From Desulfofustis sp. PB-SRB1 (lineage in GTDB: Bacteria > Desulfobacterota > Desulfobulbia > Desulfobulbales > Desulfocapsaceae), in assembly GCA_016722945.1 (NCBI GenBank), contig JAEQMT010000038.1, positions 248,001 through 312,000 of the forward strand: 64,000 nt of DNA, given 5' to 3'. Below are positions 1-64,000 of this stretch, in pieces. The notes under the pieces were generated by a model. It was not told the origin of the DNA. It did no database searches and saw only the letters and a list, made by a program, of their open reading frames with translations. The translations under genes were made by a program, and so were the position numbers. Every line of letters starts with the position of its first letter. Positions within the stretch are counted from its first letter, which is position 1.

Positions 1-371
1 TCATCCGCATCGCTGCCGGGATCCCTGAACGCGCCGGTGGTATCCACCACCAGGTTGACCTCATGGTCACGCCAGCCGATCTCTTTAGGGTTGCGGGCGG
101 TGCGCAAGATGGTGACCGGGATACCGTTGATCTGCATTCGGCCGGTCTGCTCATCCAGCTCCTCGATCACCCGACCACCGCGGAAACCATTGAGATAGGT
201 GGTCAACCTGCCATACGTTGAATCACGTTCAATAGAGGCCGCCAGGTCGTTCATGCTGGTGCCCACGTCGCGCCCGATATTGACCACGAGTTCATTGAAA
301 TGGCCACGGGCGACGTGATTCCACAACAAGAGCTTGCCGATTCTGCCTAAACCGTTTACCCCTAATTTCAT
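1..371 (-). CDS. gap: Glyceraldehyde-3-phosphate dehydrogenase, N-terminal part (cut by window edge)
   Basis: This is the first ~123 residues of a GAPDH, the glycolytic enzyme that converts glyceraldehyde-3-phosphate to 1,3-bisphosphoglycerate with NAD(P)+. The N-terminus reads MKLGVNGLGRIGK, the GxGxxG Rossmann motif of the family, followed by an ERDSTYGRL segment and VVDTTGAF, both typical of the NAD-binding domain. An ATG lies three codons upstream (at 380), but it sits directly on the GAGAGGGAGA purine run. The ATG at 371 has that run about 9 bases upstream and gives the usual family start, so I prefer it. The gene is divergent from sfsA with a 77-bp shared promoter gap. The C-terminal catalytic domain lies outside the window, so the catalytic cysteine cannot be checked. 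Confidence 0.88.
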   Translation of the reverse strand, partial: MKLGVNGLGRIGKLLLWNHVARGHFNELVVNIGRDVGTSMNDLAASIERDSTYGRLTTYLNGFRGGRVIEELDEQTGRMQINGIPVTILRTARNPKEIGWRDHEVNLVVDTTGAFRDPGSDAD

Positions 372-448
372 AATGTTCATTCTCCCTCTCAGATGAGATT
401 ATGAAGTAAGTAATAGCACCCGCTTTACTAAAATTCCAGCCTCAATTC

Positions 449-1150
449 ATGCGCTTTAACCAAACCCTTTCCCGTGGCACCCTCATCCGGCGATATAACC
501 GGTTTCTGGCCGAGGTTGAACTCCCTACCGGAGAAATACTCACCATCCACTGCCCGAACTCCGGGGCCATGCTCACCTGCTCGGCACCGGGCAGCCCGGC
601 CTGCTTTTCACGATCTGACAACCAGAGACGAAGATATCCGCACACCCTTGAGATGGTGCATAACGGTGTAACCTGGATCGGGGTAAATACTATGCGAACC
701 AATGCACTGGTGGCAGAGGCGCTCGAAAACGGTGTCATCGACGAACTTGGCCATTTTGATTCCATGATGAGGGAGATCAAGACATCGCCCGGCACCAGGC
801 TCGACCTGATGCTGAGCTCTGAAAAGATCCGCACCTATATTGAAGTCAAAAACTGCACTCTGGTAAGAGATGGGAGGGCCCTTTTCCCCGACGCCGTCAC
901 CAGTCGCGGCACCAAACATCTGGCCGAACTCATGAAACTTCGTAAAGAGGGCAATGAGGCGGCGGTGATCTTTCTCATTCAGCGTGATGACGCACAAAGT
1001 TTTGCACCCGCGGCCGATATTGATCCGACCTACGCCGATTCACTGGCGGCGGCAAGAGCCGCCGGTGTCAGGAGCATTGCCTATACAGCCCGGGTAACGC
1101 CTGAAGAGATAACGGTTCAGGAAATGGTGCCGGTGATAATGGCCTCGTAA
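449..1150 (+). CDS. sfsA: Sugar fermentation stimulation protein A homologue
   Basis: This 233-residue protein matches SfsA in length (about 234 in E. coli) and in its signature blocks: HCPNSGAM at residues 34-41, TRLD near 116-119, IEVKN at 131-135, and FPDAVTSRGTKHL at about 146-158. SfsA proteins combine an OB-like N-terminal part with a PD-(D/E)XK nuclease-like core; the D119, E132 and K134 arrangement fits that core. The biochemical role is not settled. In E. coli the protein was named for an effect on maltose gene expression, and nucleic-acid binding is suggested. The gene is read towards pyrC and the two stop codons are only about 5 bases apart, so no separate terminator fits between them. 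No strong ribosome-binding site precedes the ATG. Confidence 0.93.
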   Translation: MRFNQTLSRGTLIRRYNRFLAEVELPTGEILTIHCPNSGAMLTCSAPGSPACFSRSDNQRRRYPHTLEMVHNGVTWIGVNTMRTNALVAEALENGVIDELGHFDSMMREIKTSPGTRLDLMLSSEKIRTYIEVKNCTLVRDGRALFPDAVTSRGTKHLAELMKLRKEGNEAAVIFLIQRDDAQSFAPAADIDPTYADSLAAARAAGVRSIAYTARVTPEEITVQEMVPVIMAS

Positions 1151-1155
1151 ACAAG

Positions 1156-2445
1156 TCAGCCCTTCATGCTTTGTAGCAGCATATGGGTTATGCGGCCGGC
1201 ACAGATGGTGAGCACCGCTCGACCGGTGAGAGGCTGGTGCAGAAACGGGCTGTTAGCGCTTTTGCTGACAAGCGTATCTTCGGTGAGAATAAAATGGTGG
1301 TGGGGATCGATAACGGTGACATCGGCCTGTTTACCTGCCGCCAGGCTGCCGCCGGGAACGCCCAGAATACGGGCCGGGTTGACGCTCATCAGCTCGATAA
1401 GGCGGGTCTCATTAATCACCTTGTCACGAACAAGGGCAAGGCCCAGGGAGACAGCCGATTCCAGGCCGATGATACCGTTGGCCGCCAACTCAAATTCACA
1501 CTCCTTCTCCAGCACCGAGTGAGGCGCATGGTCGGTGGCGATAACGTCCAGGGTGCCGTCCGACAACGCCCGGCGGATTTCCAGTCGGTCCGCTTCGGAG
1601 CGCAGTGGTGGATTCATCTTAGCATTGGTGTCGTAATCCGCCACCGCTTCGTCGGTTAAGGTGAAGTAGTGCGGCGCCGTTTCCGCACTGACTGGTACCC
1701 CTTCCCGCTTGGCCTGCCTAAGGTGAGCGATGGACGCCGCCGTGCTGACGTGGGCGATATGCAGGTGAGCCCCGGTCAGAGCGGCAAGGGCAATATCGCG
1801 ACATACCATAACCGCCTCCGCTGCCGCCGGAATACCAGGCAGGCCGAGTCTGGTGGAGACCACTCCTTCATGCATGCAGCCGTTTTTCGAAAGGGCGGCG
1901 TCTTCGGCATGAGTAATTACCGGCAGGCCGTGGCTGTGAGCGTATTCAAGAGCACGCCGCATGAGCTGAGCGCTCATCACCGGCAGCCCGTCGTCACTGA
2001 CGGCGGCGACGCCGTGCGCTTTCATCTCGCCATATTCGGCAAGCTCGACGCCATCGCTGTTTTTGCTGATTGCCCCCACTGGGTAGACATGGGCCGAGGC
2101 GGAGGTGCTTTTCTCCTTAATCAGGCGGGTCACGGCACTGCCGTCATTGACCGGCTTGGTGTTTGGCATACAGGCGACCGCGGTGAAACCCCCGGCGGCG
2201 GCGGCGGCGGTACCGGTAGCGATGGTCTCCTTGTACTCTTCGCCCGGCTCGCGCAGGTGAACATGCATGTCGATGAGGCCCGGCACCACCCAGAAACCGG
2301 ATACATCGATACAATTTTGCTCGGCAATTGGGCGTGAATCGGGGACGATGATGCGCCCGTCCTCTATCCACAAATCAGCTATCTCATCACGGCCGGCGGC
2401 GGGATCCAGCACTCTGCCGTTTTTCAGAACTATCAGTGAATCCAT
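1156..2445 (-). CDS. pyrC: Dihydroorotase, class I
   Basis: Catalyses reversible cyclisation of N-carbamoyl-L-aspartate to dihydroorotate, the third step of pyrimidine synthesis. At 429 residues it is the size of class I bacterial dihydroorotases. Zinc-binding features are visible: DMHVHLREPG at 59-68 (two metal histidines and the carbamoyl-aspartate arginine), SDDG at about 150-153, THAED at 178-182, IAHVST near 230, and the late catalytic aspartate in ATDHAPH at about 305. It follows pyrB by 20 bases on the same strand, so the two are probably co-transcribed from upstream of lepB. The 3' end nearly touches convergent sfsA. I see no frameshift or missing metal ligand. Confidence 0.96.
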   Translation of the reverse strand: MDSLIVLKNGRVLDPAAGRDEIADLWIEDGRIIVPDSRPIAEQNCIDVSGFWVVPGLIDMHVHLREPGEEYKETIATGTAAAAAGGFTAVACMPNTKPVNDGSAVTRLIKEKSTSASAHVYPVGAISKNSDGVELAEYGEMKAHGVAAVSDDGLPVMSAQLMRRALEYAHSHGLPVITHAEDAALSKNGCMHEGVVSTRLGLPGIPAAAEAVMVCRDIALAALTGAHLHIAHVSTAASIAHLRQAKREGVPVSAETAPHYFTLTDEAVADYDTNAKMNPPLRSEADRLEIRRALSDGTLDVIATDHAPHSVLEKECEFELAANGIIGLESAVSLGLALVRDKVINETRLIELMSVNPARILGVPGGSLAAGKQADVTVIDPHHHFILTEDTLVSKSANSPFLHQPLTGRAVLTICAGRITHMLLQSMKG

Positions 2446-2465
2446 TTTCTTTCCTCGTGTTCAGA

Positions 2466-3407
2466 TCATGCGGATTTATCTCCACCAAGCACCAGATAGA
2501 GCAGGGCCATGCGGACGGCAACACCATTGGTCACCTGATCAAGGATCACCGACCAGGGCCCATCGGCAACATCGGGATTCATCTCAACGCCCCGGTTGAT
2601 CGGGCCGGGATGCATCACCAGAACATCAGGCTTTGCCAGTTTCAGCAGGGCCCTGTTAATGCCGTAATGGACGGCATACTCACGCAGCGACGGAATGAGC
2701 GGATCATGCTGCCTCTCTATCTGGATACGCAGCGCCATCACCACATCGGCGCCTGTTACCGCCTCGCCCACCGAGGTGCAGACATGGGCGCCCAGCGATG
2801 TGATATCGGCAGGCATAAAGGTGGCCGGGCCGGCCAGGCAGACCTGGGCGCCAAGTTTGGTGAAACTGAAAATATTGGAATGCGCCACCCTACTGTGGGC
2901 AATATCGCCGACAATGGCGATTTTCAAGCCGGCAAGGCTCTGCTTGTGATCAAGAATGGTCATGGCGTCGAGCAGGGCCTGGCTGGGATGTTCGTGGGCG
3001 CCGTCGCCGGCGTTGATGATCGAACAGTCGACGTATCGACCAAGCAGATGGGGTGCTCCAGACCGACCATGGCGCATGATGATGACATCTGGATTCATCG
3101 CCTGAATATTGCGGGCGGTATCGATGAGGGTTTCCCCTTTTCTCGTTGAGCTGGATGAACCGGAGAGGTTGAAGGTATCGGCGCTCATCCGCTTGGCGGC
3201 GATCTCAAAGGAGAGCCTGGTTCGGGTGGACGGCTCGAGAAAGAGGTTGACCACCGTTTTGCCGCGCAGGGTGGGTACTTTTTTTATGGGGCGGTTTGAG
3301 ATTTCACGAAATGAGCGAGCCGTGGTAATAATGTGATGAATATCCTGAGGCGACAGCTCTTTGATACCGAGAATGTGCTTGTGGATAAAAATCGAAGGCT
3401 CGGTCAT
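2466..3407 (-). CDS. pyrB: Aspartate carbamoyltransferase catalytic subunit
   Basis: Condenses carbamoyl phosphate and aspartate to carbamoyl aspartate, the committed pyrimidine step. The 313-residue length fits the catalytic chain. Carbamoyl-phosphate binding motifs are intact: [11 protein letters not shown] at 58-68, SSSTRKGET at 85-93, [12 protein letters not shown] at about 136-147 containing HPxQ, and MHPGPINRG near 273. No pyrI regulatory subunit is adjacent. The gene lies 32 bases after lepB and 20 bases before pyrC in a leftward operon. I saw no attenuator or PyrR-binding leader in the short spacers, so regulation, if any, must act from the promoter upstream of lepB. Confidence 0.96.
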
Positions 3408-3439
3408 GGTCAGTCAGCCGGCAGAGGCTCTATCGCCTT

Positions 3440-4072
3440 CTAATCAATGATATCACCCAGCCGCTGCCAGCGAATGGAGGAAAAACGCTGCCAGGAAAGC
3501 AGGTCGTATTGAGAATTCCATGACCAGTAGATGATCATCGCCTTACCCAGGATATCTGATTGATCGACAAATCCCCACACCCTGCTGTCGGAGCTGTTAT
3601 GACGGTTATCTCCCATGACAAAATATTTGCCCTCGGGTACTTTCCGCGGCCCAAAACTGTCCTGATCAAGACTGCCGAGAGCAGTGCCGTAGTAGGCATG
3701 CTCATCATCAACCGCGGCGCCGTTGATAAGCAGTTGCCTGTTTTTCATCTTCACGGAATCGCCGGGCAGTCCCACGACTCTTTTAATATAATCAATTGAG
3801 CGGTCACCCGGGTAGCGAAAGACAATGACATCAAATCGTTCCGGCTCCTTCACCGGTATCAGCATGGTACCGCGAAACGGCACCCGCACCCCGTAGATGA
3901 ACTTATTGACAAACAGGTGATCACCAACCAGCAGGGTGGGGATCATGGAACCGGAGGGGATCTTGAATGCCTGAACGATAAAAGTCCTGATAAACAGGGC
4001 AATCAGCACCGCGATAACAATCGCCTCGGCATATTCGCGAAAGGTAGACTTCTTCTTTTGTGTGTTCGTCAT
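3440..4072 (-). CDS. lepB: Signal peptidase I
   Basis: Membrane serine protease that removes signal peptides from Sec and Tat exported proteins. The 210-residue protein has one N-terminal membrane segment (about residues 17-35), then IPSGSMIPTL with the nucleophile Ser42, the general base in YIKRVVGLPGD (Lys97), and the late box GDNRHNSSDSR. The size and single membrane anchor resemble the shorter bacterial form rather than the two-anchor E. coli enzyme. It is the first gene of the lepB-pyrB-pyrC unit, an unusual pairing of secretion and pyrimidine genes that the 32-base spacing supports. The promoter must lie in the 850-base gap upstream. Confidence 0.95.
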   Translation of the reverse strand: MTNTQKKKSTFREYAEAIVIAVLIALFIRTFIVQAFKIPSGSMIPTLLVGDHLFVNKFIYGVRVPFRGTMLIPVKEPERFDVIVFRYPGDRSIDYIKRVVGLPGDSVKMKNRQLLINGAAVDDEHAYYGTALGSLDQDSFGPRKVPEGKYFVMGDNRHNSSDSRVWGFVDQSDILGKAMIIYWSWNSQYDLLSWQRFSSIRWQRLGDIID

Positions 4073-4385
4073 CAGAACGTGTTATATTTTTTGAGTGAGT
4101 GTGCCCGGCTGTCACCTTAGCTAGGGGAACGCTGGTGCCGAGTACAGCCGGCACGCGAGGGAAGATGTCTAATATATAGGTATATTTTATTCAATACAAA
4201 TCGGCAGGCATGAATCCTGGCAAGAAAATTCCATAAAAGCGGCAAACGATGAATTACCGGATAAACAACACCCAAAAACAGACTGGTTGGATGCTCAATT
4301 AGACAGTCCAATAGTGCCCATATGACTATCAAGGATTCAGGACACGATGGGTCGCTGGAATAGGATCTTTTGAATCAGCTATATG

Positions 4386-4526
4386 TGAACCGTGGAAAAT
4401 GGCCTTTTCGCCCAACCTCATCGTTGCACAAAACATGTTATCCCGGCAATAGCAGGCATATGGGTGCGGTAACATGTTTGTCGCGCCTTGATTCTGAACG
4501 AACATTCTCCTTTTGCAAGGCTCCCT
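4386..4526 (-). repeat. Dispersed ~140-bp inverted-repeat element, copy A
   Basis: Read on the minus strand, this copy lines up along its whole length with segments at 12786, 29469 and 38933. Shared blocks are GGGAGCCTTG at the left, ATGTTACCGC in the middle, GGATAACATGTTTTG, and GGGCGAAAAGGCCATT at the right. The outer ends are imperfect inverted repeats of each other (AACCTTG against CAAGGTT types). It lies between genes and encodes nothing evident. Its behaviour fits a REP or MITE-like element. Confidence 0.75.
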
Positions 4527-4820
4527 TAATCCTCTATCCGTTGTTTTATCTTGACCATATTTCCCTTTGAATTTTGCACATCATGGATTGGGTATACAAG
4601 CAGCAGTGTTGCTATCGCCGAAACTACCACATAGATAGTATTTTGGTAAAGTATGTTACACGGTCTTGCAAAATAATTAATCTCAATACAACATTAAAAT
4701 GATTATCTGTTGTCATATGAGAACGCTATTGTTCATCTACAAGAATCTCTTCATAACTATATTCGGTAAAAAATATCCCTCATAATTCTTGTTTTGTTAT
4801 AGGGATTGAACAAGTTTTCC

Positions 4821-4851
4821 TTGACAAGCACTGTTTTTTGTGTCCTCTATT
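4821..4851 (+). promoter_or_regulatory. Candidate sigma-70-type promoter for the pilus operon
   Basis: A perfect TTGACA occurs at 4821-4826 and TCTATT at 4846-4851. The 19-base spacing is longer than ideal. It is the best -35/-10 pair I could see in the 100 bases upstream of pilM, within an AT-rich stretch. The leader would be about 60 bases. This is weak evidence. Confidence 0.3.
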
Positions 4852-4920
4852 TAGTTGTAATTATACGAAGATTGTGGTAGTTAGTGCCGCATGGCATCAT
4901 AAGTTGGGTATATCATTACG

Positions 4921-5980
4921 ATGAAATTGTCATTTTTACCGGCAAAAGACCTGGTGGTGGGGGTAGATATCGGCTCACACAGCGTCAAGGTGTGCCAGTT
5001 GAAACGAGCCGACAAAGGCTACTCGGTAGTAACTGCCGGCATTGCCAGGCTTCCCGAAGGTGTTGTCGATGACGGCGCCCTCAACGAACCAGAGGTCGTC
5101 GCCGCGGCCATCAAGGAGTTGTTCAAACAATTAAAGATAAAAAAGAAGAAGGTGGGGTTTTCCATTTCCGGCTATTCCGTGATTGTCAAAAAGATCCAGG
5201 TCACGGTTATGGAACCTGACGAGATGGAGAGCCACATCATGGAAGAGGCTGAACAATACGTCCCGTTTGATCTCGATGATATTTACCTGGACTTTCAAGA
5301 TCTGGTAACAACAACGGAAGAAGATGAAAAGACCGATGTCATGCTGGTGGCCGCGAAAAAAGAAGTTGTTGACGAATATCTCGAAATGCTGGCCGGCATT
5401 GGCTTGCAGGCGACCGTGGTGGATATAGACGGGTTTGCCCTGGAAAACACCTATGAGTACAACGCGGGGGAAAAAAGAAATGTGGCGTTGATCGATATCG
5501 GCGCCTCTAAAATCAATATCAATATTCTAGCAAACGGGGGTATCGGTGGTGGCTCGCGATATCGTGGTGGGAAGCGGGCAATTAACTGAGCAGATAATGA
5601 GAAAGTGTGACCTGGAGTTTGAAGAAGCGGAAAATATCAAGCTCGGTCACACACCAGTGGAAAAACATAAGAAGACAGTTGAAGAGATTTTTACCAGTGT
5701 GTGCACCCAGTGGATTCTTGAAATAAAGAAATCTCTTGATCTTTATCAGGCCAACTATCCTGATCAACCCCTTGAAAAGATACTGCTCAGCGGCGGCGGC
5801 TCGAAAGTTTCGGGCCTTGACGCCTATATCCACGCTGAAACTGGGGTTGCCGTGGAACTGTTCAATACATTTGGCAGTATGGTGTCTGTTGATAAGAAAA
5901 TCGATCCCAGTTACCTCGGTACCGTTGCCCCTGAAATGGCGATAGCCACCGGTATCGCCATCCGACCGACGCCGGTATAG
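4921..5980 (+). CDS. pilM: Type IV pilus assembly ATPase-like protein PilM (apparent frameshift)
   Basis: PilM is an actin-like cytoplasmic protein that binds the N-terminus of PilN and links the inner-membrane alignment complex to the motors. The first part begins MKLSFLPAKDLVVGVDIGSH (phosphate-1 motif) and continues to NVALIDIGASK (phosphate-2 motif). The second part, in the +1 frame from about 5541, reads VARDIVVGSGQLTEQI and ends with LSGGGSKVSG (the adenosine motif) and ATGIAIRP. The frame breaks at a run of five G at 5536-5540. With four G the text reads NGVSVVARD and gives one 352-residue protein, the usual PilM length. As written, translation stops at 5589. A sequence error or recent mutation is more likely than two genes. 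Confidence 0.88.
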
Positions 5981-6003
5981 CCGCCGCGGAAGAGGCGCAT
6001 CCA

Positions 6004-6564
6004 ATGCTGCAGATCAATCTCCTCCCGGTTAGAACCCTCAGAAGGCGTGCCGCCGCCCGCAACCAGATTATTGCCATCGGCATAGTGCTGCTCGGCGTCC
6101 TGGCCGTCTTTACCATAATCGGCACCGTGCAGCGGATAAACATTTCCGCGCTGGAACAGCAGGCCGCGGCGAAACAGGCGGAAAAAAGTGCTGCCCAAAT
6201 AAAAGTACGGGAACTCACGGCGCTGCAGAAAAAAGTAAAAGATATCGAGTTTAAGATAGATTTAATTGAGCAGCTTACGGAAAATCTGCTGCTTGCCGTG
6301 CATGTTCTTGATGATATTGCCACATTTGTCGACAATGATCGTATGTGGCTCACCTCTTTATCCAATGAAAACAACCGTCTACTCCTCAGTGGGTATGCCG
6401 TTGACAATCAGAGCGTGGCGGAGTTCATGGATCGGTTGAAACTAGAGTCACAATTTATCGAATCAGTTGATTTGACGCGATCGACTTTAGCCAATTATCA
6501 GGGCGCGGAACTGACCAATTTCAGCCTTTCGTGTGCAGTTGGTATTCCTGCCGCTGAAAAATAA
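6004..6564 (+). CDS. pilN: Type IV pilus assembly protein PilN
   Basis: This is an inner-membrane bitopic protein of the pilus alignment complex. The short N-terminus MLQINLLPVR carries the INLLP motif that docks in PilM. A membrane segment follows at about 23-42, then a coiled-coil (about 50-95) and a C-terminal ferredoxin-like periplasmic domain. The 186-residue length is normal. It lies 23 bases after pilM, with GAAGAGG as a ribosome-binding site just upstream, and is followed by pilO after 65 bases. It should form heterodimers with PilO. Confidence 0.92.
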   Translation: MLQINLLPVRTLRRRAAARNQIIAIGIVLLGVLAVFTIIGTVQRINISALEQQAAAKQAEKSAAQIKVRELTALQKKVKDIEFKIDLIEQLTENLLLAVHVLDDIATFVDNDRMWLTSLSNENNRLLLSGYAVDNQSVAEFMDRLKLESQFIESVDLTRSTLANYQGAELTNFSLSCAVGIPAAEK

Positions 6565-6629
6565 GAAAAGAGTGATCAATAAGTGGATAAAGATCAAAAG
6601 ATTGCTTGAATTAGTTACCCCGGTGTTAC

Positions 6630-7235
6630 ATGAAAATTGATACTTCTAAATTTGTATCGTTTCTGGACGAGCGCTATATCCCGCTTGATCCTAAATTCAA
6701 AATTCTGATTGGTGCCGCAATTATAGCCCTGCCGATCGTGGCTTTCTATTTTTTGTATTTCAAACCTAATACCGTTAAAATTTCAGGACTGGAATCACAA
6801 ATTGTCACGCTGACTCAAGAAACCAACAAATTAAGAACCCAGGCACGGGACCTCCCGAAGGTTGAGCAGCAGGTAAAAGAGTTGGAACTCACGTATGAAA
6901 AGACCACCATGAAATTACCCACCGAGCAGGAAATCCCCCAACTGCTCCGGGACATATCCACCCTTGGCCGAGAAAGCGGCCTTGATATCATGAGCTTCAC
7001 ACCGGGACAGGAGATAAAGAGAAACTATTACAACGAAATACCAATAGATATCATCGTCCGCGGTCCTTACCACTCAATAGGGTATTTTTTCCAGCAGGTA
7101 GCTGAGATGGACCGGGTTGTGGTCGTTACCGGAAATAAAATGAGCGCTCCTCAGTCGGAAAACGGAGAAATATTGCTTACCGCAAACGTTGATCTGGTCA
7201 CGTACCGGTTTACCAATCAGGTTGTACAGCAATAA
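6630..7235 (+). CDS. pilO: Type IV pilus assembly protein PilO
   Basis: A 201-residue inner-membrane protein with one membrane segment (about 26-45), a coiled-coil (about 54-95, with repeated charged heptads), and a periplasmic ferredoxin-like domain containing YHSIGYFFQQVAEM, which is typical of PilO. It pairs with PilN and contacts PilP to connect the inner-membrane platform to the secretin. The pilM-N-O-P order supports the call. It has a longer cytoplasmic N-terminus (about 25 residues) than many PilO proteins. The ribosome-binding site is weak. Confidence 0.92.
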   Translation: MKIDTSKFVSFLDERYIPLDPKFKILIGAAIIALPIVAFYFLYFKPNTVKISGLESQIVTLTQETNKLRTQARDLPKVEQQVKELELTYEKTTMKLPTEQEIPQLLRDISTLGRESGLDIMSFTPGQEIKRNYYNEIPIDIIVRGPYHSIGYFFQQVAEMDRVVVVTGNKMSAPQSENGEILLTANVDLVTYRFTNQVVQQ

Positions 7236-7318
7236 CAAGGTTATTTGATCAAAACACCAGATCTACTCTCTTATGTACCCCGATCAAATTTACAGCATAT
7301 GACTGTATTACCATTTTC

Positions 7319-7849
7319 ATGAAAAAGATTTTTCTCTCTCATGCCATTGTAATCGCTTTATTTCTGTTCAACGCGATTGCTGTATCCCAGGAAGCACCCG
7401 TTTCGGCCGATGAAGGAAGCTCAGCAACCGAGACCATGCAAACAAATGGTGACACCGGGCAGAGAGAAGAATTCCAATACGAGTCGATTGATCGGGCGGA
7501 CCCGTTCATGCCTTTTATAACAGAGCGGACACCGCAACCCGCACCCAGGCCTATCCAAGAAGAACCTGACGAGATCATTGAAAGTACCAGGTTAACCGGT
7601 ATGCAGCTGTTCGAGCCGAGCCAACTCACCCTTGTGGCGGTGATGTTTTCGGGAACAGAGAACATCGCCATGGTTCAGGATTCATCAGGCCAGGGATATA
7701 TAATCAAAGAAGGCATGCTCATCGGCAAGCATGGGACGATCGTCGATATCTCAAATAACGGGGTACTCATCGAAGAGGTAATGCAAACCAGGCGAGGCCG
7801 AACGCTTACCAATGAAATATCCATGCTATTTGAACGAGAGGTGCAATAA
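7319..7849 (+). CDS. pilP: Type IV pilus assembly protein PilP
   Basis: PilP bridges PilN/PilO and the secretin across the periplasm. The 176-residue protein has an N-terminal signal peptide (about 1-23) without the lipobox cysteine found in many PilP proteins, then a disordered linker rich in Glu, Thr and Pro, then the compact beta domain beginning near LTGMQLFEPSQLTLVAVM and containing GYIIKEGMLIGKHG. This domain is characteristic of the family. The lack of a lipidation cysteine suggests anchoring by protein contacts or by an uncleaved signal segment. It is followed 5 bases later by the AMIN/STN/TPR gene. Confidence 0.88.
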   Translation: MKKIFLSHAIVIALFLFNAIAVSQEAPVSADEGSSATETMQTNGDTGQREEFQYESIDRADPFMPFITERTPQPAPRPIQEEPDEIIESTRLTGMQLFEPSQLTLVAVMFSGTENIAMVQDSSGQGYIIKEGMLIGKHGTIVDISNNGVLIEEVMQTRRGRTLTNEISMLFEREVQ

Positions 7850-7854
7850 CCGCC

Positions 7855-9375
7855 ATGCTCGGAAACAATATGAAACGATTCTTTTCCATAACTCTTGCTG
7901 TTCTCACCTGTTGGGCTACTCCCTGGGCATTGTCTGCTCAAGAAGATGATCAAACCTATCTGATCAATTCGATCCAAACCAATATAGGTCAGTCATCCTT
8001 CACCATGACCTTTGTCGGTTCACGGGAACCGTTATTTACCGTTCTGGAAAATTTCGATCCGCACCGGATTATTGTGAACGTAGCGGGCGGTGCAATAGTT
8101 GATTCCATAGACACCATGGGGATTGTTCCACCAGATAGCTTTGTTGGATTCAGCGTATCAAACTCGGGAGATTCAGAGTCCCCACTGTTGCGTCTGGAGT
8201 TTTCCGTACCGGACTTGAGCAGTTACGATATCCAGTCGGTGAACAACAATCTCATTGTCACCATCGAGGCCCCCGACTCATCAGTGGCGGAGCAATCCCC
8301 ACAAGCCGGTGCCGCTTCTGATTCGCCCGACGAGATCACCATCGATTCCATCATATCGGACCCGCAACCGGGGGTAGGCGGCGGAAATCTCAACCAAATG
8401 AACCAGTCAGCGAGCACTGCGCAGAGCAATCTGGCCGATCGATTTGCTCTTACCGGTTATGACAAAGAGCGAATCAGCGTCGATTTTTTCAAGATTGACC
8501 TTCACAACGTCTTCAGACTGTTCCGACAGATATCTGACAAAAACATCGTGGTTGATGAAGCCGTCAACGGTACCATTACCATCGCCCTCAACGATGTACC
8601 GTGGGACTTCGCCATGGATATTATCCTGAATCTGGCAAACCTCAGAAAAGAAGAGCGCTACAACACCATCGTTATCTTTCCCGCCGGCCGTGATTTTTTC
8701 TGGCCGGAAGATGCCATGGACAATCTCAGCTTTGAAGCCGATACGGAAGTGATTGAAGAAGAGACAATCATGATCCAGGAAACCGCAAGTCTGCCCCCTG
8801 AGGTCGTTCAGGCAAAAGAATTGCTTGTCCAGGCGGCACGATATGAAAAATCAGAAGATTATGAATTGAGCGTACAACTCTATGAACAGGCCTTTGAGCT
8901 GTGGCCGGAGAACACCAAAATATCAAACAAGCTGGCCAATCTTTACCTGGGTAGATTAAACATAAATGCCCGCGCCCTCTATTACGCAAAAATTACCCTG
9001 AATAACGATCCCGGCGATACCCGAGCCGCACTCTATGCCGCCATCAGCTCGGCAAACATGAACGATATCGAAAATGCCACCGAGTTTTTCACCCAAAGTG
9101 TAAGCGATATCCCGCCATCCGAAGAGGCCCTGATCAGCTACGCCGCCTTCAGTGAGATCCAGCAAAGCTTTGCCCTTGCCCTTGAACTGCTCGATATATT
9201 TGAGAATTACTATGGCGCAAATCTTCAGACAATGATCAGCAAGGCACGTATTTATGACAAGATGGGAGATGAGCAGAGAGCCTTGTCACAATATCGTACC
9301 CTGCTTGCTTCTGGATATTCAATACCGGTGAATCTCAGAGATTATATTCAGAACAGACTGGCCCAGAATAACTGA
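7855..9375 (+). CDS. Periplasmic AMIN/secretin-N0 (STN)/TPR protein, PilQ N-terminal-like
   Basis: This 506-residue exported protein looks like the front half of PilQ with repeats in place of the secretin barrel. In order: signal peptide (about 6-29 if the internal ATG at 7870 is used); an AMIN-like beta domain (about 35-140, including HRIIVNVAGG) that could bind peptidoglycan; a Ser/Gln-rich linker; an STN/N0 domain (about 205-285, including VDFFKIDLHNVFRLF and NIVVDEAVNGTITIAL); and three or four TPR-like helical pairs (about 315-500). The next gene encodes a secretin without an AMIN domain, so the two may together do the work of PilQ. This is inference from domain order. The start overlaps little with pilP and a GAGGTG site precedes the first ATG. 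Confidence 0.8.
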   Translation: MLGNNMKRFFSITLAVLTCWATPWALSAQEDDQTYLINSIQTNIGQSSFTMTFVGSREPLFTVLENFDPHRIIVNVAGGAIVDSIDTMGIVPPDSFVGFSVSNSGDSESPLLRLEFSVPDLSSYDIQSVNNNLIVTIEAPDSSVAEQSPQAGAASDSPDEITIDSIISDPQPGVGGGNLNQMNQSASTAQSNLADRFALTGYDKERISVDFFKIDLHNVFRLFRQISDKNIVVDEAVNGTITIALNDVPWDFAMDIILNLANLRKEERYNTIVIFPAGRDFFWPEDAMDNLSFEADTEVIEEETIMIQETASLPPEVVQAKELLVQAARYEKSEDYELSVQLYEQAFELWPENTKISNKLANLYLGRLNINARALYYAKITLNNDPGDTRAALYAAISSANMNDIENATEFFTQSVSDIPPSEEALISYAAFSEIQQSFALALELLDIFENYYGANLQTMISKARIYDKMGDEQRALSQYRTLLASGYSIPVNLRDYIQNRLAQNN

Positions 9376-9429
9376 ATGGAGCCAATCATCAATGAAGATA
9401 TCATTTCAACCTTGCCCCGGGGTGAACAT

Positions 9430-11136
9430 ATGAGACGGTTTCGCATCCTGCTGTACAGCACAATCATGGTAACGCTCATCTCTTTGAGCCTATCCTGTTC
9501 AAAGAATCAACCGGTACCGGAGGTATCGGAGAGCCCCGCTCCCCAGCAAACGGCACAAGAAAACAATCCGCCCCAGCCAACATCGTCGCCGCCAATAGTC
9601 CTGCCCACTGCCTACCAATTGCCCACCTACGTGGTGGGCAATGATTTTGATGAAGATCTGGCCATCACCGATGAGGCGGTTGTCAGGGTCGGCGCCACCA
9701 TCAGATCAACCCGCGGTCCCCAGCCGCTTTGGGATATCATGAGACGGTTGGTTGCCCTTAAGGAAATGAATGTCTCCTGGGCCAGCGATGTTGACCAGAA
9801 CGTTCTGGTGGATGTGGATATCAATGCCGCCGATGATTTTTTCAACGCCATAGATAACCTGCTCAGGCAGGTTGACTATTTTCACGAAGTGCAGGGCAAC
9901 ACCATTGTCATCAAATACAAGGAAACCCGGCAATTCAAGATTGCCATGCCGTTTATCGCATCGCAGTATACCACTGAATCAGGCGGCAATTTACTGGGGA
10001 GTCCGGAGTTGTCCACCAATGTCAAAGGCACCATCCAGCTCGATTCCACCGGCAACACCTTTGACATTTGGGAAAATATCCAGGCAAACATGGATAAGAT
10101 TATTGCGCTGTGGAGCACCACCACGGTAACGCCGACCGCAGGCACCGATACAGCCGAGGGTGGCGAAGAGAATCAGTCGACAATGGAAAATCTTGCGACC
10201 AGACGAGTCTCATCCAGCGATGTTGCCTATTTTATCGATAAACCCGTTGGTATCATCACCGTTACCGCCCCTCGCCCGCTGCTGCAGGAACTCGACAAAT
10301 ATTTTACCAACCTCACCAACTCGCTGTATAAACAGGTCTCCATAGAAGCAAAAATCCTCGAAGTACAACTCAAGGATAATTCCAAGATAGGCCTTGACTG
10401 GAGCCAGGTTCTGAAAGATTTCAACGTTACCGGTACGGTGGTTTTTGGCGATTTATCCCGGGGAGGGCAGGTATATCCGAAGATCCAAACGGTTAACGAC
10501 TCCTTTAACGACGGAACTGTAAAAGGCAATCTCCTTGATCCCACCGCTTTTATATCGCAGATACTGCTGGATCCGACGGATTTTAGTGTATTGCTCAACG
10601 CTCTGGAGGAACAGGGAAACACAAGAATTCTCTCAAATCCAAAGATAAGTGTGCTTAACGGCCAGCCGGCACTGATCACGGTGGGCCGTAATGTCACCTA
10701 CGTGGACAGCGTTGAAACCGATATCGATACCTCCGCAACATTTCCAACTACTACCATCACGGTGGAGACAGCCCGCATTCTCTCCGGCGTCGGCCTGTCC
10801 CTCACCGCAAACGTCATGGAAAACAATGAGATCGTCATGAATCTGGTTCCGGTTACCTCCGAACTTGAAGAGCCCATAGAGTATCGCTTCTTTGGCGGCG
10901 AGGCCGCCCAGGTGGGGTTGCCGGTGGTAAACATACGCCAGATCAGCACCACGGTGCGAGTCAGAGACGGTGAAATGCTGGTAATCGGCGGGCTGATCTC
11001 CGAGGTGGAGCAAACCACCAGCGACTTTGTGCCACTGGTGGGCAAAATTCCCATTGTCCGCTACCTCTTTGGCGTTGAAGAAAAAATCAAAGAAAAGCGA
11101 GAGCTTATTATACTGCTGAGGCCGGTGATTATTTAG
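9430..11136 (+). CDS. mshL: Outer-membrane secretin, MshL/PilQ type, lipoprotein
   Basis: Forms the outer-membrane pore through which the pilus passes. The ATG at 9430 gives MRRFRILLYSTIMV followed by the lipobox LSLSC, so I prefer it to the ATG at 9376, which adds 18 residues without function and lies directly on the previous stop. The 568-residue protein has a Pro/Gln-rich linker, an N0/N1-like region (about 85-200), and the secretin core with LSNPKISVLNGQPALITVG, VVNIRQISTTVRVRDGEML, IGGLI and the end block VPLVGKIPIVRYLFG. These closing motifs are universal in secretins, and the overall pattern is closest to MshL. Lipidation may target it without a separate pilotin. Confidence 0.9.
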   Translation: MRRFRILLYSTIMVTLISLSLSCSKNQPVPEVSESPAPQQTAQENNPPQPTSSPPIVLPTAYQLPTYVVGNDFDEDLAITDEAVVRVGATIRSTRGPQPLWDIMRRLVALKEMNVSWASDVDQNVLVDVDINAADDFFNAIDNLLRQVDYFHEVQGNTIVIKYKETRQFKIAMPFIASQYTTESGGNLLGSPELSTNVKGTIQLDSTGNTFDIWENIQANMDKIIALWSTTTVTPTAGTDTAEGGEENQSTMENLATRRVSSSDVAYFIDKPVGIITVTAPRPLLQELDKYFTNLTNSLYKQVSIEAKILEVQLKDNSKIGLDWSQVLKDFNVTGTVVFGDLSRGGQVYPKIQTVNDSFNDGTVKGNLLDPTAFISQILLDPTDFSVLLNALEEQGNTRILSNPKISVLNGQPALITVGRNVTYVDSVETDIDTSATFPTTTITVETARILSGVGLSLTANVMENNEIVMNLVPVTSELEEPIEYRFFGGEAAQVGLPVVNIRQISTTVRVRDGEMLVIGGLISEVEQTTSDFVPLVGKIPIVRYLFGVEEKIKEKRELIILLRPVII

Positions 11137-11174
11137 CTGTATACTCAACTATTTTACATGGCAGGGAGAGCCAC

Positions 11175-12200
11175 ATGAAACTGCTCAAAGTTTTCATTCT
11201 TGGAGTTGCGGTACTGAGCCTAACCGGATGTGGGCAAAAGGTGGTGGAAACGCTCAAGGTTTCCGAACCGGTGGGTCCGAATGCACCGGGCGCCGGACGC
11301 AGCATCGTGGTGCTGCCGTTCGCCGATTACACCTTTTCAGACAATTTGGCATCCGCCCACCGACGCAACCTGCAGGTGACCGAGTCGGTTACCGATCGGC
11401 TCATCGCCAACGGCTTTGCCATGCCGATTCAGGAAGACGTGGTGCGCTACATGATCAACCAGAACCTGATCAGCCTGGTGGCCTACGAGGAAAGCCACTC
11501 ATCATCGCTCACCAACGAGCTTTCCGGTGAATGGTCAAATGAGATGAAAACCGAAATCCGCCGCTACATCGTCGAGCAGCAGGTCAGCCGCGACAACCGT
11601 CTTGTCTCAAGCCCCGGCACCCATGGCCTTTCCGAAAACACGGTACGCAAGATCGGCCGACGCTTTAACGCCGACTATATCGTCAGGGGCCGCCTGCTCG
11701 AGTATAAAACCAGAGAAGACCCATCCTGGGCGCCGTGGCGCAAGGGCGTGCTGCCCTTTGTGGTGGGCGGCACCAGCCAGGTGGTGTACGGTTTTGCCGA
11801 GTCGGATCAGTATGACCGGTGGAATCAGACAACTGTCGGGGCCGGCTATGGCGCCTTGATCGGCTCTTCGGATAACATCATCTGGCCATTTGAAAACGAC
11901 CCCGGCAATACCATCCTGGGTATGAGCAGTTCCGCTTCAAACGCCATCTTCTGGGGCTTTGCCGGCGGCTGGCTGGGTCAACTTTCAACGCACAGCGGTC
12001 GCCTGGATCAGGCCGTCGTTCAGATGCGCATCTGGGTACAGGAGGCATCTTCCGGCAACGTCGTCTGGACGAACCGGGTGCGGGTACAGGTATCGCCTCA
12101 AACCGTTTTTTCAGACTCCCAGTATGACGTGCTGTTTGATCAGGCGATCGAAAAAGGGGTGACGGCGCTTATCGACAGTTTCGTTACCAACACTCTATAG
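11175..12200 (+). CDS. Putative outer-membrane lipoprotein of the pilus operon
   Basis: A 341-residue lipoprotein with a clear lipobox (LSLTGC, Cys19). Residues about 40-100 carry RSIVVLPFADYTF followed by VTESVTDRLIANGF, a pattern reminiscent of the CsgG/FlgO/GNA1162 group of outer-membrane lipoproteins, in which a beta strand precedes a helix. The central part is rich in Gly, Trp and Ser, and a later block (VQMRIWVQEASSGNVVW) fits a beta domain near the C-terminus. I do not recognise a named family with confidence. It follows the secretin by 38 bases and is the last gene before a strong terminator, so a role in secretin assembly or stability is plausible but unproven. Confidence 0.65.
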   Translation: MKLLKVFILGVAVLSLTGCGQKVVETLKVSEPVGPNAPGAGRSIVVLPFADYTFSDNLASAHRRNLQVTESVTDRLIANGFAMPIQEDVVRYMINQNLISLVAYEESHSSSLTNELSGEWSNEMKTEIRRYIVEQQVSRDNRLVSSPGTHGLSENTVRKIGRRFNADYIVRGRLLEYKTREDPSWAPWRKGVLPFVVGGTSQVVYGFAESDQYDRWNQTTVGAGYGALIGSSDNIIWPFENDPGNTILGMSSSASNAIFWGFAGGWLGQLSTHSGRLDQAVVQMRIWVQEASSGNVVWTNRVRVQVSPQTVFSDSQYDVLFDQAIEKGVTALIDSFVTNTL

Positions 12201-12222
12201 CCACGCTTTGACATCTAAGCTG

Positions 12223-12260
12223 AAAGGTGGGTCCGCACCACCGCGGTGCCCGCCTTTTTT
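12223..12260 (+). terminator. Rho-independent terminator of the pilus operon
   Basis: An AAAGG-T-GGG arm followed by GCACC pairs with GGTGC and then CCxCCTTT across a short ACCGC loop, ending in six T. It lies 23 bases after the lipoprotein stop. The last bases overlap the secB stop codon on the other strand, so the site also marks the convergence point. Confidence 0.85.
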
Positions 12261-12747
12261 AATGCTCAGCCGACTCGCCGGCCTGCTTTCTGGCATTGTG
12301 GAACAAGGCCATGAAATTAATGGGCTCCATCAGAAAAGGGATAAATCCCCCATCCACCGAAATCTGGCTGACAATCTGCCTGGTAAAGGGAAACAGCAAA
12401 GTAGGACACTCAACCCCCAGCACAGCGGGAAGGTGCTTTTCCGGAACATTTTTAATAAGAAACGCACCGGCGTGCTCAACTTCAAGTAAAAACAATACCT
12501 TATCCGCTTCTTCCTTGTTGGTTACTTTCGCCGAAATCTCAATTGCCACCTCATAGTGCGCCTCATCAATCTTTCGGTTATTGAGCTTCATGTTCAGCTC
12601 AACATGCGGTTCCTTGCCCTGGCCACTTAAGAAAACTTCAGGGGCATTTGGATTCTCGAATGAAAAATCCTTGACGTACATCTTCTGCATTCGGAATACC
12701 GGGTTCTCGGCACTCTTCTGTTCGCTGCTGCCGGTGGTTTCAGTCAT
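12259..12747 (-). CDS. secB: Protein-export chaperone SecB
   Basis: Tetrameric cytosolic chaperone that keeps precursor proteins unfolded and delivers them to SecA. The 162-residue length and motifs fit: MYVKDFSFENPNAP near 23-36, YEVAIEISAKV near 65-75, LEVEHAGAF near 88-96, and the C-terminal region with CPTLLFPFTRQIVS and GGFIPFLMEPINF. An ATG preceded by GGAGTC starts it. It is a single-gene unit that ends within the terminator of the convergent pilus operon. Upstream is a dispersed repeat copy and then uvrA on the same strand. Confidence 0.94.
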   Translation of the reverse strand: MTETTGSSEQKSAENPVFRMQKMYVKDFSFENPNAPEVFLSGQGKEPHVELNMKLNNRKIDEAHYEVAIEISAKVTNKEEADKVLFLLEVEHAGAFLIKNVPEKHLPAVLGVECPTLLFPFTRQIVSQISVDGGFIPFLMEPINFMALFHNARKQAGESAEH

Positions 12748-12785
12748 GATGACTCCGTTGTGATATTTTTATCTATCGTTCCACA

Positions 12786-12926
12786 TTAAGGGAACCTTGA
12801 ATAATGAGAATTTTAGCTCAAGATCATTGCGCCAGGACATGTTACCGCAGGCCGAGCTGATATTGCCAGGATAACATTTTTTGAGCAATGAAGGGGTTGT
12901 GCGAAAAGGCCATGTTGCAAGGTTCT
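12786..12926 (+). repeat. Dispersed ~140-bp inverted-repeat element, copy B
   Basis: This copy begins GGGAACCTTGAATAATGAG and ends GCGAAAAGGCCATGTTGC, with AGGATAACATTTTTTGAGC before the end. It aligns with the copies at 4386, 29469 and 38933. The left end AACCTTGAATAATG is the exact reverse complement of the right end of copy C. It sits between uvrA and secB. Confidence 0.78.
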
Positions 12927-12956
12927 TTTAAAGGTTGCCGCGGATACGACATTCCC

Positions 12957-15794
12957 TCACTCCGACAATACCTGTTTCAAAAACATGCCGGTGTATGAGG
13001 ATGATTGACCGGCAACCTGCTCGGGGGTTCCCTGGGCGACAATTTCTCCGCCCCGCGCCCCCCCCTCGGGACCGATATCGATGATCCAGTCGGCGGTTTT
13101 GATCACGTCGAGATTGTGCTCGATTACCACCACCGTATTACCCTGATCCACCAGGCGATTCAAGACCGCCAGCAGATGCTGAATATCGGCCGGATGCAGA
13201 CCGGTGGTGGGCTCATCGAGAATATAGAGGGTTTTGCCGCTGCCGCGTGCCGACAACTCGCGCGCCAGCTTGACACGCTGCGCCTCACCACCTGACAAGG
13301 TGGTCGACGCCTGCCCCAGTTTTATATAGGAAAGGCCAACATCAAACAGGGTCTGCAGACGCTGCCGGATGGGTGGGATCGCCTCAAAAAACTCTAGGGC
13401 CTCGGCAACACTGAGCATGAGCACATCATAGATTGAGCGGTCCTTATAGGCAATCTCCAGGGTCTGCTGGTTATAGCGTTTTCCTTTGCACACCTCGCAT
13501 TGCACGTAGACATCGGGCAGAAAGTGCATGGAAATGCGCAGCACCCCGTCGCCATCGCAGGCGGCGCACCGCCCTCCCTTCACGTTAAAGCTGAAACGCC
13601 CCGGCGCATAGCCACGTGCCCGGGATTCGGGCAGGCGGGCAAACAGCTCTCGGATCGGGGTAAACACCCCGGTGTAAGTGGCCGGGTTGGAGCGCGGTGT
13701 CCGCCCGATCGGGCTCTGGTCGATATCGATAATCTTATCAATTCGTTCCAATCCGCGCAGGGTTGTCCCGTCACGCTCGATCTCCCGTTTTCGTGACTCT
13801 TTCGCCTTTTTTGCCAGGCCATAGAGGGTTTCCATGACGAGGCTCGATTTACCCGAACCCGACACCCCGGTTACCGCCGTCATTACCCCCAGGGGAAACC
13901 GCACCGTAAGGTTTTTGAGGTTGTTTATCCGTGCTTTGGAAACGGCAAGTGCCCGTGGCGATCTTTTTTTTACCACCCTCCGCTTCGACGGAATGGCGAT
14001 CGACTTGATGCCGGCAAGATATGCTCCCGTTTCCGAATCTTTGGCTCCGAGCAGGTTTGCTACCGTACCGCTGAAGACCACCTCACCGCCGTGTATACCG
14101 GCGCCGGGCCCCATATCAAGCACATGATCGGCAGCCAGAATCGTGTCGGTATCATGTTCAACGACGATGACCGTGTTGCCCAGATCACGCAACTCTTCAA
14201 GAGTGTGAATGAGCTTGCGGTTATCACGCTGATGCAGCCCAATGCTGGGCTCATCGAGGATATACAACACCCCGGCCAGCCGGGAGCCGATCTGTGAGGC
14301 CAGTCTGATGCGCTGCGCCTCACCGCCGGACAATGTTCCCGAGGTTCGCGCCAGGGTGAGGTAGCCAAGCCCCACCGATTCAAGAAATGAAAGCCGGTCG
14401 ACAATTTCCTTGAGCACCGGTTCTCCGATGGCACGTTCTCGGGCATTAAGCGGCAACTCCCTGAGATCCATCAACAATTGCTCAACCGAGAGGCAGGTCA
14501 GCTCGTAGATAGTGAACGCACCGACCCGTACCGCCAGCGCTTCCGGCTTGAGCCGGGCGCCCCCGCAGGCCGGACACTGCTGCTCATTCATGAATCGGGC
14601 CAGTTCCTCGCGGATCATCGCCGACTGGGTCTCATGAAAACGCCGATTCAGCTGAGGAATAACCCCCTCATAGCGCTTCACCGCCTTCAGCCATCGCTTC
14701 CCCTTCTGGTACTCAAACTCAATCTCCTCATCACCAGAACCAAACAACACCACATCTTGATTCTCCGGGGACAGTTTACAAAAAGCGGTGGCCAGCGAAA
14801 ACCCGTAATGTTTAGCAACCGCGGCCAGCATCTGACCGGTATAGGTCGCTTCATTGCGCCATCCCCACGGGGCAATGGCGCCATCGAGGATGGAGCGCTT
14901 TGTATCCGGAACGATCAGAGAGGAGTCGAAGAACTGTTTCACGCCAAGTCCGGCGCATTCAGTGCACGCCCCCTGTGGGCTGTTAAAAGAAAAAAGCTGG
15001 GTGGAAAGCGACGGCAGCGATATACCGCACTTGTGACAGGCGGCCAGTTCACTGAAGAGCTGCTCTCTACCGTCATCAGGGAACAGGGCCAGCAGATAGC
15101 CCTCGGTGACGGTAACAGCGGTGGTCACCGAGTCTGAAAGACGCCGTCTGATCGAGTCTTTCAATACAAGACGATCAACAACAATTTCAATGGTGTGCTT
15201 CTTGTTTTTATCGAGAGGTTGCACATCTTCGGTATGAACGATGTCACCATTAACCCTGGCTCGCACGAACCCTTCCTTACGAATCCGCGCCAACAATTGC
15301 TCGTGACGACCTTTGCGTTTCTCCACCATGGGCGCCAGCAATACCACCTTTGTCCCCTCCGGTTCGGCAAGTAGGGTGTTGACCATATCCTCGATGGATT
15401 GCGATTTAATCTCATCACCGCATTGCGGGCAGTACGGCCGGCCGCAGCGGGCAAAAAGAAGCCTGAGGTGATCGTAAATCTCGGTTACCGTGCCCACCGT
15501 TGATCGCGGATTCTTGCTGGTGGTTTTTTGCTCAATGGATACGGCAGGAGAAAGCCCTTCCAGTGAGTCCACGTCCGGTTTATCCATCTGCCCGAGAAAC
15601 TGGCGGGCATAGGTGGAAAGGGACTCGACGTAGCGACGCTGGCCCTCAGCGTAAAGAGTATCGAAGGCAAGCGTCGACTTTCCCGAACCCGACAGGCCGG
15701 TAAACACCACCAGGGCATTGCGCGGCAGATCTACATCGACATTTCTGAGATTGTGCATCCGCGCGCCGCGGATTTTTATTAATTTCGGTTCCAT
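12957..15794 (-). CDS. uvrA: Excinuclease ABC subunit A
   Basis: Damage-recognition ATPase of nucleotide excision repair, which loads UvrB. The 945-residue protein is full length. It has two ABC modules: Walker [10 protein letters not shown] at 33-41 and GVSGSGKSS near 640, signature [12 protein letters not shown] and [12 protein letters not shown], and Walker [12 protein letters not shown] and [11 protein letters not shown]. Zinc-binding cysteine pairs are visible (CPQCG, CHKCG, CPACGG, CAACDG, CEVCKG). The gene stands alone on the minus strand, divergent from glyQ across a 397-base gap that carries a repeat element. No LexA box was evident by eye in that gap. Confidence 0.97.
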
Positions 15795-16191
15795 TGTCTT
15801 TTAAAAATTGCGCCCCGACTCACTTTCACCAATGTCTGGCGTCTTAATAGAATAATCTGTGAAAAGTCAGAGCGACCCCACAACGACGCCATCAGATTTC
15901 ATACCGTCAACCAAAAAGGGAGCGATTGCACAAAAGGTGCCATTGAACTGAGCCACTGGACAAAAGTCAAGGCAACAATTATGATGGCGTCGTAAAAACT
16001 TCGCTCTACGTCGTCGTGGGATCATTTTGACTTCTCGACGTACCACATGTACGCCTGCGAGATCAAAATGACCACCACTCCTAGTGTAGCTGTGTTTTTA
16101 CTTAGCCATCTTTAGCTGCAAGTTCGACTTTTTACGAGAGCAACAATTATAAGGCTGTACGGAAAATAATAAGAAGCATCCAACACACCCT
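15795..16191. other. 397-bp divergent region between uvrA and glyQ
   Basis: The gap must contain the uvrA and glyQ promoters. Its right part, 15983-16140, is a short inverted-repeat element flanked by a direct duplication of CAACAATTAT. I saw nothing coding in it. Confidence 0.6.
15983..16140 (+). mobile_element. MITE-like element with 10-bp flanking direct repeats
   Basis: The 158-bp segment is flanked by identical 10-mers CAACAATTAT (15973-15982 and 16141-16150), which is what a target-site duplication looks like. The two ends share TCGTAAAAA in inverted orientation. Inside is a large dyad at 16021-16073, in which ATCATTTTGA and CTCG pair with CGAG and TCAAAATGA around a CGTAC/GTACG core, predicting a stable cruciform or RNA hairpin. 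It has no coding capacity. Truncated copies occur at 51149-51181 and possibly at 33363-33380. Confidence 0.72.
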
Positions 16192-17091
16192 TTGGAAAAT
16201 GTGAATCACATGTATTTTCAAGATATTATATTTGCCCTGGACAGCTTCTGGGCGGAACGCGGCTGCGTTATCCAACAACCCTACGACATGGAAGTAGGCG
16301 CCGGTACCTTTCACCCCGCTACTCTGCTGCGTGCCCTGGGACCGGAACCATGGCGGGCCGCCTACCCGCAGCCGTCACGCCGCCCCACCGACGGCAGATA
16401 TGGTGAAAACCCGAATCGGCTGCAGCACTATTATCAGTACCAGGTGGTGCTCAAGCCCTCACCATCGGATGTGCAGGAACTCTACCTTGACAGCCTCAGA
16501 AAATTCGGCCTTGACCTGCTCGACCATGATATTCGTTTCGTCGAGGATGACTGGGAGTCCCCCACTCTGGGCGCCTGGGGGCTGGGCTGGGAAATCTGGC
16601 TGGACGGCATGGAAATCACCCAGTTTACCTACTTCCAGCAGGCCGGTTCCATCGACCTGCACCCAATCACCGTCGAACTCACCTATGGGCTGGAGCGCAT
16701 CGCCATGTACCTGCAGGGGGTAGACAGCGTCTATGATATCGCCTGGAATAACGAAGTGAGCTATGGCGAAATCTTCCATCAGGCCGAAATAGAGCATTCG
16801 ACCTTTAACTTCGAGGAAGCGGACGTAGCCGTTCTTATCGACTATTTCAACACCTGCGAGGCCCAGGCAAAACGTATCATTGAGCGGGGTCTGATTCTCC
16901 CAACCTATGATTTCTGCCTGAAATGTTCCCACACCTTCAACCTGCTTGATGCCCGCAAGGCGATCAGCGTGGCTGAACGAACCCGCTACATCGGCCGCAT
17001 CCGTAGACTTGCCCGTCTGGTTGCAGAGAAATACGTCGCCCAACGCGAAGACATGGGATACCCACTTCTCAAAAAAACGGTGACTGCGTGA
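16192..17091 (+). CDS. glyQ: Glycyl-tRNA synthetase alpha subunit
   Basis: Catalytic alpha chain of the bacterial heterotetrameric glycyl-tRNA synthetase. At 299 residues it is normal in length. Class II motifs are evident: [21 protein letters not shown] near the N-terminus, the [13 protein letters not shown] block, and [16 protein letters not shown] (motif 3). The beta subunit gene glyS usually follows directly, but here the stop codon is followed after two bases by the 3' end of selC on the opposite strand, and no glyS is present in the window. The enzyme needs GlyS to work, so the gene must be elsewhere. An ATG a few codons in (16207) is a possible alternative start. Confidence 0.96.
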
Positions 17092-17093
17092 TA

Positions 17094-17191
17094 TGGCGGA
17101 AGTGCATGGGAATCGAACCCACCCAGCAGGCTGTTAACCCGCTACACCGGATTTGAAGTCCGGGAGAGCCACCAGTGCCCTATCCACTTCC
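17094..17191 (-). tRNA. selC: tRNA-Sec (anticodon UCA)
   Basis: On the minus strand this 98-base gene starts GGAAGTGG, has the anticodon loop CTTCAAA (UCA) closed by CCGGA/TCCGG, a long variable arm, the T loop GTTCGATTC, and ends CACTTCCG with an encoded CCA. The long variable arm and UCA anticodon identify selenocysteine tRNA. Seven acceptor pairs are clear and the eighth position appears to be G against G. The gene converges on glyQ with a 2-base gap. It implies that SelA/SelB/SelD and UGA-coded selenoproteins exist in the genome; none of these is in this window. Confidence 0.95.
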
Positions 17192-17312
17192 GATCTGGAT
17201 TACTTTTCATTTTCAGTGTAATTGCTCTTGACCGTTTGCGCAACTGTTTATTATAATAGGATGTTTTAGCAACAGGTCGGCAATCCTGCCCATACTTTTC
17301 CGCCAATAATCG

Positions 17313-17615
17313 ATGCAGTGCGAACGGCTCGTTAAACTGATCAAGACCTGGTACCTCAACGTTCAGGACGAAACCATGGCGCCGGCACGCATGGTCCAGT
17401 TCATAAAAAACCATGCCGCCAATTGTCCGGTATGCCGTCAGGATCCAGATCTCAAAGCCGAGATTGAGCAGATCGCCGCCTTTGTCCTGCCGGAAACAAA
17501 GATTCCCAAAGCGGCACGCGCCAAAAATGAACCCGCCGCCGCGCCAAAAGAACCACCCTCACAAGAAAACAGTCATAAAAACGACGATGCAGAAGCCGCG
17601 GAGCCCGTAAAATAA
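17313..17615 (+). CDS. Small hypothetical protein with CxxC motif
   Basis: A 100-residue protein I cannot assign. It has an N-terminal helical part (about 1-50) with KTWYLNVQDETMAPARMVQF, then NCPVCRQD with a CxxC pair at about 37-40 after the helix, then a disordered tail rich in Ala, Pro, Glu and Lys (about 60-100). The CxxC might bind zinc or be redox-active. The start lacks an obvious ribosome-binding site, so the N-terminus is uncertain. It lies between selC and the MFS gene on the opposite strand. Codon use resembles that of its neighbours, so I believe it is real. Confidence 0.6.
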   Translation: MQCERLVKLIKTWYLNVQDETMAPARMVQFIKNHAANCPVCRQDPDLKAEIEQIAAFVLPETKIPKAARAKNEPAAAPKEPPSQENSHKNDDAEAAEPVK

Positions 17616-17684
17616 CCAACGAAGCGCCGAAATAACAACCCCTGAAGAAACGCTTTGCTCCATGGCGCTGCGGGAAAAACTGAG

Positions 17685-18902
17685 TCAACCTCCTGAAACG
17701 GTTTTTTTCGGCAGCAACAATGCCACTATCACCCCGCCGACAGCACAGGCGGCGGCCAGTAGAAACCCTGTTGAAAAACTCCCCGTACTCTGCGCTGCCA
17801 CGCCGACAACCGCCGGCCCGGCAATCTGGCCAATACCGAATACAAAGGTGATATAGCCAAAAACGGCCGTGGCCCGCGCCGCCCCCACCAGATCCCCCAC
17901 CAACGCTGCCATAACCGCGGGCAAACTCCAGGCAGCGAGGCCGAAACAGACAAGCGACGGGTAGATAAAAAGAACCGGCAGCACCGCGGAAGCACCGAGA
18001 TATGCGAAGGCCTGCAAAGAAAATATGGCCGCCAGGCCAAGCCGTCGGCCAAACCGATCCGAGAACACCCCGAAAAGAAAGCCTGAGGCAAGGCTGCAAA
18101 CCCCAACCCACGACCACAACATGCCGGCGCGCTCCGGCGAAAAACCACGCTCTTGAATGAGTGAGGTGACAAAAAAAGTGACGTAGATAACGTAGGAAAA
18201 ACCAAATAAGAAATAGAGCACACCACATTGTACCAGCCGGGCGACCGGCACTTCGATCCCATCACGCCGCTGGGACCAGCCACTTGCAACATGTTGGTCT
18301 CGCCCCGAAACGACTGCATTACCGATCAACAGCCAGCAGATAACCGCACAGATCGTCGCCGTTGCCCCCAGGCTGAGCCATCCCAGACGCCAGGAAAAAC
18401 CGGCCCCGGTGAGCACTGGCACCAGATAGGCTGCCATTATAATGCCCATGCCGTTGCCGGTCACCACCAGCCCGGCCGCCCTGCCCCGCTGGGCCGGAGG
18501 AAACCAGGCGGCAACCAGGGCCATGATCGGTACGTTGGATAGCCCGCTCCCCACACCGGTAAGAAAATAGAGCACCAGGACCGGGTAGACATGGTTAACC
18601 AAACCGACCGCCATCATGGAAAGACCCACCGCGGCAAGGGCCAGCGAAATAAGGGTGCGGGCGCCGAACATATCGCTCAGCTTCCCGCAGACAAGAACAG
18701 CGACCAGATACCCGCAGAAATTGACGGTTCCCACCGCCCCCATCTGCGCGTAGCTCAGATCCAGCGCCTCGCCCATGGAGGGCAGCAGCATGCCCAAGGC
18801 AAATCGGCCGATACCGAGGCTGGCAAACAACCCAATGATTCCCGCCAGCACAATGAAATATCGCGGGCGTCCCGACCCTACCTGCTGTATCGTTTTATTC
18901 AT
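17685..18902 (-). CDS. MFS transporter
   Basis: A 405-residue inner-membrane transporter with about 12 hydrophobic segments. The loop after helix 2 carries GKLSDMFGART, the major facilitator signature, and a related FGVFSDRFGRR occurs at the start of the second half. Helix 1 begins GIIGLFASLGIGRFALGMLLP, a pattern common in the YbfB/CynX-like group. The substrate cannot be told from sequence. It is divergent from the DUF309 gene (64 bases apart). I saw no substrate-specific neighbour. Confidence 0.85.
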   Translation of the reverse strand: MNKTIQQVGSGRPRYFIVLAGIIGLFASLGIGRFALGMLLPSMGEALDLSYAQMGAVGTVNFCGYLVAVLVCGKLSDMFGARTLISLALAAVGLSMMAVGLVNHVYPVLVLYFLTGVGSGLSNVPIMALVAAWFPPAQRGRAAGLVVTGNGMGIIMAAYLVPVLTGAGFSWRLGWLSLGATATICAVICWLLIGNAVVSGRDQHVASGWSQRRDGIEVPVARLVQCGVLYFLFGFSYVIYVTFFVTSLIQERGFSPERAGMLWSWVGVCSLASGFLFGVFSDRFGRRLGLAAIFSLQAFAYLGASAVLPVLFIYPSLVCFGLAAWSLPAVMAALVGDLVGAARATAVFGYITFVFGIGQIAGPAVVGVAAQSTGSFSTGFLLAAACAVGGVIVALLLPKKTVSGG

Positions 18903-18966
18903 ATGACTGAAAATCGATCAGCCCGGTCAATACCATTTTTTATCACCATCGATATCACCCTTTCCT

Positions 18967-19527
18967 ATGGCTCAGTTCAATCCCTTCACCGACCGGCTCA
19001 GTCGTGACATCCGCAATACATTGTCCCATACTATCAGCGAAGTGCTCGCCAGCGGGTCGCTTGCCGCCGCCGAACAGGCCGCCTCACCATTTATCCATGG
19101 TGACTTGGCGCCCCACTATCGACGCTACATTCAACATCGCCTGAAGTGTTACCGACAGGCCGCCGACACCCTCGCCGGTAGCCAGGCTTCTGTTGTACGG
19201 CAGGCCGTAGTTTTATGGGATCTGGGCTGCTATTTTGAGGTGCACGAGGTTCTTGAAACGGCCTGGATGACGGCCACGGGCGATGAAAAGCGATTGTTGC
19301 AGGCGCTTATCCGGGCAGCCGGCGTCTATATCAATCTCGAGCTTGGCTATCGTCAGCGAGCCGCCAAGATCGGCGCCAAGGCCATACCGGTGCTCACAGC
19401 ACAGCACAAGCACCTGGCACCGCTGATGAATATTGATGAGCTTATCGGAGCCCTTAAGTCGCTTTCTGAACAACCGCCTCGACTCCGCCTGTCAGAGCCA
19501 GATGAAACGGGCTCACCGCAGAGGTGA
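18967..19527 (+). CDS. DUF309 domain protein
   Basis: A 186-residue soluble helical protein with the DUF309 signature FEVHEVLETAW at about 90-100, in which the conserved His and Glu residues could bind a metal. A second block, LLQALIRAAGVYINLELG, follows as is usual. The family's function is unknown. The stop codon directly abuts the stop of the convergent transketolase gene (19527/19528). The promoter is shared with the MFS gene, but there is no strong evidence of a common role. Confidence 0.83.
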   Translation: MAQFNPFTDRLSRDIRNTLSHTISEVLASGSLAAAEQAASPFIHGDLAPHYRRYIQHRLKCYRQAADTLAGSQASVVRQAVVLWDLGCYFEVHEVLETAWMTATGDEKRLLQALIRAAGVYINLELGYRQRAAKIGAKAIPVLTAQHKHLAPLMNIDELIGALKSLSEQPPRLRLSEPDETGSPQR

Positions 19528-21420
19528 TCACCCGTCAAGCAGTGTCCGCACACGCATGGTGATGGAGTCCGGATCGAGTTCCTGATGGGGTATCTGCTCG
19601 CTGAGGCCGCCGCGTCCCTCCCGGCTCACGCCGATATTATCATAGCGCGGACTATAGCCTGAGCTGAGCAGCCAGCTGCCGAAGCGACTGCCCAATCCGG
19701 TATTCACATTCTGGCTCTCCACCACCAGGACGAATGGGCTGGCGCCTGCCATGGCAACCATCTCCTCATCAACAACATTAAGTGTCGGCTTATTGATCAA
19801 GCCAAGGTCAATGCCTTCCTCACGCAACCGCTCAACCACATCCAGGCAGCGGTAGAGAATCTCACCGTAAGAGACGATATAGCCGGCCGTGCCCGCTCGA
19901 ATTACCTCGTCCTTACCCGGTATAAATTCGTACCCCTCACCGTAGAACCTGCTGCCGTCCTCATTCTCGATGAACGGTGTCGCCGAGCGGGTGGAAAAGA
20001 TGAAACGCAGCCCCGGGTCGCCAAAAATGCGTGGCACCATGGCCGCCAATTGCGAACCATCGGCCGGAAAATAGAGCATGGTGGTGGCATCATCGGCCAG
20101 CCCACCGGCGGCAAAGAAGTTGTTGATACCGAAATGGCAGGTATTATCGGCCATATCATCGACACCGGCATGGGAAAAATGGGCCAGCACAGTGGCATGG
20201 TTGAGCCTCGCCATGCTGATTTCAGACACTACCATTTCAAGAAAGGCGGAAAAGGTGCCGAAAACTCCCTGACGGCCCGGCTCCGAGCCAAAGCCCGCCG
20301 CCACTGAAAAATTATTGCGCTCCATGATCCCGCCCAATACATAGACATCCGGGTGCCGTTTGCGGATATGATGCAGGCCGCAGGAGCCCTCCAGATCTGA
20401 ATCTACCACCAGCACCGAGGCGGCGGGATCAGCCATGGCATCCAGCTGATTGCACACCAGTTTACCGAAATCATCGCGGCACTTGGCGCGTTGTTCGCTG
20501 CTGCCGCGATAACGTATTGCGGCCGTGCCGCCACTGCCCTCCCGCAGCATCGAAACCGCCTCATCGTGTCCCCGGCTGGTCAGATACTCAATGGCAAACT
20601 CCACCGGAATGACGTCGTGTCCCTTGGGCGACCCCTCTATCCCCGGAACTCCGGGCGCCATCTTGCGCCTGTTGACCATTGCCACCGGGCCGGAGGTGGT
20701 GATGGCCCGCTGGATGCGGCCATAGAGTTCATCGAGTTGCTCACCGTCGCCCACATCAACGCTCAGCCCATGCCCGGCCAGGGTCTTGGCAACACTGAAG
20801 CCCGGCAGATACCGGCTGGGGTGGCCGGCAATGGTTACATCGTTATCATCGATCAGCAGCTTCACATTGAGGCCGCGGGCCACCGCGTAACGGGCCGCCT
20901 CGGCATCACCGCCCTCCTGCTGGGAACCGTCGCTGCCAAATAAAAAGAGCACCTTCTCTCGATCCGCTTCGGCCACCCCGTTCACATAACTCCACAGATG
21001 GCCGAGCCGCCCCGAACTGAAAAAGACCCCACCCTGTTCGTCACGCTCGGGATGACCGTACAACCCTTTACCAAACTCCCGATAGTGCAGCAGATCATCG
21101 ATGGGCCGATGGCCGTTCAGGGCCGCCATCAGATACTGAATCGCCACCCGGTGCCCGGCCTCATCGAAATAGACCGGATGTAAATGATCATTACCCTTCA
21201 TGAAGCCATCCACGATGAGCAGCTCAGGCACGATATCGTAGGCGCCGCCGGTGTGGCCGCCCAACCCCTTCACCCGAGCCAGGGCGGTAAAAAAGATAAT
21301 GGAGTCACGGGTAAGAGCGATATTGTCTGCCAGTACCCGGTGCTCTTCAACAGTCAGGGCCTGTTTGGAAATATCAAATGAAAGGGGATGATAGCCGGTT
21401 AAATCGATGGGAAATTTCAT
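19528..21420 (-). CDS. Transketolase-family protein, substrate unknown
   Basis: A thiamine-diphosphate enzyme of 630 residues with both halves of a transketolase. The N-terminal half has GLGGHTGGAYDIVPELL and the cofactor-binding block FGSDGSQQEGGDAEA ending in DDNDVTIAG (about 158-190). The C-terminal half has GIMERNNFSVAAGFGSEPG and FGTFSAFLEM, the pyrimidine-binding region with its conserved Glu. It differs from housekeeping TktA in length and in its N-terminal motif, so it may act on another ketose or on a sulfonated or acidic donor. No pentose pathway neighbour is present. A good GAGGGAG ribosome-binding site precedes the ATG. Confidence 0.82.
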   Translation of the reverse strand: MKFPIDLTGYHPLSFDISKQALTVEEHRVLADNIALTRDSIIFFTALARVKGLGGHTGGAYDIVPELLIVDGFMKGNDHLHPVYFDEAGHRVAIQYLMAALNGHRPIDDLLHYREFGKGLYGHPERDEQGGVFFSSGRLGHLWSYVNGVAEADREKVLFLFGSDGSQQEGGDAEAARYAVARGLNVKLLIDDNDVTIAGHPSRYLPGFSVAKTLAGHGLSVDVGDGEQLDELYGRIQRAITTSGPVAMVNRRKMAPGVPGIEGSPKGHDVIPVEFAIEYLTSRGHDEAVSMLREGSGGTAAIRYRGSSEQRAKCRDDFGKLVCNQLDAMADPAASVLVVDSDLEGSCGLHHIRKRHPDVYVLGGIMERNNFSVAAGFGSEPGRQGVFGTFSAFLEMVVSEISMARLNHATVLAHFSHAGVDDMADNTCHFGINNFFAAGGLADDATTMLYFPADGSQLAAMVPRIFGDPGLRFIFSTRSATPFIENEDGSRFYGEGYEFIPGKDEVIRAGTAGYIVSYGEILYRCLDVVERLREEGIDLGLINKPTLNVVDEEMVAMAGASPFVLVVESQNVNTGLGSRFGSWLLSSGYSPRYDNIGVSREGRGGLSEQIPHQELDPDSITMRVRTLLDG

Positions 21421-21640
21421 ACACTCCCTCTAGGCGATGGTAATTGAAAAATTGAGATCGTCACACCCTTAAAAAACCCGTGGCCACCATATTCCAGAAT
21501 CGGCTCAATGGCCATGCATTTTTCCGCACTCTGATGCTATCAAACGAACATTTCAGAATCAAAAGCAAAAACGGTGACTATCAAAAACCCGAAAAACATC
21601 CAGCCATGAATTGGCGAAAAGATTGTTCTCCCCATCTCCT

Positions 21641-24600
21641 TCAACCATCGCCAAAGCCGCCGCCGCCCGGGGTCTCGATGACAAAAAGGTCGCCCGCCTG
21701 CATGGTGATTTCATCGTTACCATCAAGCTCAACCACCTCACCATTTACGCGGACCACGTAGTTGCGCCCCGATGCCCCCGACCGGCCACCGCCCAAACCA
21801 AAGGGCTGCGTGAGACGCCGTGATGAGAGTATGGTCGCCTCCATCGGCTGCAAAAACCGCATCTCCCGGACCACCCCCTCGCCGCCGCTGAATTTCCCGG
21901 CCCCGCCCGAGCCGGTACGTAACCGAAATGACTCGATACGCACCGGAAAGCGGTGCTCTATTACCTCCGCGTCGGTCATCCGGGTGTTGGTCATATGGCT
22001 GTGGACACCACTCGCACCCGGATGAGCAGGCCCGGCGCCGGTACCGCCGCAGATGGTTTCATAGTTCTGGTAGTACTCGTTGCCAAAAACAAAATTATTC
22101 ATGGTACCCTGGCTTGCCGCCAGTCGCCCCAGTGCCCCATACAGGGTATCACAGACGGCCTGGGAGACTTCGGTGTTACCGGCGATCACCGCGGCCGGAT
22201 AGCGGGGATTGAGTATGGTACCTTCGGGTACGTGCACCTTAAGCGGCTTGAGGCACCCTTCGTTGAGGGGGATATCATCATCGACCAGGGTGCGAAACAC
22301 GTAGAGCACCGCCGCCCGGCACACCGCGACAGGGGCGTTGAAATTACCACCATCCTGCGGCGAGGTGCCGGAAAAATCGAGCAGCGCTTCACGCTTGATT
22401 TTATCCACCGTGATTCGCACCCGAATCTGTTTGCCATTGTCCAGTTCGTTACAAAACTCACCATCGTGCAGCACATCCAGCACCCGCCGTACCGATTCCT
22501 CGCCATTGTCCTGCACGTGCTCCATATACGCGTGCACGGTGGCAAGGCCAAACTGGGCAACCATCTTGCGCAGTTCATGGGCGCCGGTCTCGTTGGCGGC
22601 GATCTGGGCGGTCAGATCGGCCAGGTTCTGCTCGATATTTCTGCACGGAAACGGCCCCGAGCTCAGCAGCGCACGCACCTCGGCCTCACGCAAACGACCA
22701 TGTTCAACCAGTAAAAAGTTGTCAATCAGTACTCCCTCTTCCTCGATATGAGTGGAGTCCGGGGGGCAGGAGCCGGGCGTGCGGCCGCCGATATCGGCAT
22801 GATGGCCACGAGAACCCAGGTAAAAAATAATATCCTCGCCATGCTCATCAAATACCGGGGTCACCACCGTCACGTCGGGTAGATGGGTGCCCCGTTGTAG
22901 GGGGCGTTGAGCATGTACACCGAACCGGGCCGTATCCGGCCCTCGTTTTCACGAATGATGGTTCTCACCGACTCACTCATGGATCCCAGATGCACCGGCA
23001 CATGCGGGGCGTTGGCCACCAGATCGCCATGGCTGTTGAACAGAGCGCAGGAGAAATCAAGTCGTTCCTTGATATTTACCGAATAGGCGGTGTTGGCCAG
23101 ACTCACCCCCATCTGTTCGGCAATCGACATAAAGAGATTGTTGAACACTTCGAGCATCACCGGATCAACCGTCGTCCCGATTGCCTCGGTATAGGCTCTG
23201 GGCTGGTGCCTGGTGAGCAGAATATGGCCGGCCTGGTGCCGTAACGCCTGCCAGCCGGGCTCCACCACGATGGTGCCGATAGTATCGAGAATCACCGCCG
23301 GGCCCACCACTGGATGATCGATGGTGAGATCATGGCAGTGGAAGAAGGGAGTTGCGTTAAAAGCACCTGCCATATACACCTGGCGGTAGGCAATCGGGGT
23401 CGCAGGCGACAGCACCGGTGTCGTGACCGCTGACTTTTCGGCGATCACCTCACTGGTACCGATCGCTTCGATTGAGACCGATTCAATCACCAGGGAACGT
23501 TCCGGAGCAATAAAGCCAAACCGTTGCCGGTGAAGTATTTCAAATTCCTCCCGCATCGCGGCACCATCCGCCCACTCGACCGGCAACGCGGTATCGGTTC
23601 CGCTATAGCGAAGATGGACGGTGCGAACAACCTTCACCTCGTCTGCCGCTATCCCCTGCTCAGCCACCTCGGCCTGTGCCTGCCGCTCCACCGTCAGACA
23701 CCGATCGGCTGCTGCCGCCAAGGATTCGTCGTCAAGATCGGTTTCCACCTGAAACTGGCGCATGGCGCTCACATCAGCCAGCCCGATGCCATAGGCGGAG
23801 AGCACCCCGGCCAGAGGGTGAATCAATATCGTCTGCATGCCCAGGGCATCGGCAACCAGACAGGCATGCTGGCCGCCTGCCCCGCCAAAACAGTTCAGTG
23901 TATAGGCGGTAACGTCATGGCCGCGCTGAACGGATATTTTCTTAATGGCATGGGCCATCTTCTCTACGGCAATTCTGAGAAATCCCTCCGCCACCATCTC
24001 CACGGTCGGCTCAGAGGCAACAGCAGCGCCGATCTCCGCGGCAAGATCGGCAAAGGCATCGGCAACAGCCGGATAATCCAGGGGCTGATCGCCACCAAGG
24101 CCGAAAATGTGCGGGAAAAATTCGGGTTGGATCTTTCCCAGCATGACATTGCAGTCCGTAACGGTGAGCGGGCCGCCGCGCCGATAGCAGAGCGGCCCCG
24201 GATTGGCCCCGGCCGAACCGGGGCCGACCCGGAAGCGGGCTCCATCAAATTGGACAATGGAACCGCCGCCCGCCGCCACCGTATGAATACGCATCATGGG
24301 GGCACGCATGCGGACCCCGGCTACCTGGGTCTCGAAGCTGCGCTCGTAGGTACCGTCATAATGTGCTACGTCGGTGGAGGTACCGCCCATATCAAAGCCG
24401 ATCAGTCGGTTAAATCCGGCCGCCTCACCCGTTTTCACCATGCCCACCACGCCGCCGGCCGGTCCTGATAAGATGGCATCTTTGCCCTGAAAACGGCCGG
24501 CATCGGTAAGTCCGCCGCTCGATTGCATGAACATCAGCCGGGGGCCTGTTCCGGCGCCGCTGCCCAGCCGAGCCGCCACCCGCTCCACATAGCGGCGCAA

Positions 24601-25254
24601 GATGGGCGAAAGATAGGCGTCCACCACGGTGGTGTCGCCCCGCCCCACCAGCTTCATGAGAGGGCTGACCACATGACTCATGGAGATCTGGGTAAAACCG
24701 ATCCGCCGGGCAATATCGGCCACCCGCTTCTCATGTTCCGGGTAGCGATAGCCGTGCATGAAGACGATGGCCAGTCCGCGAATACCACGGGCAAAATGGT
24801 ATTCAAGATCACGCCGGACGCCCGCTTCCTCAAGCGGGGTGATAATTTCACCGTCGGCGCTGAGCCGCTCATCCACCTCGACCACCGCCTCATGCAGCAG
24901 CTCGGGTAATTCGATGTGCAGCTTGAATAGATCCGGCCGATTCTGATAACCGATCCGCAATGCATCGCCGAACCCTTTGGTTATCGCCAGCAGGGTGCGG
25001 TCACCGGAACGTTCAAGAAGAGCATTGGTGGCTACCGTGGTGCCCATTTTGATCTGATCTATCGGCACCTTTTCCAGTAGGGTAGCCTCATCAAGCCCCA
25101 TGATTTCCCGGATGCCCTGGAGGGCGGCATCATCGTATCGCTCCGGATTCTCGGAAAGCAGCTTGTGACTGACAATCACGCCATCCGGGCGCCGGCCCAC
25201 CACATCGGTAAAGGTGCCGCCGCGATCAATCCATATATTCCACAATGTTGTCAT
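21641..25254 (-). CDS. Fused hydantoinase A/B (5-oxoprolinase-type), apparent frameshift
   Basis: ATP-dependent amidohydrolase of the hydantoinase/5-oxoprolinase family. The first part has the HyuA start [27 protein letters not shown] and GGAGGQHA. HyuB begins inside the same frame with [20 protein letters not shown] and runs to LNAPYNG, after which the frame breaks. In the next frame the text resumes at DVTVVTPVF, then [20 protein letters not shown], and ends near [11 protein letters not shown]. The break is at four C (22890-22893, four G in the coding sense); one more base would give [14 protein letters not shown] and a single 1204-residue protein, the size of 5-oxoprolinase. I start at 25254, where the family N-terminus lies. 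It is divergent from a TRAP transporter that may bring its substrate. Confidence 0.85.
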
Positions 25255-25413
25255 AGTCTGGTTATAACTTTTTTCTGGTAAAGCGTCAGAGACGAAATTA
25301 GTATATAGTTTTGTACCGAGTGAAACGAAACCCAAGGTTTATTCGGTATGTTGCTACGCTTTTTTGTAGTGCTTTTCAAGCTGTTTTTCCCCTTTGGACG
25401 ATGAGGAGGTATC

Positions 25414-26394
25414 ATGAAACGAGTATTTGGTTGTATCGCCGCATCCATTGCAATCATGCTGGCCGCATCACCCGCCGTCACCGCCGATACGATTAATTGG
25501 GATATGCCCACCCCCTATCCCGACAAGACCTTTCACACGGTAAACATCGCCCAGTTTGCCGAGGATGTGGAAGAAGCCACTGGCGGCAGACTGAAAATCA
25601 CCATCCATTCGGCAGGATCGCTGTTCAAGCATCCGGAGATCAAGAATGCCGTCCGGGGCGGCCAGGTGCCTATCGGTGAATTTTTCCTCTCCCTGATCTC
25701 AAACGAGAACGCCGTATTCGGGGCCGACTCCCAGCCCTTTCTGGCCACTAACTACGAAGAGGCCATGAAGCTCTGGAAAGCGCAGAAACCAATCGTCACC
25801 GCCCTGCTTGAGCAGCAGAATCTGATGCCCCTGTTTTCGGTGCCATGGCCGCCCCAGGGACTCTATACCAAAAAGCCCATTGCCTACGCCGGCGATCTCA
25901 GCGGTATCAAGTTTCGGGCCTATAACGCCACACTGGAAAAATTCGCGGACGCCGTCGGCGCCGCCCCCACTCAGGTGGAGGTGCCCGATATCCCGCAGGC
26001 ATTTGCCACCGGCCGGGTGGAGGCGATGATTACCTCGCCGTCCACCGGAGCCAACTCCAAGGCCTGGGATTTCGTCGATTATTTTACCGATATCCAGGCC
26101 TGGGTGCCGAAAAATATTGTCGTGGTCAACCGCAAGGCCTTCGCCGCGCTGCCCGATGAGGTTCAGGAAGCGGTGCTTGCCGCCGCCGCTGCCGCCGAAG
26201 AACGGGGCTGGCAGATGAGCCGCGAGGAGACCGCCGCCAAGATCGCCATCCTCGAGGATAACGGGATGGTCATCGCCACACCCAGCGACCAGCTTATGGC
26301 CGAACTCAAGGAGATCGGCGCCGGTATGCTGGAAGAGTGGAAAGAAGACGCCGGTGAACACGGCGCCACCCTGCTCAATACCTTTGCCAACTAG
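25414..26394 (+). CDS. dctP: TRAP transporter substrate-binding protein (DctP family)
   Basis: Periplasmic binding protein that captures a carboxylate-bearing solute for a TRAP transporter. The 326-residue protein has a signal peptide (about 1-24), then the family features: LKITIHSAGSLFKH near 50-63, DLSGIKFRAYN near 157-167 with the conserved Arg that binds the carboxylate, and AFATGRVEAMITSPSTGA near 192-208. The ATG is preceded by GGAGG at good spacing. It begins a dctP-dctQ-dctM unit and shares a 159-base divergent promoter region with hyuAB. A cyclic amide or 5-oxoproline-like ligand would fit that neighbour. The ligand is an inference. Confidence 0.92.
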   Translation: MKRVFGCIAASIAIMLAASPAVTADTINWDMPTPYPDKTFHTVNIAQFAEDVEEATGGRLKITIHSAGSLFKHPEIKNAVRGGQVPIGEFFLSLISNENAVFGADSQPFLATNYEEAMKLWKAQKPIVTALLEQQNLMPLFSVPWPPQGLYTKKPIAYAGDLSGIKFRAYNATLEKFADAVGAAPTQVEVPDIPQAFATGRVEAMITSPSTGANSKAWDFVDYFTDIQAWVPKNIVVVNRKAFAALPDEVQEAVLAAAAAAEERGWQMSREETAAKIAILEDNGMVIATPSDQLMAELKEIGAGMLEEWKEDAGEHGATLLNTFAN

Positions 26395-26429
26395 GGAGCA
26401 ATTGCTTAACCAAACCGGCTGCCGCGGAG

Positions 26430-27002
26430 ATGCTCGTTGTGCGGCGTATTCTTGACACGATCTATCTGGCAAGCGGCTGGCTGGCGGCACTTTGCATTGG
26501 GCTGATCTGCGCCCTGGTGGTGGCGCAGGTCGGCCTCAACTCCTTAGACCGGATCAGCAGTCTGATTACCGGTCGGGCAATCGGTCTGACCATTCCCTCC
26601 TACGCCGATTTTACCGGCTTTTTCCTGGCCGCCGCCTCATTTCTCGCCCTCGCCTACACGCTGCGCCAGGGCGGACATATCCGGGTTACGCTGCTCGTTT
26701 CCCATCTCCCCCGGCGTGTGGCCCTGGTATTTGAGTGGTTCTGCCTGCTGACGGCAGCAGCCATTGCCTGCTATTTCAGCTACTATACCTTACTGCTCTG
26801 CCTCGAATCATATCGTTATCAGGATCTCTCGCCGGGGATGATCGCGGTACCCTTGTGGATTCCCCAATCCGCCATGCTGGCGGGGCTCATCATTGTCTCC
26901 ATCGCCCTGATCGACGAGTTGATCTGGGTAATACGGGGCAACCGGCCACACTACTGGGACGAGAGCCGGACCGACCATACCAGCGGGGAGGACAATGTCT
27001 GA
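26430..27002 (+). CDS. dctQ: TRAP transporter small permease (DctQ family)
   Basis: A 190-residue inner-membrane protein with four hydrophobic segments, the normal topology for the small TRAP subunit. The central segment LALAYTLRQGGHIRVTLLV contains the conserved R-x-G-x-H-I-R-V pattern. It follows dctP by 35 bases and overlaps the start of dctM by 8 bases, which suggests coupled translation. It should bridge the large subunit and the binding protein. The C-terminal tail after the last helix is long and charged. Confidence 0.9.
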   Translation: MLVVRRILDTIYLASGWLAALCIGLICALVVAQVGLNSLDRISSLITGRAIGLTIPSYADFTGFFLAAASFLALAYTLRQGGHIRVTLLVSHLPRRVALVFEWFCLLTAAAIACYFSYYTLLLCLESYRYQDLSPGMIAVPLWIPQSAMLAGLIIVSIALIDELIWVIRGNRPHYWDESRTDHTSGEDNV

Positions 27003-28296
27003 GCTGGCCATGACCGCGCTGCTGCTGGTGGCCCTGCTTGCTCTGTTGGCAGGCGGGCTGTGGGTGGCCTTTTCCCTGCTGGCGGTGGGGATGGCGGGTA
27101 TCTTTTTTTTCTCGTCGGCGCCCCTTGGCAGTGTGATGGCAACCACCATCTGGGGGGCAAGCAACAGCTGGGCCCTGGCCGCCTTGCCGCTGTTTATCTG
27201 GATGGGGGAGATTTTATTTCGCTCCCGTCTCTCCGAGGATATGTTCACCGGGCTCTCACCGTGGCTCAGCCATCTGCCGGGCCGGCTGCTGCACGTCAAT
27301 GTCTTTGGTTGTGCCATCTTTGCCGCCGTCTCCGGCTCCTCGGCGGCCACCGCCGCCACCATCGGCAAGATTTCGATGCCTGAGCTCTCCCGTCGCTCCT
27401 ACCCAACCACAATGATGGTCGGCACCCTGGCCGGATCAGCCACCCTGGGGCTGCTGATTCCCCCCTCGATCATCCTCATTGTCTACGGGGTTGCCACCGA
27501 ACAATCAATTGCCCGGCTGTTTATCGCCGGTATTCTGCCCGGCCTGCTGCTGGTCGGCCTGTTTATGGGCTACGTGATAATCTGGTCGCTGCTGCACAAG
27601 GCGGCAATTCCAGCCGACCATGAAACCACCAGTTTCGCCCAAAAAATAAAGCGATCTCGGCGACTGATACCCATTGTTCTGCTTATTCTGGGGGTAATCG
27701 GCTCCATCTACGCGGGCATTGCATCACCCACCGATGCCGCCGCCGTGGGGGTCCTGCTCGCCCTACTCCTGTCATGGAGCAGCGGCACCCTGACCCGTAC
27801 GAGTTTTCTGGACGGGCTGCGTGGCGCCACCATCACCTCATGCATGATTGCCTTTATCCTGGCCGGTGCCGCCTTTCTCACCGTGGCCATGGGATTTACC
27901 GGCATCCCGCGTTTGCTGGCAACCTGGATCGCCACGCTCAATCTCTCGCCTCACGCGCTGCTGGCGGTGCTCAGCGTCTTTTTCATCGTGCTTGGCTGCT
28001 TTCTCGACGGCATTTCAGTGGTGGTGCTGACCACCTCGGTGATCATGCCCATGGTGGAGCAAGCCGGTATCGACCCGCTCTGGTTCGGCATCTTTATTGT
28101 ACTGGTGGTGGAAATGGCGCAGATCACCCCGCCGGTGGGATTTAACCTCTTTGTCATCCAGGGCCAGACCGGCATCAATATTTTGCGGGTGGCCGCCGCC
28201 GCCATCCCGTTTTTCCTGCTGCTGCTGGTTGCCTTGCTGCTGATCACCATGTTCCCCACTATTGTGACCATCTTGCCCGACATGATGAAGGGGTAG
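26995..28296 (+). CDS. dctM: TRAP transporter large permease (DctM family)
   Basis: Sodium- or proton-coupled translocation subunit, 433 residues with about 12-13 hydrophobic segments. Family motifs include VSGSSAATAATIGKISMPEL near 111-130 and IPPSIILIVYG near 158-168, with DGISVVVLTTSVIMPM near 338-353 and the typical end block EMAQITPPVGFNLFVIQG. It completes the first of two TRAP systems in this window. The glycosyltransferase gene follows only 25 bases later on the same strand, but a functional link to it is not evident. Confidence 0.93.
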   Translation: MSELAMTALLLVALLALLAGGLWVAFSLLAVGMAGIFFFSSAPLGSVMATTIWGASNSWALAALPLFIWMGEILFRSRLSEDMFTGLSPWLSHLPGRLLHVNVFGCAIFAAVSGSSAATAATIGKISMPELSRRSYPTTMMVGTLAGSATLGLLIPPSIILIVYGVATEQSIARLFIAGILPGLLLVGLFMGYVIIWSLLHKAAIPADHETTSFAQKIKRSRRLIPIVLLILGVIGSIYAGIASPTDAAAVGVLLALLLSWSSGTLTRTSFLDGLRGATITSCMIAFILAGAAFLTVAMGFTGIPRLLATWIATLNLSPHALLAVLSVFFIVLGCFLDGISVVVLTTSVIMPMVEQAGIDPLWFGIFIVLVVEMAQITPPVGFNLFVIQGQTGINILRVAAAAIPFFLLLLVALLLITMFPTIVTILPDMMKG

Positions 28297-28321
28297 GGAA
28301 CCTCATGCTCCTCAAAACAAG

Positions 28322-29284
28322 ATGAAGATCGTTTTCATTGTCCACCAGGGATTCGATTATCTGCAGGATTTGAGTTACAGCGGGCTGAAAAAGATTCTTG
28401 GCACAAACATTACAGAATACCCATGGCGCCCGCCTTATCATCTGCCACTCAAACGCTACCCAAAAAATCTCGGCTTTTCATGGACGCCGCCGCACCCCCG
28501 GGTACGCCTCAAAGATGCCGATGTCGTGATAGTTGGGGCCGCCAAGCCCGATGCCTTTCACACCTATCTGCGCATCGCCGCACACATCCCGGCACAAGCG
28601 AAGGCAGTCTTTATCGACGGTGGCGACCGTGCTGAGATCGGCGGCGATCTGGTGCGGCTGGGAGCGGGAGAGCTGTATCACAAAGCGATGGCGATACGGC
28701 CCTTTGATTACGTGTTCAAGCGCGAATATCTACGCGAGCATGACCATGGTGCGAAGGTATTTCCACTTCCCTTCAGCTTCAATTTTACCCGTCTACCCCG
28801 ACGGGTGGCCGCCGAAAAGCGATATGATGTCGCATTCTGGGCCTCCAACAATGTCCCCATCCGTGATCAGGTGCTTCGCTTGATCGTCGATAAATATGAT
28901 TGCGCCCAAAACGGTACTACCCTGCACCAGACATTTGACCCCATCAAACGAAAAGGGGTGAATTATCTCAAGGAGTTACAGCGGTGCCGGATTGTCCTCA
29001 ACTTCCGCGGGGGCGGCTGGGACACCATGCGCTACTGGGAAACTATGGCGATGGGCTCGTTCATAATCAGCGGTGAGCCGCGGATTCGTATTCCGCACCA
29101 GCCGATCCATGAAAAGCACCTGATCTATTGCGCTGACAATCTGGAAGATCTCAATGAACGCATTCAGTATTATCTTACCCATGAACATCAAAGAGAGCGT
29201 ATCGCCGCCCGCGGAAGCCGGTTCATCAGAGCATTTCACAGTGATGAACAACGAGCCCGCTTCATTGTAACCACAATCGGCTAG
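28322..29284 (+). CDS. Glycosyltransferase, CgeB/family 1-like
   Basis: A 320-residue cytoplasmic protein. The C-terminal third has WETMAMGSFIISGEPR and a following block with HEKHLIYCADNLEDLNERIQYYL, which resembles the CgeB/YkvP-type glycosyltransferase domain, where a conserved Glu precedes a nucleotide-sugar site. The N-terminal domain starts with MKIVFIVHQGFDYL, a Rossmann-like strand. The acceptor is unknown. The stop codon TAG at 29282 also begins a palindromic repeat element. The gene is probably read through from the TRAP operon, although the two have no clear shared role. Confidence 0.68.
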   Translation: MKIVFIVHQGFDYLQDLSYSGLKKILGTNITEYPWRPPYHLPLKRYPKNLGFSWTPPHPRVRLKDADVVIVGAAKPDAFHTYLRIAAHIPAQAKAVFIDGGDRAEIGGDLVRLGAGELYHKAMAIRPFDYVFKREYLREHDHGAKVFPLPFSFNFTRLPRRVAAEKRYDVAFWASNNVPIRDQVLRLIVDKYDCAQNGTTLHQTFDPIKRKGVNYLKELQRCRIVLNFRGGGWDTMRYWETMAMGSFIISGEPRIRIPHQPIHEKHLIYCADNLEDLNERIQYYLTHEHQRERIAARGSRFIRAFHSDEQRARFIVTTIG

Positions 29285-29450
29285 TACCATGTAAAGTTTA
29301 AAATGTCGCATTCTAGCGCCGCTATTTTTGTTTTAGGCGCGGATAGCACGATTGAAGGAGCATAGCAGCGCTATGTGAGTGAAAGAGTAACGAAGCATAA
29401 AGCACAAAAGAGCAAGCTATAGGCGATATTTAAAGCATTACAGGGTACTA
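29282..29450. repeat. Palindromic repeat element with ~28-bp inverted ends
   Basis: The 169-bp segment starts TAGTACCATGTAAAG and ends with the near reverse complement CATTACAGGGTACTA, and the inner part TTTAAAATGTCGC pairs with GCGATATTTAAA. About 24 of 28 positions match. The middle includes the G+C-rich GCGCCGCTA stretch and TAGCAGCGCTATG, itself palindromic. It overlaps the glycosyltransferase stop codon, so the termini supply or preserve the stop. No coding frame is evident. I did not find a second copy in this window. Confidence 0.72.
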
Positions 29451-29656
29451 GATACAAGTCAATGTATCTTCCGGGAGCCTTGAAAAATCATAATTTTCGA
29501 TCAAAATCAAGGCGAGAGAGAAATCTCACCGAGAGCTTATTGATAGTGCCAGAATAACATGTTTTGAACAACGCGGAGGTCGGGCGAAAAGGCCATTATT
29601 CAAGGTTGCCTTCTGCCTTACCAGTGCGGAAGCTTCATTGATATATGGCCGCACCC
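29285..29656. other. 372-bp convergent gap filled with two repeat elements
   Basis: This gap between the glycosyltransferase and the protease (both ending here) holds the palindromic element up to 29450 and then repeat copy C at 29469-29608, with only about 50 bases of unique sequence next to the protease stop. I see no gene in it. Confidence 0.65.
29469..29608 (+). repeat. Dispersed ~140-bp inverted-repeat element, copy C
   Basis: It begins TTCCGGGAGCCTTGAAAAAT, has AGAATAACATGTTTTGAAC at about two thirds, and ends GGGCGAAAAGGCCATTATTC followed by AAGGTTG. Its right end is the exact reverse complement of the left end of copy B. It is in the same orientation as copies B and D. Confidence 0.78.
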
Positions 29657-30883
29657 CTATCGATCAGCGGGGGGAAGAAGCATCTCTCTGTAGAGCACGG
29701 CAGATTTCACGTTACCTGACTTGTCCACATACTCAAGTGTAATACTCTCGCTTTTATCGCCCAAAAATAATGACATCAATTCCATAAGCGACAATGCGGA
29801 AGCATCCTCCTCGTTAATCGTCACCACCCTGTCTCCAGGCTCGAGGCCAGCGCGGGCCGCACCCGAGTTCCGCCAGACACCGGAAACAACAGTAGCATCA
29901 CCTTTCTTGGTGAGCCCCAGTCCAAAAGAGGTCCTCTTGTCTCCAGAAAATGGCCGAATTGGGGTTAGCACCATTTCCTGTGAGGGATAACTGAGCGTTA
30001 CCGCAAAGTTTTCCAGAAATGAGTTTCCCAGCAGCACATAGTCTCCACCTGTGTGGGATTGAGCAACGATATCGCTATAGTTTTCTGAGCCGATACGTAT
30101 CGTGTGCACACGCACCGCATAACTTTTTCCCACATCACCAAACATGCCGCCCCCCATACTTCCGCGTGCCTCCCGTATATTTCCATCGCTAAAAGCCCGT
30201 GTTTTTTTGATCATGGCATCGGGCAGGGCGAAATCGTACGCACCAGTGTCAACAAGACAGCCGGCTTGTATGGATCCATCGACGGTGCATGAAACAACGG
30301 GTGCGAAACCGTATCTCATGTCGGTGGTAAACGACAGCCTATCGACTTCAGTTTGTCCGGATATGGGGCGTGACCCATGTGCCAGAGTAATTTCTTCACG
30401 CTGATAATCGATACTCACCATGAAGTGTTTGAGAAAGTTGGATCCCAGTATCCCGTCAATGTCGGGAGAAAGGCGTCGAAGATCGATAATGGCGGCGCCA
30501 CATCCCTTGACCGCCATATCGCCGACCATGATACTGTCCAACTGAACGAGTTCAACCGTCTCAGCCTTTCCTCCCGAGCCGCGCCCTTCGACGTATATCC
30601 CCTGGGAAAGGCCGATCTCTGCCGCCACCTGCTTACTTACCGCGGTGAGGGCGCCCGTATCAAAGACAAATACATACGGGTCCGCCAGGTTGTTGAGGCG
30701 CACCTCAATAAGAATTGGATGAGAATGACGGGTAAACGACACGGTACTCTCGAAGGCGCCGTCTTGCACCGGCTTACCACCGCCTACTATCTCCACGGCT
30801 CTGAAAGGCGTGCAACTCGCAAGTAACAACAACGGGGACAAACAAACCAGGAGGAGACCAAAAAGAACTCTATTTTGAAGCAT
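29657..30883 (-). CDS. Lipoprotein with two retropepsin-like repeats and a PDZ domain
   Basis: A 408-residue exported lipoprotein (lipobox LLASC, Cys24). It carries two aspartic-protease-like modules, each with the retropepsin D-T-G-A signature: VFVFDTGALT (Asp75) and CLVDTGAYDF (about 208). Glycine-rich flap segments ILGSNFLKHF and LLGNSFLENF follow each one, so both lobes of the active site come from one chain. A PDZ domain occupies the C-terminal 80 residues (GAARAGLEPGDRVVTINEED). Related proteins are periplasmic clan AA peptidases of unknown substrate. The gene is convergent with the glycosyltransferase and stands 45 bases from the next gene on its strand. Confidence 0.8.
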   Translation of the reverse strand: MLQNRVLFGLLLVCLSPLLLLASCTPFRAVEIVGGGKPVQDGAFESTVSFTRHSHPILIEVRLNNLADPYVFVFDTGALTAVSKQVAAEIGLSQGIYVEGRGSGGKAETVELVQLDSIMVGDMAVKGCGAAIIDLRRLSPDIDGILGSNFLKHFMVSIDYQREEITLAHGSRPISGQTEVDRLSFTTDMRYGFAPVVSCTVDGSIQAGCLVDTGAYDFALPDAMIKKTRAFSDGNIREARGSMGGGMFGDVGKSYAVRVHTIRIGSENYSDIVAQSHTGGDYVLLGNSFLENFAVTLSYPSQEMVLTPIRPFSGDKRTSFGLGLTKKGDATVVSGVWRNSGAARAGLEPGDRVVTINEEDASALSLMELMSLFLGDKSESITLEYVDKSGNVKSAVLYREMLLPPADR

Positions 30884-30928
30884 CTTACCGCACCTCTTTG
30901 GCTATACGCGAAAACTCGGCCACACCAG

Positions 30929-31825
30929 TCAGCTTTCTTCTCCCCGCATATCATTGAGATGGGCAAGTACCTTGTAGAGTCCCTGGGTACCGAGGTTTTC
31001 CAGGCCCAAAGCCTGCGCGGCCAGGTAAAACTGGTTGACCAGACTGAGGCCGGGCAAAGCAAGATTGCCGCGGTGCGCCTCGTCCAGGGCGATGCCCATA
31101 TCCTTGACGAAATGTTTAATATAAAAGCCGGGCTCATAATCACCGGCGGCAATCCGGCGGCCCAGATTATTGATCAGCCAGGAACGGGCCGCGCCCTGAC
31201 CGATCACATCGATCACCGCGTCAAGGCTCATCCCCATACGCTGGGCGTAGAGCAGCGATTCAACGGTGCCGATCATGGTGCCCGCCACCAGGATCTGATT
31301 ACACATCTTGGTGTGCTGGCCCGCCCCCGGCGCCCCCATGAAGGCGATGTTTTTCCCCATGATTTCAAACAGCGGTTTTACCGTGTCAAAGACCTGCTGC
31401 TCTCCACCCACCATAATTGCCAGGGTTGCCTCCCGGGCGCCCACATCACCCCCTGAGACCGGCGCATCCAGTGCATCTACGCCGCGCTCATTGGCGGCCA
31501 GGTGGATGCGCTGGGCAAGCTCGGGGCTCGAGGTGGTCATATCCACCAGCACCGCGCCGGCTCCCGCTCCCGCCAAGGTGCCCTGCTCGCCCAAGGTAAC
31601 GGCCTCGACGTCGGCGGGGAAACCGACGATGGTAAAGACAATCTCGCTCTGCTCGGCCACCGCACGGGGCGAGTCGCACCAGGTGGCGCCACCGGCGATG
31701 AGGCTCGCCGCTTTTTCCCTGGTACGGTTATAGACTGCTATCGCGTGACCCGCCGCCAGCAGATGAGAGCACATCGAATTGCCCATTACCCCCGTGCCGA
31801 TCCAGCCCAGTTTCATGCTTTCCAT
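30929..31825 (-). CDS. NAD(P)-dependent beta-hydroxyacid dehydrogenase (3-hydroxyisobutyrate dehydrogenase family)
   Basis: A 298-residue oxidoreductase. The Rossmann start LGWIGTGVMG lies at 6-15. The substrate-binding motif DAPVSGGDVGA is near 121-131 and the catalytic lysine is in GQHTKMCNQ near 172-180. Members act on 3-hydroxyisobutyrate, tartronate semialdehyde, or sulfolactaldehyde (YihU). It is the last gene of the taurine regulon, 92 bases after dctP, so a sulfonated aldehyde such as sulfoacetaldehyde is an attractive substrate, which would give isethionate. This last point is inference only. The neighbouring mmsA could instead point to a methylmalonate-semialdehyde role. Confidence 0.85.
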   Translation of the reverse strand: MESMKLGWIGTGVMGNSMCSHLLAAGHAIAVYNRTREKAASLIAGGATWCDSPRAVAEQSEIVFTIVGFPADVEAVTLGEQGTLAGAGAGAVLVDMTTSSPELAQRIHLAANERGVDALDAPVSGGDVGAREATLAIMVGGEQQVFDTVKPLFEIMGKNIAFMGAPGAGQHTKMCNQILVAGTMIGTVESLLYAQRMGMSLDAVIDVIGQGAARSWLINNLGRRIAAGDYEPGFYIKHFVKDMGIALDEAHRGNLALPGLSLVNQFYLAAQALGLENLGTQGLYKVLAHLNDMRGEES

Positions 31826-31917
31826 GCCTGCTCCTTACTGGTTGAAATTACACCACGAAAAACGGCGCATCCCGCAGGAGACGCGCCGAGTGAAACAGCT
31901 ATCGAAAAGGGTGTTAT

Positions 31918-32961
31918 TTACAGTTCGCCGATATCGGTGAGAAACTGTTTCCAGAGCTCAACACCCTTGGCGTTACGCTCGGATTTCTCGGCAACTTTCG
32001 GCCAGATATCACTCACTGACTTTTCACGCATCCGCTTCACTTCCTCTTCGGAAAGATGCACCACCTCGCCGCCGGCCGCTTCCAATGTGGCCAACGCCTC
32101 TGCAACCCCCTCCATGTGCATGCGGCTGGTTTCAAAATAGGTGGTCATGAAGACCTCGTCGATGCGGTCACGCTGCCACTGGGTCAATTCGTTCCACTTA
32201 TCCAGGTTGACAAAAATTTCCTGGTGCTGAGAAGGACACCAGCCCGGCATGATGGCATACTGAATAACCTCATGAAAGGCCATATCGTCAATTCCGCCAG
32301 TATCCCAGTAGGTACCGTCGATGGTGCCGAGCTTGATGGCGGTGTAAATATCACCGGCGCCCATAGATACCGGGGCGCCGCCCATGGCCTCGTGGAACAG
32401 GGCATGGGGGCCGCCGGCACGCATTTTCTTACCGGCCAGATCTTCCATTTTGGTTACCGGAAATTTGGTGAACATGGCGTTGGGCCCCTGGCTGGACCAA
32501 CCGATCCAGTGCAGGTTGCGCTCGTTGGCCGCTTCCTCCACCAACTCACCGATGCGATACTTGGGATCACCCCACATGGCCGCCCAGGCATCACGATAGT
32601 TGCTGGCACCCATGGCCAGGCCAAATGCCAGCATACCCTCGGGCATATCGCCGCCATAGACGGTGGCCCAGCAGGCGGTACCGTCGATCATCCCGGCGAT
32701 GGTGGCGCCGAAGGCCTCGGAGCCGCTGGTGATGGCGCCGGAAGGTTCAAGCTGGATTTTGACGGTGCCTTCGGTTGCCGCTTCCACCGCCTCGATCCAC
32801 GGTACTACACCATTGGCCCAGCCGGCGTCGGAGGAGTCAAAACAGGGCTGAAACACCCATTCCGTTACTTTATCCGGGGGGCCGTTTTCTTGGGCCATCA
32901 TCGAGACCGGCAAAACAAGCAGACTGGCCGCGCTAATTACCGCGGTTGCAAGCTTCATCAT
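31918..32961 (-). CDS. dctP: TRAP transporter substrate-binding protein, taurine regulon
   Basis: A 347-residue periplasmic binding protein with a signal peptide (about 1-23). It has EGTVKIQLEPSGAI near 64-77, DLAGKKMRAGGPHALFHEAM near 174-193 with the conserved Arg, and TIDGTYWDTGGI near 213-224. It differs clearly from the dctP at 25414, so the window has two distinct TRAP systems. It lies downstream of dctQ and upstream of the dehydrogenase gene. The genomic context (xsc, tpa, ald) suggests it binds taurine or another sulfonate or a short carboxylate. The specific ligand cannot be deduced from sequence. A GGAGGAAG site precedes the ATG. Confidence 0.9.
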   Translation of the reverse strand: MMKLATAVISAASLLVLPVSMMAQENGPPDKVTEWVFQPCFDSSDAGWANGVVPWIEAVEAATEGTVKIQLEPSGAITSGSEAFGATIAGMIDGTACWATVYGGDMPEGMLAFGLAMGASNYRDAWAAMWGDPKYRIGELVEEAANERNLHWIGWSSQGPNAMFTKFPVTKMEDLAGKKMRAGGPHALFHEAMGGAPVSMGAGDIYTAIKLGTIDGTYWDTGGIDDMAFHEVIQYAIMPGWCPSQHQEIFVNLDKWNELTQWQRDRIDEVFMTTYFETSRMHMEGVAEALATLEAAGGEVVHLSEEEVKRMREKSVSDIWPKVAEKSERNAKGVELWKQFLTDIGEL

Positions 32962-33380
32962 AGTGTCTTCCTCCTGTTGTTAATGGTTGGCAGAGGCGGC
33001 GGAGACAAGGCGTGGAGCCACTATAAACCGCCACGATCTGCAAACTTAGTAATCATTGTGCAATTTGCAAAGATTATTGATGAGGTTTGACCCTTTCAAG
33101 AAAACCCCGATATCCGCCACGCAGGGCTTGATTCGGCATTCAGAAATTATGTGGATCTGGATCCCCGCCGAAGCCTGTCCTTGAATGGTAGAATCGAGGG
33201 CAGCTAAGACGGGGAAAATAATTTCAGTTTTACGGGGTTCGTCAGGTTTGAGTAATTCGCAATACTCCTGATATTGCTTACTTTCGTCATTCCCGCGAAA
33301 GCGGGAATCCAGTAATTTCAATTAACTACGGGTCTCAGGTCAATTCCAGTATGACGGTAATAGGGGTTTTTACGACGACA
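32962..33380. other. 419-bp intergenic region between dctQ and dctP
   Basis: The region holds a perfect stem-loop repeat at 33289-33308 and stretches of low-complexity sequence such as GGATCCCCGCCGAAGC near 33168. The left end near 33363 reads GTTTTTACGACGACATC, close to the end of the element at 15983. I saw no gene. A promoter for dctP may be here, but I cannot place it. Confidence 0.55.
33285..33312. repeat. Short palindromic repeat (REP-like)
   Basis: The sequence CATTCCCGC-GAAA-GCGGGAATC forms a perfect 8-bp stem (33289-33296 and 33301-33308) with a GAAA loop. Motifs of this GTCATTCCCGC/GCGGGAATCCAG kind are widespread in proteobacterial intergenic DNA. Whether it acts as a terminator or a processing site here is unknown. 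Confidence 0.7.
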
Positions 33381-33893
33381 TCAGCTTTGATGGTTGACTC
33401 CGATAATCGTCAAAATATCGTTGCCCAGTTTTTTAACGGCCACCAGCAGCACCATGATCGCGCTTAATGGGATAAGCGTCTTAATGGGATAGAGTGGGAT
33501 GGGCACCGCCGTCGGCGTCACCTGCTTGAGCTTCCAGGAGAGCTGGGCGGCGCTGTACCCCTTCCAGATCAGCACTCCCAGAAATAGGAAGGTGAAGACA
33601 ACGGTGATGATGTCACAAACCGCCTTTTTTCTTGGTGAAAACCGTGCGTAAAACAGATCGAGTTTGACGAAGGCGTCCTTGTTCAGGGCGTAGGCGCCGC
33701 CCATGCAGGCGATCAGCACCAGGGCGGCCTGAATGGTGGTGCCGATCCAGAGCGATGGCTTGTTGAGTACATAACGCAGAAACACATCGGTGATCCCTGA
33801 TATCATACAATAGAGGATGAGCGCCCAGCCGATCCTCCCCATACCTTCAACGACCATGTCGATGACCCACTCATACATTCGCCACACTTTCAT
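33381..33893 (-). CDS. dctQ: TRAP transporter small permease, taurine regulon
   Basis: A 170-residue protein with four hydrophobic segments, as for DctQ. The N-terminal part includes VDMVVEGMGRIGWALILYCM and a central ALNKDAFVKLDLFYARFSPR loop with the conserved charged pattern. The stop codon lies where dctM (upstream) and the 419-base gap meet. It belongs with dctM at 33936 and dctP at 31918. The gap to dctP is unusually large for a TRAP operon, because of the repeats in it. Confidence 0.86.
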   Translation of the reverse strand: MKVWRMYEWVIDMVVEGMGRIGWALILYCMISGITDVFLRYVLNKPSLWIGTTIQAALVLIACMGGAYALNKDAFVKLDLFYARFSPRKKAVCDIITVVFTFLFLGVLIWKGYSAAQLSWKLKQVTPTAVPIPLYPIKTLIPLSAIMVLLVAVKKLGNDILTIIGVNHQS

Positions 33894-33935
33894 CGTACAC
33901 TCCTCATATATTACTTATCCGGCAACGACACCGGC

Positions 33936-35246
33936 TCAGTTGTTCATCATACTCGGCAGCCACAGAGCGATCTGGGGAAACATGAAGACCAGCGCCAAGC
34001 CAAGCAACTGCAACAAAATAAAAGGCCCAACCGAGCGGTAGACATCGCCCATAGTCACGTCAGGCGGCAAGACACTCTTTATCCAGAAGAGCACGAACCC
34101 AAAGGGCGGGGTAAGATAGGCGATCTGGATGTTGACGATAAAGAGTACGCCAAACCAGAGCTTGTCGATGCCCAGTTCGTTGATAATCGGGATATAGAGC
34201 GGTGTACACAACATGATGATGGCCCAGTCATCCATTACCATGCCGAGCAGCAGAATGATGAACATCATCATGAACAGGATACCGTTGGTGCCGCCCGGCA
34301 TCCCCAACACCAGCGAGGTGACCAGCTCCTGACAGCCCATGGAATTGAAGATATTAAGGTAGATGTTGGCCCCGATCAGGATCCAGAATCCCATGCCGGT
34401 AAGGGTCAGGGTGGTAATCAGGGAATCGCGCAGCACTTGCCAGGTGAGTTTGCCATAGATGGCATTGATGAGAAAGGCGCCGGTGGCGCCGAAGGCGGCG
34501 GCCTCGGCCGGCGTCGCCACCCCACCCCAGATTGCCCCCAGCACGATAAAAATCAACAGCAGAAAGGGCCAGATGTTGAGCAGGGCATGGAGCTTTTCGC
34601 GGGTGGAAAATTTTTCGTCAGCCGGGATGGCGGGACCGATATGGGGCTGGAGCCGGCAGCGGATGCCGATGTAGACGATATAGAAAAAGGCGAGCATGAG
34701 CCCCGGCAGTACCCCGCCCAGAAACAGGCCGCCGATGGAAACCTTGGCCAGCAGCCCGTAGAAGATAAACGGGACGCTGGGCGGAATCAGCGCTCCCAGG
34801 GCGCCGCCGGCGCCGATGGAGCCGATGGCGATCTCCCGGCGGTATTTGTATTTCATCATGGAGGGATAGGCGATCTGCCCCATGGTAATGGTGGCGGGCG
34901 GGGTGATTCCGGTAATGGCGGCAAAGATGGTACATACTTTTACCGTACCCATGGCGAGGCCACCGGGAATATGGCCGATCAGCTTGTAGACCGCGTCGTA
35001 GGCGGCCTCGGCAATGCCGGAAAAGCGGATCAGGCTGCCCATGAACAAAAAGAGCGGCACCGTCACCAGCACGTGGTTCCACGGCGTGTAATAAAAGGCG
35101 CTGGGAATGGCCAGCAGCGAGCGGGGCTCGAAGATGGCCGCGAAGATAACAGCGGTACCTCCCAGCCCAAGGGCCACCGGCAGCCCCAGAAACAGCGAGA
35201 AAAACAGCACCCCGAAGTACAATAGTGTGATCAGTTCAATGCTCAC
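33936..35246 (-). CDS. dctM: TRAP transporter large permease, taurine regulon
   Basis: Large TRAP translocation subunit with about 12 hydrophobic segments. The segment VCTIFAAITGITPPATITMG and the late block VVNIQIAYLTPPFGFVLFWI match the family, with the usual Pro-Pro-Phe-Gly end motif. I prefer the GTG at 35246, which has AGGGAGA about 6 bases upstream and starts at the first helix (VSIELITLLYFG). The upstream alternative at 35276 adds ten residues and lacks such a site. The protein is then 436 residues. The gene lies 42 bases before dctQ and after a strong hairpin downstream of mmsA. Confidence 0.92.
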   Translation of the reverse strand: MSIELITLLYFGVLFFSLFLGLPVALGLGGTAVIFAAIFEPRSLLAIPSAFYYTPWNHVLVTVPLFLFMGSLIRFSGIAEAAYDAVYKLIGHIPGGLAMGTVKVCTIFAAITGITPPATITMGQIAYPSMMKYKYRREIAIGSIGAGGALGALIPPSVPFIFYGLLAKVSIGGLFLGGVLPGLMLAFFYIVYIGIRCRLQPHIGPAIPADEKFSTREKLHALLNIWPFLLLIFIVLGAIWGGVATPAEAAAFGATGAFLINAIYGKLTWQVLRDSLITTLTLTGMGFWILIGANIYLNIFNSMGCQELVTSLVLGMPGGTNGILFMMMFIILLLGMVMDDWAIIMLCTPLYIPIINELGIDKLWFGVLFIVNIQIAYLTPPFGFVLFWIKSVLPPDVTMGDVYRSVGPFILLQLLGLALVFMFPQIALWLPSMMNN

Positions 35247-35274
35247 GAGATCTCCCTGGCTTGAAAAATACGGC

Positions 35275-35307
35275 ATTCCACGGAACCGGTGGCCGGCGCC
35301 GTGGAAT
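35275..35307 (-). promoter_or_regulatory. Strong intergenic hairpin between mmsA and dctM
   Basis: Arm ATTCCACGG-AA-CCGG pairs with CCGG-CG-CCGTGGAAT around a 3-base loop, giving 13 pairs interrupted by a 2x2 internal loop. On the mRNA it lies between the mmsA stop and the dctM GTG. It is followed by a GCCGTATTTTT stretch, so it may be a partial terminator or a processing and stability site that sets transporter dose relative to the enzymes. Confidence 0.6.
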
Positions 35308-35417
35308 TGTTGCGAACTGCTGCTACCTCTCTACTGACTTTCGCCGATGCATATACAGCATGAAAGCCAATCAGGTATATTTTGACTGCCGGTTCACATC
35401 CGGCATGGCGGCACCGT

Positions 35418-36971
35418 TTATGAGGCCACGCAGCTCCGAACTGTGGGCTGCTCCGAGCTGTCCTGCGTGGTAGCACCCGCACTGCCTACATAGTGGCCTG
35501 AGGGCGGCGCCACCCGGACGGTGGCGATCTTGTTCTGGGTGAAGAAATCGATGCCGTCTTTCCCTTGTACCTTATTTGTTCCCAGATGGGAATCTTTTAT
35601 GCCGCCAAAGGGCAGATACGGATGGGGGGCGCAGATCCCCACGTTTATCCCCACCATGCCGACATTGGCCTCGCTGATGAAGTGCTCGGTATAATACTGG
35701 TTTTGGGTAAAGATGCAGGCACCGTTGCCAAACGGCTGGGCGCGGATAATTGCCAGGGCGTCATCGATATCCTTGATCCGCATCACCGATACCACCGGCC
35801 CGAAAATTTCCTCTTTGGCAATGGTACGGCAGGGAGTGACATCGGCGAAAATGGTGGGGCCGACAAAGTAGCCGTTTCTGTTTTTCTCGGGTACCTCTGG
35901 GTTACGACCGTCAAGCACGAGGGTAGATCCTTCCTTGATGCCGATTTCGATGTAATTTTCGATCTTTTCTTTGGCCTGGGCCGAGATCACCGGCCCCATA
36001 TAGACATCGGGGTCGCAGGCATCGCCGGTTTTGACGTTTTTCCCCGCCTGGATCATCTTTTCAAGCAGCATGTCGTAGACCTCCGGCACCACCGCGACAA
36101 TGGAGCCGGCCAGACAGCGCTGCCCGGCGGAGCCAAAGCAGGAGTGGATGAAATTCTCAATAAATAGATCGGGCTGCACATCCTCCATCGCCACCAGGAT
36201 GTTCTTGGCGCCGCCCAGCAGCATGGATCGTTTGCCGCCGCGCCCACAGGCCTCGGCCATGGCAGTGGCAGTGGGGCTGGAACCCACCAGGCAGACGCCG
36301 CTGATGCGCCGATCGTCATACCAGGTGCCGGGAATCGTCCGGTTGCCGTGAATGATGTTGACTACCCCGGGCGGCAGCTTGATGGTCTGAAATATCTCGC
36401 CGGTTTTCTGCATGAACAGCGGCGACTGGGTGGATGGCTTGAAGATAAAGGTATTACCCACGCCGATGGCAAAAGGCACGAACCAGGCAAACACCAGGGC
36501 CGGGAAGTTGAACGGGGCAACTCCGCCGTACACGCCCAGCGGCTCCTTGATCACCCGGCCGCTGATATTGGTGGAAATCCCCTGCAGGGTCTCGCCCTGG
36601 AGGAGGCTGGGAATTGAGCAGGCAATCTCAAAAATCTCGACGATCCGACGCACTTCACCGCGTGCCTCGCTGATGTGCTTGGCCTGGTCAACGGCAATAG
36701 CCATGGCCAGTGTTTCCTCGTTGTTAATGATCTCCTGCCGCATATCAAAAAGATAGGCCATACGCTTGGCCAGCGGCAATTTGCGCCAGGGGTCATAGGC
36801 TGCAAAGGCGGATTCGGTGCACTGCTCAGATGCGGCCACCGAAGAAAGCGGTACCTCGCCGATCTGTTCACCGGTAGAAGGATTGAACAGTAGTGTCGTC
36901 TTCGCCCCGCGCTCTTCCACCCACTCACCATGAATAAAATTCTTTATGCGGATATCGTGATAGGTTTCCAT
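35418..36971 (-). CDS. mmsA: CoA-acylating (methyl)malonate-semialdehyde dehydrogenase family
   Basis: An aldehyde dehydrogenase superfamily member of 517 residues. The N-terminus has YHDIRIKNFIHGEWVE; the central part has APFNFPALVFAWFVPFAIG, the nucleotide-binding pattern, and the catalytic cysteine in GSAGQRCLAGS. The whole pattern is that of MmsA, which converts (methyl)malonate semialdehyde to propionyl- or acetyl-CoA. In this taurine regulon a sulfonated aldehyde is also conceivable. I choose the ATG at 36971 because GGAGGAG lies just upstream; the ATG six codons earlier has no such site. It follows gntR and precedes the hairpin and dctM. Confidence 0.88.
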   Translation of the reverse strand: METYHDIRIKNFIHGEWVEERGAKTTLLFNPSTGEQIGEVPLSSVAASEQCTESAFAAYDPWRKLPLAKRMAYLFDMRQEIINNEETLAMAIAVDQAKHISEARGEVRRIVEIFEIACSIPSLLQGETLQGISTNISGRVIKEPLGVYGGVAPFNFPALVFAWFVPFAIGVGNTFIFKPSTQSPLFMQKTGEIFQTIKLPPGVVNIIHGNRTIPGTWYDDRRISGVCLVGSSPTATAMAEACGRGGKRSMLLGGAKNILVAMEDVQPDLFIENFIHSCFGSAGQRCLAGSIVAVVPEVYDMLLEKMIQAGKNVKTGDACDPDVYMGPVISAQAKEKIENYIEIGIKEGSTLVLDGRNPEVPEKNRNGYFVGPTIFADVTPCRTIAKEEIFGPVVSVMRIKDIDDALAIIRAQPFGNGACIFTQNQYYTEHFISEANVGMVGINVGICAPHPYLPFGGIKDSHLGTNKVQGKDGIDFFTQNKIATVRVAPPSGHYVGSAGATTQDSSEQPTVRSCVAS

Positions 36972-37017
36972 GGACTCCTCCCTTGTCATGCTGGTTGTTT
37001 AACTGAATCCGGTGGCT

Positions 37018-37677
37018 TCATCCCTGGTAAAAGGCGTAGATGAAATCGCTTTGCGCACTAAATGACCAGTGCACCTCTTTGAGAATACGTCCCGCTGCGG
37101 CGCCGTCACCGGCCTCGATACACTCGATGATTTGGCGATGCTCGCCGCAGTTGCGCAGTTCCCAGGCGGGGATATAGTTTTTTCTGGGGAAATCGTAGAG
37201 CCGGTGTTTCAACGGCAAGATGAACTGCTTGAGCGGTTCATTCTCACATGTATCCACATAGGTATTGTGAAACCGCAGATTGGTCTCAAAAAAGTATGAG
37301 AAGTCTTCAGCCTCGATAGCCTTGATCATCTGGTCGTTAAGTGCTTTGAGGCGGGCAATATGGGCGGGCGTTATACGATCGATACAGGTCTCGACGATAA
37401 AGGCCTCGATGAGCCCGACACTGTCATAGGCATGTTCGACCTGCGCCATGGTAAGCGCATTCACAAGCACGCCGCGGCGCGGCAGGATGGTGACGAACCC
37501 CTCCAGCTGGAGGTGAATGAGCGCATCTCTGAGCGGCGTTTTACTGATTCCGAGCTGGCCGGCAATCTCACCAATATTGAGCGTTGAACCCGGCGCCAGG
37601 TGCCCCTCGTGCATCTGGCGCCGCAGGTAATCATACACCAGCTGACTCAACGAGGAGTAGTTGAGGGTTTCACTCAT
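37018..37677 (-). CDS. GntR-family (FCD) transcriptional regulator
   Basis: A 219-residue regulator. Residues about 9-60 form a winged helix-turn-helix (LNIGEIAGQLGISKTPLRDAL), followed by an FCD ligand-binding domain (about 85-215) with helical charged segments and conserved His/Asp positions. It lies within the taurine gene set, 80 bases after ald and 46 bases before mmsA. The palindrome in the xsc promoter is the likely operator. A ligand such as taurine, sulfoacetaldehyde or acetyl phosphate would derepress it. Ligand and operator assignment are inferences. Confidence 0.88.
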   Translation of the reverse strand: MSETLNYSSLSQLVYDYLRRQMHEGHLAPGSTLNIGEIAGQLGISKTPLRDALIHLQLEGFVTILPRRGVLVNALTMAQVEHAYDSVGLIEAFIVETCIDRITPAHIARLKALNDQMIKAIEAEDFSYFFETNLRFHNTYVDTCENEPLKQFILPLKHRLYDFPRKNYIPAWELRNCGEHRQIIECIEAGDGAAAGRILKEVHWSFSAQSDFIYAFYQG

Positions 37678-37757
37678 GATGAAGTCCTAACCGAAAAAAA
37701 CCTCAAGAAGTCAACACGATCCCACGCAACACAGAGGGAAGTTTTTTCCTCCATCCA

Positions 37758-38870
37758 CTACAGAAAGGTTTCGATATCGGTATAGGCAAGGCCGAACGCC
37801 TCGGCCACCGCTTCATAGGTCACCGCCCCGCGCACCACGTTGGCGCCTTTTTTGATCTCCTCGCTCTCCTGCATGGCTCGCTGCCAGCCTTTATTGGCAA
37901 TGGCAAGGGCATAAGGCAGGGTGGCGTTGGTCAAGGCTATGGTAGAGGTTCTGGCCACCGCTCCCGGCATGTTGGCAACACAGTAGTGCACCACCCCGTC
38001 AACCACATAGGTGGGCTCGGCGTGGGTAGTGGCCTTGGAGGTCTCGGCACAGCCACCCTGATCGATGGCCACGTCGACCAGCACTGATCCGTCCTTCATG
38101 GTACCGAGCATTTCCCTGGTGATGAGTTTGGGCGCCTTGGCGCCGGGAATCAGTACCGCGCCGATCACCAGATCAGCCTTGGCGACATATTCCCGCAGCA
38201 TAGCCGGATTGGACATGATGGGAAAGCAGTTGGCCGGCATCACATCGTCGAGATAGGCCAGACGCTCGAGATTGGTATCGAGAATATAGACCTGGGCGCC
38301 CAGTCCGCATGCCATTTTCGCGGCGTTGATTCCCACCACGCCGCCGCCGATCACCACTACCGTGGCCGGCGCCACGCCCTTGACGCCGCCCAGCAGAATA
38401 CCGCGGCCCCCTTCGGGCATCTCCAGACATTTAGCCCCTTCCTGCGCGGCCATTCGTCCCGCCACCTCGCTCATGGGCACCAGCAGCGGCAGTGAACCAT
38501 CTTTCTTCTCGATGGTCTCGTAGGCGATATTTATCGAACCGGCCTTGATCAACGCCTTGGTCTGCTGCTCATCAGCAGCCAGATGGAGGTAGGTGAAGAC
38601 GATCTGATCCTTGCGAATGAGATCATACTCGGAGGGCTGCGGCTCTTTGACATGCATCACCATGTCACAGGCGCCAAACACTTCCTCTGGAGATGGTGCG
38701 ATAGCAGCACCGGCGGCGCGATATTCATCGTCTGAAAAACCGGCGCCGACACCGGCCGCGGTTTCCACCATCACCTCATGGCCGGCCCCCACCAGGGTGG
38801 CAACACCGCCTGGAACCATGCATACTCGATTTTCCAACACTTTGATTTCTTTCAGAATACCGACTTTCAT
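37758..38870 (-). CDS. ald: Alanine dehydrogenase
   Basis: Oxidative deamination of L-alanine to pyruvate and ammonium with NAD+. The 370-residue length is normal. The N-terminal MKVGILKEIKVLENRVCMVPGG and the lysine-bearing VMHVKEPQPSE are family features; the nucleotide fold has VVIGGGVVGINAAKMA near 172-187 and a later VDVAIDQGGCAETS. In taurine degradation this enzyme regenerates the pyruvate that Tpa uses as amino acceptor, releasing ammonium. It sits between tpa and gntR, so pathway assignment is supported by neighbours. GGGGGAG precedes the ATG. Confidence 0.93.
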   Translation of the reverse strand: MKVGILKEIKVLENRVCMVPGGVATLVGAGHEVMVETAAGVGAGFSDDEYRAAGAAIAPSPEEVFGACDMVMHVKEPQPSEYDLIRKDQIVFTYLHLAADEQQTKALIKAGSINIAYETIEKKDGSLPLLVPMSEVAGRMAAQEGAKCLEMPEGGRGILLGGVKGVAPATVVVIGGGVVGINAAKMACGLGAQVYILDTNLERLAYLDDVMPANCFPIMSNPAMLREYVAKADLVIGAVLIPGAKAPKLITREMLGTMKDGSVLVDVAIDQGGCAETSKATTHAEPTYVVDGVVHYCVANMPGAVARTSTIALTNATLPYALAIANKGWQRAMQESEEIKKGANVVRGAVTYEAVAEAFGLAYTDIETFL

Positions 38871-38932
38871 GAGCGCTCCCCCTTGATAAATTTTACGATA
38901 ACCGCGAGATGTTACACTGTATCATTACTCTA

Positions 38933-39071
38933 TCTGGAAACCTTAAAAAAATGAAAATTTCGCTCAAAATCAAGCCACCGTGAACATTGTTCCACAGGCA
39001 TATCCATCATATCCCGGGAATAACAATTGTTGCCCAATGACTAGATTGAGCGAAAAACCCTTTTCCAGATT
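38933..39071 (+). repeat. Dispersed ~140-bp inverted-repeat element, copy D
   Basis: The most diverged copy, with GGAAACCTTAAAAAAATGA at the left, GGGAATAACAATTGTTGCC in the middle and TTGAGCGAAAAACCC near the right. It lies between ald and tpa inside the taurine operon, so it is probably transcribed. Confidence 0.68.
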
Positions 39072-39077
39072 TTCCTC

Positions 39078-40472
39078 CTAAATCCCCGCCTCGACCGTAT
39101 ACCGCAGAGCACCGACCACCCGGTCAACCTCATCTTTGGTGATGATAAGCGCCGGAGCAAAGTTCATGGTAACGTTCAGGCCGGTAATGGAGGTATTGGT
39201 ACGCCCGACGATAATGTTCTGGGCGAGCATGGAGGCGACAATTTTTGCCATCTCGGCCTCGGAAACCGGCTCCCTGGTGGTCTTGTCACGGACAAATTCC
39301 ACCCCGCAGAACAGCCCCATCCCGCGGACATCGCCCACCAGCGGCAGATCTTTCAGCTCTTGCAGGCGGCCAAGCAGGTAACTCCCCATTTCCTTACTAT
39401 TTTCAATGAGCTTCTCATCTTCGATGATGCGCATGGTCTCAAGGGCCGCAACCAGCGGTCCGGTGCAGCCGCCGTAGGTGGAAATATCCCTGAAAAAATT
39501 CATCCGCTGGTCCGGATCGGCCGGATCGTTGAGAAACAGATCAAAAATTTCCTGTTTCACGGCAACGGCGGAGAGCGGTTCATAGGAACTCGCCATGCCC
39601 TTGGCCATGGTAACCATGTCCGGATCGACATCGAAATGATCATGCCCCCAGAATGTACCGGTGCGGCCGAACCCGCAGACAACCTCATCCATAATCAGCC
39701 AGATATCGTGCTTTTTGCAGATGTCCTGAACGATGGGAAAATACTCAGGCACCGGTACGATGATGCCGCCGCCGGCGGTAATAGGCTCGATAATCAGACC
39801 GCCCACCGTTTCCGGCCCCTCTTTTTGCACCACATCTTCGATACAACGGGCACACTCGATATCGCAGCCCGGATAGGTTTTATCGAACGGGCAGCGATAG
39901 CAGCAGCAGTGGGGAAATTCCACAAACCCCTCGACGAACGGGCCGAACTGCTCCTTGCGCTCATTCTGGCCGGAGGCGCTTACCGCGGCAATGGTGGTGC
40001 CGTGATAGTCACGGTTACGATAGAGCACCTTGAACTTGCCTTTCCGCTGCTCGATGAAGTGGGCCGCCTGACGGACGATCTTAAAGGCCTTTTCGTTGGC
40101 CTCCGAACCGCTGTTGGCAAAATATATCTTGCCCAGCCGCGGCAGTGTAGCGAGGATTTTCTCGGCACACTGGACAGCCGGGACGGTGCCGTAGACGCCG
40201 GCAAAATAGGGCAGTTTTTTGAGCTGCGCGGCAATGGCATCACCGATTGATTCGCGGCCAAAACCGACAATCACGCTCCACACCCCGCCTGAGGTAACAT
40301 CGAGAAACTCCCGGCCGCGAATATCGGTGACGGTAAGCCCCTTGCCCTCCACCATAATAAGCTGCTCGGCGGTCTCAAAGAGCTTGTGCGGCTTGATATG
40401 ATGCCAGAGATACTCTTTATCTCCCTTGACAATTTCTTCGACATCGTAGTTCAGCATATCAGGTGCTCCCAT
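39078..40472 (-). CDS. tpa: Taurine:pyruvate aminotransferase (class III)
   Basis: PLP enzyme that moves the amino group of taurine to pyruvate, forming sulfoacetaldehyde and alanine. The ATG at 40472 has AAGGAG seven bases upstream; the in-frame TTG at 40499 has none. The resulting 464-residue protein has YFANSGSEANEKAFK, RNRDYHGTT, IMDEVVCGFGRTG and the PLP lysine in TMAKGMAS (about Lys292). An unusual Cys cluster, HCCCYRCPF with CARCIEDV, lies near 190-220. The next gene on the same strand upstream, 36 bases away, is xsc. This pairing is the main reason for choosing taurine over beta-alanine or putrescine. Amino acids of related class III enzymes remain possible. Confidence 0.87.
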   Translation of the reverse strand: MGAPDMLNYDVEEIVKGDKEYLWHHIKPHKLFETAEQLIMVEGKGLTVTDIRGREFLDVTSGGVWSVIVGFGRESIGDAIAAQLKKLPYFAGVYGTVPAVQCAEKILATLPRLGKIYFANSGSEANEKAFKIVRQAAHFIEQRKGKFKVLYRNRDYHGTTIAAVSASGQNERKEQFGPFVEGFVEFPHCCCYRCPFDKTYPGCDIECARCIEDVVQKEGPETVGGLIIEPITAGGGIIVPVPEYFPIVQDICKKHDIWLIMDEVVCGFGRTGTFWGHDHFDVDPDMVTMAKGMASSYEPLSAVAVKQEIFDLFLNDPADPDQRMNFFRDISTYGGCTGPLVAALETMRIIEDEKLIENSKEMGSYLLGRLQELKDLPLVGDVRGMGLFCGVEFVRDKTTREPVSEAEMAKIVASMLAQNIIVGRTNTSITGLNVTMNFAPALIITKDEVDRVVGALRYTVEAGI

Positions 40473-40508
40473 GGCTCGTCTCCTTTTCAAATAACCCAAG
40501 TATACCGG

Positions 40509-42287
40509 TTAAACAGCTTTTTGCGGCCGCATATCGGCCGGATCGATACCCGCGCAGGAAACCGGCGCCTTCATGGCGTCACGACGGAACGGTTCGCCCA
40601 GTTCCTGGTTAACGATCACCTCAATAAAAGTGGTTGTGTTGTCTTCCATCTGGGCTTTCAAGGCGGCCCCCAGGATCTGGGTGAGTTCTTCTGGGCTTTT
40701 TGCCTGAACACCTTTCATACCACAGGCCTCGGCAATGGCGGCGTAAGAAACCCCCTGGTCCAGCTCAGTACCCACAAAGTTATCCGCATACCAGAGGGTG
40801 GTATTGCGCTTTTCCGCTCCCCACTGATAGTTACGAAAGATGATCATGGTGATCGGCGGCCAGTTGTCACGCCCGCACACGGTCATCTCGTTCATGGAAA
40901 TGCCGAAAGCACCGTCCCCCGCCATGCCGATCACCGGCGTATCGGGACGGGCGATCTTGGCCCCCAGAATCGATGGAAACCCGTATCCACACGGTCCGAA
41001 CAGACCCGGCGCAAGATACTTGCGGCCCGCCTCGAAAGTGGGGTACGCGTTGCCGATGGCGCAGTTGTTGCCGATATCGGAGCTGATAATGACATCAGCA
41101 GGCATGGCCGCTTTGATGGCGTTCCAGGCCATCCGGGGCGACATCTTGTCGGGAGCGCCGGTCCTGGCCCGTTCATTCCAGCTGGTGCCGGGATCGTCCT
41201 GCTCATGGATCAGGGTTTTCAGCTCCTTGTCCCAGTCGGCCTTGGTCTTGGCAATCAGCGAGGTGCGTTGGTCGCGGTTGTGGTCGCCGGCAGTGGCTGA
41301 GAGGTGCTGCATGATGGCCGCGGCTACTTTTTTCGCGTCGCCGACGATACCCACCGAAACCGGTTTGGTGAGCCCGATCCGGTCGGGATTGATATCCACC
41401 TGGATCAGGGCCGCGTCTTTGGGCCAGTAATCGATCCCGTAACCGGGCAGGGTAGAAAATGGGTTAAGCCGGGTGCCCAGCGCCAGCACCACATCCGCCT
41501 GAGCGATCAGCTCCATTGCCGCTTTGGAGCCGTTATAGCCCAGCGGCCCGGCAAACAGGGGGTGACTACCGGGAAAGGCGTCGTTGTGCTGATAGTTGCA
41601 GCAAACCGGAGCATCGAGCCGTTCGGCCAGGGCCATGGCGGGTTCGATGGCACCGCCGAGAACCACTCCCGCTCCGTTTAAGATGACCGGCATACGGGCT
41701 TCTGAAAGCAGTTCCGCGGCCCGTTTTACGGCCTCTTCGCCGCCGGCCGGACGCTCAAACTCGATAATGGCGGGCAGCTCAATATCAATCACCTGGGTCC
41801 AGAAATCGCGCGGCACATTTATCTGGGCCGGGGCCGACGCCCGTTTGGCCTTCATGATCACCCTGTTGAGGACCTCGGCGATGCGGGCCGGCGTGCGCAC
41901 CTCTTCCTGATAGGCAACCATATCCTTGAATACCGCCAGCTGCTCGACCTCCTGAAATCCGCCCTGTCCGATGGTGGCATTGGCCGCCTGCGGCGTGACC
42001 AGCAGCAGCGGGGTGTGATTCCAGTACGCCGTCTTGACCGGGGTAACGAAGTTGGTGATACCCGGGCCGTTCTGTGCCACCAGCATGGACATCTTGCCTG
42101 AGGCGCGACTGTACCCGTCCGCCATCATCCCGGCGTTACCCTCATGACCACAATCCCAGAAAGTGATTCCGGCTGTGGGAAACAGATCCGATATCGGCAT
42201 CATGGCCGAGCCGATAATGCCGAACACATCCTCAATTCCATGCATCTGCAAGACCTTGATAAAGGCCTCTTCTGTTGTCATCTTCAT
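40509..42287 (-). CDS. xsc: Sulfoacetaldehyde acetyltransferase
   Basis: ThDP-dependent enzyme that cleaves sulfoacetaldehyde with phosphate to acetyl phosphate and sulfite. The 592-residue protein starts KMTTEEAFIKVLQMHGI and has GIIGSAMMPISDLFP near 24-38, the ThDP-activating Glu49 in WDCGHEGNAG, and a cofactor block with GDGAFGISMNEMTVCGRDNW and IIFRN near 456-487. These match Xsc over other acetolactate-synthase relatives. The ending acetyl phosphate can feed acetate kinase for ATP, and sulfite can serve as electron acceptor. It is the first gene of the leftward regulon. A palindromic operator overlaps its -10 region. Confidence 0.94.
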   Translation of the reverse strand: MKMTTEEAFIKVLQMHGIEDVFGIIGSAMMPISDLFPTAGITFWDCGHEGNAGMMADGYSRASGKMSMLVAQNGPGITNFVTPVKTAYWNHTPLLLVTPQAANATIGQGGFQEVEQLAVFKDMVAYQEEVRTPARIAEVLNRVIMKAKRASAPAQINVPRDFWTQVIDIELPAIIEFERPAGGEEAVKRAAELLSEARMPVILNGAGVVLGGAIEPAMALAERLDAPVCCNYQHNDAFPGSHPLFAGPLGYNGSKAAMELIAQADVVLALGTRLNPFSTLPGYGIDYWPKDAALIQVDINPDRIGLTKPVSVGIVGDAKKVAAAIMQHLSATAGDHNRDQRTSLIAKTKADWDKELKTLIHEQDDPGTSWNERARTGAPDKMSPRMAWNAIKAAMPADVIISSDIGNNCAIGNAYPTFEAGRKYLAPGLFGPCGYGFPSILGAKIARPDTPVIGMAGDGAFGISMNEMTVCGRDNWPPITMIIFRNYQWGAEKRNTTLWYADNFVGTELDQGVSYAAIAEACGMKGVQAKSPEELTQILGAALKAQMEDNTTTFIEVIVNQELGEPFRRDAMKAPVSCAGIDPADMRPQKAV

Positions 42288-42365
42288 CGTTTTCCCTCGC
42301 TTATGTATTGATCAGTCCTCATCGGCACAGTAGCAGCCATCTCAACTCTCCCCCTTACCCCTATT

Positions 42366-42391
42366 CTGATGTCTGATATATCAGATATCAG
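42366..42391. promoter_or_regulatory. Palindromic operator in the xsc promoter, probable GntR site
   Basis: The 26-bp dyad has arms CTGATGTCTGAT and ATCAGATATCAG around an AT centre, with one mismatched pair, and its core TCTGATATATCAGA (42372-42385) is perfectly symmetric. It spans the -10 and spacer of the xsc promoter. Such a position fits a repressor. The only regulator in the regulon is the GntR/FCD protein at 37018, so I assign it by inference. Confidence 0.72.
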
Positions 42392-42402
42392 AGACCTGTC
42401 AA
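42375..42402 (-). promoter_or_regulatory. xsc: Sigma-70-type promoter of xsc
   Basis: On the minus strand TTGACA (42402-42397) and TATATC (42380-42375) are separated by 16 bases. The leader to the xsc ATG is about 80 bases, and the ATG has a GAGGG site just upstream. The palindromic operator overlaps this promoter. Confidence 0.68.
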
Positions 42403-42412
42403 TAGAAATATT

Positions 42413-42856
42413 GTGCCTCAATTATTGTTTTGCCATCAAACCGGGTCTCTGGTAAGGTTGGCTGACGATTTGATTATGGATTCATTGCCCGTATTCTCGC
42501 CGCCTGACTGTGGTATCCAGCGCTTCCCTAATCAAGTTCTATTCCGATCCTATTGCGTCCTTAACCAATCCATGCAATATTTGCTCGGATACACAATGCA
42601 ACCGTCAACCATTCCAACTGCCTCCTTCCACAGCTACCGGCTCGGTGCCGCCTGTCTTGATGCTTTAACACAAAGCGTTCACGACATGGCGGCGGCATGG
42701 GGTTCACCAGTCTTCGCTGCTCCGTTTTCCGGACGCCCTGTGCCTGCTGAAAAAGATGTGGTAACGGGTTCCGTGGAGATACCCGGCGCCACCCGTTCGC
42801 CGGCTGGTCAATTACCCCTCTGCCGGATAAACGGAACTCGCCCGGCAGCCGGCTGA
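42413..42856 (+). CDS. Doubtful open frame upstream of olsF
   Basis: A 147-codon frame with no recognised family. It starts with several hydrophobic and Pro/Gly residues, contains no clear signal peptide or domain, and ends in a Pro/Ala/Arg-rich tail. It might be a small protein whose real start is the ATG at 42572, but composition alone does not settle it. Its position directly ahead of olsF would otherwise suit a short leader gene. Confidence 0.2.
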   Translation: MPQLLFCHQTGSLVRLADDLIMDSLPVFSPPDCGIQRFPNQVLFRSYCVLNQSMQYLLGYTMQPSTIPTASFHSYRLGAACLDALTQSVHDMAAAWGSPVFAAPFSGRPVPAEKDVVTGSVEIPGATRSPAGQLPLCRINGTRPAAG

Positions 42857-42863
42857 ACCACTT

Positions 42864-44588
42864 ATGTTTACCGTCGATCAGGTTATCAACGAATACTATC
42901 CGGCGCTTAATGATCGCAAGATAGTATCGTCGATTATCAAGCCGATTCTTCGACGATTACTGCACGAGAGTTCCTTTATCGAATTTGCCGAAAAGTACCC
43001 GCATCTTCAGGGTATCGAGTTTGTCGAGCAGATCCTTGAATCGTTTGGGTTTTCCTACGCCGTATCGGATCGCGAACGGGAAAACATTCCGTCCGAGGGC
43101 AAGGTGATGATTATCGCCAACCATCCCATCGGCACTCTGGATGGCCTCGCCCTGCTTAAACTTGTCCACGAAATCCGCTCTGATGTGCGCATCGTCGCCA
43201 GTGACCTGCTCATGTCCATCGCGCCCCTGCGCCCCTGCCTGCTGCCGGTGAAGCTCTCCACAAAACCGGTGCCCCGGCGCGATATTTTTCGAATCAGCGA
43301 GGCCCTGGAAAATGAGGAGGCGATCATCACCTTTCCCTCGGGCCAGGTCTCCCGCCTGGGTCCGCGCGGTATCCGCGACGGCCGCTGGCACGCCGGTTTT
43401 CTGCAGATTTCCGAACAGGCCAAGGCGCCGATCCTGCCAATCCATATCAAGGGGCGCAATTCCGCCTCATTTTATCTCGCCTCTTTTGTCATGCGGCCGC
43501 TCTCCACTCTGCTGCTGGTGGGGCAGATGTTTTATCAGCAGGAAAAAGAGATCAAGATGACCATCGGCTCCATCATCCCCTTTGAGTCCTACCGCAACGT
43601 GGATATTCGGCGTACCGACAAGGTCAAGCTCTTTCGTAAACATGTCTACCGCGTCGGTGCTAACAAAAAGCTGCTCTTTTCCACGGAAACCGCCATTGCC
43701 CGGCCGGAGCGCAAGCCAGAGCTGAAAAAGGCGGTCACCGCGGCCGCGAAACTGGGCCGCACCCCGGACGGCAAGACCATTTATCTGCTGGAGCCCAGTC
43801 AATCATCACCGGTCATGCGGGAAATCGGCCGCCTGCGCGAACACGCCTTTCGCGCCGTCGGCGAGGGTACCGGCAACCGCCGTGATCTCGATCATTTCGA
43901 CTGGTATTATCAGCACCTGCTGCTGTGGGATGAAGACGACCTGGAAATCGCCGGCGCCTATCGTTTCGTAAACGCCGGCAAGGTGGTTGCGGAAAAAGGC
44001 CCAGAGGGGTTGTACTCGGCCAGTCTCTTTACGCTGGATACCGGCAAGTGCTGGTTCTTGCAAAACGGTCTGGAGCTGGGCCGTAGCTTCGTACAGCAGC
44101 GCTACTGGGGTCGGCGCAGCCTCGACTACCTGTGGTACGGCATCGGCGCCTTTCTCAAGGAAAACCCTCATTATCGTTATCTGTTCGGCCCGGTTTCCAT
44201 CAGCAACGCGGTACCGGAGATGGCCCGTGAGATTCTGGTCTATTTTTACAAGCTCTATTTTTCGGCCGATACCTCGATTTCGTGCTCGCGCAACCCATTC
44301 AGCTTCTCACAATCACTCTCTGATCTTGCCCAACTTTTTGACGGCAACGATTACAAGGCCGATTTCACCAAGCTAAAGACGCTTTTAAGCAATCTCGGCA
44401 CCGCCGTCCCGCCGTTATACAAACAGTACACCGAGCTGTGTGAGCCGGGCGGGGTGGTCTTTCTTGATTTCAATATCGATCCGGCCTTCAAGGATTGCGT
44501 CGACGGCCTGGTCATCGTTGACACCACCAGGCTCAAGGCGGCCAAGCGGGAACGCTACGTCCAGAGCACTTTTTTATCAAACGAGTAA
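42864..44588 (+). CDS. OlsF-like two-domain acyltransferase (ornithine lipid synthesis)
   Basis: A 574-residue protein with a PlsC/OlsA-like acyltransferase domain first (about 60-290, with IIANHPIGTLDG at 85-96, FPSGQVSRLGPRG near 155, and a lipid acceptor region) and a hemolysin/GNAT-like N-acyltransferase region afterwards (about 310-560, with LREHAFRAVGEGTG, GRSFVQQRYWGR and the closing block). This order matches OlsF, which makes ornithine lipids from ornithine and acyl-ACP in two steps. Other head-group amino acids are possible. It begins a rightward operon with phoH, a radical SAM gene and a flavoprotein gene. Confidence 0.72.
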   Translation: MFTVDQVINEYYPALNDRKIVSSIIKPILRRLLHESSFIEFAEKYPHLQGIEFVEQILESFGFSYAVSDRERENIPSEGKVMIIANHPIGTLDGLALLKLVHEIRSDVRIVASDLLMSIAPLRPCLLPVKLSTKPVPRRDIFRISEALENEEAIITFPSGQVSRLGPRGIRDGRWHAGFLQISEQAKAPILPIHIKGRNSASFYLASFVMRPLSTLLLVGQMFYQQEKEIKMTIGSIIPFESYRNVDIRRTDKVKLFRKHVYRVGANKKLLFSTETAIARPERKPELKKAVTAAAKLGRTPDGKTIYLLEPSQSSPVMREIGRLREHAFRAVGEGTGNRRDLDHFDWYYQHLLLWDEDDLEIAGAYRFVNAGKVVAEKGPEGLYSASLFTLDTGKCWFLQNGLELGRSFVQQRYWGRRSLDYLWYGIGAFLKENPHYRYLFGPVSISNAVPEMAREILVYFYKLYFSADTSISCSRNPFSFSQSLSDLAQLFDGNDYKADFTKLKTLLSNLGTAVPPLYKQYTELCEPGGVVFLDFNIDPAFKDCVDGLVIVDTTRLKAAKRERYVQSTFLSNE

Positions 44589-44610
44589 CCCTCTCACCAC
44601 ATGCCCGAAC

Positions 44611-45954
44611 ATGTCACCACCGCATAAGATATTTATCCTCGACACCAACGTTATTCTCCACGACTCTTCCTGCATCCATAACTTCGATGAACATGACATC
44701 ATCATCCCCATCACCGTTTTAGAGGAGCTCGATCAATTCAAGAAAGGTTCCCAGATCATCAATTACCACGCCCGCAAATTCGTTCGCGACCTCGATACCC
44801 TGAGCACCGATAAGCTGGTCAACGGAGGGCTGCGCCTGGGAGAGGACAAAGGCAAACTCTCCATCCGGTTTGAAAAAAAGGTCCATCCCGATCTTGTCAC
44901 GCTGTTCCCCAATATCGAAAAGGCGGATCATCGCATCCTCAATCTGGCCTATCACATCGCCCAGGAGGACAAAGAACACGCGGTCATTTTAGTGAGCAAA
45001 GATGTGAATCTGCGCATGAAGGCACGTTCCATCCAGCTCAGTGCCGAGGATTATACCACCGATCATGTCCGCGATCCGGACCGGCTCTATTCCGGATGCC
45101 GCTACGAGGAGGATGTCGCCGCCGCACTCATCGATCAGCTCTACGAGCAGGATGGCGCGTTTCCCGGCGAGCTCATCAAAAACGGCGTTGCCTTCACCCC
45201 CAACGAGTATGTGGTGTTACGAAACGGCAAGAAATCGGCCCTGGCCACCTATACCGAATCGCTGGTGGAGAACGAATTCGTCATCAAGCGGGTGCTGAAA
45301 CAGAGCGTCTACGGAATTACCCCACGCAACGCCGAACAGTCATTCGCGGTTCACGCCCTGCTCAATCCCGAAGTCAAACTGGTAACCATCTCCGGCAAGG
45401 CAGGCACCGGTAAAACCCTGTTGGCGCTGGCCGCCGCCCTGGAGACCCGTTCCCAGTTTCGCCAGATTCTGTTGACCCGGCCGGTCATGCCCCTGTCCAA
45501 CAAAGACATCGGCTACCTGCCCGGTGATATCCAGTCAAAAATCAAGCCCTACATGCAGCCGCTCTATGACAACCTGGGTGTCATCCGCGGCCAGTTTCCC
45601 GAGAAAAGCGACATGTCTCAGCGGCTGCAGCGGATGCTCGATGAAGAGAAGCTGGCCATCGAACCACTGGCCTACATCCGCGGGCGCAGCCTGGTGCGGA
45701 TGTACATGATCGTAGACGAGGCGCAAAATCTTACCCCGCACGAGGTAAAAACCATCATCACCCGGGCCGGAGAAGGTACCAAAGTCGTTTTTACCGGCGA
45801 TATACACCAGATCGACCACCCATATCTGGGCATTCACTCCAACGGGCTCAGCAATCTCATTGACAAGATGCAGGGCCAGAAGATATATGCCCACATCGAT
45901 CTGCGCAAAGGAGAGCGATCGGAACTGGCGGAGCTGGCCAGCGATATCCTATAA
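44611..45954 (+). CDS. PIN-PhoH ATPase (YlaK type)
   Basis: A 447-residue protein with an N-terminal PIN ribonuclease domain and a C-terminal PhoH P-loop ATPase domain. The PIN acid residues are seen in FILDTNVIL at 6-14 and ADHRIL, and the Walker A motif is GKAGTGKTL near 258-266, with DEAQNLTPHE near 369 and ITRAGEGTKVVFTGDIHQID. I use the ATG at 44611, which gives MSPPHKIFILDTN and lies 22 bases after olsF; the longer frame from 44440 overlaps olsF and has no PIN-like start. PhoH proteins are thought to act in RNA metabolism. The partner here is not clear. Confidence 0.9.
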   Translation: MSPPHKIFILDTNVILHDSSCIHNFDEHDIIIPITVLEELDQFKKGSQIINYHARKFVRDLDTLSTDKLVNGGLRLGEDKGKLSIRFEKKVHPDLVTLFPNIEKADHRILNLAYHIAQEDKEHAVILVSKDVNLRMKARSIQLSAEDYTTDHVRDPDRLYSGCRYEEDVAAALIDQLYEQDGAFPGELIKNGVAFTPNEYVVLRNGKKSALATYTESLVENEFVIKRVLKQSVYGITPRNAEQSFAVHALLNPEVKLVTISGKAGTGKTLLALAAALETRSQFRQILLTRPVMPLSNKDIGYLPGDIQSKIKPYMQPLYDNLGVIRGQFPEKSDMSQRLQRMLDEEKLAIEPLAYIRGRSLVRMYMIVDEAQNLTPHEVKTIITRAGEGTKVVFTGDIHQIDHPYLGIHSNGLSNLIDKMQGQKIYAHIDLRKGERSELAELASDIL

Positions 45955-45978
45955 AAGCCCTGTAGCTGTTTGCCATCC

Positions 45979-47256
45979 ATGCACTCCCCATTTAGAAATC
46001 TGGCCAACCTCAGGCCCCTGCTCAAGGGCCGGCTGCCCGGCCAGCTCATCATCCAGTACAGCAACCATTGCAACGCCGACTGCCCGCAATGCGGCATGCG
46101 CCGTTCAGAGCAGATCCACCGCTCCACCCTGGATCAGCAGCGGGTCAAAGAACTCATCGATACCGCCGCCAAAAATGGAATACAGTCGCTCTCTTTCACC
46201 GGCGGCGAACCGCTCATTTTTCTCGATGACGTCGTCGAATTGACCCATTACGCCGCCACCGCCGGCATCCCTTACGTGCGCACCGGAACCAACGGCTTCA
46301 TGTTTCGAGACAGTAATTCGCCGGGCTACCTCGACCGGGTCAAGTCGATTGCCGAAAAACTGGCGGCCACCAGCATCTACACCTTCTGGATCAGTATTGA
46401 CTCAGCCGAGCCCGACGACCATGAGGCGATGAGAGGACTCAAGGGGGTGATACAGGGTATTGAAAAGGCCATTCCCATCTTCCATGAGCATGGCATCTAC
46501 CCCTCCGTCAATCTCGGCATCAACCGGGCCACCGGCGGCAGAAGCCGGCAGCCATATCTGAGTGAGATGGACGAGCAAGGATTTTTCGCCGCCTTTACCG
46601 ACTCGTTTGAAAAATTCTACACCATGGCCATGGGGCTGGGTTTTACCATCGTCAACGCCTGCTACCCCATGAGTGACGGTACCGGCGACGAACATCAGGC
46701 GGCCACCGGCACCATCGACACAGCACTCTACGGTGCCGCCTCACAAGACAGCGTGATCAACTTCAGCAGGGCGGAAAAGGCGCTGATCTTCAAGGCCCTG
46801 TTTACCACCATTCCAAAATTCCGCGACAAGCTCCGTATTTTCTCGCCACGTTGCGCCTTGTACAACCTCATGCGCAAGTTCTCGGGCCACGATTCGGTGC
46901 TCTTCCCCTGCCGGGGCGGGGTTGATTTCTTTTTCGTGGAGTGTGAAAAAGGGACGATCCATCCCTGCGGCTACCGCACGGAGACACACCGGGATCTGCC
47001 GGACTTGAACCAGAGACTGGGTACAATCAGCGACTGCGACCTGTGCGAATGGGAATGTTTTCGCGACCCCTCCGACGTGCTCGGCCCCTTTGCCGAGATA
47101 TTCACCCACCCGATCAAGCTGGCCGGCAAGATGTTTCGCGAGCCCACTTTTTTCAAGCTGCTGCTCGAGGATCTGCGCTACTATAAAGCTTGTGGCTACT
47201 TCAACGGCAGACTCGCGCCCCGGTTTAACGCCATGCAGCGTTTTGCACGGCCATAG
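45979..47256 (+). CDS. Radical SAM protein
   Basis: A 425-residue radical SAM enzyme. The N-terminal cluster site is CNADCPQCG (about residues 31-38 from the ATG at 45979), followed by SFTGGEPL and TGTNGFMF. The C-terminal part has spread cysteines (FSPRCALYN, FPCRGGVDFF, HPCGYRT, CDLCEWECF) that could bind an extra cluster, as in SPASM-type enzymes. The in-frame TTG at 45970 is a less likely start. Substrate unknown; no peptide or cofactor partner is visible. Spacing (24 bases from phoH) supports co-transcription. Confidence 0.8.
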   Translation: MHSPFRNLANLRPLLKGRLPGQLIIQYSNHCNADCPQCGMRRSEQIHRSTLDQQRVKELIDTAAKNGIQSLSFTGGEPLIFLDDVVELTHYAATAGIPYVRTGTNGFMFRDSNSPGYLDRVKSIAEKLAATSIYTFWISIDSAEPDDHEAMRGLKGVIQGIEKAIPIFHEHGIYPSVNLGINRATGGRSRQPYLSEMDEQGFFAAFTDSFEKFYTMAMGLGFTIVNACYPMSDGTGDEHQAATGTIDTALYGAASQDSVINFSRAEKALIFKALFTTIPKFRDKLRIFSPRCALYNLMRKFSGHDSVLFPCRGGVDFFFVECEKGTIHPCGYRTETHRDLPDLNQRLGTISDCDLCEWECFRDPSDVLGPFAEIFTHPIKLAGKMFREPTFFKLLLEDLRYYKACGYFNGRLAPRFNAMQRFARP

Positions 47257-47295
47257 TAACCGGCTTATACACAAACTCAACCGGATCAGATCACC

Positions 47296-47886
47296 ATGAA
47301 CCAGCCATACATTCTCACCGTTCTCGGTAGCCCGCGTGGTCGTGGCAACAGCGAAACCCTCGCCGATATGGTGCGTGCCCGCCTTAGTGAAGCGTTTTCT
47401 TTCAACGGAGAGACCGTACGCCTCTGCAAAATTACGGTGGCACCATGCATCGGCTGCGGCGGCTGCGAAAAGACAGGCATGTGTGTGGTAAAAGATGATA
47501 TGATAGCATTGTACGACAAGATCGATCGCGCCGATCTGCTTTTTCTGGCCAGTCCCACCTACTTCTACGGGGTATCGGCCCAGCTCAAGGCATTCATAGA
47601 CCGGGGCCAGGCACGCTGGTCCCGCAAGTATCTGCGCAAAGAGCGGTTTCGAACGGGAGACACCCGCGCCGGCTACCTGCTCTGCACCGCCGCCACACAC
47701 GGCAAGCGATTGTTCGAAGGATCCGAACTGGTGGCCAAATCGTTTTTCGATGGAGTCGATATCCCCTACGGCGGTGCCTGTTTGATCAGAGGCGTCGATG
47801 AGCGCGGCGCGGTGCAAGACAATCCGGAAATTGACGCACAGGTCGAATCATTTGCCAACACCATCATCAACCAATTCATTTTGTAG
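47296..47886 (+). CDS. Flavodoxin-fold NAD(P)H-dependent oxidoreductase
   Basis: A 196-residue flavoprotein-like fold. The phosphate loop LGSPRGRGNSETLADM lies near 10-25. A Cys-rich segment CIGCGGCEKTGMC near 51-63 resembles the ferredoxin-type cysteines of iron-sulfur flavoproteins. The later block FLASPTYFYGVSAQLKAFIDR is typical of the NADPH-dependent FMN reductase superfamily. It could transfer electrons in small-molecule reduction. It is 39 bases after the radical SAM gene, so it may supply or receive electrons from it. The partner is inferred. Confidence 0.82.
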   Translation: MNQPYILTVLGSPRGRGNSETLADMVRARLSEAFSFNGETVRLCKITVAPCIGCGGCEKTGMCVVKDDMIALYDKIDRADLLFLASPTYFYGVSAQLKAFIDRGQARWSRKYLRKERFRTGDTRAGYLLCTAATHGKRLFEGSELVAKSFFDGVDIPYGGACLIRGVDERGAVQDNPEIDAQVESFANTIINQFIL

Positions 47887-47936
47887 CTTATAACTTCCTT
47901 ATTTTATTTTACAAAAGCAAGAAAGAAAATTTCTAC

Positions 47937-47965
47937 TTGACATGTTACCTTGCGGTCACATATTT
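47937..47965 (+). promoter_or_regulatory. Promoter and operator-like dyad of the ArsR-SRPBCC operon
   Basis: TTGACA at 47937-47942 and ATATTT at 47960-47965 are 17 bases apart. Between them, TGTTACC (47943-47949) and GGTCACA (47954-47960) form an inverted repeat, one mismatch from perfect. This position fits autoregulation by the ArsR-type protein encoded just downstream. The start codon is 21 bases away. Confidence 0.65.
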
Positions 47966-47985
47966 TGGCTGCGCACGGAGCAGAC

Positions 47986-48747
47986 ATGGATCATGATGAA
48001 GTCTTCAGGGCACTTGCCGACCCCAACCGTCGGCTCTTGCTTGATGCATTAAGGATCCGCGATGGCCAAAACTTAGGGCAGCTCTGTGAGCTCATTGCAA
48101 TGTCGCGCTACGGCGTAATGAAGCATCTGAGAGTACTTGAAAAGGCAGGGTTGATTACCTGTGAGCGGGTAGGTCGTGAAAAATATCACCACCTCAATTC
48201 CGTACCGATCCAACTTGTTTATGAACGATGGGTCAGCAATTACGCACGCCCATGGGCCGGCGCTTTAAGCGCTCTTAAACGTTACGTGGAGGAGAATGAA
48301 CAGATGGAAAAGCACATACAGATGATATTTGTACAGGCAAGTGCGGAAAAAGTATGGCAAGCACTAACCGACGGGGCCTTGACCAAGCAATACTATTTCG
48401 GGAGCAGTATTGAGGCGGAGTGGAAGGTAGGTGGAAAATACCGCTATGTAAATCCAGACGGCAGCGATCTTGTTACCGGTGAAGTTATTGAGATTGATCC
48501 ACCGCATCGGTTAGTAACCAGTTTTACCCCACACTTTGTGCCGGTCGAGATACCCGCAACCCAAGTAACGTGGTTGATTGAAGCTGAAGGCGATGCCTGC
48601 AAGGTAACAATAATCCACGAGGGCGTCGATACCAGTACCGAGCTCGGAGGTCAGATAGGAGAAGGCTGGTCGCGTATTCTTTCCGGCCTCAAAACCCTGC
48701 TGGAGACTGGAAATACTCTGCTGTTACCGCCTATGGGAGCTCATTGA
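47986..48747 (+). CDS. ArsR-type HTH regulator fused to SRPBCC (AHSA1-like) domain
   Basis: A 253-residue protein with an N-terminal winged helix (about 1-85: VFRALADPNRRLLLDAL, then SRYGVMKHLRVLEKAGLIT) and a C-terminal SRPBCC/AHSA1 cavity domain (about 100-250, with FVQASAEKVWQALTDG). The ATG at 47986 has CACGGAGCAG just upstream; the TTG at 47950 is an unlikely start. ArsR-SRPBCC fusions are known and probably couple ligand binding to DNA binding. No metal-binding cysteine pair typical of ArsR sensors is evident. Two genes of unknown function follow in the operon. Confidence 0.87.
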   Translation: MDHDEVFRALADPNRRLLLDALRIRDGQNLGQLCELIAMSRYGVMKHLRVLEKAGLITCERVGREKYHHLNSVPIQLVYERWVSNYARPWAGALSALKRYVEENEQMEKHIQMIFVQASAEKVWQALTDGALTKQYYFGSSIEAEWKVGGKYRYVNPDGSDLVTGEVIEIDPPHRLVTSFTPHFVPVEIPATQVTWLIEAEGDACKVTIIHEGVDTSTELGGQIGEGWSRILSGLKTLLETGNTLLLPPMGAH

Positions 48748-48833
48748 AGGGGCACTGCTCAACAGCCACATTGGGGATGCCGATTCTGGTGTCACCAATG
48801 TGCTGTAAACTATTACACCTAAGAGGAGTCACC

Positions 48834-49218
48834 ATGCACGCTGCAATCAAACCCACTCTTGCGGTGCTCGCCGCTACGCTATGGATCAGTGTGTCAGAGT
48901 TTTTTTCGAAACGAATTTTTACTGAAAAGCTATTGGCTTGATCATTTTCAATCCCTTGGCATTTCCTTCCCTTCAGCCCCCATTAACGGTGCCATGTGGG
49001 GAGTATGGTCACTGCTCTGTGCCATTGCGATTTACTTTATCGCGCAGAAATTTTCCCTGACCCGGGCTACCGCGCTGGCCTGGTTCACCGTGTTTGTTCT
49101 TATGTGGGTGAGCAGCGGAAATATGGGAATCTTGCCGTTTGGTTTGCTTCCGCTTGCCATTCCGCTGAGTTTGCTGGAAGTGTTTGTGGCGGTTTGGCTT
49201 ATCAATCGATTAAGCTGA
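48834..49218 (+). CDS. Small multi-helix membrane protein (apparent frameshift)
   Basis: With a seven-T run at 48900-48906 read as six, the ATG at 48834 (AGGAG six bases upstream) gives one 127-residue protein with about four membrane segments and the motif SEFFRNEFLLKSYW, followed by INGAMWGVWSLLCA. As written, the first frame stops after 35 codons at 48941 and the second frame has no good start. The family is conserved in bacteria but unnamed, to my knowledge. The stop codon TGA at 49216-49218 overlaps the ATG of the next gene (TGATG), so translation is coupled. Confidence 0.68.
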
Positions 49219-49958
49219 TGGCAGTCACCCTGACCACAACAGCACGGCGCGCGCTCGCCGCTTATGGCGGCGCGCAATTTTGGCGGCGCGCTCAACGAAT
49301 ATTTGCAACTGTTAGTGTTCGAGGACTGGCTTTAGTACTTAAAAATCGACCTTTTCTTGGTTGGGCACGACTCGAATTGGAGATTCACAGACCGTATGGT
49401 GTGATCTCGCCAGTCGGTAAAAACGGCTCCACTTCAGGTATTCTCGACGGCCAAGATGCAGCATTGGCAAATGATCGCGATGGTACCATGGTTCGGCGCC
49501 AAGATGCTCGCTCACATTTTGGCTGGAATCGGCGTCTGCTCTGGTGGGACGATCTTGATATGGCCTACTTCGCCAACTATGCATTCTGGAACTATTTCAC
49601 CTTTCCCGCACTGCTGTTAAACAAATCAATTTCATGGCATGAACCAACCGATGGAGAATTAATTGCCACATTCTCCGATACCATTCCTACTCACTGCCGC
49701 ACGCAACATTTCTACTTTAGCCGAGAAACCGGCCTGCTCAGCCGTCTTGATTATCGGGTCAATATCATCGGGAGGTTCACCCGGGCTGCCCATGTGGTGG
49801 TTGAGCATGCAATTATGAATGGCGTTAACGTACCGGCCTTGCGCCGCGTCACCCCACGCGGCCCTGGCGGCACCCCACTGCCTGGAATGGTTCTTATTGA
49901 AATCAGGGTACATGAATTCACCGTTTCCTTTGACGAAACAACTAATACCCCGCCTTAA
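49218..49958 (+). CDS. Conserved hypothetical protein
   Basis: A 246-residue soluble protein I cannot name. It starts MAVTLTTTARRALAAYGG at an ATG that overlaps the previous stop codon. It has YGVISPVGKNGSTSGILDGQ near 56-75, LLWWDDLDMAYFANYAFWNY near 106-125, and a later sheet-like part ending in an Arg/Pro-rich tail. The frame extends upstream to 48996, but that part overlaps the membrane protein gene and lacks support. It belongs to the ArsR-SRPBCC operon. No catalytic motif is evident. Confidence 0.62.
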   Translation: MAVTLTTTARRALAAYGGAQFWRRAQRIFATVSVRGLALVLKNRPFLGWARLELEIHRPYGVISPVGKNGSTSGILDGQDAALANDRDGTMVRRQDARSHFGWNRRLLWWDDLDMAYFANYAFWNYFTFPALLLNKSISWHEPTDGELIATFSDTIPTHCRTQHFYFSRETGLLSRLDYRVNIIGRFTRAAHVVVEHAIMNGVNVPALRRVTPRGPGGTPLPGMVLIEIRVHEFTVSFDETTNTPP

Positions 49959-50083
49959 TCATGTCAAAACACGTTCAACCCTCTTGAAGTTTATCCGCAA
50001 ATCACAATATATAGTAACGGCACCGTGGTATACGGTACCGGTATAATGATGAGTTCGTAAACCCTTGCTAAGTGACCTTTCCC

Positions 50084-51097
50084 ATGCCACACACCATGAA
50101 AGCAATCGTTGCAAAACACGGCAGCGCGGCCCGCGATAATGACGCCTTCTCGGAACATGCCCTGTCCATCCCTGAGCCCGGTGCCCGGGACCTGCTGGTT
50201 CGCGTTATGGCCGTTGGCATGAATCCGGTGGACACCAAGGTACGACGACGCATGCAGGAAGACAAGGTGCTGGGCTGGGATGCCTATGGCATCGTCGAAA
50301 AAACCGGTGCGGAAGTAAGTGCGTTTCAACAAGGCGATCCACTCTATTACGCCGGTGACGTCACCCGGCCGGGGTGCAACAGCCAGTATCATCTGGTAGA
50401 TGAACGCCTTGCCGGGCGCGCTCCGCACACCCTCTCACCTCAAGACAGTGCGGCCCTGCCGTTGACCACCATTACCGCCTGGGAAGGATTATTTGAGCGG
50501 CTCGGATATGCCGCTTCGGAAAACGTCAACAACGGCGCAACCGTTCTGATCATCGGCGGCGCCGGCGGGGTGGGCTCCATGGCCATCCAGCTGGCCCGCT
50601 GGGCCGGCCTGCGGGTCTTTGCCACGGCATCGCGCCCGGAAACCAGAGCGTGGTGCACAAAACTTGGCGCCCATGTCATCCTGGATCATAGCAACAACCT
50701 CCACGAAGAACTCAAGGCGGCGGGCGCCGAATCGGTGGATAGTATCTTCTGCACCACTCAGATGGAGAGACACTGGCAGGCAATGGTGGCGTGCATCCGC
50801 CCCTTTGGTCGCATCGTGCTGATCGATGATCCGGCCGAGTCCCCCGATATCCGGCCGCTGAAATTCAAATGCGCCACCATCTCCTGGGAGTTTATGTTTG
50901 CCCGATCAATGTATGCAACACCAGACATGGCTGAACAGGGCCGCATCCTTGCCGCCGTCGCACAGCTGGTGGATAATGGCGTCATCGTCTCTACCAGGCA
51001 AGAAACGGTGCATGGCCTGACGCCGGAAAACATCCGTGCCATGCATATCAGGCAGGAAAGCGGAACCACGATCGGCAAGCAGGTACTGCTGGTGTAA
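50084..51097 (+). CDS. Zinc-type alcohol dehydrogenase-like / quinone oxidoreductase
   Basis: A 337-residue medium-chain reductase without the catalytic-zinc cysteines. GNSN-type residues are replaced, but VGMNPVDTKVRRRM, LPLTTITAWEGLFERLG and the nucleotide site IIGGAGGVGSMAIQLARWAG near 160-180 are clear. It fits the TIGR02817-type zinc-free group (quinone or enone reduction with NADPH). The ATG at 50084 has a weak AAGTGA site; the family start may be the next ATG at 50096. Downstream lies a truncated copy of the 15983 repeat, then the convergent coiled-coil gene. Confidence 0.85.
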   Translation: MPHTMKAIVAKHGSAARDNDAFSEHALSIPEPGARDLLVRVMAVGMNPVDTKVRRRMQEDKVLGWDAYGIVEKTGAEVSAFQQGDPLYYAGDVTRPGCNSQYHLVDERLAGRAPHTLSPQDSAALPLTTITAWEGLFERLGYAASENVNNGATVLIIGGAGGVGSMAIQLARWAGLRVFATASRPETRAWCTKLGAHVILDHSNNLHEELKAAGAESVDSIFCTTQMERHWQAMVACIRPFGRIVLIDDPAESPDIRPLKFKCATISWEFMFARSMYATPDMAEQGRILAAVAQLVDNGVIVSTRQETVHGLTPENIRAMHIRQESGTTIGKQVLLV

Positions 51098-51148
51098 GAA
51101 GGTACTGGCTAACGCATCGAGCCCGCTTCAGACCCGGCCTAAACGGGC

Positions 51149-51181
51149 GGCGGCGTGAGAGCGAAGTTTTTACGACACCAT
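51149..51181 (-). repeat. Truncated copy of the MITE-like element
   Basis: On the minus strand this matches the outer 33 bases of the element at 15983 (ATGG[C/T]GTCGTAAAAACTTCG and the following GCTCT), up to three differences. No target-site duplication is visible. It sits at the convergence of the oxidoreductase and coiled-coil genes, partly over the latter's 3' end. Confidence 0.65.
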
Positions 51182-51182
51182 A

Positions 51183-52280
51183 TCAGGCCCCTTTGTTCAC
51201 CGTCTCCGGCGGCCTGATCACGATATTCTGAGGACGTTCGGCGGCGCCGGCAACGGCCTTACTGGCAATATCCTGCACCTGTTCGTACGCTTTTTCCTGT
51301 TGCAGTATCAATTTCTCAATCTGCTTTCTCTGGTCGTTTACCACCGTTTCAAGGGCCGCGACTTTCGCCAACAGCACATTTTTCTCACCGTCAAAGCCTT
51401 TTTGTAAAAGCTCTTGTGCTTTTGAAAAATCACTGGTCAGACGTGTGGTGGCCTCATCAACCGCTTTGCCAACAGCTGCTTCCAGCTCTGCCGGAAAGGC
51501 GTCCACTCTGGACTGCAACTCGGCCATCATTTGCTCACGTTGAGATACCTCTTTTTCTCTCTCTTCCAATTCGGCGGTTTTGTGCTCCTGCTCCCTGGCA
51601 AACGATTCTTTTTTAAGTGCGATCTCCTTCTCCAAAGCAGCCAGCTCATCACCAAATCTGTTTTTTTCAAGCTGTCTGGTTCGAGCCGTCTCATAGTCGT
51701 ACTCCTCCTGCTCGCGGAGACGTTCCTTTTCGTCCTTGTCTTTTTGCTCCTTGAGGGCGGCCAGATATGAAGCCTTCTGCTGGTCCCAAGAGGCTTTTAC
51801 TGCCTCAATCTCATTTTCAAGCTTGTCCCGTTTTTCAGACAGCTCTTGGCTCAGCCGTTCTTTTTTCTCCGCTGATTCAGTTTCAAAGAACTCTTTTGCC
51901 CTGTTTTGCGCCTCGATGATTACGGCAAGCTCGGTGGCCGCTTTTTCAACGCCGTAAATCTCTTCAAGCTCACGCTCCTTGAGAGCAATGGCCGCCTTGA
52001 TGGATCGATATTTCTCGGCTTCCCCCTCGATCTTGTCGGAAAGGGCGGTGAGTTCCCGGCTGATTGCTGTTTTCAGCGAATGGATATCACCCGCCAGATC
52101 GTTCTCAGACGTGTCATCCGCCTTTTTCACCACCACCTCTTTTTTCGTCTGCTCCTTTATTTTTTCGGGGTTGAGCTTCGCTTCTTCCTGTTTTTCGCGC
52201 TCTTTTTGCAGCTCCTTTATGAGGTCAAACATCTCTTTCTTGGTACTGCGCATGGAAATTTCTTCTTTCTCTCTGGTCAT
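51183..52280 (-). CDS. Long coiled-coil protein of unknown function
   Basis: A 365-residue protein that is almost entirely helical, with heptad-like Glu, Lys, Gln and Leu repeats from about 60 to 345. It contains no cysteine or recognised domain. The first 60 residues are charged and include two short Lys/Glu-rich segments; the C-terminus ends with an Ala-rich helix and a basic tail. The first ATG (52280) has AAGGAG about 10 bases upstream. It is neither a SMC nor a Rad50, since no nucleotide-binding site is present. It stands at the edge of the defence region. Its role is unknown. Confidence 0.7.
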   Translation of the reverse strand: MTREKEEISMRSTKKEMFDLIKELQKEREKQEEAKLNPEKIKEQTKKEVVVKKADDTSENDLAGDIHSLKTAISRELTALSDKIEGEAEKYRSIKAAIALKERELEEIYGVEKAATELAVIIEAQNRAKEFFETESAEKKERLSQELSEKRDKLENEIEAVKASWDQQKASYLAALKEQKDKDEKERLREQEEYDYETARTRQLEKNRFGDELAALEKEIALKKESFAREQEHKTAELEEREKEVSQREQMMAELQSRVDAFPAELEAAVGKAVDEATTRLTSDFSKAQELLQKGFDGEKNVLLAKVAALETVVNDQRKQIEKLILQQEKAYEQVQDIASKAVAGAAERPQNIVIRPPETVNKGA

Positions 52281-52353
52281 TGCTCAATCTCCTTGCTGTA
52301 ATAATGGCCCGCAAGCCACTTGACTAGACTATATCATCTAGCATTTGATGTCA

Positions 52354-52662
52354 CTAAAGGGTCTCAAATTTTTCTATCCGGACTCTGCCCTCTGGAAATG
52401 TTGCCACGATCTCCAACTCTCCACCCATGGCTTTTACGTATTTTCGCAGGGTGGAGATATACATATCCGTCTGGCCTTCCATCTTGGATATGGAAGCCTG
52501 CTTGATGTTCATCGAACGCGCCAACTGCTCTTGAGTGTAGTGGCGAGCCTGACGAAGTTCGGCAAGCGGCATGGTCGCCATAGTCGCTTCAATGCGCTGG
52601 GCGATTTTTGCCTTTCGTTCTTCGGGCAATTGGCCTTTGAGCACGTTAAATGACATAGCCAT
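52354..52662 (-). CDS. XRE-family antitoxin (HigA type)
   Basis: A 102-residue protein with a central XRE helix-turn-helix (about 43-80: TQEQLARSMNIKQASISKMEGQTDMY) and a C-terminal beta extension, ending in a segment LEIVATFPEGRVRIEKF that is common in HigA/XRE antitoxins of the RelE-family modules. It starts where the reading frame of an upstream toxin remnant ends. Both share bases around 52646-52662. It should repress its own operon, but the toxin is not intact, so its present role is uncertain. Confidence 0.85.
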   Translation of the reverse strand: MAMSFNVLKGQLPEERKAKIAQRIEATMATMPLAELRQARHYTQEQLARSMNIKQASISKMEGQTDMYISTLRKYVKAMGGELEIVATFPEGRVRIEKFETL

Positions 52663-52792
52663 AATTATCTATTTCCTCCCGGTGATCGGCGCAAAGCCTA
52701 TCAGTGATAAAGATCAACGTTTCGTACCAATTCGTGGTGCCTGCTTTATTTCCAGCCTCGTACCCCGTTGCTAAATATCCGTTTTTCTCTGC
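52646..52792 (-). pseudogene. RelE/HigB-type toxin remnant (C-terminal part)
   Basis: In the frame that ends at 52646 the text is about 45 codons, including NWYETLIFITDRLCADHREE, which resembles the end of Gp49-like RelE toxins (the usual WYxxxxPxADRLYxxHLxEL pattern). No toxin N-terminus or plausible start is present upstream. The stop overlaps the antitoxin start, the normal order for this kind of module. I read it as a truncated toxin gene. Confidence 0.6.
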
Positions 52793-52996
52793 CCGCAAGC
52801 ATGGCGCGTGGGGCGTATCTGGCTGAATCCATCAGAGGAAGACAAGCGTGGAAACAGTAAAATCAGGTATAAGAAACCAGCATGAAAATACGACAACTAT
52901 CTTGACATTCTCCGCGCCTTAGCCAATGCAAAACTCTAACTTTGTATTCATACCAGCCATCAAGGCATCCTTCTTCTCCGAATTTTTTGAAAATTC
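52663..52996. other. 334-bp gap between antitoxin and hsdR
   Basis: The gap holds the toxin remnant to about 52792, then about 200 bases of AT-richer unique sequence down to the hsdR stop, with TTGACATTCTCC near 52913. I saw no other gene. Confidence 0.5.
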
Positions 52997-55900
52997 TCAG
53001 TAATACTGCCGGATATATCCGAACGCCTTGTCGAACAGATCCTGATCCTTGACCTTGTACTTCACATAGATCACCTTGCGCAGGGCTTTTTGAACCTCAC
53101 GTTCCCCGGTTTTGGTGTTTTGCCAGCCGGGAAAGCGAACCAGCCGGACAATCTCGTCGATGTCGGTGACGATCCGCTCGACCACCATCGGCATCTTGCC
53201 GTTCTTCACCTCGGCGAACAGCTCGGTCAGGGCCGCTTTGGCCCTGGCCTGTTCATCGACCGGGTCAACCTGCTTCTCGGCCTGAACGACCTCCTTGGCC
53301 AGGGTCAGCAGCTCCTTGAGGAAGTCGAGGCTATGGAGCAGTCCCTGTTCGTGCCGTTCCTTGAGCTTTTCGAGGCGTTCGCCCAGGGCGACGAACTTCG
53401 GATTGTCCTTGTGCCTGCGCAGACGGGCGATGAGCTTGATCTCGATTTCCTTGGATTTCTTGTTCGGGTCCCTGGCATCAAGCAGCCCCTCGAGGATCTC
53501 GGCGTCCATCACCAGGGTGTCCAGGTCGTCACGCACCGTCTCCAGGTGCACGTTCTCATGCACCAGCTCGATGGTTTTGGCCCCCAGGGCGTGCCAGAGC
53601 AGCTTGCCGGTGCCGCTTGGCGGCTTTACCGATTCATATACCTGGGCCAGCCACTTGTACTCCTTTTCATAAGGGCCGAGACAGGGGTCGGGGGACAACG
53701 CCTCCCACAGCCCGGAGAGCACCGAATATTCGGCTGCAAACTTGTCTCTGGCGTTGTTATCCGGCAGGCAGTCCTGCGCCGCGATCAATCCCTCGTAGCC
53801 ACCGACAGTCCGATCTACATTTGGAAAGAATGCGAGGCATTTCGCAACCTGGCCCGGCAATTCCTTCTTCAGTTCGTCCAGGTTGCTAATGACCTTCTGC
53901 ACCGCCTTTTCATCGAAATCAAGCGCCGTGGCCACGTCATCGAAGATGCCCAGGTAATCCACGATCAGGCCGTGGGTCTTGCCGGGATAGACACGATTGG
54001 TGCGGCAGATGGCCTGCAGCAGGTTATGATCCTTCATCGGCTTATCGAGGTACATCACCTGCAGAATGGGCGCGTCAAAGCCGGTCAGCAGCTTGGAAGT
54101 GACAATCAGGAACGTGAGCGGGTCATTGGGATCACGGAACCGGTCGAGGAGCTTTTCCTCCTCGTCCTTGGCCAGTTTGAATGAAGCGTACTCGTCTGAC
54201 TTTCCGCCCTGGGTGTGCATGACGATGACGCTGGCCTCCGGACCGACCAGCTCGTCCATGACCTTCTTGTAGAGCACGCAGCACTGCCGGTCAAAGGTCA
54301 CCACCTGGGCCTTGAAACCGTTCGGCTCCACTTTCTTCTGGAAGTGCGTGACGATGTGCCGGCAGATGGCGTTCAACCGCGCCGGGGCCTTGATCAGCAC
54401 CGCCATCTTGGCGGCCCGCTTGGCCAGGTCGTCACGATCCAGCTCGCTCAGCTCATCGGTCATCTGGGAGTAGGCTTCGTCGATGGCCTCCTTGTTGATA
54501 TGCAGCTTCACGTCCACCGCCTCGAAGTGCAGCGGCAGGGTGGCCTTGTCCCGGATCGAATCCTGGAACGAGTAGCGGCTCATATAGCCCTGCTCATCCT
54601 CGTCCGCGCCGAAGGCCCAGAAGGTGTTGCGGTCCCGCTTGTTGATCGGCGTGCCGGTCATGCCAAAGAGAAAGGCGCCCGGCAGCGCGTCGCGCATCTT
54701 GCGGCCCAGATCGCCTTCCTGGGTGCGGTGCGCCTCGTCCACCATGACAATGATGTTCGAGCGCTCATTCAGGCGGCCGTCCGCCTCGCCGAACTTGTGA
54801 ATGGTGGTGATGATGATCTTGCGGGTATCGGTCGCCAGCAGAGCTTGCAACTCCTGCCGGGTGGCGGCGCCGATCATGTTCGGGATATCGGCGGCGTTGA
54901 AGGTGGCGGTAATCTGGGTGTCCAGGTCGATGCGGTCCACCACGATCATCACCGTGGGGTTGCCGAGCGTGCGGTGCATTCGCAGCTTCTGCGCCGCGAA
55001 CACCATCAACAGCGACTTGCCCGAGCCCTGAAAGTGCCAGATCAACCCCTTCTTTGGGTAGCCATTGACCACGCGGGCCACCATCAGGTTGGCGCCTTCG
55101 TACTGCTGATAGCGGCAGATGATCTTGATGCGCCGGTGTTTCTTGTCGGTGGCGAACAGGGTGAAGTTCTGCAGGATGTCCAGCACCACGTGGGGGCGCA
55201 GAATGGAGCGGATGGAACGCTGCACGTCCGCAATCGTCCCTTCGGCCTTGATCCCGCCTTCGTGCCATGGCCCCCAGATATCGATGGGCATGCGCACCGA
55301 ACCGTAGCGGTAGCACTTGCCCTCGGTGGCAAACGAGAAGACGCCCGGCACGAACATCCGCGGTACACTCTGTTCATAGCCGCCAACGATGTCGCTGGCT
55401 CCGTCCATCCAGGTCACCGCCGGGCGCACCGGCGTCTTGGCCTCGCCGACCACCAGCGGGATACCGTTGACCAGCAACACAATGTCGAGCCGCTTCGCGT
55501 TCGACTCGTGTTGCTGGAAGGGTGAAGTGTGAGGGGTGAGGGGTGAAGTTTCACCCTTCACCCTTCTCCCTTCACAACTCCATTGGTTGGTGACCACGTA
55601 ATCGTTGTTGGAAAGATTCTCGAAGTCGATCAACCTTACCGGCGTGTGTTCGCCGCGCTCGCCGAAGGGCATGGACTTCTCGCCCCGCAACCATTCGGCA
55701 AACAGTTCGTTGGCCCGCACCAACCCTTCACTCTGCACCGACAGCGGAATGGTCCGCAGGCGGTAGAGCACTTCGTCGGCGCGGTCGGGCTGGGCCCCCA
55801 TTTCAGGGTTCAGGCGGATGAGGGCCTCGCGCACCATCGACTCCACCAGTACGTCGGAGTGCTGACGGGGCAGCTCCTCGGCGGCCACGAAGCGCCATTT

Positions 55901-56038
55901 AAGACTTGAAAGCTGAAGGGTGAGATGTGAATCAAGATAATCAGCTTGCGGCTCGGCAACGCACCACTGATTGTCCCGGTCAGACAGAGTGTCCAGCACG
56001 AGTTGTTCAACCGTGTTTTCCTCGTTGAAGTAGGTCAT
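52997..56038 (-). CDS. hsdR: Type I restriction enzyme R subunit
   Basis: Endonuclease and DNA translocase subunit of a type I system. I start at the ATG at 56038, which has GGAGGG about 8 bases upstream; it overlaps the stop of the preceding gene. The 1013-residue protein has an N-terminal PD-(D/E)XK nuclease (about 180-205, ending in VVGEAKTP), a helicase motif I GSGKSLLMVFAAQK near 337, DEAHR near 432, GMTGTPIN, and motif VI-like FDAPILQVMYLDKPMKDH. The N-terminus MTYFNEENTVEQLVLDTL matches that of many HsdR proteins. An unusual low-complexity insert near residue 165 comes from TTCACCC/GGGTGAA repeats. Confidence 0.93.
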   Translation of the reverse strand: MTYFNEENTVEQLVLDTLSDRDNQWCVAEPQADYLDSHLTLQLSSLKWRFVAAEELPRQHSDVLVESMVREALIRLNPEMGAQPDRADEVLYRLRTIPLSVQSEGLVRANELFAEWLRGEKSMPFGERGEHTPVRLIDFENLSNNDYVVTNQWSCEGRRVKGETSPLTPHTSPFQQHESNAKRLDIVLLVNGIPLVVGEAKTPVRPAVTWMDGASDIVGGYEQSVPRMFVPGVFSFATEGKCYRYGSVRMPIDIWGPWHEGGIKAEGTIADVQRSIRSILRPHVVLDILQNFTLFATDKKHRRIKIICRYQQYEGANLMVARVVNGYPKKGLIWHFQGSGKSLLMVFAAQKLRMHRTLGNPTVMIVVDRIDLDTQITATFNAADIPNMIGAATRQELQALLATDTRKIIITTIHKFGEADGRLNERSNIIVMVDEAHRTQEGDLGRKMRDALPGAFLFGMTGTPINKRDRNTFWAFGADEDEQGYMSRYSFQDSIRDKATLPLHFEAVDVKLHINKEAIDEAYSQMTDELSELDRDDLAKRAAKMAVLIKAPARLNAICRHIVTHFQKKVEPNGFKAQVVTFDRQCCVLYKKVMDELVGPEASVIVMHTQGGKSDEYASFKLAKDEEEKLLDRFRDPNDPLTFLIVTSKLLTGFDAPILQVMYLDKPMKDHNLLQAICRTNRVYPGKTHGLIVDYLGIFDDVATALDFDEKAVQKVISNLDELKKELPGQVAKCLAFFPNVDRTVGGYEGLIAAQDCLPDNNARDKFAAEYSVLSGLWEALSPDPCLGPYEKEYKWLAQVYESVKPPSGTGKLLWHALGAKTIELVHENVHLETVRDDLDTLVMDAEILEGLLDARDPNKKSKEIEIKLIARLRRHKDNPKFVALGERLEKLKERHEQGLLHSLDFLKELLTLAKEVVQAEKQVDPVDEQARAKAALTELFAEVKNGKMPMVVERIVTDIDEIVRLVRFPGWQNTKTGEREVQKALRKVIYVKYKVKDQDLFDKAFGYIRQYY

Positions 56039-57438
56039 TCCAGGACCCTCCAATGACCGGTTTTTCTGGAGCCGACCCGGCGCAACCGATTCTGCTGTTT
56101 TAGTTTCTGGATATGACGCTTGACTGTTGCCTCACTCACCCTCAGAGCGTGCGCCAGGCTCAGGTAGTCAGCCGTTGGGTTGGCCCGGAGTGTATTTAAA
56201 AGGTCATTTATAAGGTCAGGCTGACCTTTTATGGGGACCTTTAAAGCGCCTTTCTCCGCCAGCATCAACTCTTCCACCGGCTTCCGATGGATCGTCACGG
56301 TGAACAGGCAACCATCTCGGTCATCGGTGAAGTCGATCTTTGGCCATTCCGACAGGGCGCGTTTGATGCCTGAACCGAGCCCATGGTAGGGCAGCAGCCC
56401 CTTGGCCACATAGGAGACCAGGATCGGATTGCGAATATTGGAGTTCCCCGTTCGTATCTTCTCCACGGTCAGGTTGTTGGGCAGGTGGCCGGGGCTGACG
56501 ATCTCGATACGGTTGTCAAAGATGAACAGTCGGACCGGCGCGCTCACCAGATAATCACGGTGCACCAGGGCGTTGACCAGTAGTTCCTCGAATACGCTTT
56601 CGGGGATTTCCGGTTGCCCGGGCGCATTCACACCTCGACCCGCCTGGATCTTATGCAGGTTGCGCATCACAAAAGCGATGGCGTCATCGAAAATTTTTGG
56701 CAATGGCCCGGCAAAGTCTTCCGTATCCACATAATCAGTCGCATGAATCCGGTTGCCGGGATACCGGATCGCCTTGAGCACGAACTGCGGCTTGATCAGT
56801 TCCGGTCGTTCCGCAAACATCAGCAACCCAGCCAGGTTCATCTTTCTGTCGTCGGTGGCCAGATTCATGTTCTGGAGCAGGCGTGTCAACTTTTCCAAAT
56901 CGTCAGGATAGTCTTGTTTGTAAACGTCCCGCAGGAAGTCGCGGAAACGCAGCTTATCCAGTTTGTCGATCCCGGCCTTGGTCGGCAGTTCGTCGGCATG
57001 AAACTGGTCCGTGATCTGATACAGACGACGCAATTCCTCCTTGGAGTTCACCCGCCGTTTGTCCGCGCCGGTCTTCAGCCATATCACGCCGTTCTTATCG
57101 AAGTAAGGTTTGTCGAGTCCCTTGGGAACGGTCAGCACGATCACAACACGGCCATTCTGCAGAGCAATATTTTCAGTTCGGACTGTCAGCGGGCTTTTGA
57201 CAAGCTGGCTGGCGGCATTGCTGATGAGCTGGTTGATCCGGGCAATGTCGTTCCTGCCGAGTCCCGGCGCTGAGCCGTCATCGGCCACTCCCAGATAGAT
57301 CGTTCCACCCTCGCAGTTCGCGAACGCGGCCATCTCTGAGGCGAGGGAATCGGCGTTACGCACATCGACTTTGAACTGGCGCGTGCTGTCCTCGCCAAGG
57401 GAGACTTGATTTAGCAGATCGTCCAGTTTCAATTTCAA
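56035..57438 (-). CDS. Schlafen/AlbA_2-type ATP-binding protein in R-M operon
   Basis: A 467-residue protein. The N-terminus has an AlbA_2-like domain (about 10-120) with STRQFK and FANCEGGTIYLGVADDG. In the middle there is a histidine-kinase-like ATPase region (about 280-350, FEELLVNALVHRDYLVSAPV), and at the end a winged helix (about 420-460, HALRVSEATVKRHIQKLKQ). Such proteins often accompany type I R-M genes. Its 3' end overlaps the start of hsdR by four bases, so it is coupled to it. DNA or RNA binding is likely, but the role is not known. The partner gene upstream encodes a nuclease. Confidence 0.84.
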   Translation of the reverse strand: MKLKLDDLLNQVSLGEDSTRQFKVDVRNADSLASEMAAFANCEGGTIYLGVADDGSAPGLGRNDIARINQLISNAASQLVKSPLTVRTENIALQNGRVVIVLTVPKGLDKPYFDKNGVIWLKTGADKRRVNSKEELRRLYQITDQFHADELPTKAGIDKLDKLRFRDFLRDVYKQDYPDDLEKLTRLLQNMNLATDDRKMNLAGLLMFAERPELIKPQFVLKAIRYPGNRIHATDYVDTEDFAGPLPKIFDDAIAFVMRNLHKIQAGRGVNAPGQPEIPESVFEELLVNALVHRDYLVSAPVRLFIFDNRIEIVSPGHLPNNLTVEKIRTGNSNIRNPILVSYVAKGLLPYHGLGSGIKRALSEWPKIDFTDDRDGCLFTVTIHRKPVEELMLAEKGALKVPIKGQPDLINDLLNTLRANPTADYLSLAHALRVSEATVKRHIQKLKQQNRLRRVGSRKTGHWRVLE

Positions 57439-57450
57439 AATTCCTCCACT

Positions 57451-58377
57451 TTATCCCGAAAAATTCGTCACGCTCAGGTAGGACTCCCCAGTTTGGGATG
57501 CATGACGCCAGATGCGCTGGATTACCTCGGGGAGCGGCATGATCCCGGGCAGAATGACGTTGAAAATATGGCTGTAGTCCATAAGAAGCAAAGGGGTTCG
57601 GTCACGCGAGGCGTTCTTGATGGCATTCTCGTTGAAGCCCGCTAAAGAGATCATGATGCCCATGGTATTGTCCGCTTTGCGAGCGATCTTGCTCAGCAAG
57701 ATATCAATATCCTGGGAACCAATGGGATCAACGGTGAATTTTACCTCCACCAGAAATGTCGTGCCGTCCAACGTGACCGATCCATCGATTTGTCGTCCAT
57801 TCGGGTCTTTGTACGGGCGACGTGCAACCATTTCCGCATAGGCCACCAGTTTGTAGAACCACTCCTCGAAGGCGTAGCCACCCTCTTGAGTTCCTACCCT
57901 GGGCAGCAGTTGCTTTAATTCCTCCTCAAGACTCAGAAGTGTTTTCTGAGATGCCACTTGACGCTCTCGATCTTCGGCGGCCCGTTTACGCCATTCCCTG
58001 GATTCGTTTTCGTCTCTTACCTGTTCGTTGAGTTTATCCACTTGGCTCTTGAGTCTTGCAATGGCCTTGTGAGCGTTTGATATTTTTTCCGAGGAATCCT
58101 CCCAATTCTCCAGATCCGGAAAGTGCTTCATTTCAGCAAGAGACCGCGCCATATTGAGAATGACGGCAAAGCCCCTATTGTCTTTAACACCAATCAGCGC
58201 ATCAAAAAGACGCGCTAGAAAATCACGTTTTGATTCATCCTCTGCCCATGAAGCAAGTTGATTATCTGAGATTTGGTGCTGTTTGAGAAATGCACGTAAA
58301 GCACGCTTCCTCCAGAATGCTTTTAAACAGGCATCTTGGGTCAACTCGATGAAAGATGGCGATAGTTTTTTCAACAT
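57451..58377 (-). CDS. PD-(D/E)XK nuclease-like protein in R-M operon
   Basis: A 308-residue protein with a coiled-coil middle (about 90-160) and a PD-(D/E)XK core. YAFEEWFYKLV provides a helical Glu near 171, QIDGS an Asp near 198, and FLVEVKF a Glu-x-Lys near 211-213. Motifs resemble Mrr-like endonucleases. The start at 58377 gives MLKKLSPSFIEL, the likely family start, and it overlaps the stop codon of the hsdR remnant as TAATG. Alternative ATGs at 58383 and 58401 extend it. I place it as a restriction-linked nuclease, with the DNA target unknown. Confidence 0.82.
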   Translation of the reverse strand: MLKKLSPSFIELTQDACLKAFWRKRALRAFLKQHQISDNQLASWAEDESKRDFLARLFDALIGVKDNRGFAVILNMARSLAEMKHFPDLENWEDSSEKISNAHKAIARLKSQVDKLNEQVRDENESREWRKRAAEDRERQVASQKTLLSLEEELKQLLPRVGTQEGGYAFEEWFYKLVAYAEMVARRPYKDPNGRQIDGSVTLDGTTFLVEVKFTVDPIGSQDIDILLSKIARKADNTMGIMISLAGFNENAIKNASRDRTPLLLMDYSHIFNVILPGIMPLPEVIQRIWRHASQTGESYLSVTNFSG

Positions 58378-58496
58378 TACCATGGCATGGACTCCCACCA
58401 AAAGCAGGCGAGCTCTTCGGCCACCATGTTTGAAGTCACGCCGCCGCGGAGCGTGTTGAGAACCATCGGTTCTACGGAGTTTTCTTCGTTAAACAT
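58377..58496 (-). pseudogene. hsdR 5' remnant (39 codons)
   Basis: The frame starts at an ATG (58496) overlapping the hsdS stop and begins MFNEENSVEPMVLNTLRGGV, which is the N-terminal pattern of HsdR and resembles the intact hsdR start at 56038 (NEEN, VE, VL, TL in the same places). It ends at 58377 after 39 residues. The TAA overlaps the next ATG. I infer that an original hsdR followed hsdS directly and was truncated or replaced, leaving its first part as a leader for the nuclease gene. Confidence 0.8.
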
Positions 58497-59667
58497 GGGC
58501 GGCTCCCTCCAAGACTAAATTTCCTATGAGGTGATTTTTGAGTGCTACAAGTTTTTGGTGATGCCCTACAGCGTTTGCATGCAAACTCTTTGTTCGCTCA
58601 AGCAATCGAAGGAATTCTTCCGCTTTAGACCCTTCGGGAAGGTGAAACGGGATTTTCTTGATCGTTGCAGCGTTGAGATTTGGCATCGTTGTTCCGACGG
58701 AAAATCGATCTAACCAGCGATTTGTTGATGTACTCGTAACCGCCCAAAAAACGGCGAGTGGATTTATTCCTTTTTTTAATCGAACTCTTATTGTCCCGGT
58801 TCCGCAAAGCCAATTTTCTTGATGGTCTAAAACAAGAGCGCGTTTTTTAAGATCTCCTCTACGAGGGAATAGAATATCGTTTTCGGACAAGCGGTAATTT
58901 TGTAATTCGAGGGCCTTCTCCTCACTTATTCTTGCAACTTTTTCTTCCTGAATGACACCGTTCTCGATATCGGCAGGCATTACCACAGGAACACCCTCAG
59001 ATTGATAATCTTCAGAGTGAAGAAGGCTTCCAAATGGCCCGATTTTTATTCCATCGGATGGACAATAATCTCCCAGCACACTGGTAACGTTCGTTGACGT
59101 GATATTGTTTTCAATCAGAGTTTCCACGTAAGTATTCAGATTGCTGGTAAGCGATGCATATTTTTCCACCGCCTCATCCGCCGCCCACAGGATCTCGGCA
59201 ATGCGCTTCTGTTCATCAAGGGACGGCAGCGGGAATTCCTGTACCCGCAGCGTCTTCCAATTGATCGTTGGCGAGAGCGAGCCCACCGATATTTCGATGG
59301 CCCGTTCCATGAACATATCGGATTGCAGGAAGAACGGAAAAAACTCAGGCAGAATCATCTTGGGCTCTGCACGGACGACCATGGCATGGGCCGAACAGAT
59401 ACCATCAAACTCGGCCACGGCGAGTTTGCGCTGATACGCACGGCGGCGGCCGAAAATCACATCGCCCTTTTTGAAGGCCAGCTTTTGTCCAGTGACATCG
59501 GAAGGGTGCCCCCACTGGCGCAGGTGAATCGTGCTGGGATCGAGATGTTCCAACCCGACATAAACATCCGTCTTGGCATCGGCGGGGTCCACCCGCACCG
59601 CAACGTTCTGGGCGATGTCGCCGAACTTCACCATCTTCCAGCCGGGCTTCAGGGATTGCTCACTCAT
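58489..59667 (-). CDS. hsdS: Type I restriction enzyme specificity subunit
   Basis: DNA-recognition subunit for methylase and nuclease subunits. The 392-residue protein has two target-recognition domains (about 1-150 and 200-340), each followed by a helical spacer: LDEQKRIAEILWAADEAVEKYASL near 151-174, and LERTKSLHANAVGHHQKLVALK near 350-371. TRD1 has GRRRAYQRKLAVAEF and TRD2 has NDILFPRRGDLKKRA. The two TRDs differ visibly in base composition (TRD2 more AT-rich), which suggests exchange of TRD2. The ATG overlaps hsdM2 by four bases (ATGA). The recognition sequence cannot be predicted here. Confidence 0.92.
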   Translation of the reverse strand: MSEQSLKPGWKMVKFGDIAQNVAVRVDPADAKTDVYVGLEHLDPSTIHLRQWGHPSDVTGQKLAFKKGDVIFGRRRAYQRKLAVAEFDGICSAHAMVVRAEPKMILPEFFPFFLQSDMFMERAIEISVGSLSPTINWKTLRVQEFPLPSLDEQKRIAEILWAADEAVEKYASLTSNLNTYVETLIENNITSTNVTSVLGDYCPSDGIKIGPFGSLLHSEDYQSEGVPVVMPADIENGVIQEEKVARISEEKALELQNYRLSENDILFPRRGDLKKRALVLDHQENWLCGTGTIRVRLKKGINPLAVFWAVTSTSTNRWLDRFSVGTTMPNLNAATIKKIPFHLPEGSKAEEFLRLLERTKSLHANAVGHHQKLVALKNHLIGNLVLEGAAHV

Positions 59668-61172
59668 TTGCCACCTTCCATCACCCGTGTGTCGTCAAGC
59701 ACCTCGAAGAGGCCGTCAATCGACTCCCGCAAGGCAATTGAACTTTGTTGCCAGTTCGAAATAGCCTGCTTCAGGCTGACCGCTTCGGCCGCCCCATTGC
59801 CATTACCGTTTCCGCTGGCCGCCCGCACGTAGAGCGGGATGCTGAGGTTGCCGGCTTGCTCCCGGATCTGGTCATTGCTGACCACCCGGGCAAAGCCGTC
59901 CTCGTCAGCAAAGGCCTGGTAGACGGTGACAATGCGCTGGATGTGATCTTCGGTGAGGAAGCTCTGCGCCCGCTCACGGGTCACCTCGTTCAGCGCGTTG
60001 ATGAAAAGCACCTTGTTCCTGCGTTCCCTGGGTTTGTTCATCCGGCAGATGACAACGCAGGCTTCCATGGGCGAGTTGTAAAAGAGGTTGGGGCCAAGGC
60101 CCAGCACACAATCCACCACGTCGTGGGCGATCAGCTTTTCGCGCATGGCCGACTCTTCGTTGCGGAAGAGAACGCCATGCGGAAACAGGATGGCGCAGCG
60201 GCCGCTTCCCACCTTCATGCTCGTGATGATGTGCTGCCAGAAGGCATAGTCGGCGCGACCCTGGGGCGGAGTCCCGTAAAGGTTCCGGCCCCACGGATCG
60301 GCGGACCAGGCATCGCGGTTCCACTGCTTGATGGAGTACGGCGGATTAGCCAGGACCACATCGAACTGCATGAGTCGGTCGCCCTCGACAAAGGCGGGGA
60401 TGGCCAGGGTATCGCCTCGGACAATGCGGAAATCTTCGATACCGTGGAGGAACAGGTTCATCCGGCCGATGGCCGAGGTGAGCAGGTTGCGCTCCTGGCC
60501 GAACAGCCGCAGGTTCCGCCATTCCTTATTCTGCCGCTTCAGATGGGCGACGGCGGAGAGCAGCATGCCCGCTGAACCGCAGGTGGGGTCATAGATCGAC
60601 TCACCCGATTTGGGTTCGAGCATCTCGGTCATCAGATGAACCACAGTGCGATTGGTATAAAACTCCGCGGCGGTGTGGCCGGAATCGTCGGCGAATTTCT
60701 TGATCAGAAACTCGTAGCCCACGCCCAGCTCATCCTCCGGGCAGTTGGCAAGCGAAAGCGTCCGCGAGCTGAAATGCTCGATCAATTCACGTAACATGCG
60801 GTCCGGCAGACGGTCCTTGTTGCTCCACTGGGCGTCACCGAAGACCCCGTAGAGGGTGTCGGGGTTGGCTGTTTCGATAGCCCGCAGGGCATCCTGGATA
60901 GCTTTGCCCACGTTCTTGACCTTGGTGCGGGTGGCCTTCCAGTGGGCGTCCTCCGGGATCTGGAAGCGGTGCTGTTCGGGAAGCGCGGCGTATTCCTGAT
61001 CGCCCCCGGATTCCTCCAGTGCATCGGCCAGTTCCTCGTCATACACGTCGCACAACCGCTTGTAGAACAACAACGGGAAGATGAACTGCTTGTAGTCCCC
61101 GGCGTCGATGTAGCCGCGCAGCAAGGTGGCCGCGCCCCAGAGGTAGGATTCGAGTTGGGATTGGGAGATCAT
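59664..61172 (-). CDS. hsdM: Type I restriction enzyme M subunit, second copy
   Basis: A 502-residue DNA N6-adenine methylase. SAM motif I is DPTCGSAGML near 195-204 and motif IV is NPPY near 276-279. The N-terminal helical domain has FIFPLLFYKRLCDVYDEEL. This is the hsdM directly preceding hsdS. The ATG at 61172 has GGGGTG six bases upstream; the GTG at 61181 would give four-base coupling to the previous gene and remains possible. A hairpin lies just upstream, so its translation could be affected by it. The protein is collinear with hsdM1 but clearly different in sequence. Confidence 0.92.
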   Translation of the reverse strand: MISQSQLESYLWGAATLLRGYIDAGDYKQFIFPLLFYKRLCDVYDEELADALEESGGDQEYAALPEQHRFQIPEDAHWKATRTKVKNVGKAIQDALRAIETANPDTLYGVFGDAQWSNKDRLPDRMLRELIEHFSSRTLSLANCPEDELGVGYEFLIKKFADDSGHTAAEFYTNRTVVHLMTEMLEPKSGESIYDPTCGSAGMLLSAVAHLKRQNKEWRNLRLFGQERNLLTSAIGRMNLFLHGIEDFRIVRGDTLAIPAFVEGDRLMQFDVVLANPPYSIKQWNRDAWSADPWGRNLYGTPPQGRADYAFWQHIITSMKVGSGRCAILFPHGVLFRNEESAMREKLIAHDVVDCVLGLGPNLFYNSPMEACVVICRMNKPRERRNKVLFINALNEVTRERAQSFLTEDHIQRIVTVYQAFADEDGFARVVSNDQIREQAGNLSIPLYVRAASGNGNGNGAAEAVSLKQAISNWQQSSIALRESIDGLFEVLDDTRVMEGGK

Positions 61173-61177
61173 GATTG

Positions 61178-61633
61178 TCACCCCGTAAAAGACTTGTCCG
61201 CAGATTGCGCAGATTCGCGCAGATTAAGGACAAGTCTTTTCTGTTGTAGGCTTCTGGCGCCAAAGTTGAGAAGCAAGGCTTTTTGCAGGCCGGAGGCTTT
61301 GAGGTAGTTGATGGCCTGGGCTTCTTCCGTACCGGAGAGGCGAACCAGCGCTTTCAGTTCTACGATGACCGAACCAAAGCAGACAAAATCCGCCTTGTAG
61401 AAGGTTTTTAGCGGCTTACCGCGATAGCTGACCGGTAACTCTTTTTCCCGTTCATAAGGAATGCCCCGCGATTGAAATTCCAACTCCAGCGCCTCCTGAT
61501 AAACGGCCTCCAGGAATCCATTGCCCAATCCGGAATGAACCGCCATAGCAGCGCCTATAATGACGTAAGTCTGCTCATCTCTCTTCGCGTAGTCCGCGTC
61601 CATCTGCGTAATCTGCGTAATCTGCGGATTCAT
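61178..61633 (-). CDS. GxxExxY protein between two hsdM genes
   Basis: A 151-residue protein with the GxxExxY family motif GFLEAVY at 39-45, and a PD-(D/E)XK-like core: Asp82 in KADFV and Glu92/Lys94 in IVELKAL. The N-terminus [14 protein letters not shown] and the C-terminus [11 protein letters not shown] are encoded by repeats of GCAGATT/AATCTGC, so they are recruited from repeat DNA. Ends overlap hsdM1 and the alternative hsdM2 start by four bases each. The family's role is unknown. It may be a cassette inserted between two hsdM genes, moved by the flanking repeats. Confidence 0.84.
61187..61240 (-). terminator. 13-bp inverted repeat, terminator-like, with GCAGATT repeats in its loop
   Basis: AAAAGACTTGTCC (61187-61199) and GGACAAGTCTTTT (61228-61240) are perfect reverse complements around a 28-base loop with GCAGATT three times. 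On the minus strand the hairpin ends in TTTT and lies within the last codons of GxxExxY, just before hsdM2. It may attenuate or process the operon transcript. Confidence 0.6.
61601..61627 (+). repeat. ATCTGCGTA tandem repeat at the other end of GxxExxY
   Basis: ATCTGCGTA units occur three times here, in inverted orientation to the GCAGATT units at 61200-61224. Both sets are inside the GxxExxY reading frame, at its N- and C-terminus, so the gene is bracketed by inverted repeats. Confidence 0.68.
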
Positions 61634-63150
61634 TGAAGTAAGCCCTCATTCTGTAGCAGGGCTTTCAAGCGGTCTTCGGCCGCATACGCCGCCTGCATCG
61701 ATTCCTTGAGGGTGGCGATGGCCTGATCGATGGTCATGGCTTCCTCCTGGAACACCGGCTCCACGTAGCGGGGGATATTCAGGTTGAAATCGTTCTCACG
61801 GATCTCGCCCAGCGTGACCACCCGGCAGACCCCTTCCACATCATGATAGCCCTCGTACCAGCGATGGATATTGTCCACATGTTCCGGCAGCAGCTCGTTT
61901 TGGGCGCGGCCGGCCTTGAACTCCTTGGAAGCGTCGATGAACAGCACCTTCTGGCGGTGGGCCTTGGGCTTGCTGTCGTGAAAGACCAGGATACAAGGCG
62001 CGAGACCGGTGCCGTAGAAAATGTTCTGGCCGAGGCCGATCACCGCTTCGAGCATGTCCATTTCCAGCAGCTTGCGGCGAATTTTTCCTTCCTTGGACAT
62101 GCGGAACAGCACGCCATGGGGCACTACCACTGCCATGCGGCCGGTCTTGCGGGCCATAGACTTGATCATGTGCTGAACCCAAGCGAAGTCGCCTGACTTG
62201 GCTGGCGGTAGCCCGGCAAAGTTGCGGCCGTAGGGATCGTTGATCCAGACGTCGTCCCCCCACTTTTCCAGGGAGAAGGGAGGATTGGCGATGACGCAAT
62301 CAAAGGTGGCGAGGCTGTCACCTGAATAAAAGGCGGGTAAGCGCAGGGTGTCGCCGCGTTCGATATGGAAATCTTCCGCGCCGTGGAGAAAGAGGTTCAT
62401 CCTGGCGATGGAGGATGTGGTCAGGTTCTTTTCCTGGCCGTAGAGCTTGCCCAGCATGAGGTTCTCGTCGCCGCCATGCTCTTTGACATGATGCAGCGCC
62501 TCGAGGAGCATGCCACCGGTCCCGCAGGCCGGGTCATAAATGGTTTCCCCGGCCTTGGGCGCAAGGATGCGAACCATCAGCGCGACCACGGAGCGCGGGG
62601 TATAGAATTCACCGGCCTTCTTGTTGGTCAGGTCGGCAAATTTCCTGATCAGGTATTCATAGGCCTGGCCGAGAATGTCCGCCTTGCAGTGCTCATTACC
62701 CAGGTTGAGCGCCGAGAAGTGTTCGATCAGGTCCTTGAGCAGCGCGTCCGAAAGGCGATCCTTGTTTGTCCACTGAGCGTCGCCGAAGATGCCGTGCAGG
62801 GTGTCCGGGTTGGCCTGCTCAATGCAGCGCATGGCCTTCTGGAGCGCATGGCCGATATTGGCGCTCCCCGCCCGAACATCGTTCCAGTGGCAGCCCTCCG
62901 GAACCTGGAATCGGTGATTTTCGGGGAACTGGGCAAATTCCACGTCGCCGTCGGACTCCTCCATGGCCACAACATATTCCTCGTCATAGGCATCGGAGAG
63001 CCGCTTGAAGAACAACAGCGGAAAGATGTAGGTCTTGAAATCGGCCGCGTCGACAGGGCCACGGAGGATATTGGCCGCCTCCCAGAGATGTCCGGAGAGG
63101 GTCCCGATATCCAGTTCGACTGAATTGTTTTTCCCGTTCCTTGCGCTCAT
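61630..63150 (-). CDS. hsdM: Type I restriction enzyme M subunit, first copy
   Basis: A 506-residue methylase. SAM motif [11 protein letters not shown] is at 206-215 and motif IV NPPF at 289-292, so both catalytic motifs are present. The N-terminal helical part has [19 protein letters not shown]. It shares the length, the ANPDTLxGxFGDAQWxNKDRL block and most motif positions with hsdM2 (59664), but NPPF against NPPY and many other differences show that the two are paralogues, not a recent copy. It overlaps the HTH gene start-stop by four bases and GxxExxY by four. Two methylase genes with one hsdS are unusual. Confidence 0.92.
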
Positions 63151-63356
63151 TCCGATTTATCCGACCCCGCAATATCCGCCGCACCGCCCGCCTTGACCCA
63201 CTCATCGACTTCATATTTTTTGAACTTCCAAAGAGGGCCAATGCGGTGAGCGGGCATCGTATGCTTGTCGCCGCGGCAGTAAAAGGTGCAACCGCTGACA
63301 CCGAGGTACTTGCCTATCTCATGTAGTGATAACCAGCGATCTTCCATATAGGCCAT
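63147..63356 (-). CDS. Small AlpA/excisionase-like HTH protein
   Basis: A 69-residue protein with a winged HTH_17-like fold: RWLSLHEIGKYLGVSGCTFYC, then GPLWKFKKYEVDEWVKAGG. These proteins bind DNA as AlpA or excisionase-type regulators and also precede hsdM genes in many R-M operons. It may start at 63356 or at the internal ATG 63347. The stop overlaps the hsdM1 start by four bases (ATGA), so it is first in the operon and may control it. Confidence 0.84.
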   Translation of the reverse strand: MAYMEDRWLSLHEIGKYLGVSGCTFYCRGDKHTMPAHRIGPLWKFKKYEVDEWVKAGGAADIAGSDKSE

Positions 63357-63703
63357 TTCTCTCGTTCTTCATGGGCGATTGGTGTTACTGCCACATCTGA
63401 GGCGGTAACAGGGATGCCGGACGCAACTCCCCCACTTTACAATGCCCTCTAACATATTTTAGCCAAAAGTCGATTGTCAAACGATTTCGTTCGGATAAGA
63501 TCGCAAAGATCTGCTCTCGTCCTTAGCCACTTGGCCGCTGGCAACGCTCTCCGCATAATGCTGGCTCCGAGGCCTAGAGCATCACCCAATGCTGGTGGTG
63601 GATGCGTAGGCAGAGCAGGAGGATGGATAGAATCGATGGGTGCTACGAGGTACTGTGGAAAGATGTGAAACGGGTACAAACCCTGATAAAAGAGGGAAAA
63701 CTT
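63357..63703. other. Gap upstream of the R-M operon
   Basis: About 350 bases with no clear gene. The R-M operon promoter must be here. The right half has an open frame on the plus strand from 63602 whose early part I could not relate to any family. Base composition drops in GC after about 63640. Confidence 0.45.
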
Positions 63704-63877
63704 ATGGGGGGATTTCAAGGGATTGTTGAGCAAATGACATCTATTTTAAGTGAAAGGCAACATGAAAGTGGGGCAACTTCACAACAAATACCAAAAATCA
63801 TTGGAGATTTATTAGGAAGAGTGATATCTGTTCGTCGGTCTAGAAAAGGTGAAAAGGATTTATATTATGAAAGCTAA
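63704..63877 (+). CDS. Small protein with BrnT-like C-terminal tail
   Basis: From the ATG at 63704 (AGAGGG about 7 bases upstream) this reads 57 residues: MGGFQGIVEQMTSILSERQ first, then a terminal stretch GRVISVRRSRKGEKDLYYES that resembles the last strand and helix of BrnT-type toxins (the IISARRAxxxExxxYE pattern). The front part does not match BrnT. The frame continues upstream to 63602. The stop overlaps the antitoxin start. I infer a truncated or chimeric toxin; a different small protein is possible. Confidence 0.45.
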   Translation: MGGFQGIVEQMTSILSERQHESGATSQQIPKIIGDLLGRVISVRRSRKGEKDLYYES

Positions 63878-64000
63878 AGAATTGGACAAGTTGTTCGACA
63901 GTGGTGAAGACATTACTGAACACCTTGATGTATCATCTAAACATAGACCTGGGCTTAAGCAAAGACGTGTCAATGTCGACTTCCCTGACTGGATGATCCA
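63867..64000 (+). CDS. CopG/BrnA-type antitoxin (cut by window edge)
   Basis: The N-terminal 44 residues of a small basic protein: MKAKELDKLFDSGEDITEHL, then KQRRVNVDFPDWMI. This pattern (KxLDxxFDxGEDI ... RRVNVDFP) is typical of CopG-type antitoxins that pair with BrnT-like toxins, in which RRVNVDFP is the ribbon strand of the RHH fold. The start overlaps the small upstream protein by 11 bases, as in many toxin-antitoxin operons. The rest lies outside the window. Local sequence is AT-rich, which suggests transfer. Confidence 0.75.
   Translation, partial: MKAKELDKLFDSGEDITEHLDVSSKHRPGLKQRRVNVDFPDWMI

Follow-up and report, generated by a model that had tools for sequence, protein, structure and literature searches.

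Anaerobes draw on taurine and related sulfonates for sulfide production, and the locus analysed here raises the question of which protein controls the genes for taurine dissimilation in a sulfate-reducing bacterium, and to what effect. The window, by which we mean the whole 64,000-nucleotide stretch of Desulfofustis sp. PB-SRB1 DNA that was analysed, holds a row of genes on its minus strand in the order xsc, tpa, ald, gntR, aldh and TRAP, and a long palindrome lies ahead of xsc. The genes and the evidence for them are as follows:

40509..42287, minus strand: xsc, sulfoacetaldehyde acetyltransferase (NCBIfam TIGR03457, 914.9 bits, cut-off 676.4)
39078..40499, minus strand: tpa, class III aminotransferase, probable taurine:pyruvate aminotransferase (Pfam PF00202)
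37758..38870, minus strand: ald, alanine dehydrogenase (Pfam PF01262, PF05222)
37018..37677, minus strand: gntR, GntR/FCD regulator of 219 aa, proposed repressor (Pfam PF00392 and PF07729, fold, co-occurrence)
35418..36989, minus strand: aldh, aldehyde dehydrogenase (Pfam PF00171; own operator copy in some relatives)
31918..35276, minus strand: TRAP transporter genes, with the large subunit at 33936-35276, the small subunit at 33381-33893 and the binding protein at 31918-32961 (Pfam DctM, DctQ, DctP; own operator copy in some relatives)

No NCBIfam cut-off was reached by tpa among the 25 matches listed, and its role as a taurine:pyruvate aminotransferase is probable from its context with xsc and ald. 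Gaps of 9, 207, 80, 28 and 141 nt separate the genes from xsc to the first TRAP gene, and gaps of 42 and 419 nt follow inside the TRAP set. The window also holds a second TRAP large-subunit (DctM) gene on the opposite strand (26995-28296, plus), 33% identical to the one in the taurine cluster.

The palindrome had been described as 26 bp long, and its arms, CTGATGTCTGAT (42366-42377) and ATCAGATATCAG (42380-42391) around an AT centre (42378-42379), were confirmed. The symmetry extends one base further on each side, to 28 bp (42365-42392) with 13 of 14 pairs matched and no loop, the sole mismatched pair being G42371/T42386. Each arm is itself a direct repeat of (C/G)TGATRT with a 7-bp spacing, so the site consists of four boxes and not of two plain arms. 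Read along the minus strand, TTGACA (42402-42397) is followed by four bases, the palindrome (42392-42365), 77 nt and the xsc start at 42287. The elements of the site are:

42365..42392, no strand: operator, palindromic, 28 bp, four boxes (sequence, shuffles, conservation in relatives)
42366-42370, 42373-42377, 42380-42384 and 42387-42391: operator boxes, reading CTGAT, CTGAT, ATCAG and ATCAG, respectively
42397..42402, minus strand: -35 box TTGACA of the xsc promoter (sequence; at least 5/6 in 29/33 operator copies)
42375..42380, minus strand: probable -10 box TATATC, spacer 16 (sequence; the same place in relatives often reads TATATC, TATATT or TATTTT)

Short two-copy inverted repeats are common, and the palindrome could in principle have arisen by chance and be without function. 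However, none of 2000 dinucleotide shuffles of the 576 bases that separate xsc from the acyltransferase gene reached its score of 11.5 (best shuffle 10.5, mean 5.4), and many genomes that share these genes have kept it, even distant ones retaining it before the same gene. We therefore rejected a chance origin, the probability of which we consider negligible. By the same scoring script, the xsc palindrome is the top-scoring palindrome of the whole 64-kb window, and a search of the 4.69-Mb genome for the four boxes, allowing up to three mismatches, found a single place, as against none for the reversed-pattern control.

The first-pass annotation had placed a good TTGACA/TATATC promoter under the palindrome. 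The -35 box matches at six of six positions and the palindrome does lie over the spacer and the -10 box, but TATATC matches at only four of six positions, and its assignment as the -10 box is the weakest part of the promoter call. An alternative -10 box, TATCAG (42373-42378, spacer 18), is equal by match count and also occurs in many xsc copies. The TGA at 42383-42381, part of an inner operator box, precedes TATATC and could act as an extended -10. A generic promoter scan of positions 41400-43200 reported no site, missing this promoter because it demands T at the last -10 position. We searched the 33 operator copies described below for TTGACA, allowing matches of at least 5/6 that start 10-16 nt ahead of the first TGAT, and found it in 29, always 11-14 nt ahead of that TGAT, 25 of them without a mismatch; in 2000 trials with shuffled flanks, a mean of 1.4 and at most 7 of the 33 copies had it. 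Given this conservation in relatives, the window promoter is credible, and since TTGACA lies upstream of the operator, the -10 box has to lie inside it. The most regular -10 candidate follows the inner TGAT; its sequence is TATATC in many copies at xsc, TATATT in several at aldh and TATTTT at tpa. The operator thus spans roughly -23 to +3, over the spacer, the -10 box and the probable start (predicted at 42367-42368), a repressor geometry that is conserved in relatives. Directly behind the xsc promoter, a divergent 147-aa reading frame (42413-42856, plus strand) had no Pfam match.

A long inverted repeat upstream of a coding sequence could also act in the leader RNA, as an attenuator or terminator hairpin. 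This explanation was rejected as highly improbable: the palindrome lies across the promoter and mostly upstream of the predicted start, no terminator was found, leader folding was no better than that of shuffles (z = 1.09), and mirror positions are frequently unpaired, with Watson-Crick pairing at operator positions 4/19 in only 12/33 copies and at positions 6/17 in only 15/33. Low pairing combined with near-fixed box letters therefore points to a site read by a protein and not to RNA.

If a protein binds here, it might activate transcription, or both activate and repress. Some FCD regulators are activators, and activator sites normally lie at or above the -35 box; this operator, however, covers the spacer, the -10 box and the start behind a -35 box of at least 5/6 in 29 of the 33 copies, and spacers of the likely length, 16-18 nt, give no hint of MerR-like distortion. 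Activation by the GntR protein draws further support from TauR, a MocR-type activator described in passages of PMC5320631 as running taurine genes in alpha-, beta- and gammaproteobacteria and Rhodococcus. Like the regulator considered here, TauR controls genes of taurine uptake and breakdown such as tpa (PMC5320631, same passages); unlike it, TauR carries an aminotransferase-like domain and activates, whereas here an FCD protein is found with repressor geometry. A TauR site was also considered and rejected: the TauR motif consists of CTGGACYTAA repeats (excerpts of PMC4494728), and a TauR-type motif matched the window once with one mismatch, at 63949, against 4.1 matches expected by chance, and not at all at the promoter. 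On balance we regard activation by the GntR protein as improbable and repression as the better reading of the site.

Conservation was followed in xsc homologues from two sources, a genome-contig scan, in which 80 loci were kept of at least 571 confirmed, and 97 whole genomes, 14 of which had a match at E ≤ 1e-100. These gave 18 readable xsc loci of the sulfate-reducer type, six from the contig scan (L002, L011, L016, L019 and L026, chosen because their record titles point to sulfate reducers, and L027) and 12 from whole genomes (G000, G011, G014, G021, G028, G036, G037, G039, G044, G051, G052, G089); G002, with its xsc cut at a contig end, was left out, and G045 was counted once with L002. The remaining 74 xsc loci of the contig scan, from other bacteria, formed the comparison set. 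The relatives include Desulfosediminicola (class Desulfobulbia), Desulfotignum and Desulfosarcina (both class Desulfobacteria), Desulfobacterium and the Olavius Delta 4 symbiont. Loss of the palindrome in relatives with the same regulator and gene order had been named beforehand as evidence against an operator; it was in fact kept in 16 of the 18 loci (15 of 17 without L027, which was put into the set because of its motif and gntR homologue), where it lies at most 182 nt ahead of xsc and has weight-matrix scores of 23 to 44 and leave-one-out scores of 19.2 to 43.6. G021 has a three-box copy (score 10.4) 195 nt upstream of xsc. No operator was found within 500 nt upstream of xsc in G051, where gntR is 48% identical and weaker copies (8.8 and 9.9), above the comparison background, lie ahead of the aldh and TRAP genes. 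Within 600 nt upstream of the 74 comparison xsc genes the operator was absent, with a matrix score of at most -0.6, and over the whole 1.14 Mb of the comparison loci the score was at most 3.3.

An alignment of 33 operator sites gave the consensus CTGATRTSTGATRYATCASAYATCAG with the inner core TGATRYATCA. Box letters are almost invariant, least so in the box furthest downstream, and the outer box nearer the -35 roughly equals the inner boxes in strength; across the 17 xsc copies in the alignment, information content is 1.3-1.9 bits at most box positions and mostly less than 0.4 in flanks beyond the -35 region. Part of this box conservation reflects selection, since the search consensus was itself built on the earliest sites, and several of the rows belong to closely related genomes. 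That consensus played no part in choosing the comparison set, the leave-one-out scores or the TTGACA flank. Left out of the alignment were copies 7 bp out of register, G043, G037 at 5881094, L002 at 3099 and 3878 (4-5 mismatches), L099 at 16302 (6 mismatches), G089 at C5:179525 and G056 at C42:180. The weak copies of G051 were identified after the alignment; so was the nearer three-box copy of G021 at 195 nt, and the row for xsc of that genome is a copy at a distance of 575 nt. A single simple dimer site, for which the inner 10 bp alone might suffice, was considered and rejected in favour of four boxes, because the outer boxes are conserved as well.

Where relatives split the pathway genes, further operator copies begin the separate operons, headed by tpa, TRAP or aldh. 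Three copies (xsc, tpa and TRAP) occur in G014, G028 and G039, and two copies in G011, G021, G036 and G044 (xsc and aldh), G037 (xsc and TRAP) and G052 (xsc and tpa); an aldh copy is also present in G056. The window, with its genes in one row, has a single copy in its genome, in contrast to the several copies of split-cluster relatives, and none was found ahead of its trapP, though trapP starts 419 nt after trapQ. When pathway genes of one strand were grouped into a unit if separated by under 400 nt, copies before inner genes were seen in two cases only, at TRAP in G039 and, as a weak copy, at aldh in G051, both lying behind gntR. Conversely, G037 had no copy at its aldh unit, and gntR genes that start a unit had no site in the scanned upstream sequence in L002, L155, L156 (6147) and L152 (265 nt only).

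The motif and the regulator coincide at the genome level. With up to three mismatches the motif occurred in 14 of the 97 relatives (reversed control, 0/97), and gntR at E ≤ 1e-40 in 13; both were present in 11 genomes, gntR only in two (G002, G051), the motif only in three (G043, G052, G056) and neither in 81. Fisher tests, which ignore relatedness, gave p = 2.7e-10 for motif and gntR (11 shared) and p = 1.1e-11 for motif and xsc (12 shared). G052 and G056, with sites and no gntR at E ≤ 1e-40, are drafts 86-87% complete, and the three-mismatch site of G043, which lacks gntR, is probably due to chance. G014, G037 and G039 each have two or three gntR paralogues as candidate binders and G028 only a 53% one; on L011 and L019, which are short contigs, no regulator gene was seen. 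Among 395 genomes of the phylum, at up to two mismatches, three were positive (the window's, G089 and G470), and only G470 was new.

These counts bear on whether another transcription factor of the same genomes, and not this GntR/FCD protein, binds the palindrome. The association of the motif with xsc is as strong as that with gntR, and because gntR and xsc tend to occur in the same genomes, the binder cannot be picked out by such counts alone. Several observations nevertheless speak for the GntR protein. The first-pass annotation had called it the only regulator of the regulon, and family searches agree, no second regulator having been found in the window's gene row, which is what this survey covered. 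In Desulfotignum (L016), one operator site lies between divergent gntR and xsc genes. In G470, a perfect copy (L158:9739-9762) lies directly ahead of a gntR homologue with 44% identity and the same recognition helix as in the window, SKTPLRDALI, followed by class III aminotransferase and amidohydrolase genes; xsc was not found in the 14-kb stretch fetched around it, where the copy perhaps controls the use of another amine. Finally, the DNA-reading residue of the regulator differs from that of a characterized relative where the operator base differs, as set out below. We consider a different binder unlikely, if somewhat less so than activation, and continue with the GntR/FCD protein.

The 219-aa regulator has an N-terminal GntR winged helix-turn-helix (PF00392, 56.3 bits, cut-off 27), a C-terminal FCD domain (PF07729, 81 bits, cut-off 24.3) and no other domains. 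Its AlphaFold2 model has a mean pLDDT of 87.6, and the Foldseek matches listed are GntR-type regulators, with query TM up to 0.79, including Atu1419, McbR, TM0439 and PmiR. Atu1419, a VanR-type protein of Agrobacterium fabrum (PDB 6Z74, 6ZA3), and TM0439 (PDB 3FMS, 3SXY), both in the FadR/FCD subfamily of GntR repressors, have the same combination of winged helix and FCD domain and match the regulator in sequence as well as in fold. The best NCBIfam match was PhnR of Burkholderia (TIGR03338), by name a phosphonate regulator, at 107.8 bits and far under the cut-off of 271.5.

The GntR family operator consensus is TKGT/ACMA, with BioR and NanR named as exceptions (excerpts of PMC4494728). Given that this GT...AC feature was tested and found absent, with the core TGAT-RY-ATCA in its place, we class the operator as a variant of the family's operators and the regulator as an FCD-type GntR protein. 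In the same paper, Suvorova et al. describe weaker extra half-sites 7-12 nt from the centre, a feature reported for many GntR regulators, though not required, and present here in the outer TGAT boxes, which are centred about 10 nt off the palindrome centre. G3 of ATGTATACAT is read by Arg45 in Atu1419, which no longer binds once G3 is replaced by A (passages of PMC7797058). The core TGATRYATCA has A where ATGTATACAT has the essential G3, and the regulator has Lys46 at the place of Arg45, an equivalence placed by the shared S-x-T-P motif and not by the structure of a complex. Among 24 homologues, residue 46 is Lys in 19, Asn in one and Arg in four, with Arg only in those 35-40% identical. The published position 28, most often Arg, is Gly36 here by alignment to TM0439 and is Arg in none of the 24 homologues. 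Atu1419, like the regulator here, has a 10-bp core palindrome overlapping the -10 box of its target promoters (PMC7797058, same passages); unlike here, its core is ATGTATACAT in separate 10-bp palindromes, as against TGATRYATCA and four boxes within one operator.

The two proteins also resemble each other in the effector domain. The Asn plus three His that form the zinc site of Atu1419 (PMC7797058, in part) are matched by Asn133, His137, His180 and His203, the three His being present in 24/24 homologues and the Asn in 23/24, which refers to residues and not to bound metal. In the model, Asn133 and His137 belong to helix 6, His180 to helix 8 and His203 to the end of helix 9, and the zinc of Atu1419 holds helices 6, 8 and 9 (PMC7797058, in part). 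Since the residues lie on the same helices, a metal-assisted effector pocket is likely, judging from the model.

For the four-box layout, the nearest comparison is NanR of E. coli, also a GntR/FCD protein and, like the protein proposed here, an FCD repressor acting on close repeats in a promoter region, of which three dimers occupy (GGTATA)3 (sections of PMC8012715). The NanR repeats are all direct, whereas here two direct repeats face two inverted ones, and the cooperativity of NanR needs a 32-residue N-terminal extension (PMC8012715, same sections) that is absent here, the first helix of the winged domain beginning at residue 10 in the model.

The palindrome, its conservation, its overlap with the promoter, the regulon, the co-occurrence and the matching change in a DNA-reading residue were all computed, and they lead us to conclude that the palindrome is very probably the operator for the GntR/FCD protein, whose gene is the third after xsc and which would act as a metabolite-relieved repressor of taurine dissimilation; the argument is one from sequence. 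When no taurine metabolite is present, the protein would sit on the four TGAT boxes, presumably as two dimers sharing them, over the -35/-10 spacer, the -10 box and the start site. Bound there, it would shut RNA polymerase out of what may be one long operon, xsc-tpa-ald-gntR-aldh(-TRAP), and so repress its own gene as well. A metabolite of the pathway, of which taurine and sulfoacetaldehyde are our guesses, would enter the FCD pocket near the predicted Asn/His metal site and release the protein. More tentatively, with slightly less than an even chance of being right, sulfate reducers may have a taurine repressor of their own, in which FCD specificity shifted from GT/AC to TGAT/ATCA (Arg to Lys46, G to A), dimers cooperate on a four-box operator and the inner box serves as an extended -10; on this same tentative reading, that double use means that operator and promoter could not evolve apart.

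Among the open-licence papers listed in literature searches, we recognized none on a GntR/FCD taurine repressor. Word searches of three papers on taurine or isethionate use by related anaerobes revealed no such regulator: 'GntR' did not occur in any of them; 'repress' was also absent from PMC10507020, where 'regulator' occurred once, in a reference, 'operator' from PMC8667426 and 'regulator' from PMC6453916. The proposed switch would link taurine dissimilation in sulfate reducers to a regulator known by name, an operator defined to the base and a set of predicted target genes, and it would offer a natural test case in which one residue-base pair alters specificity in a large regulator family.

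Several minor observations accompany these results. In G014 (L084/L097), a single in-frame TAG interrupts the xsc match and the match to the TRAP large subunit is broken into three pieces, which may reflect readthrough, decay or an assembly error. Exact matches to 17 bases of the operator were present in 29 stretches of viral contigs, and a search of plasmids with the regulator returned proteins 28.9-34.9% identical in 14 records. In G089, a perfect copy without TTGACA (L145:9774-9797, G089:C6) lies before a short reading frame, and another copy (L105:15369-15392) precedes a second, different TRAP transporter, with its binding-protein gene from 15663. Three-mismatch copies in G089 (L105:4525-4550) and G037 (L149:6095-6118), genomes of different families, lie ahead of closely similar genes of the ornithine-cyclodeaminase/mu-crystallin type (Pfam assignment from the G089 gene), a possible further member of the regulon.
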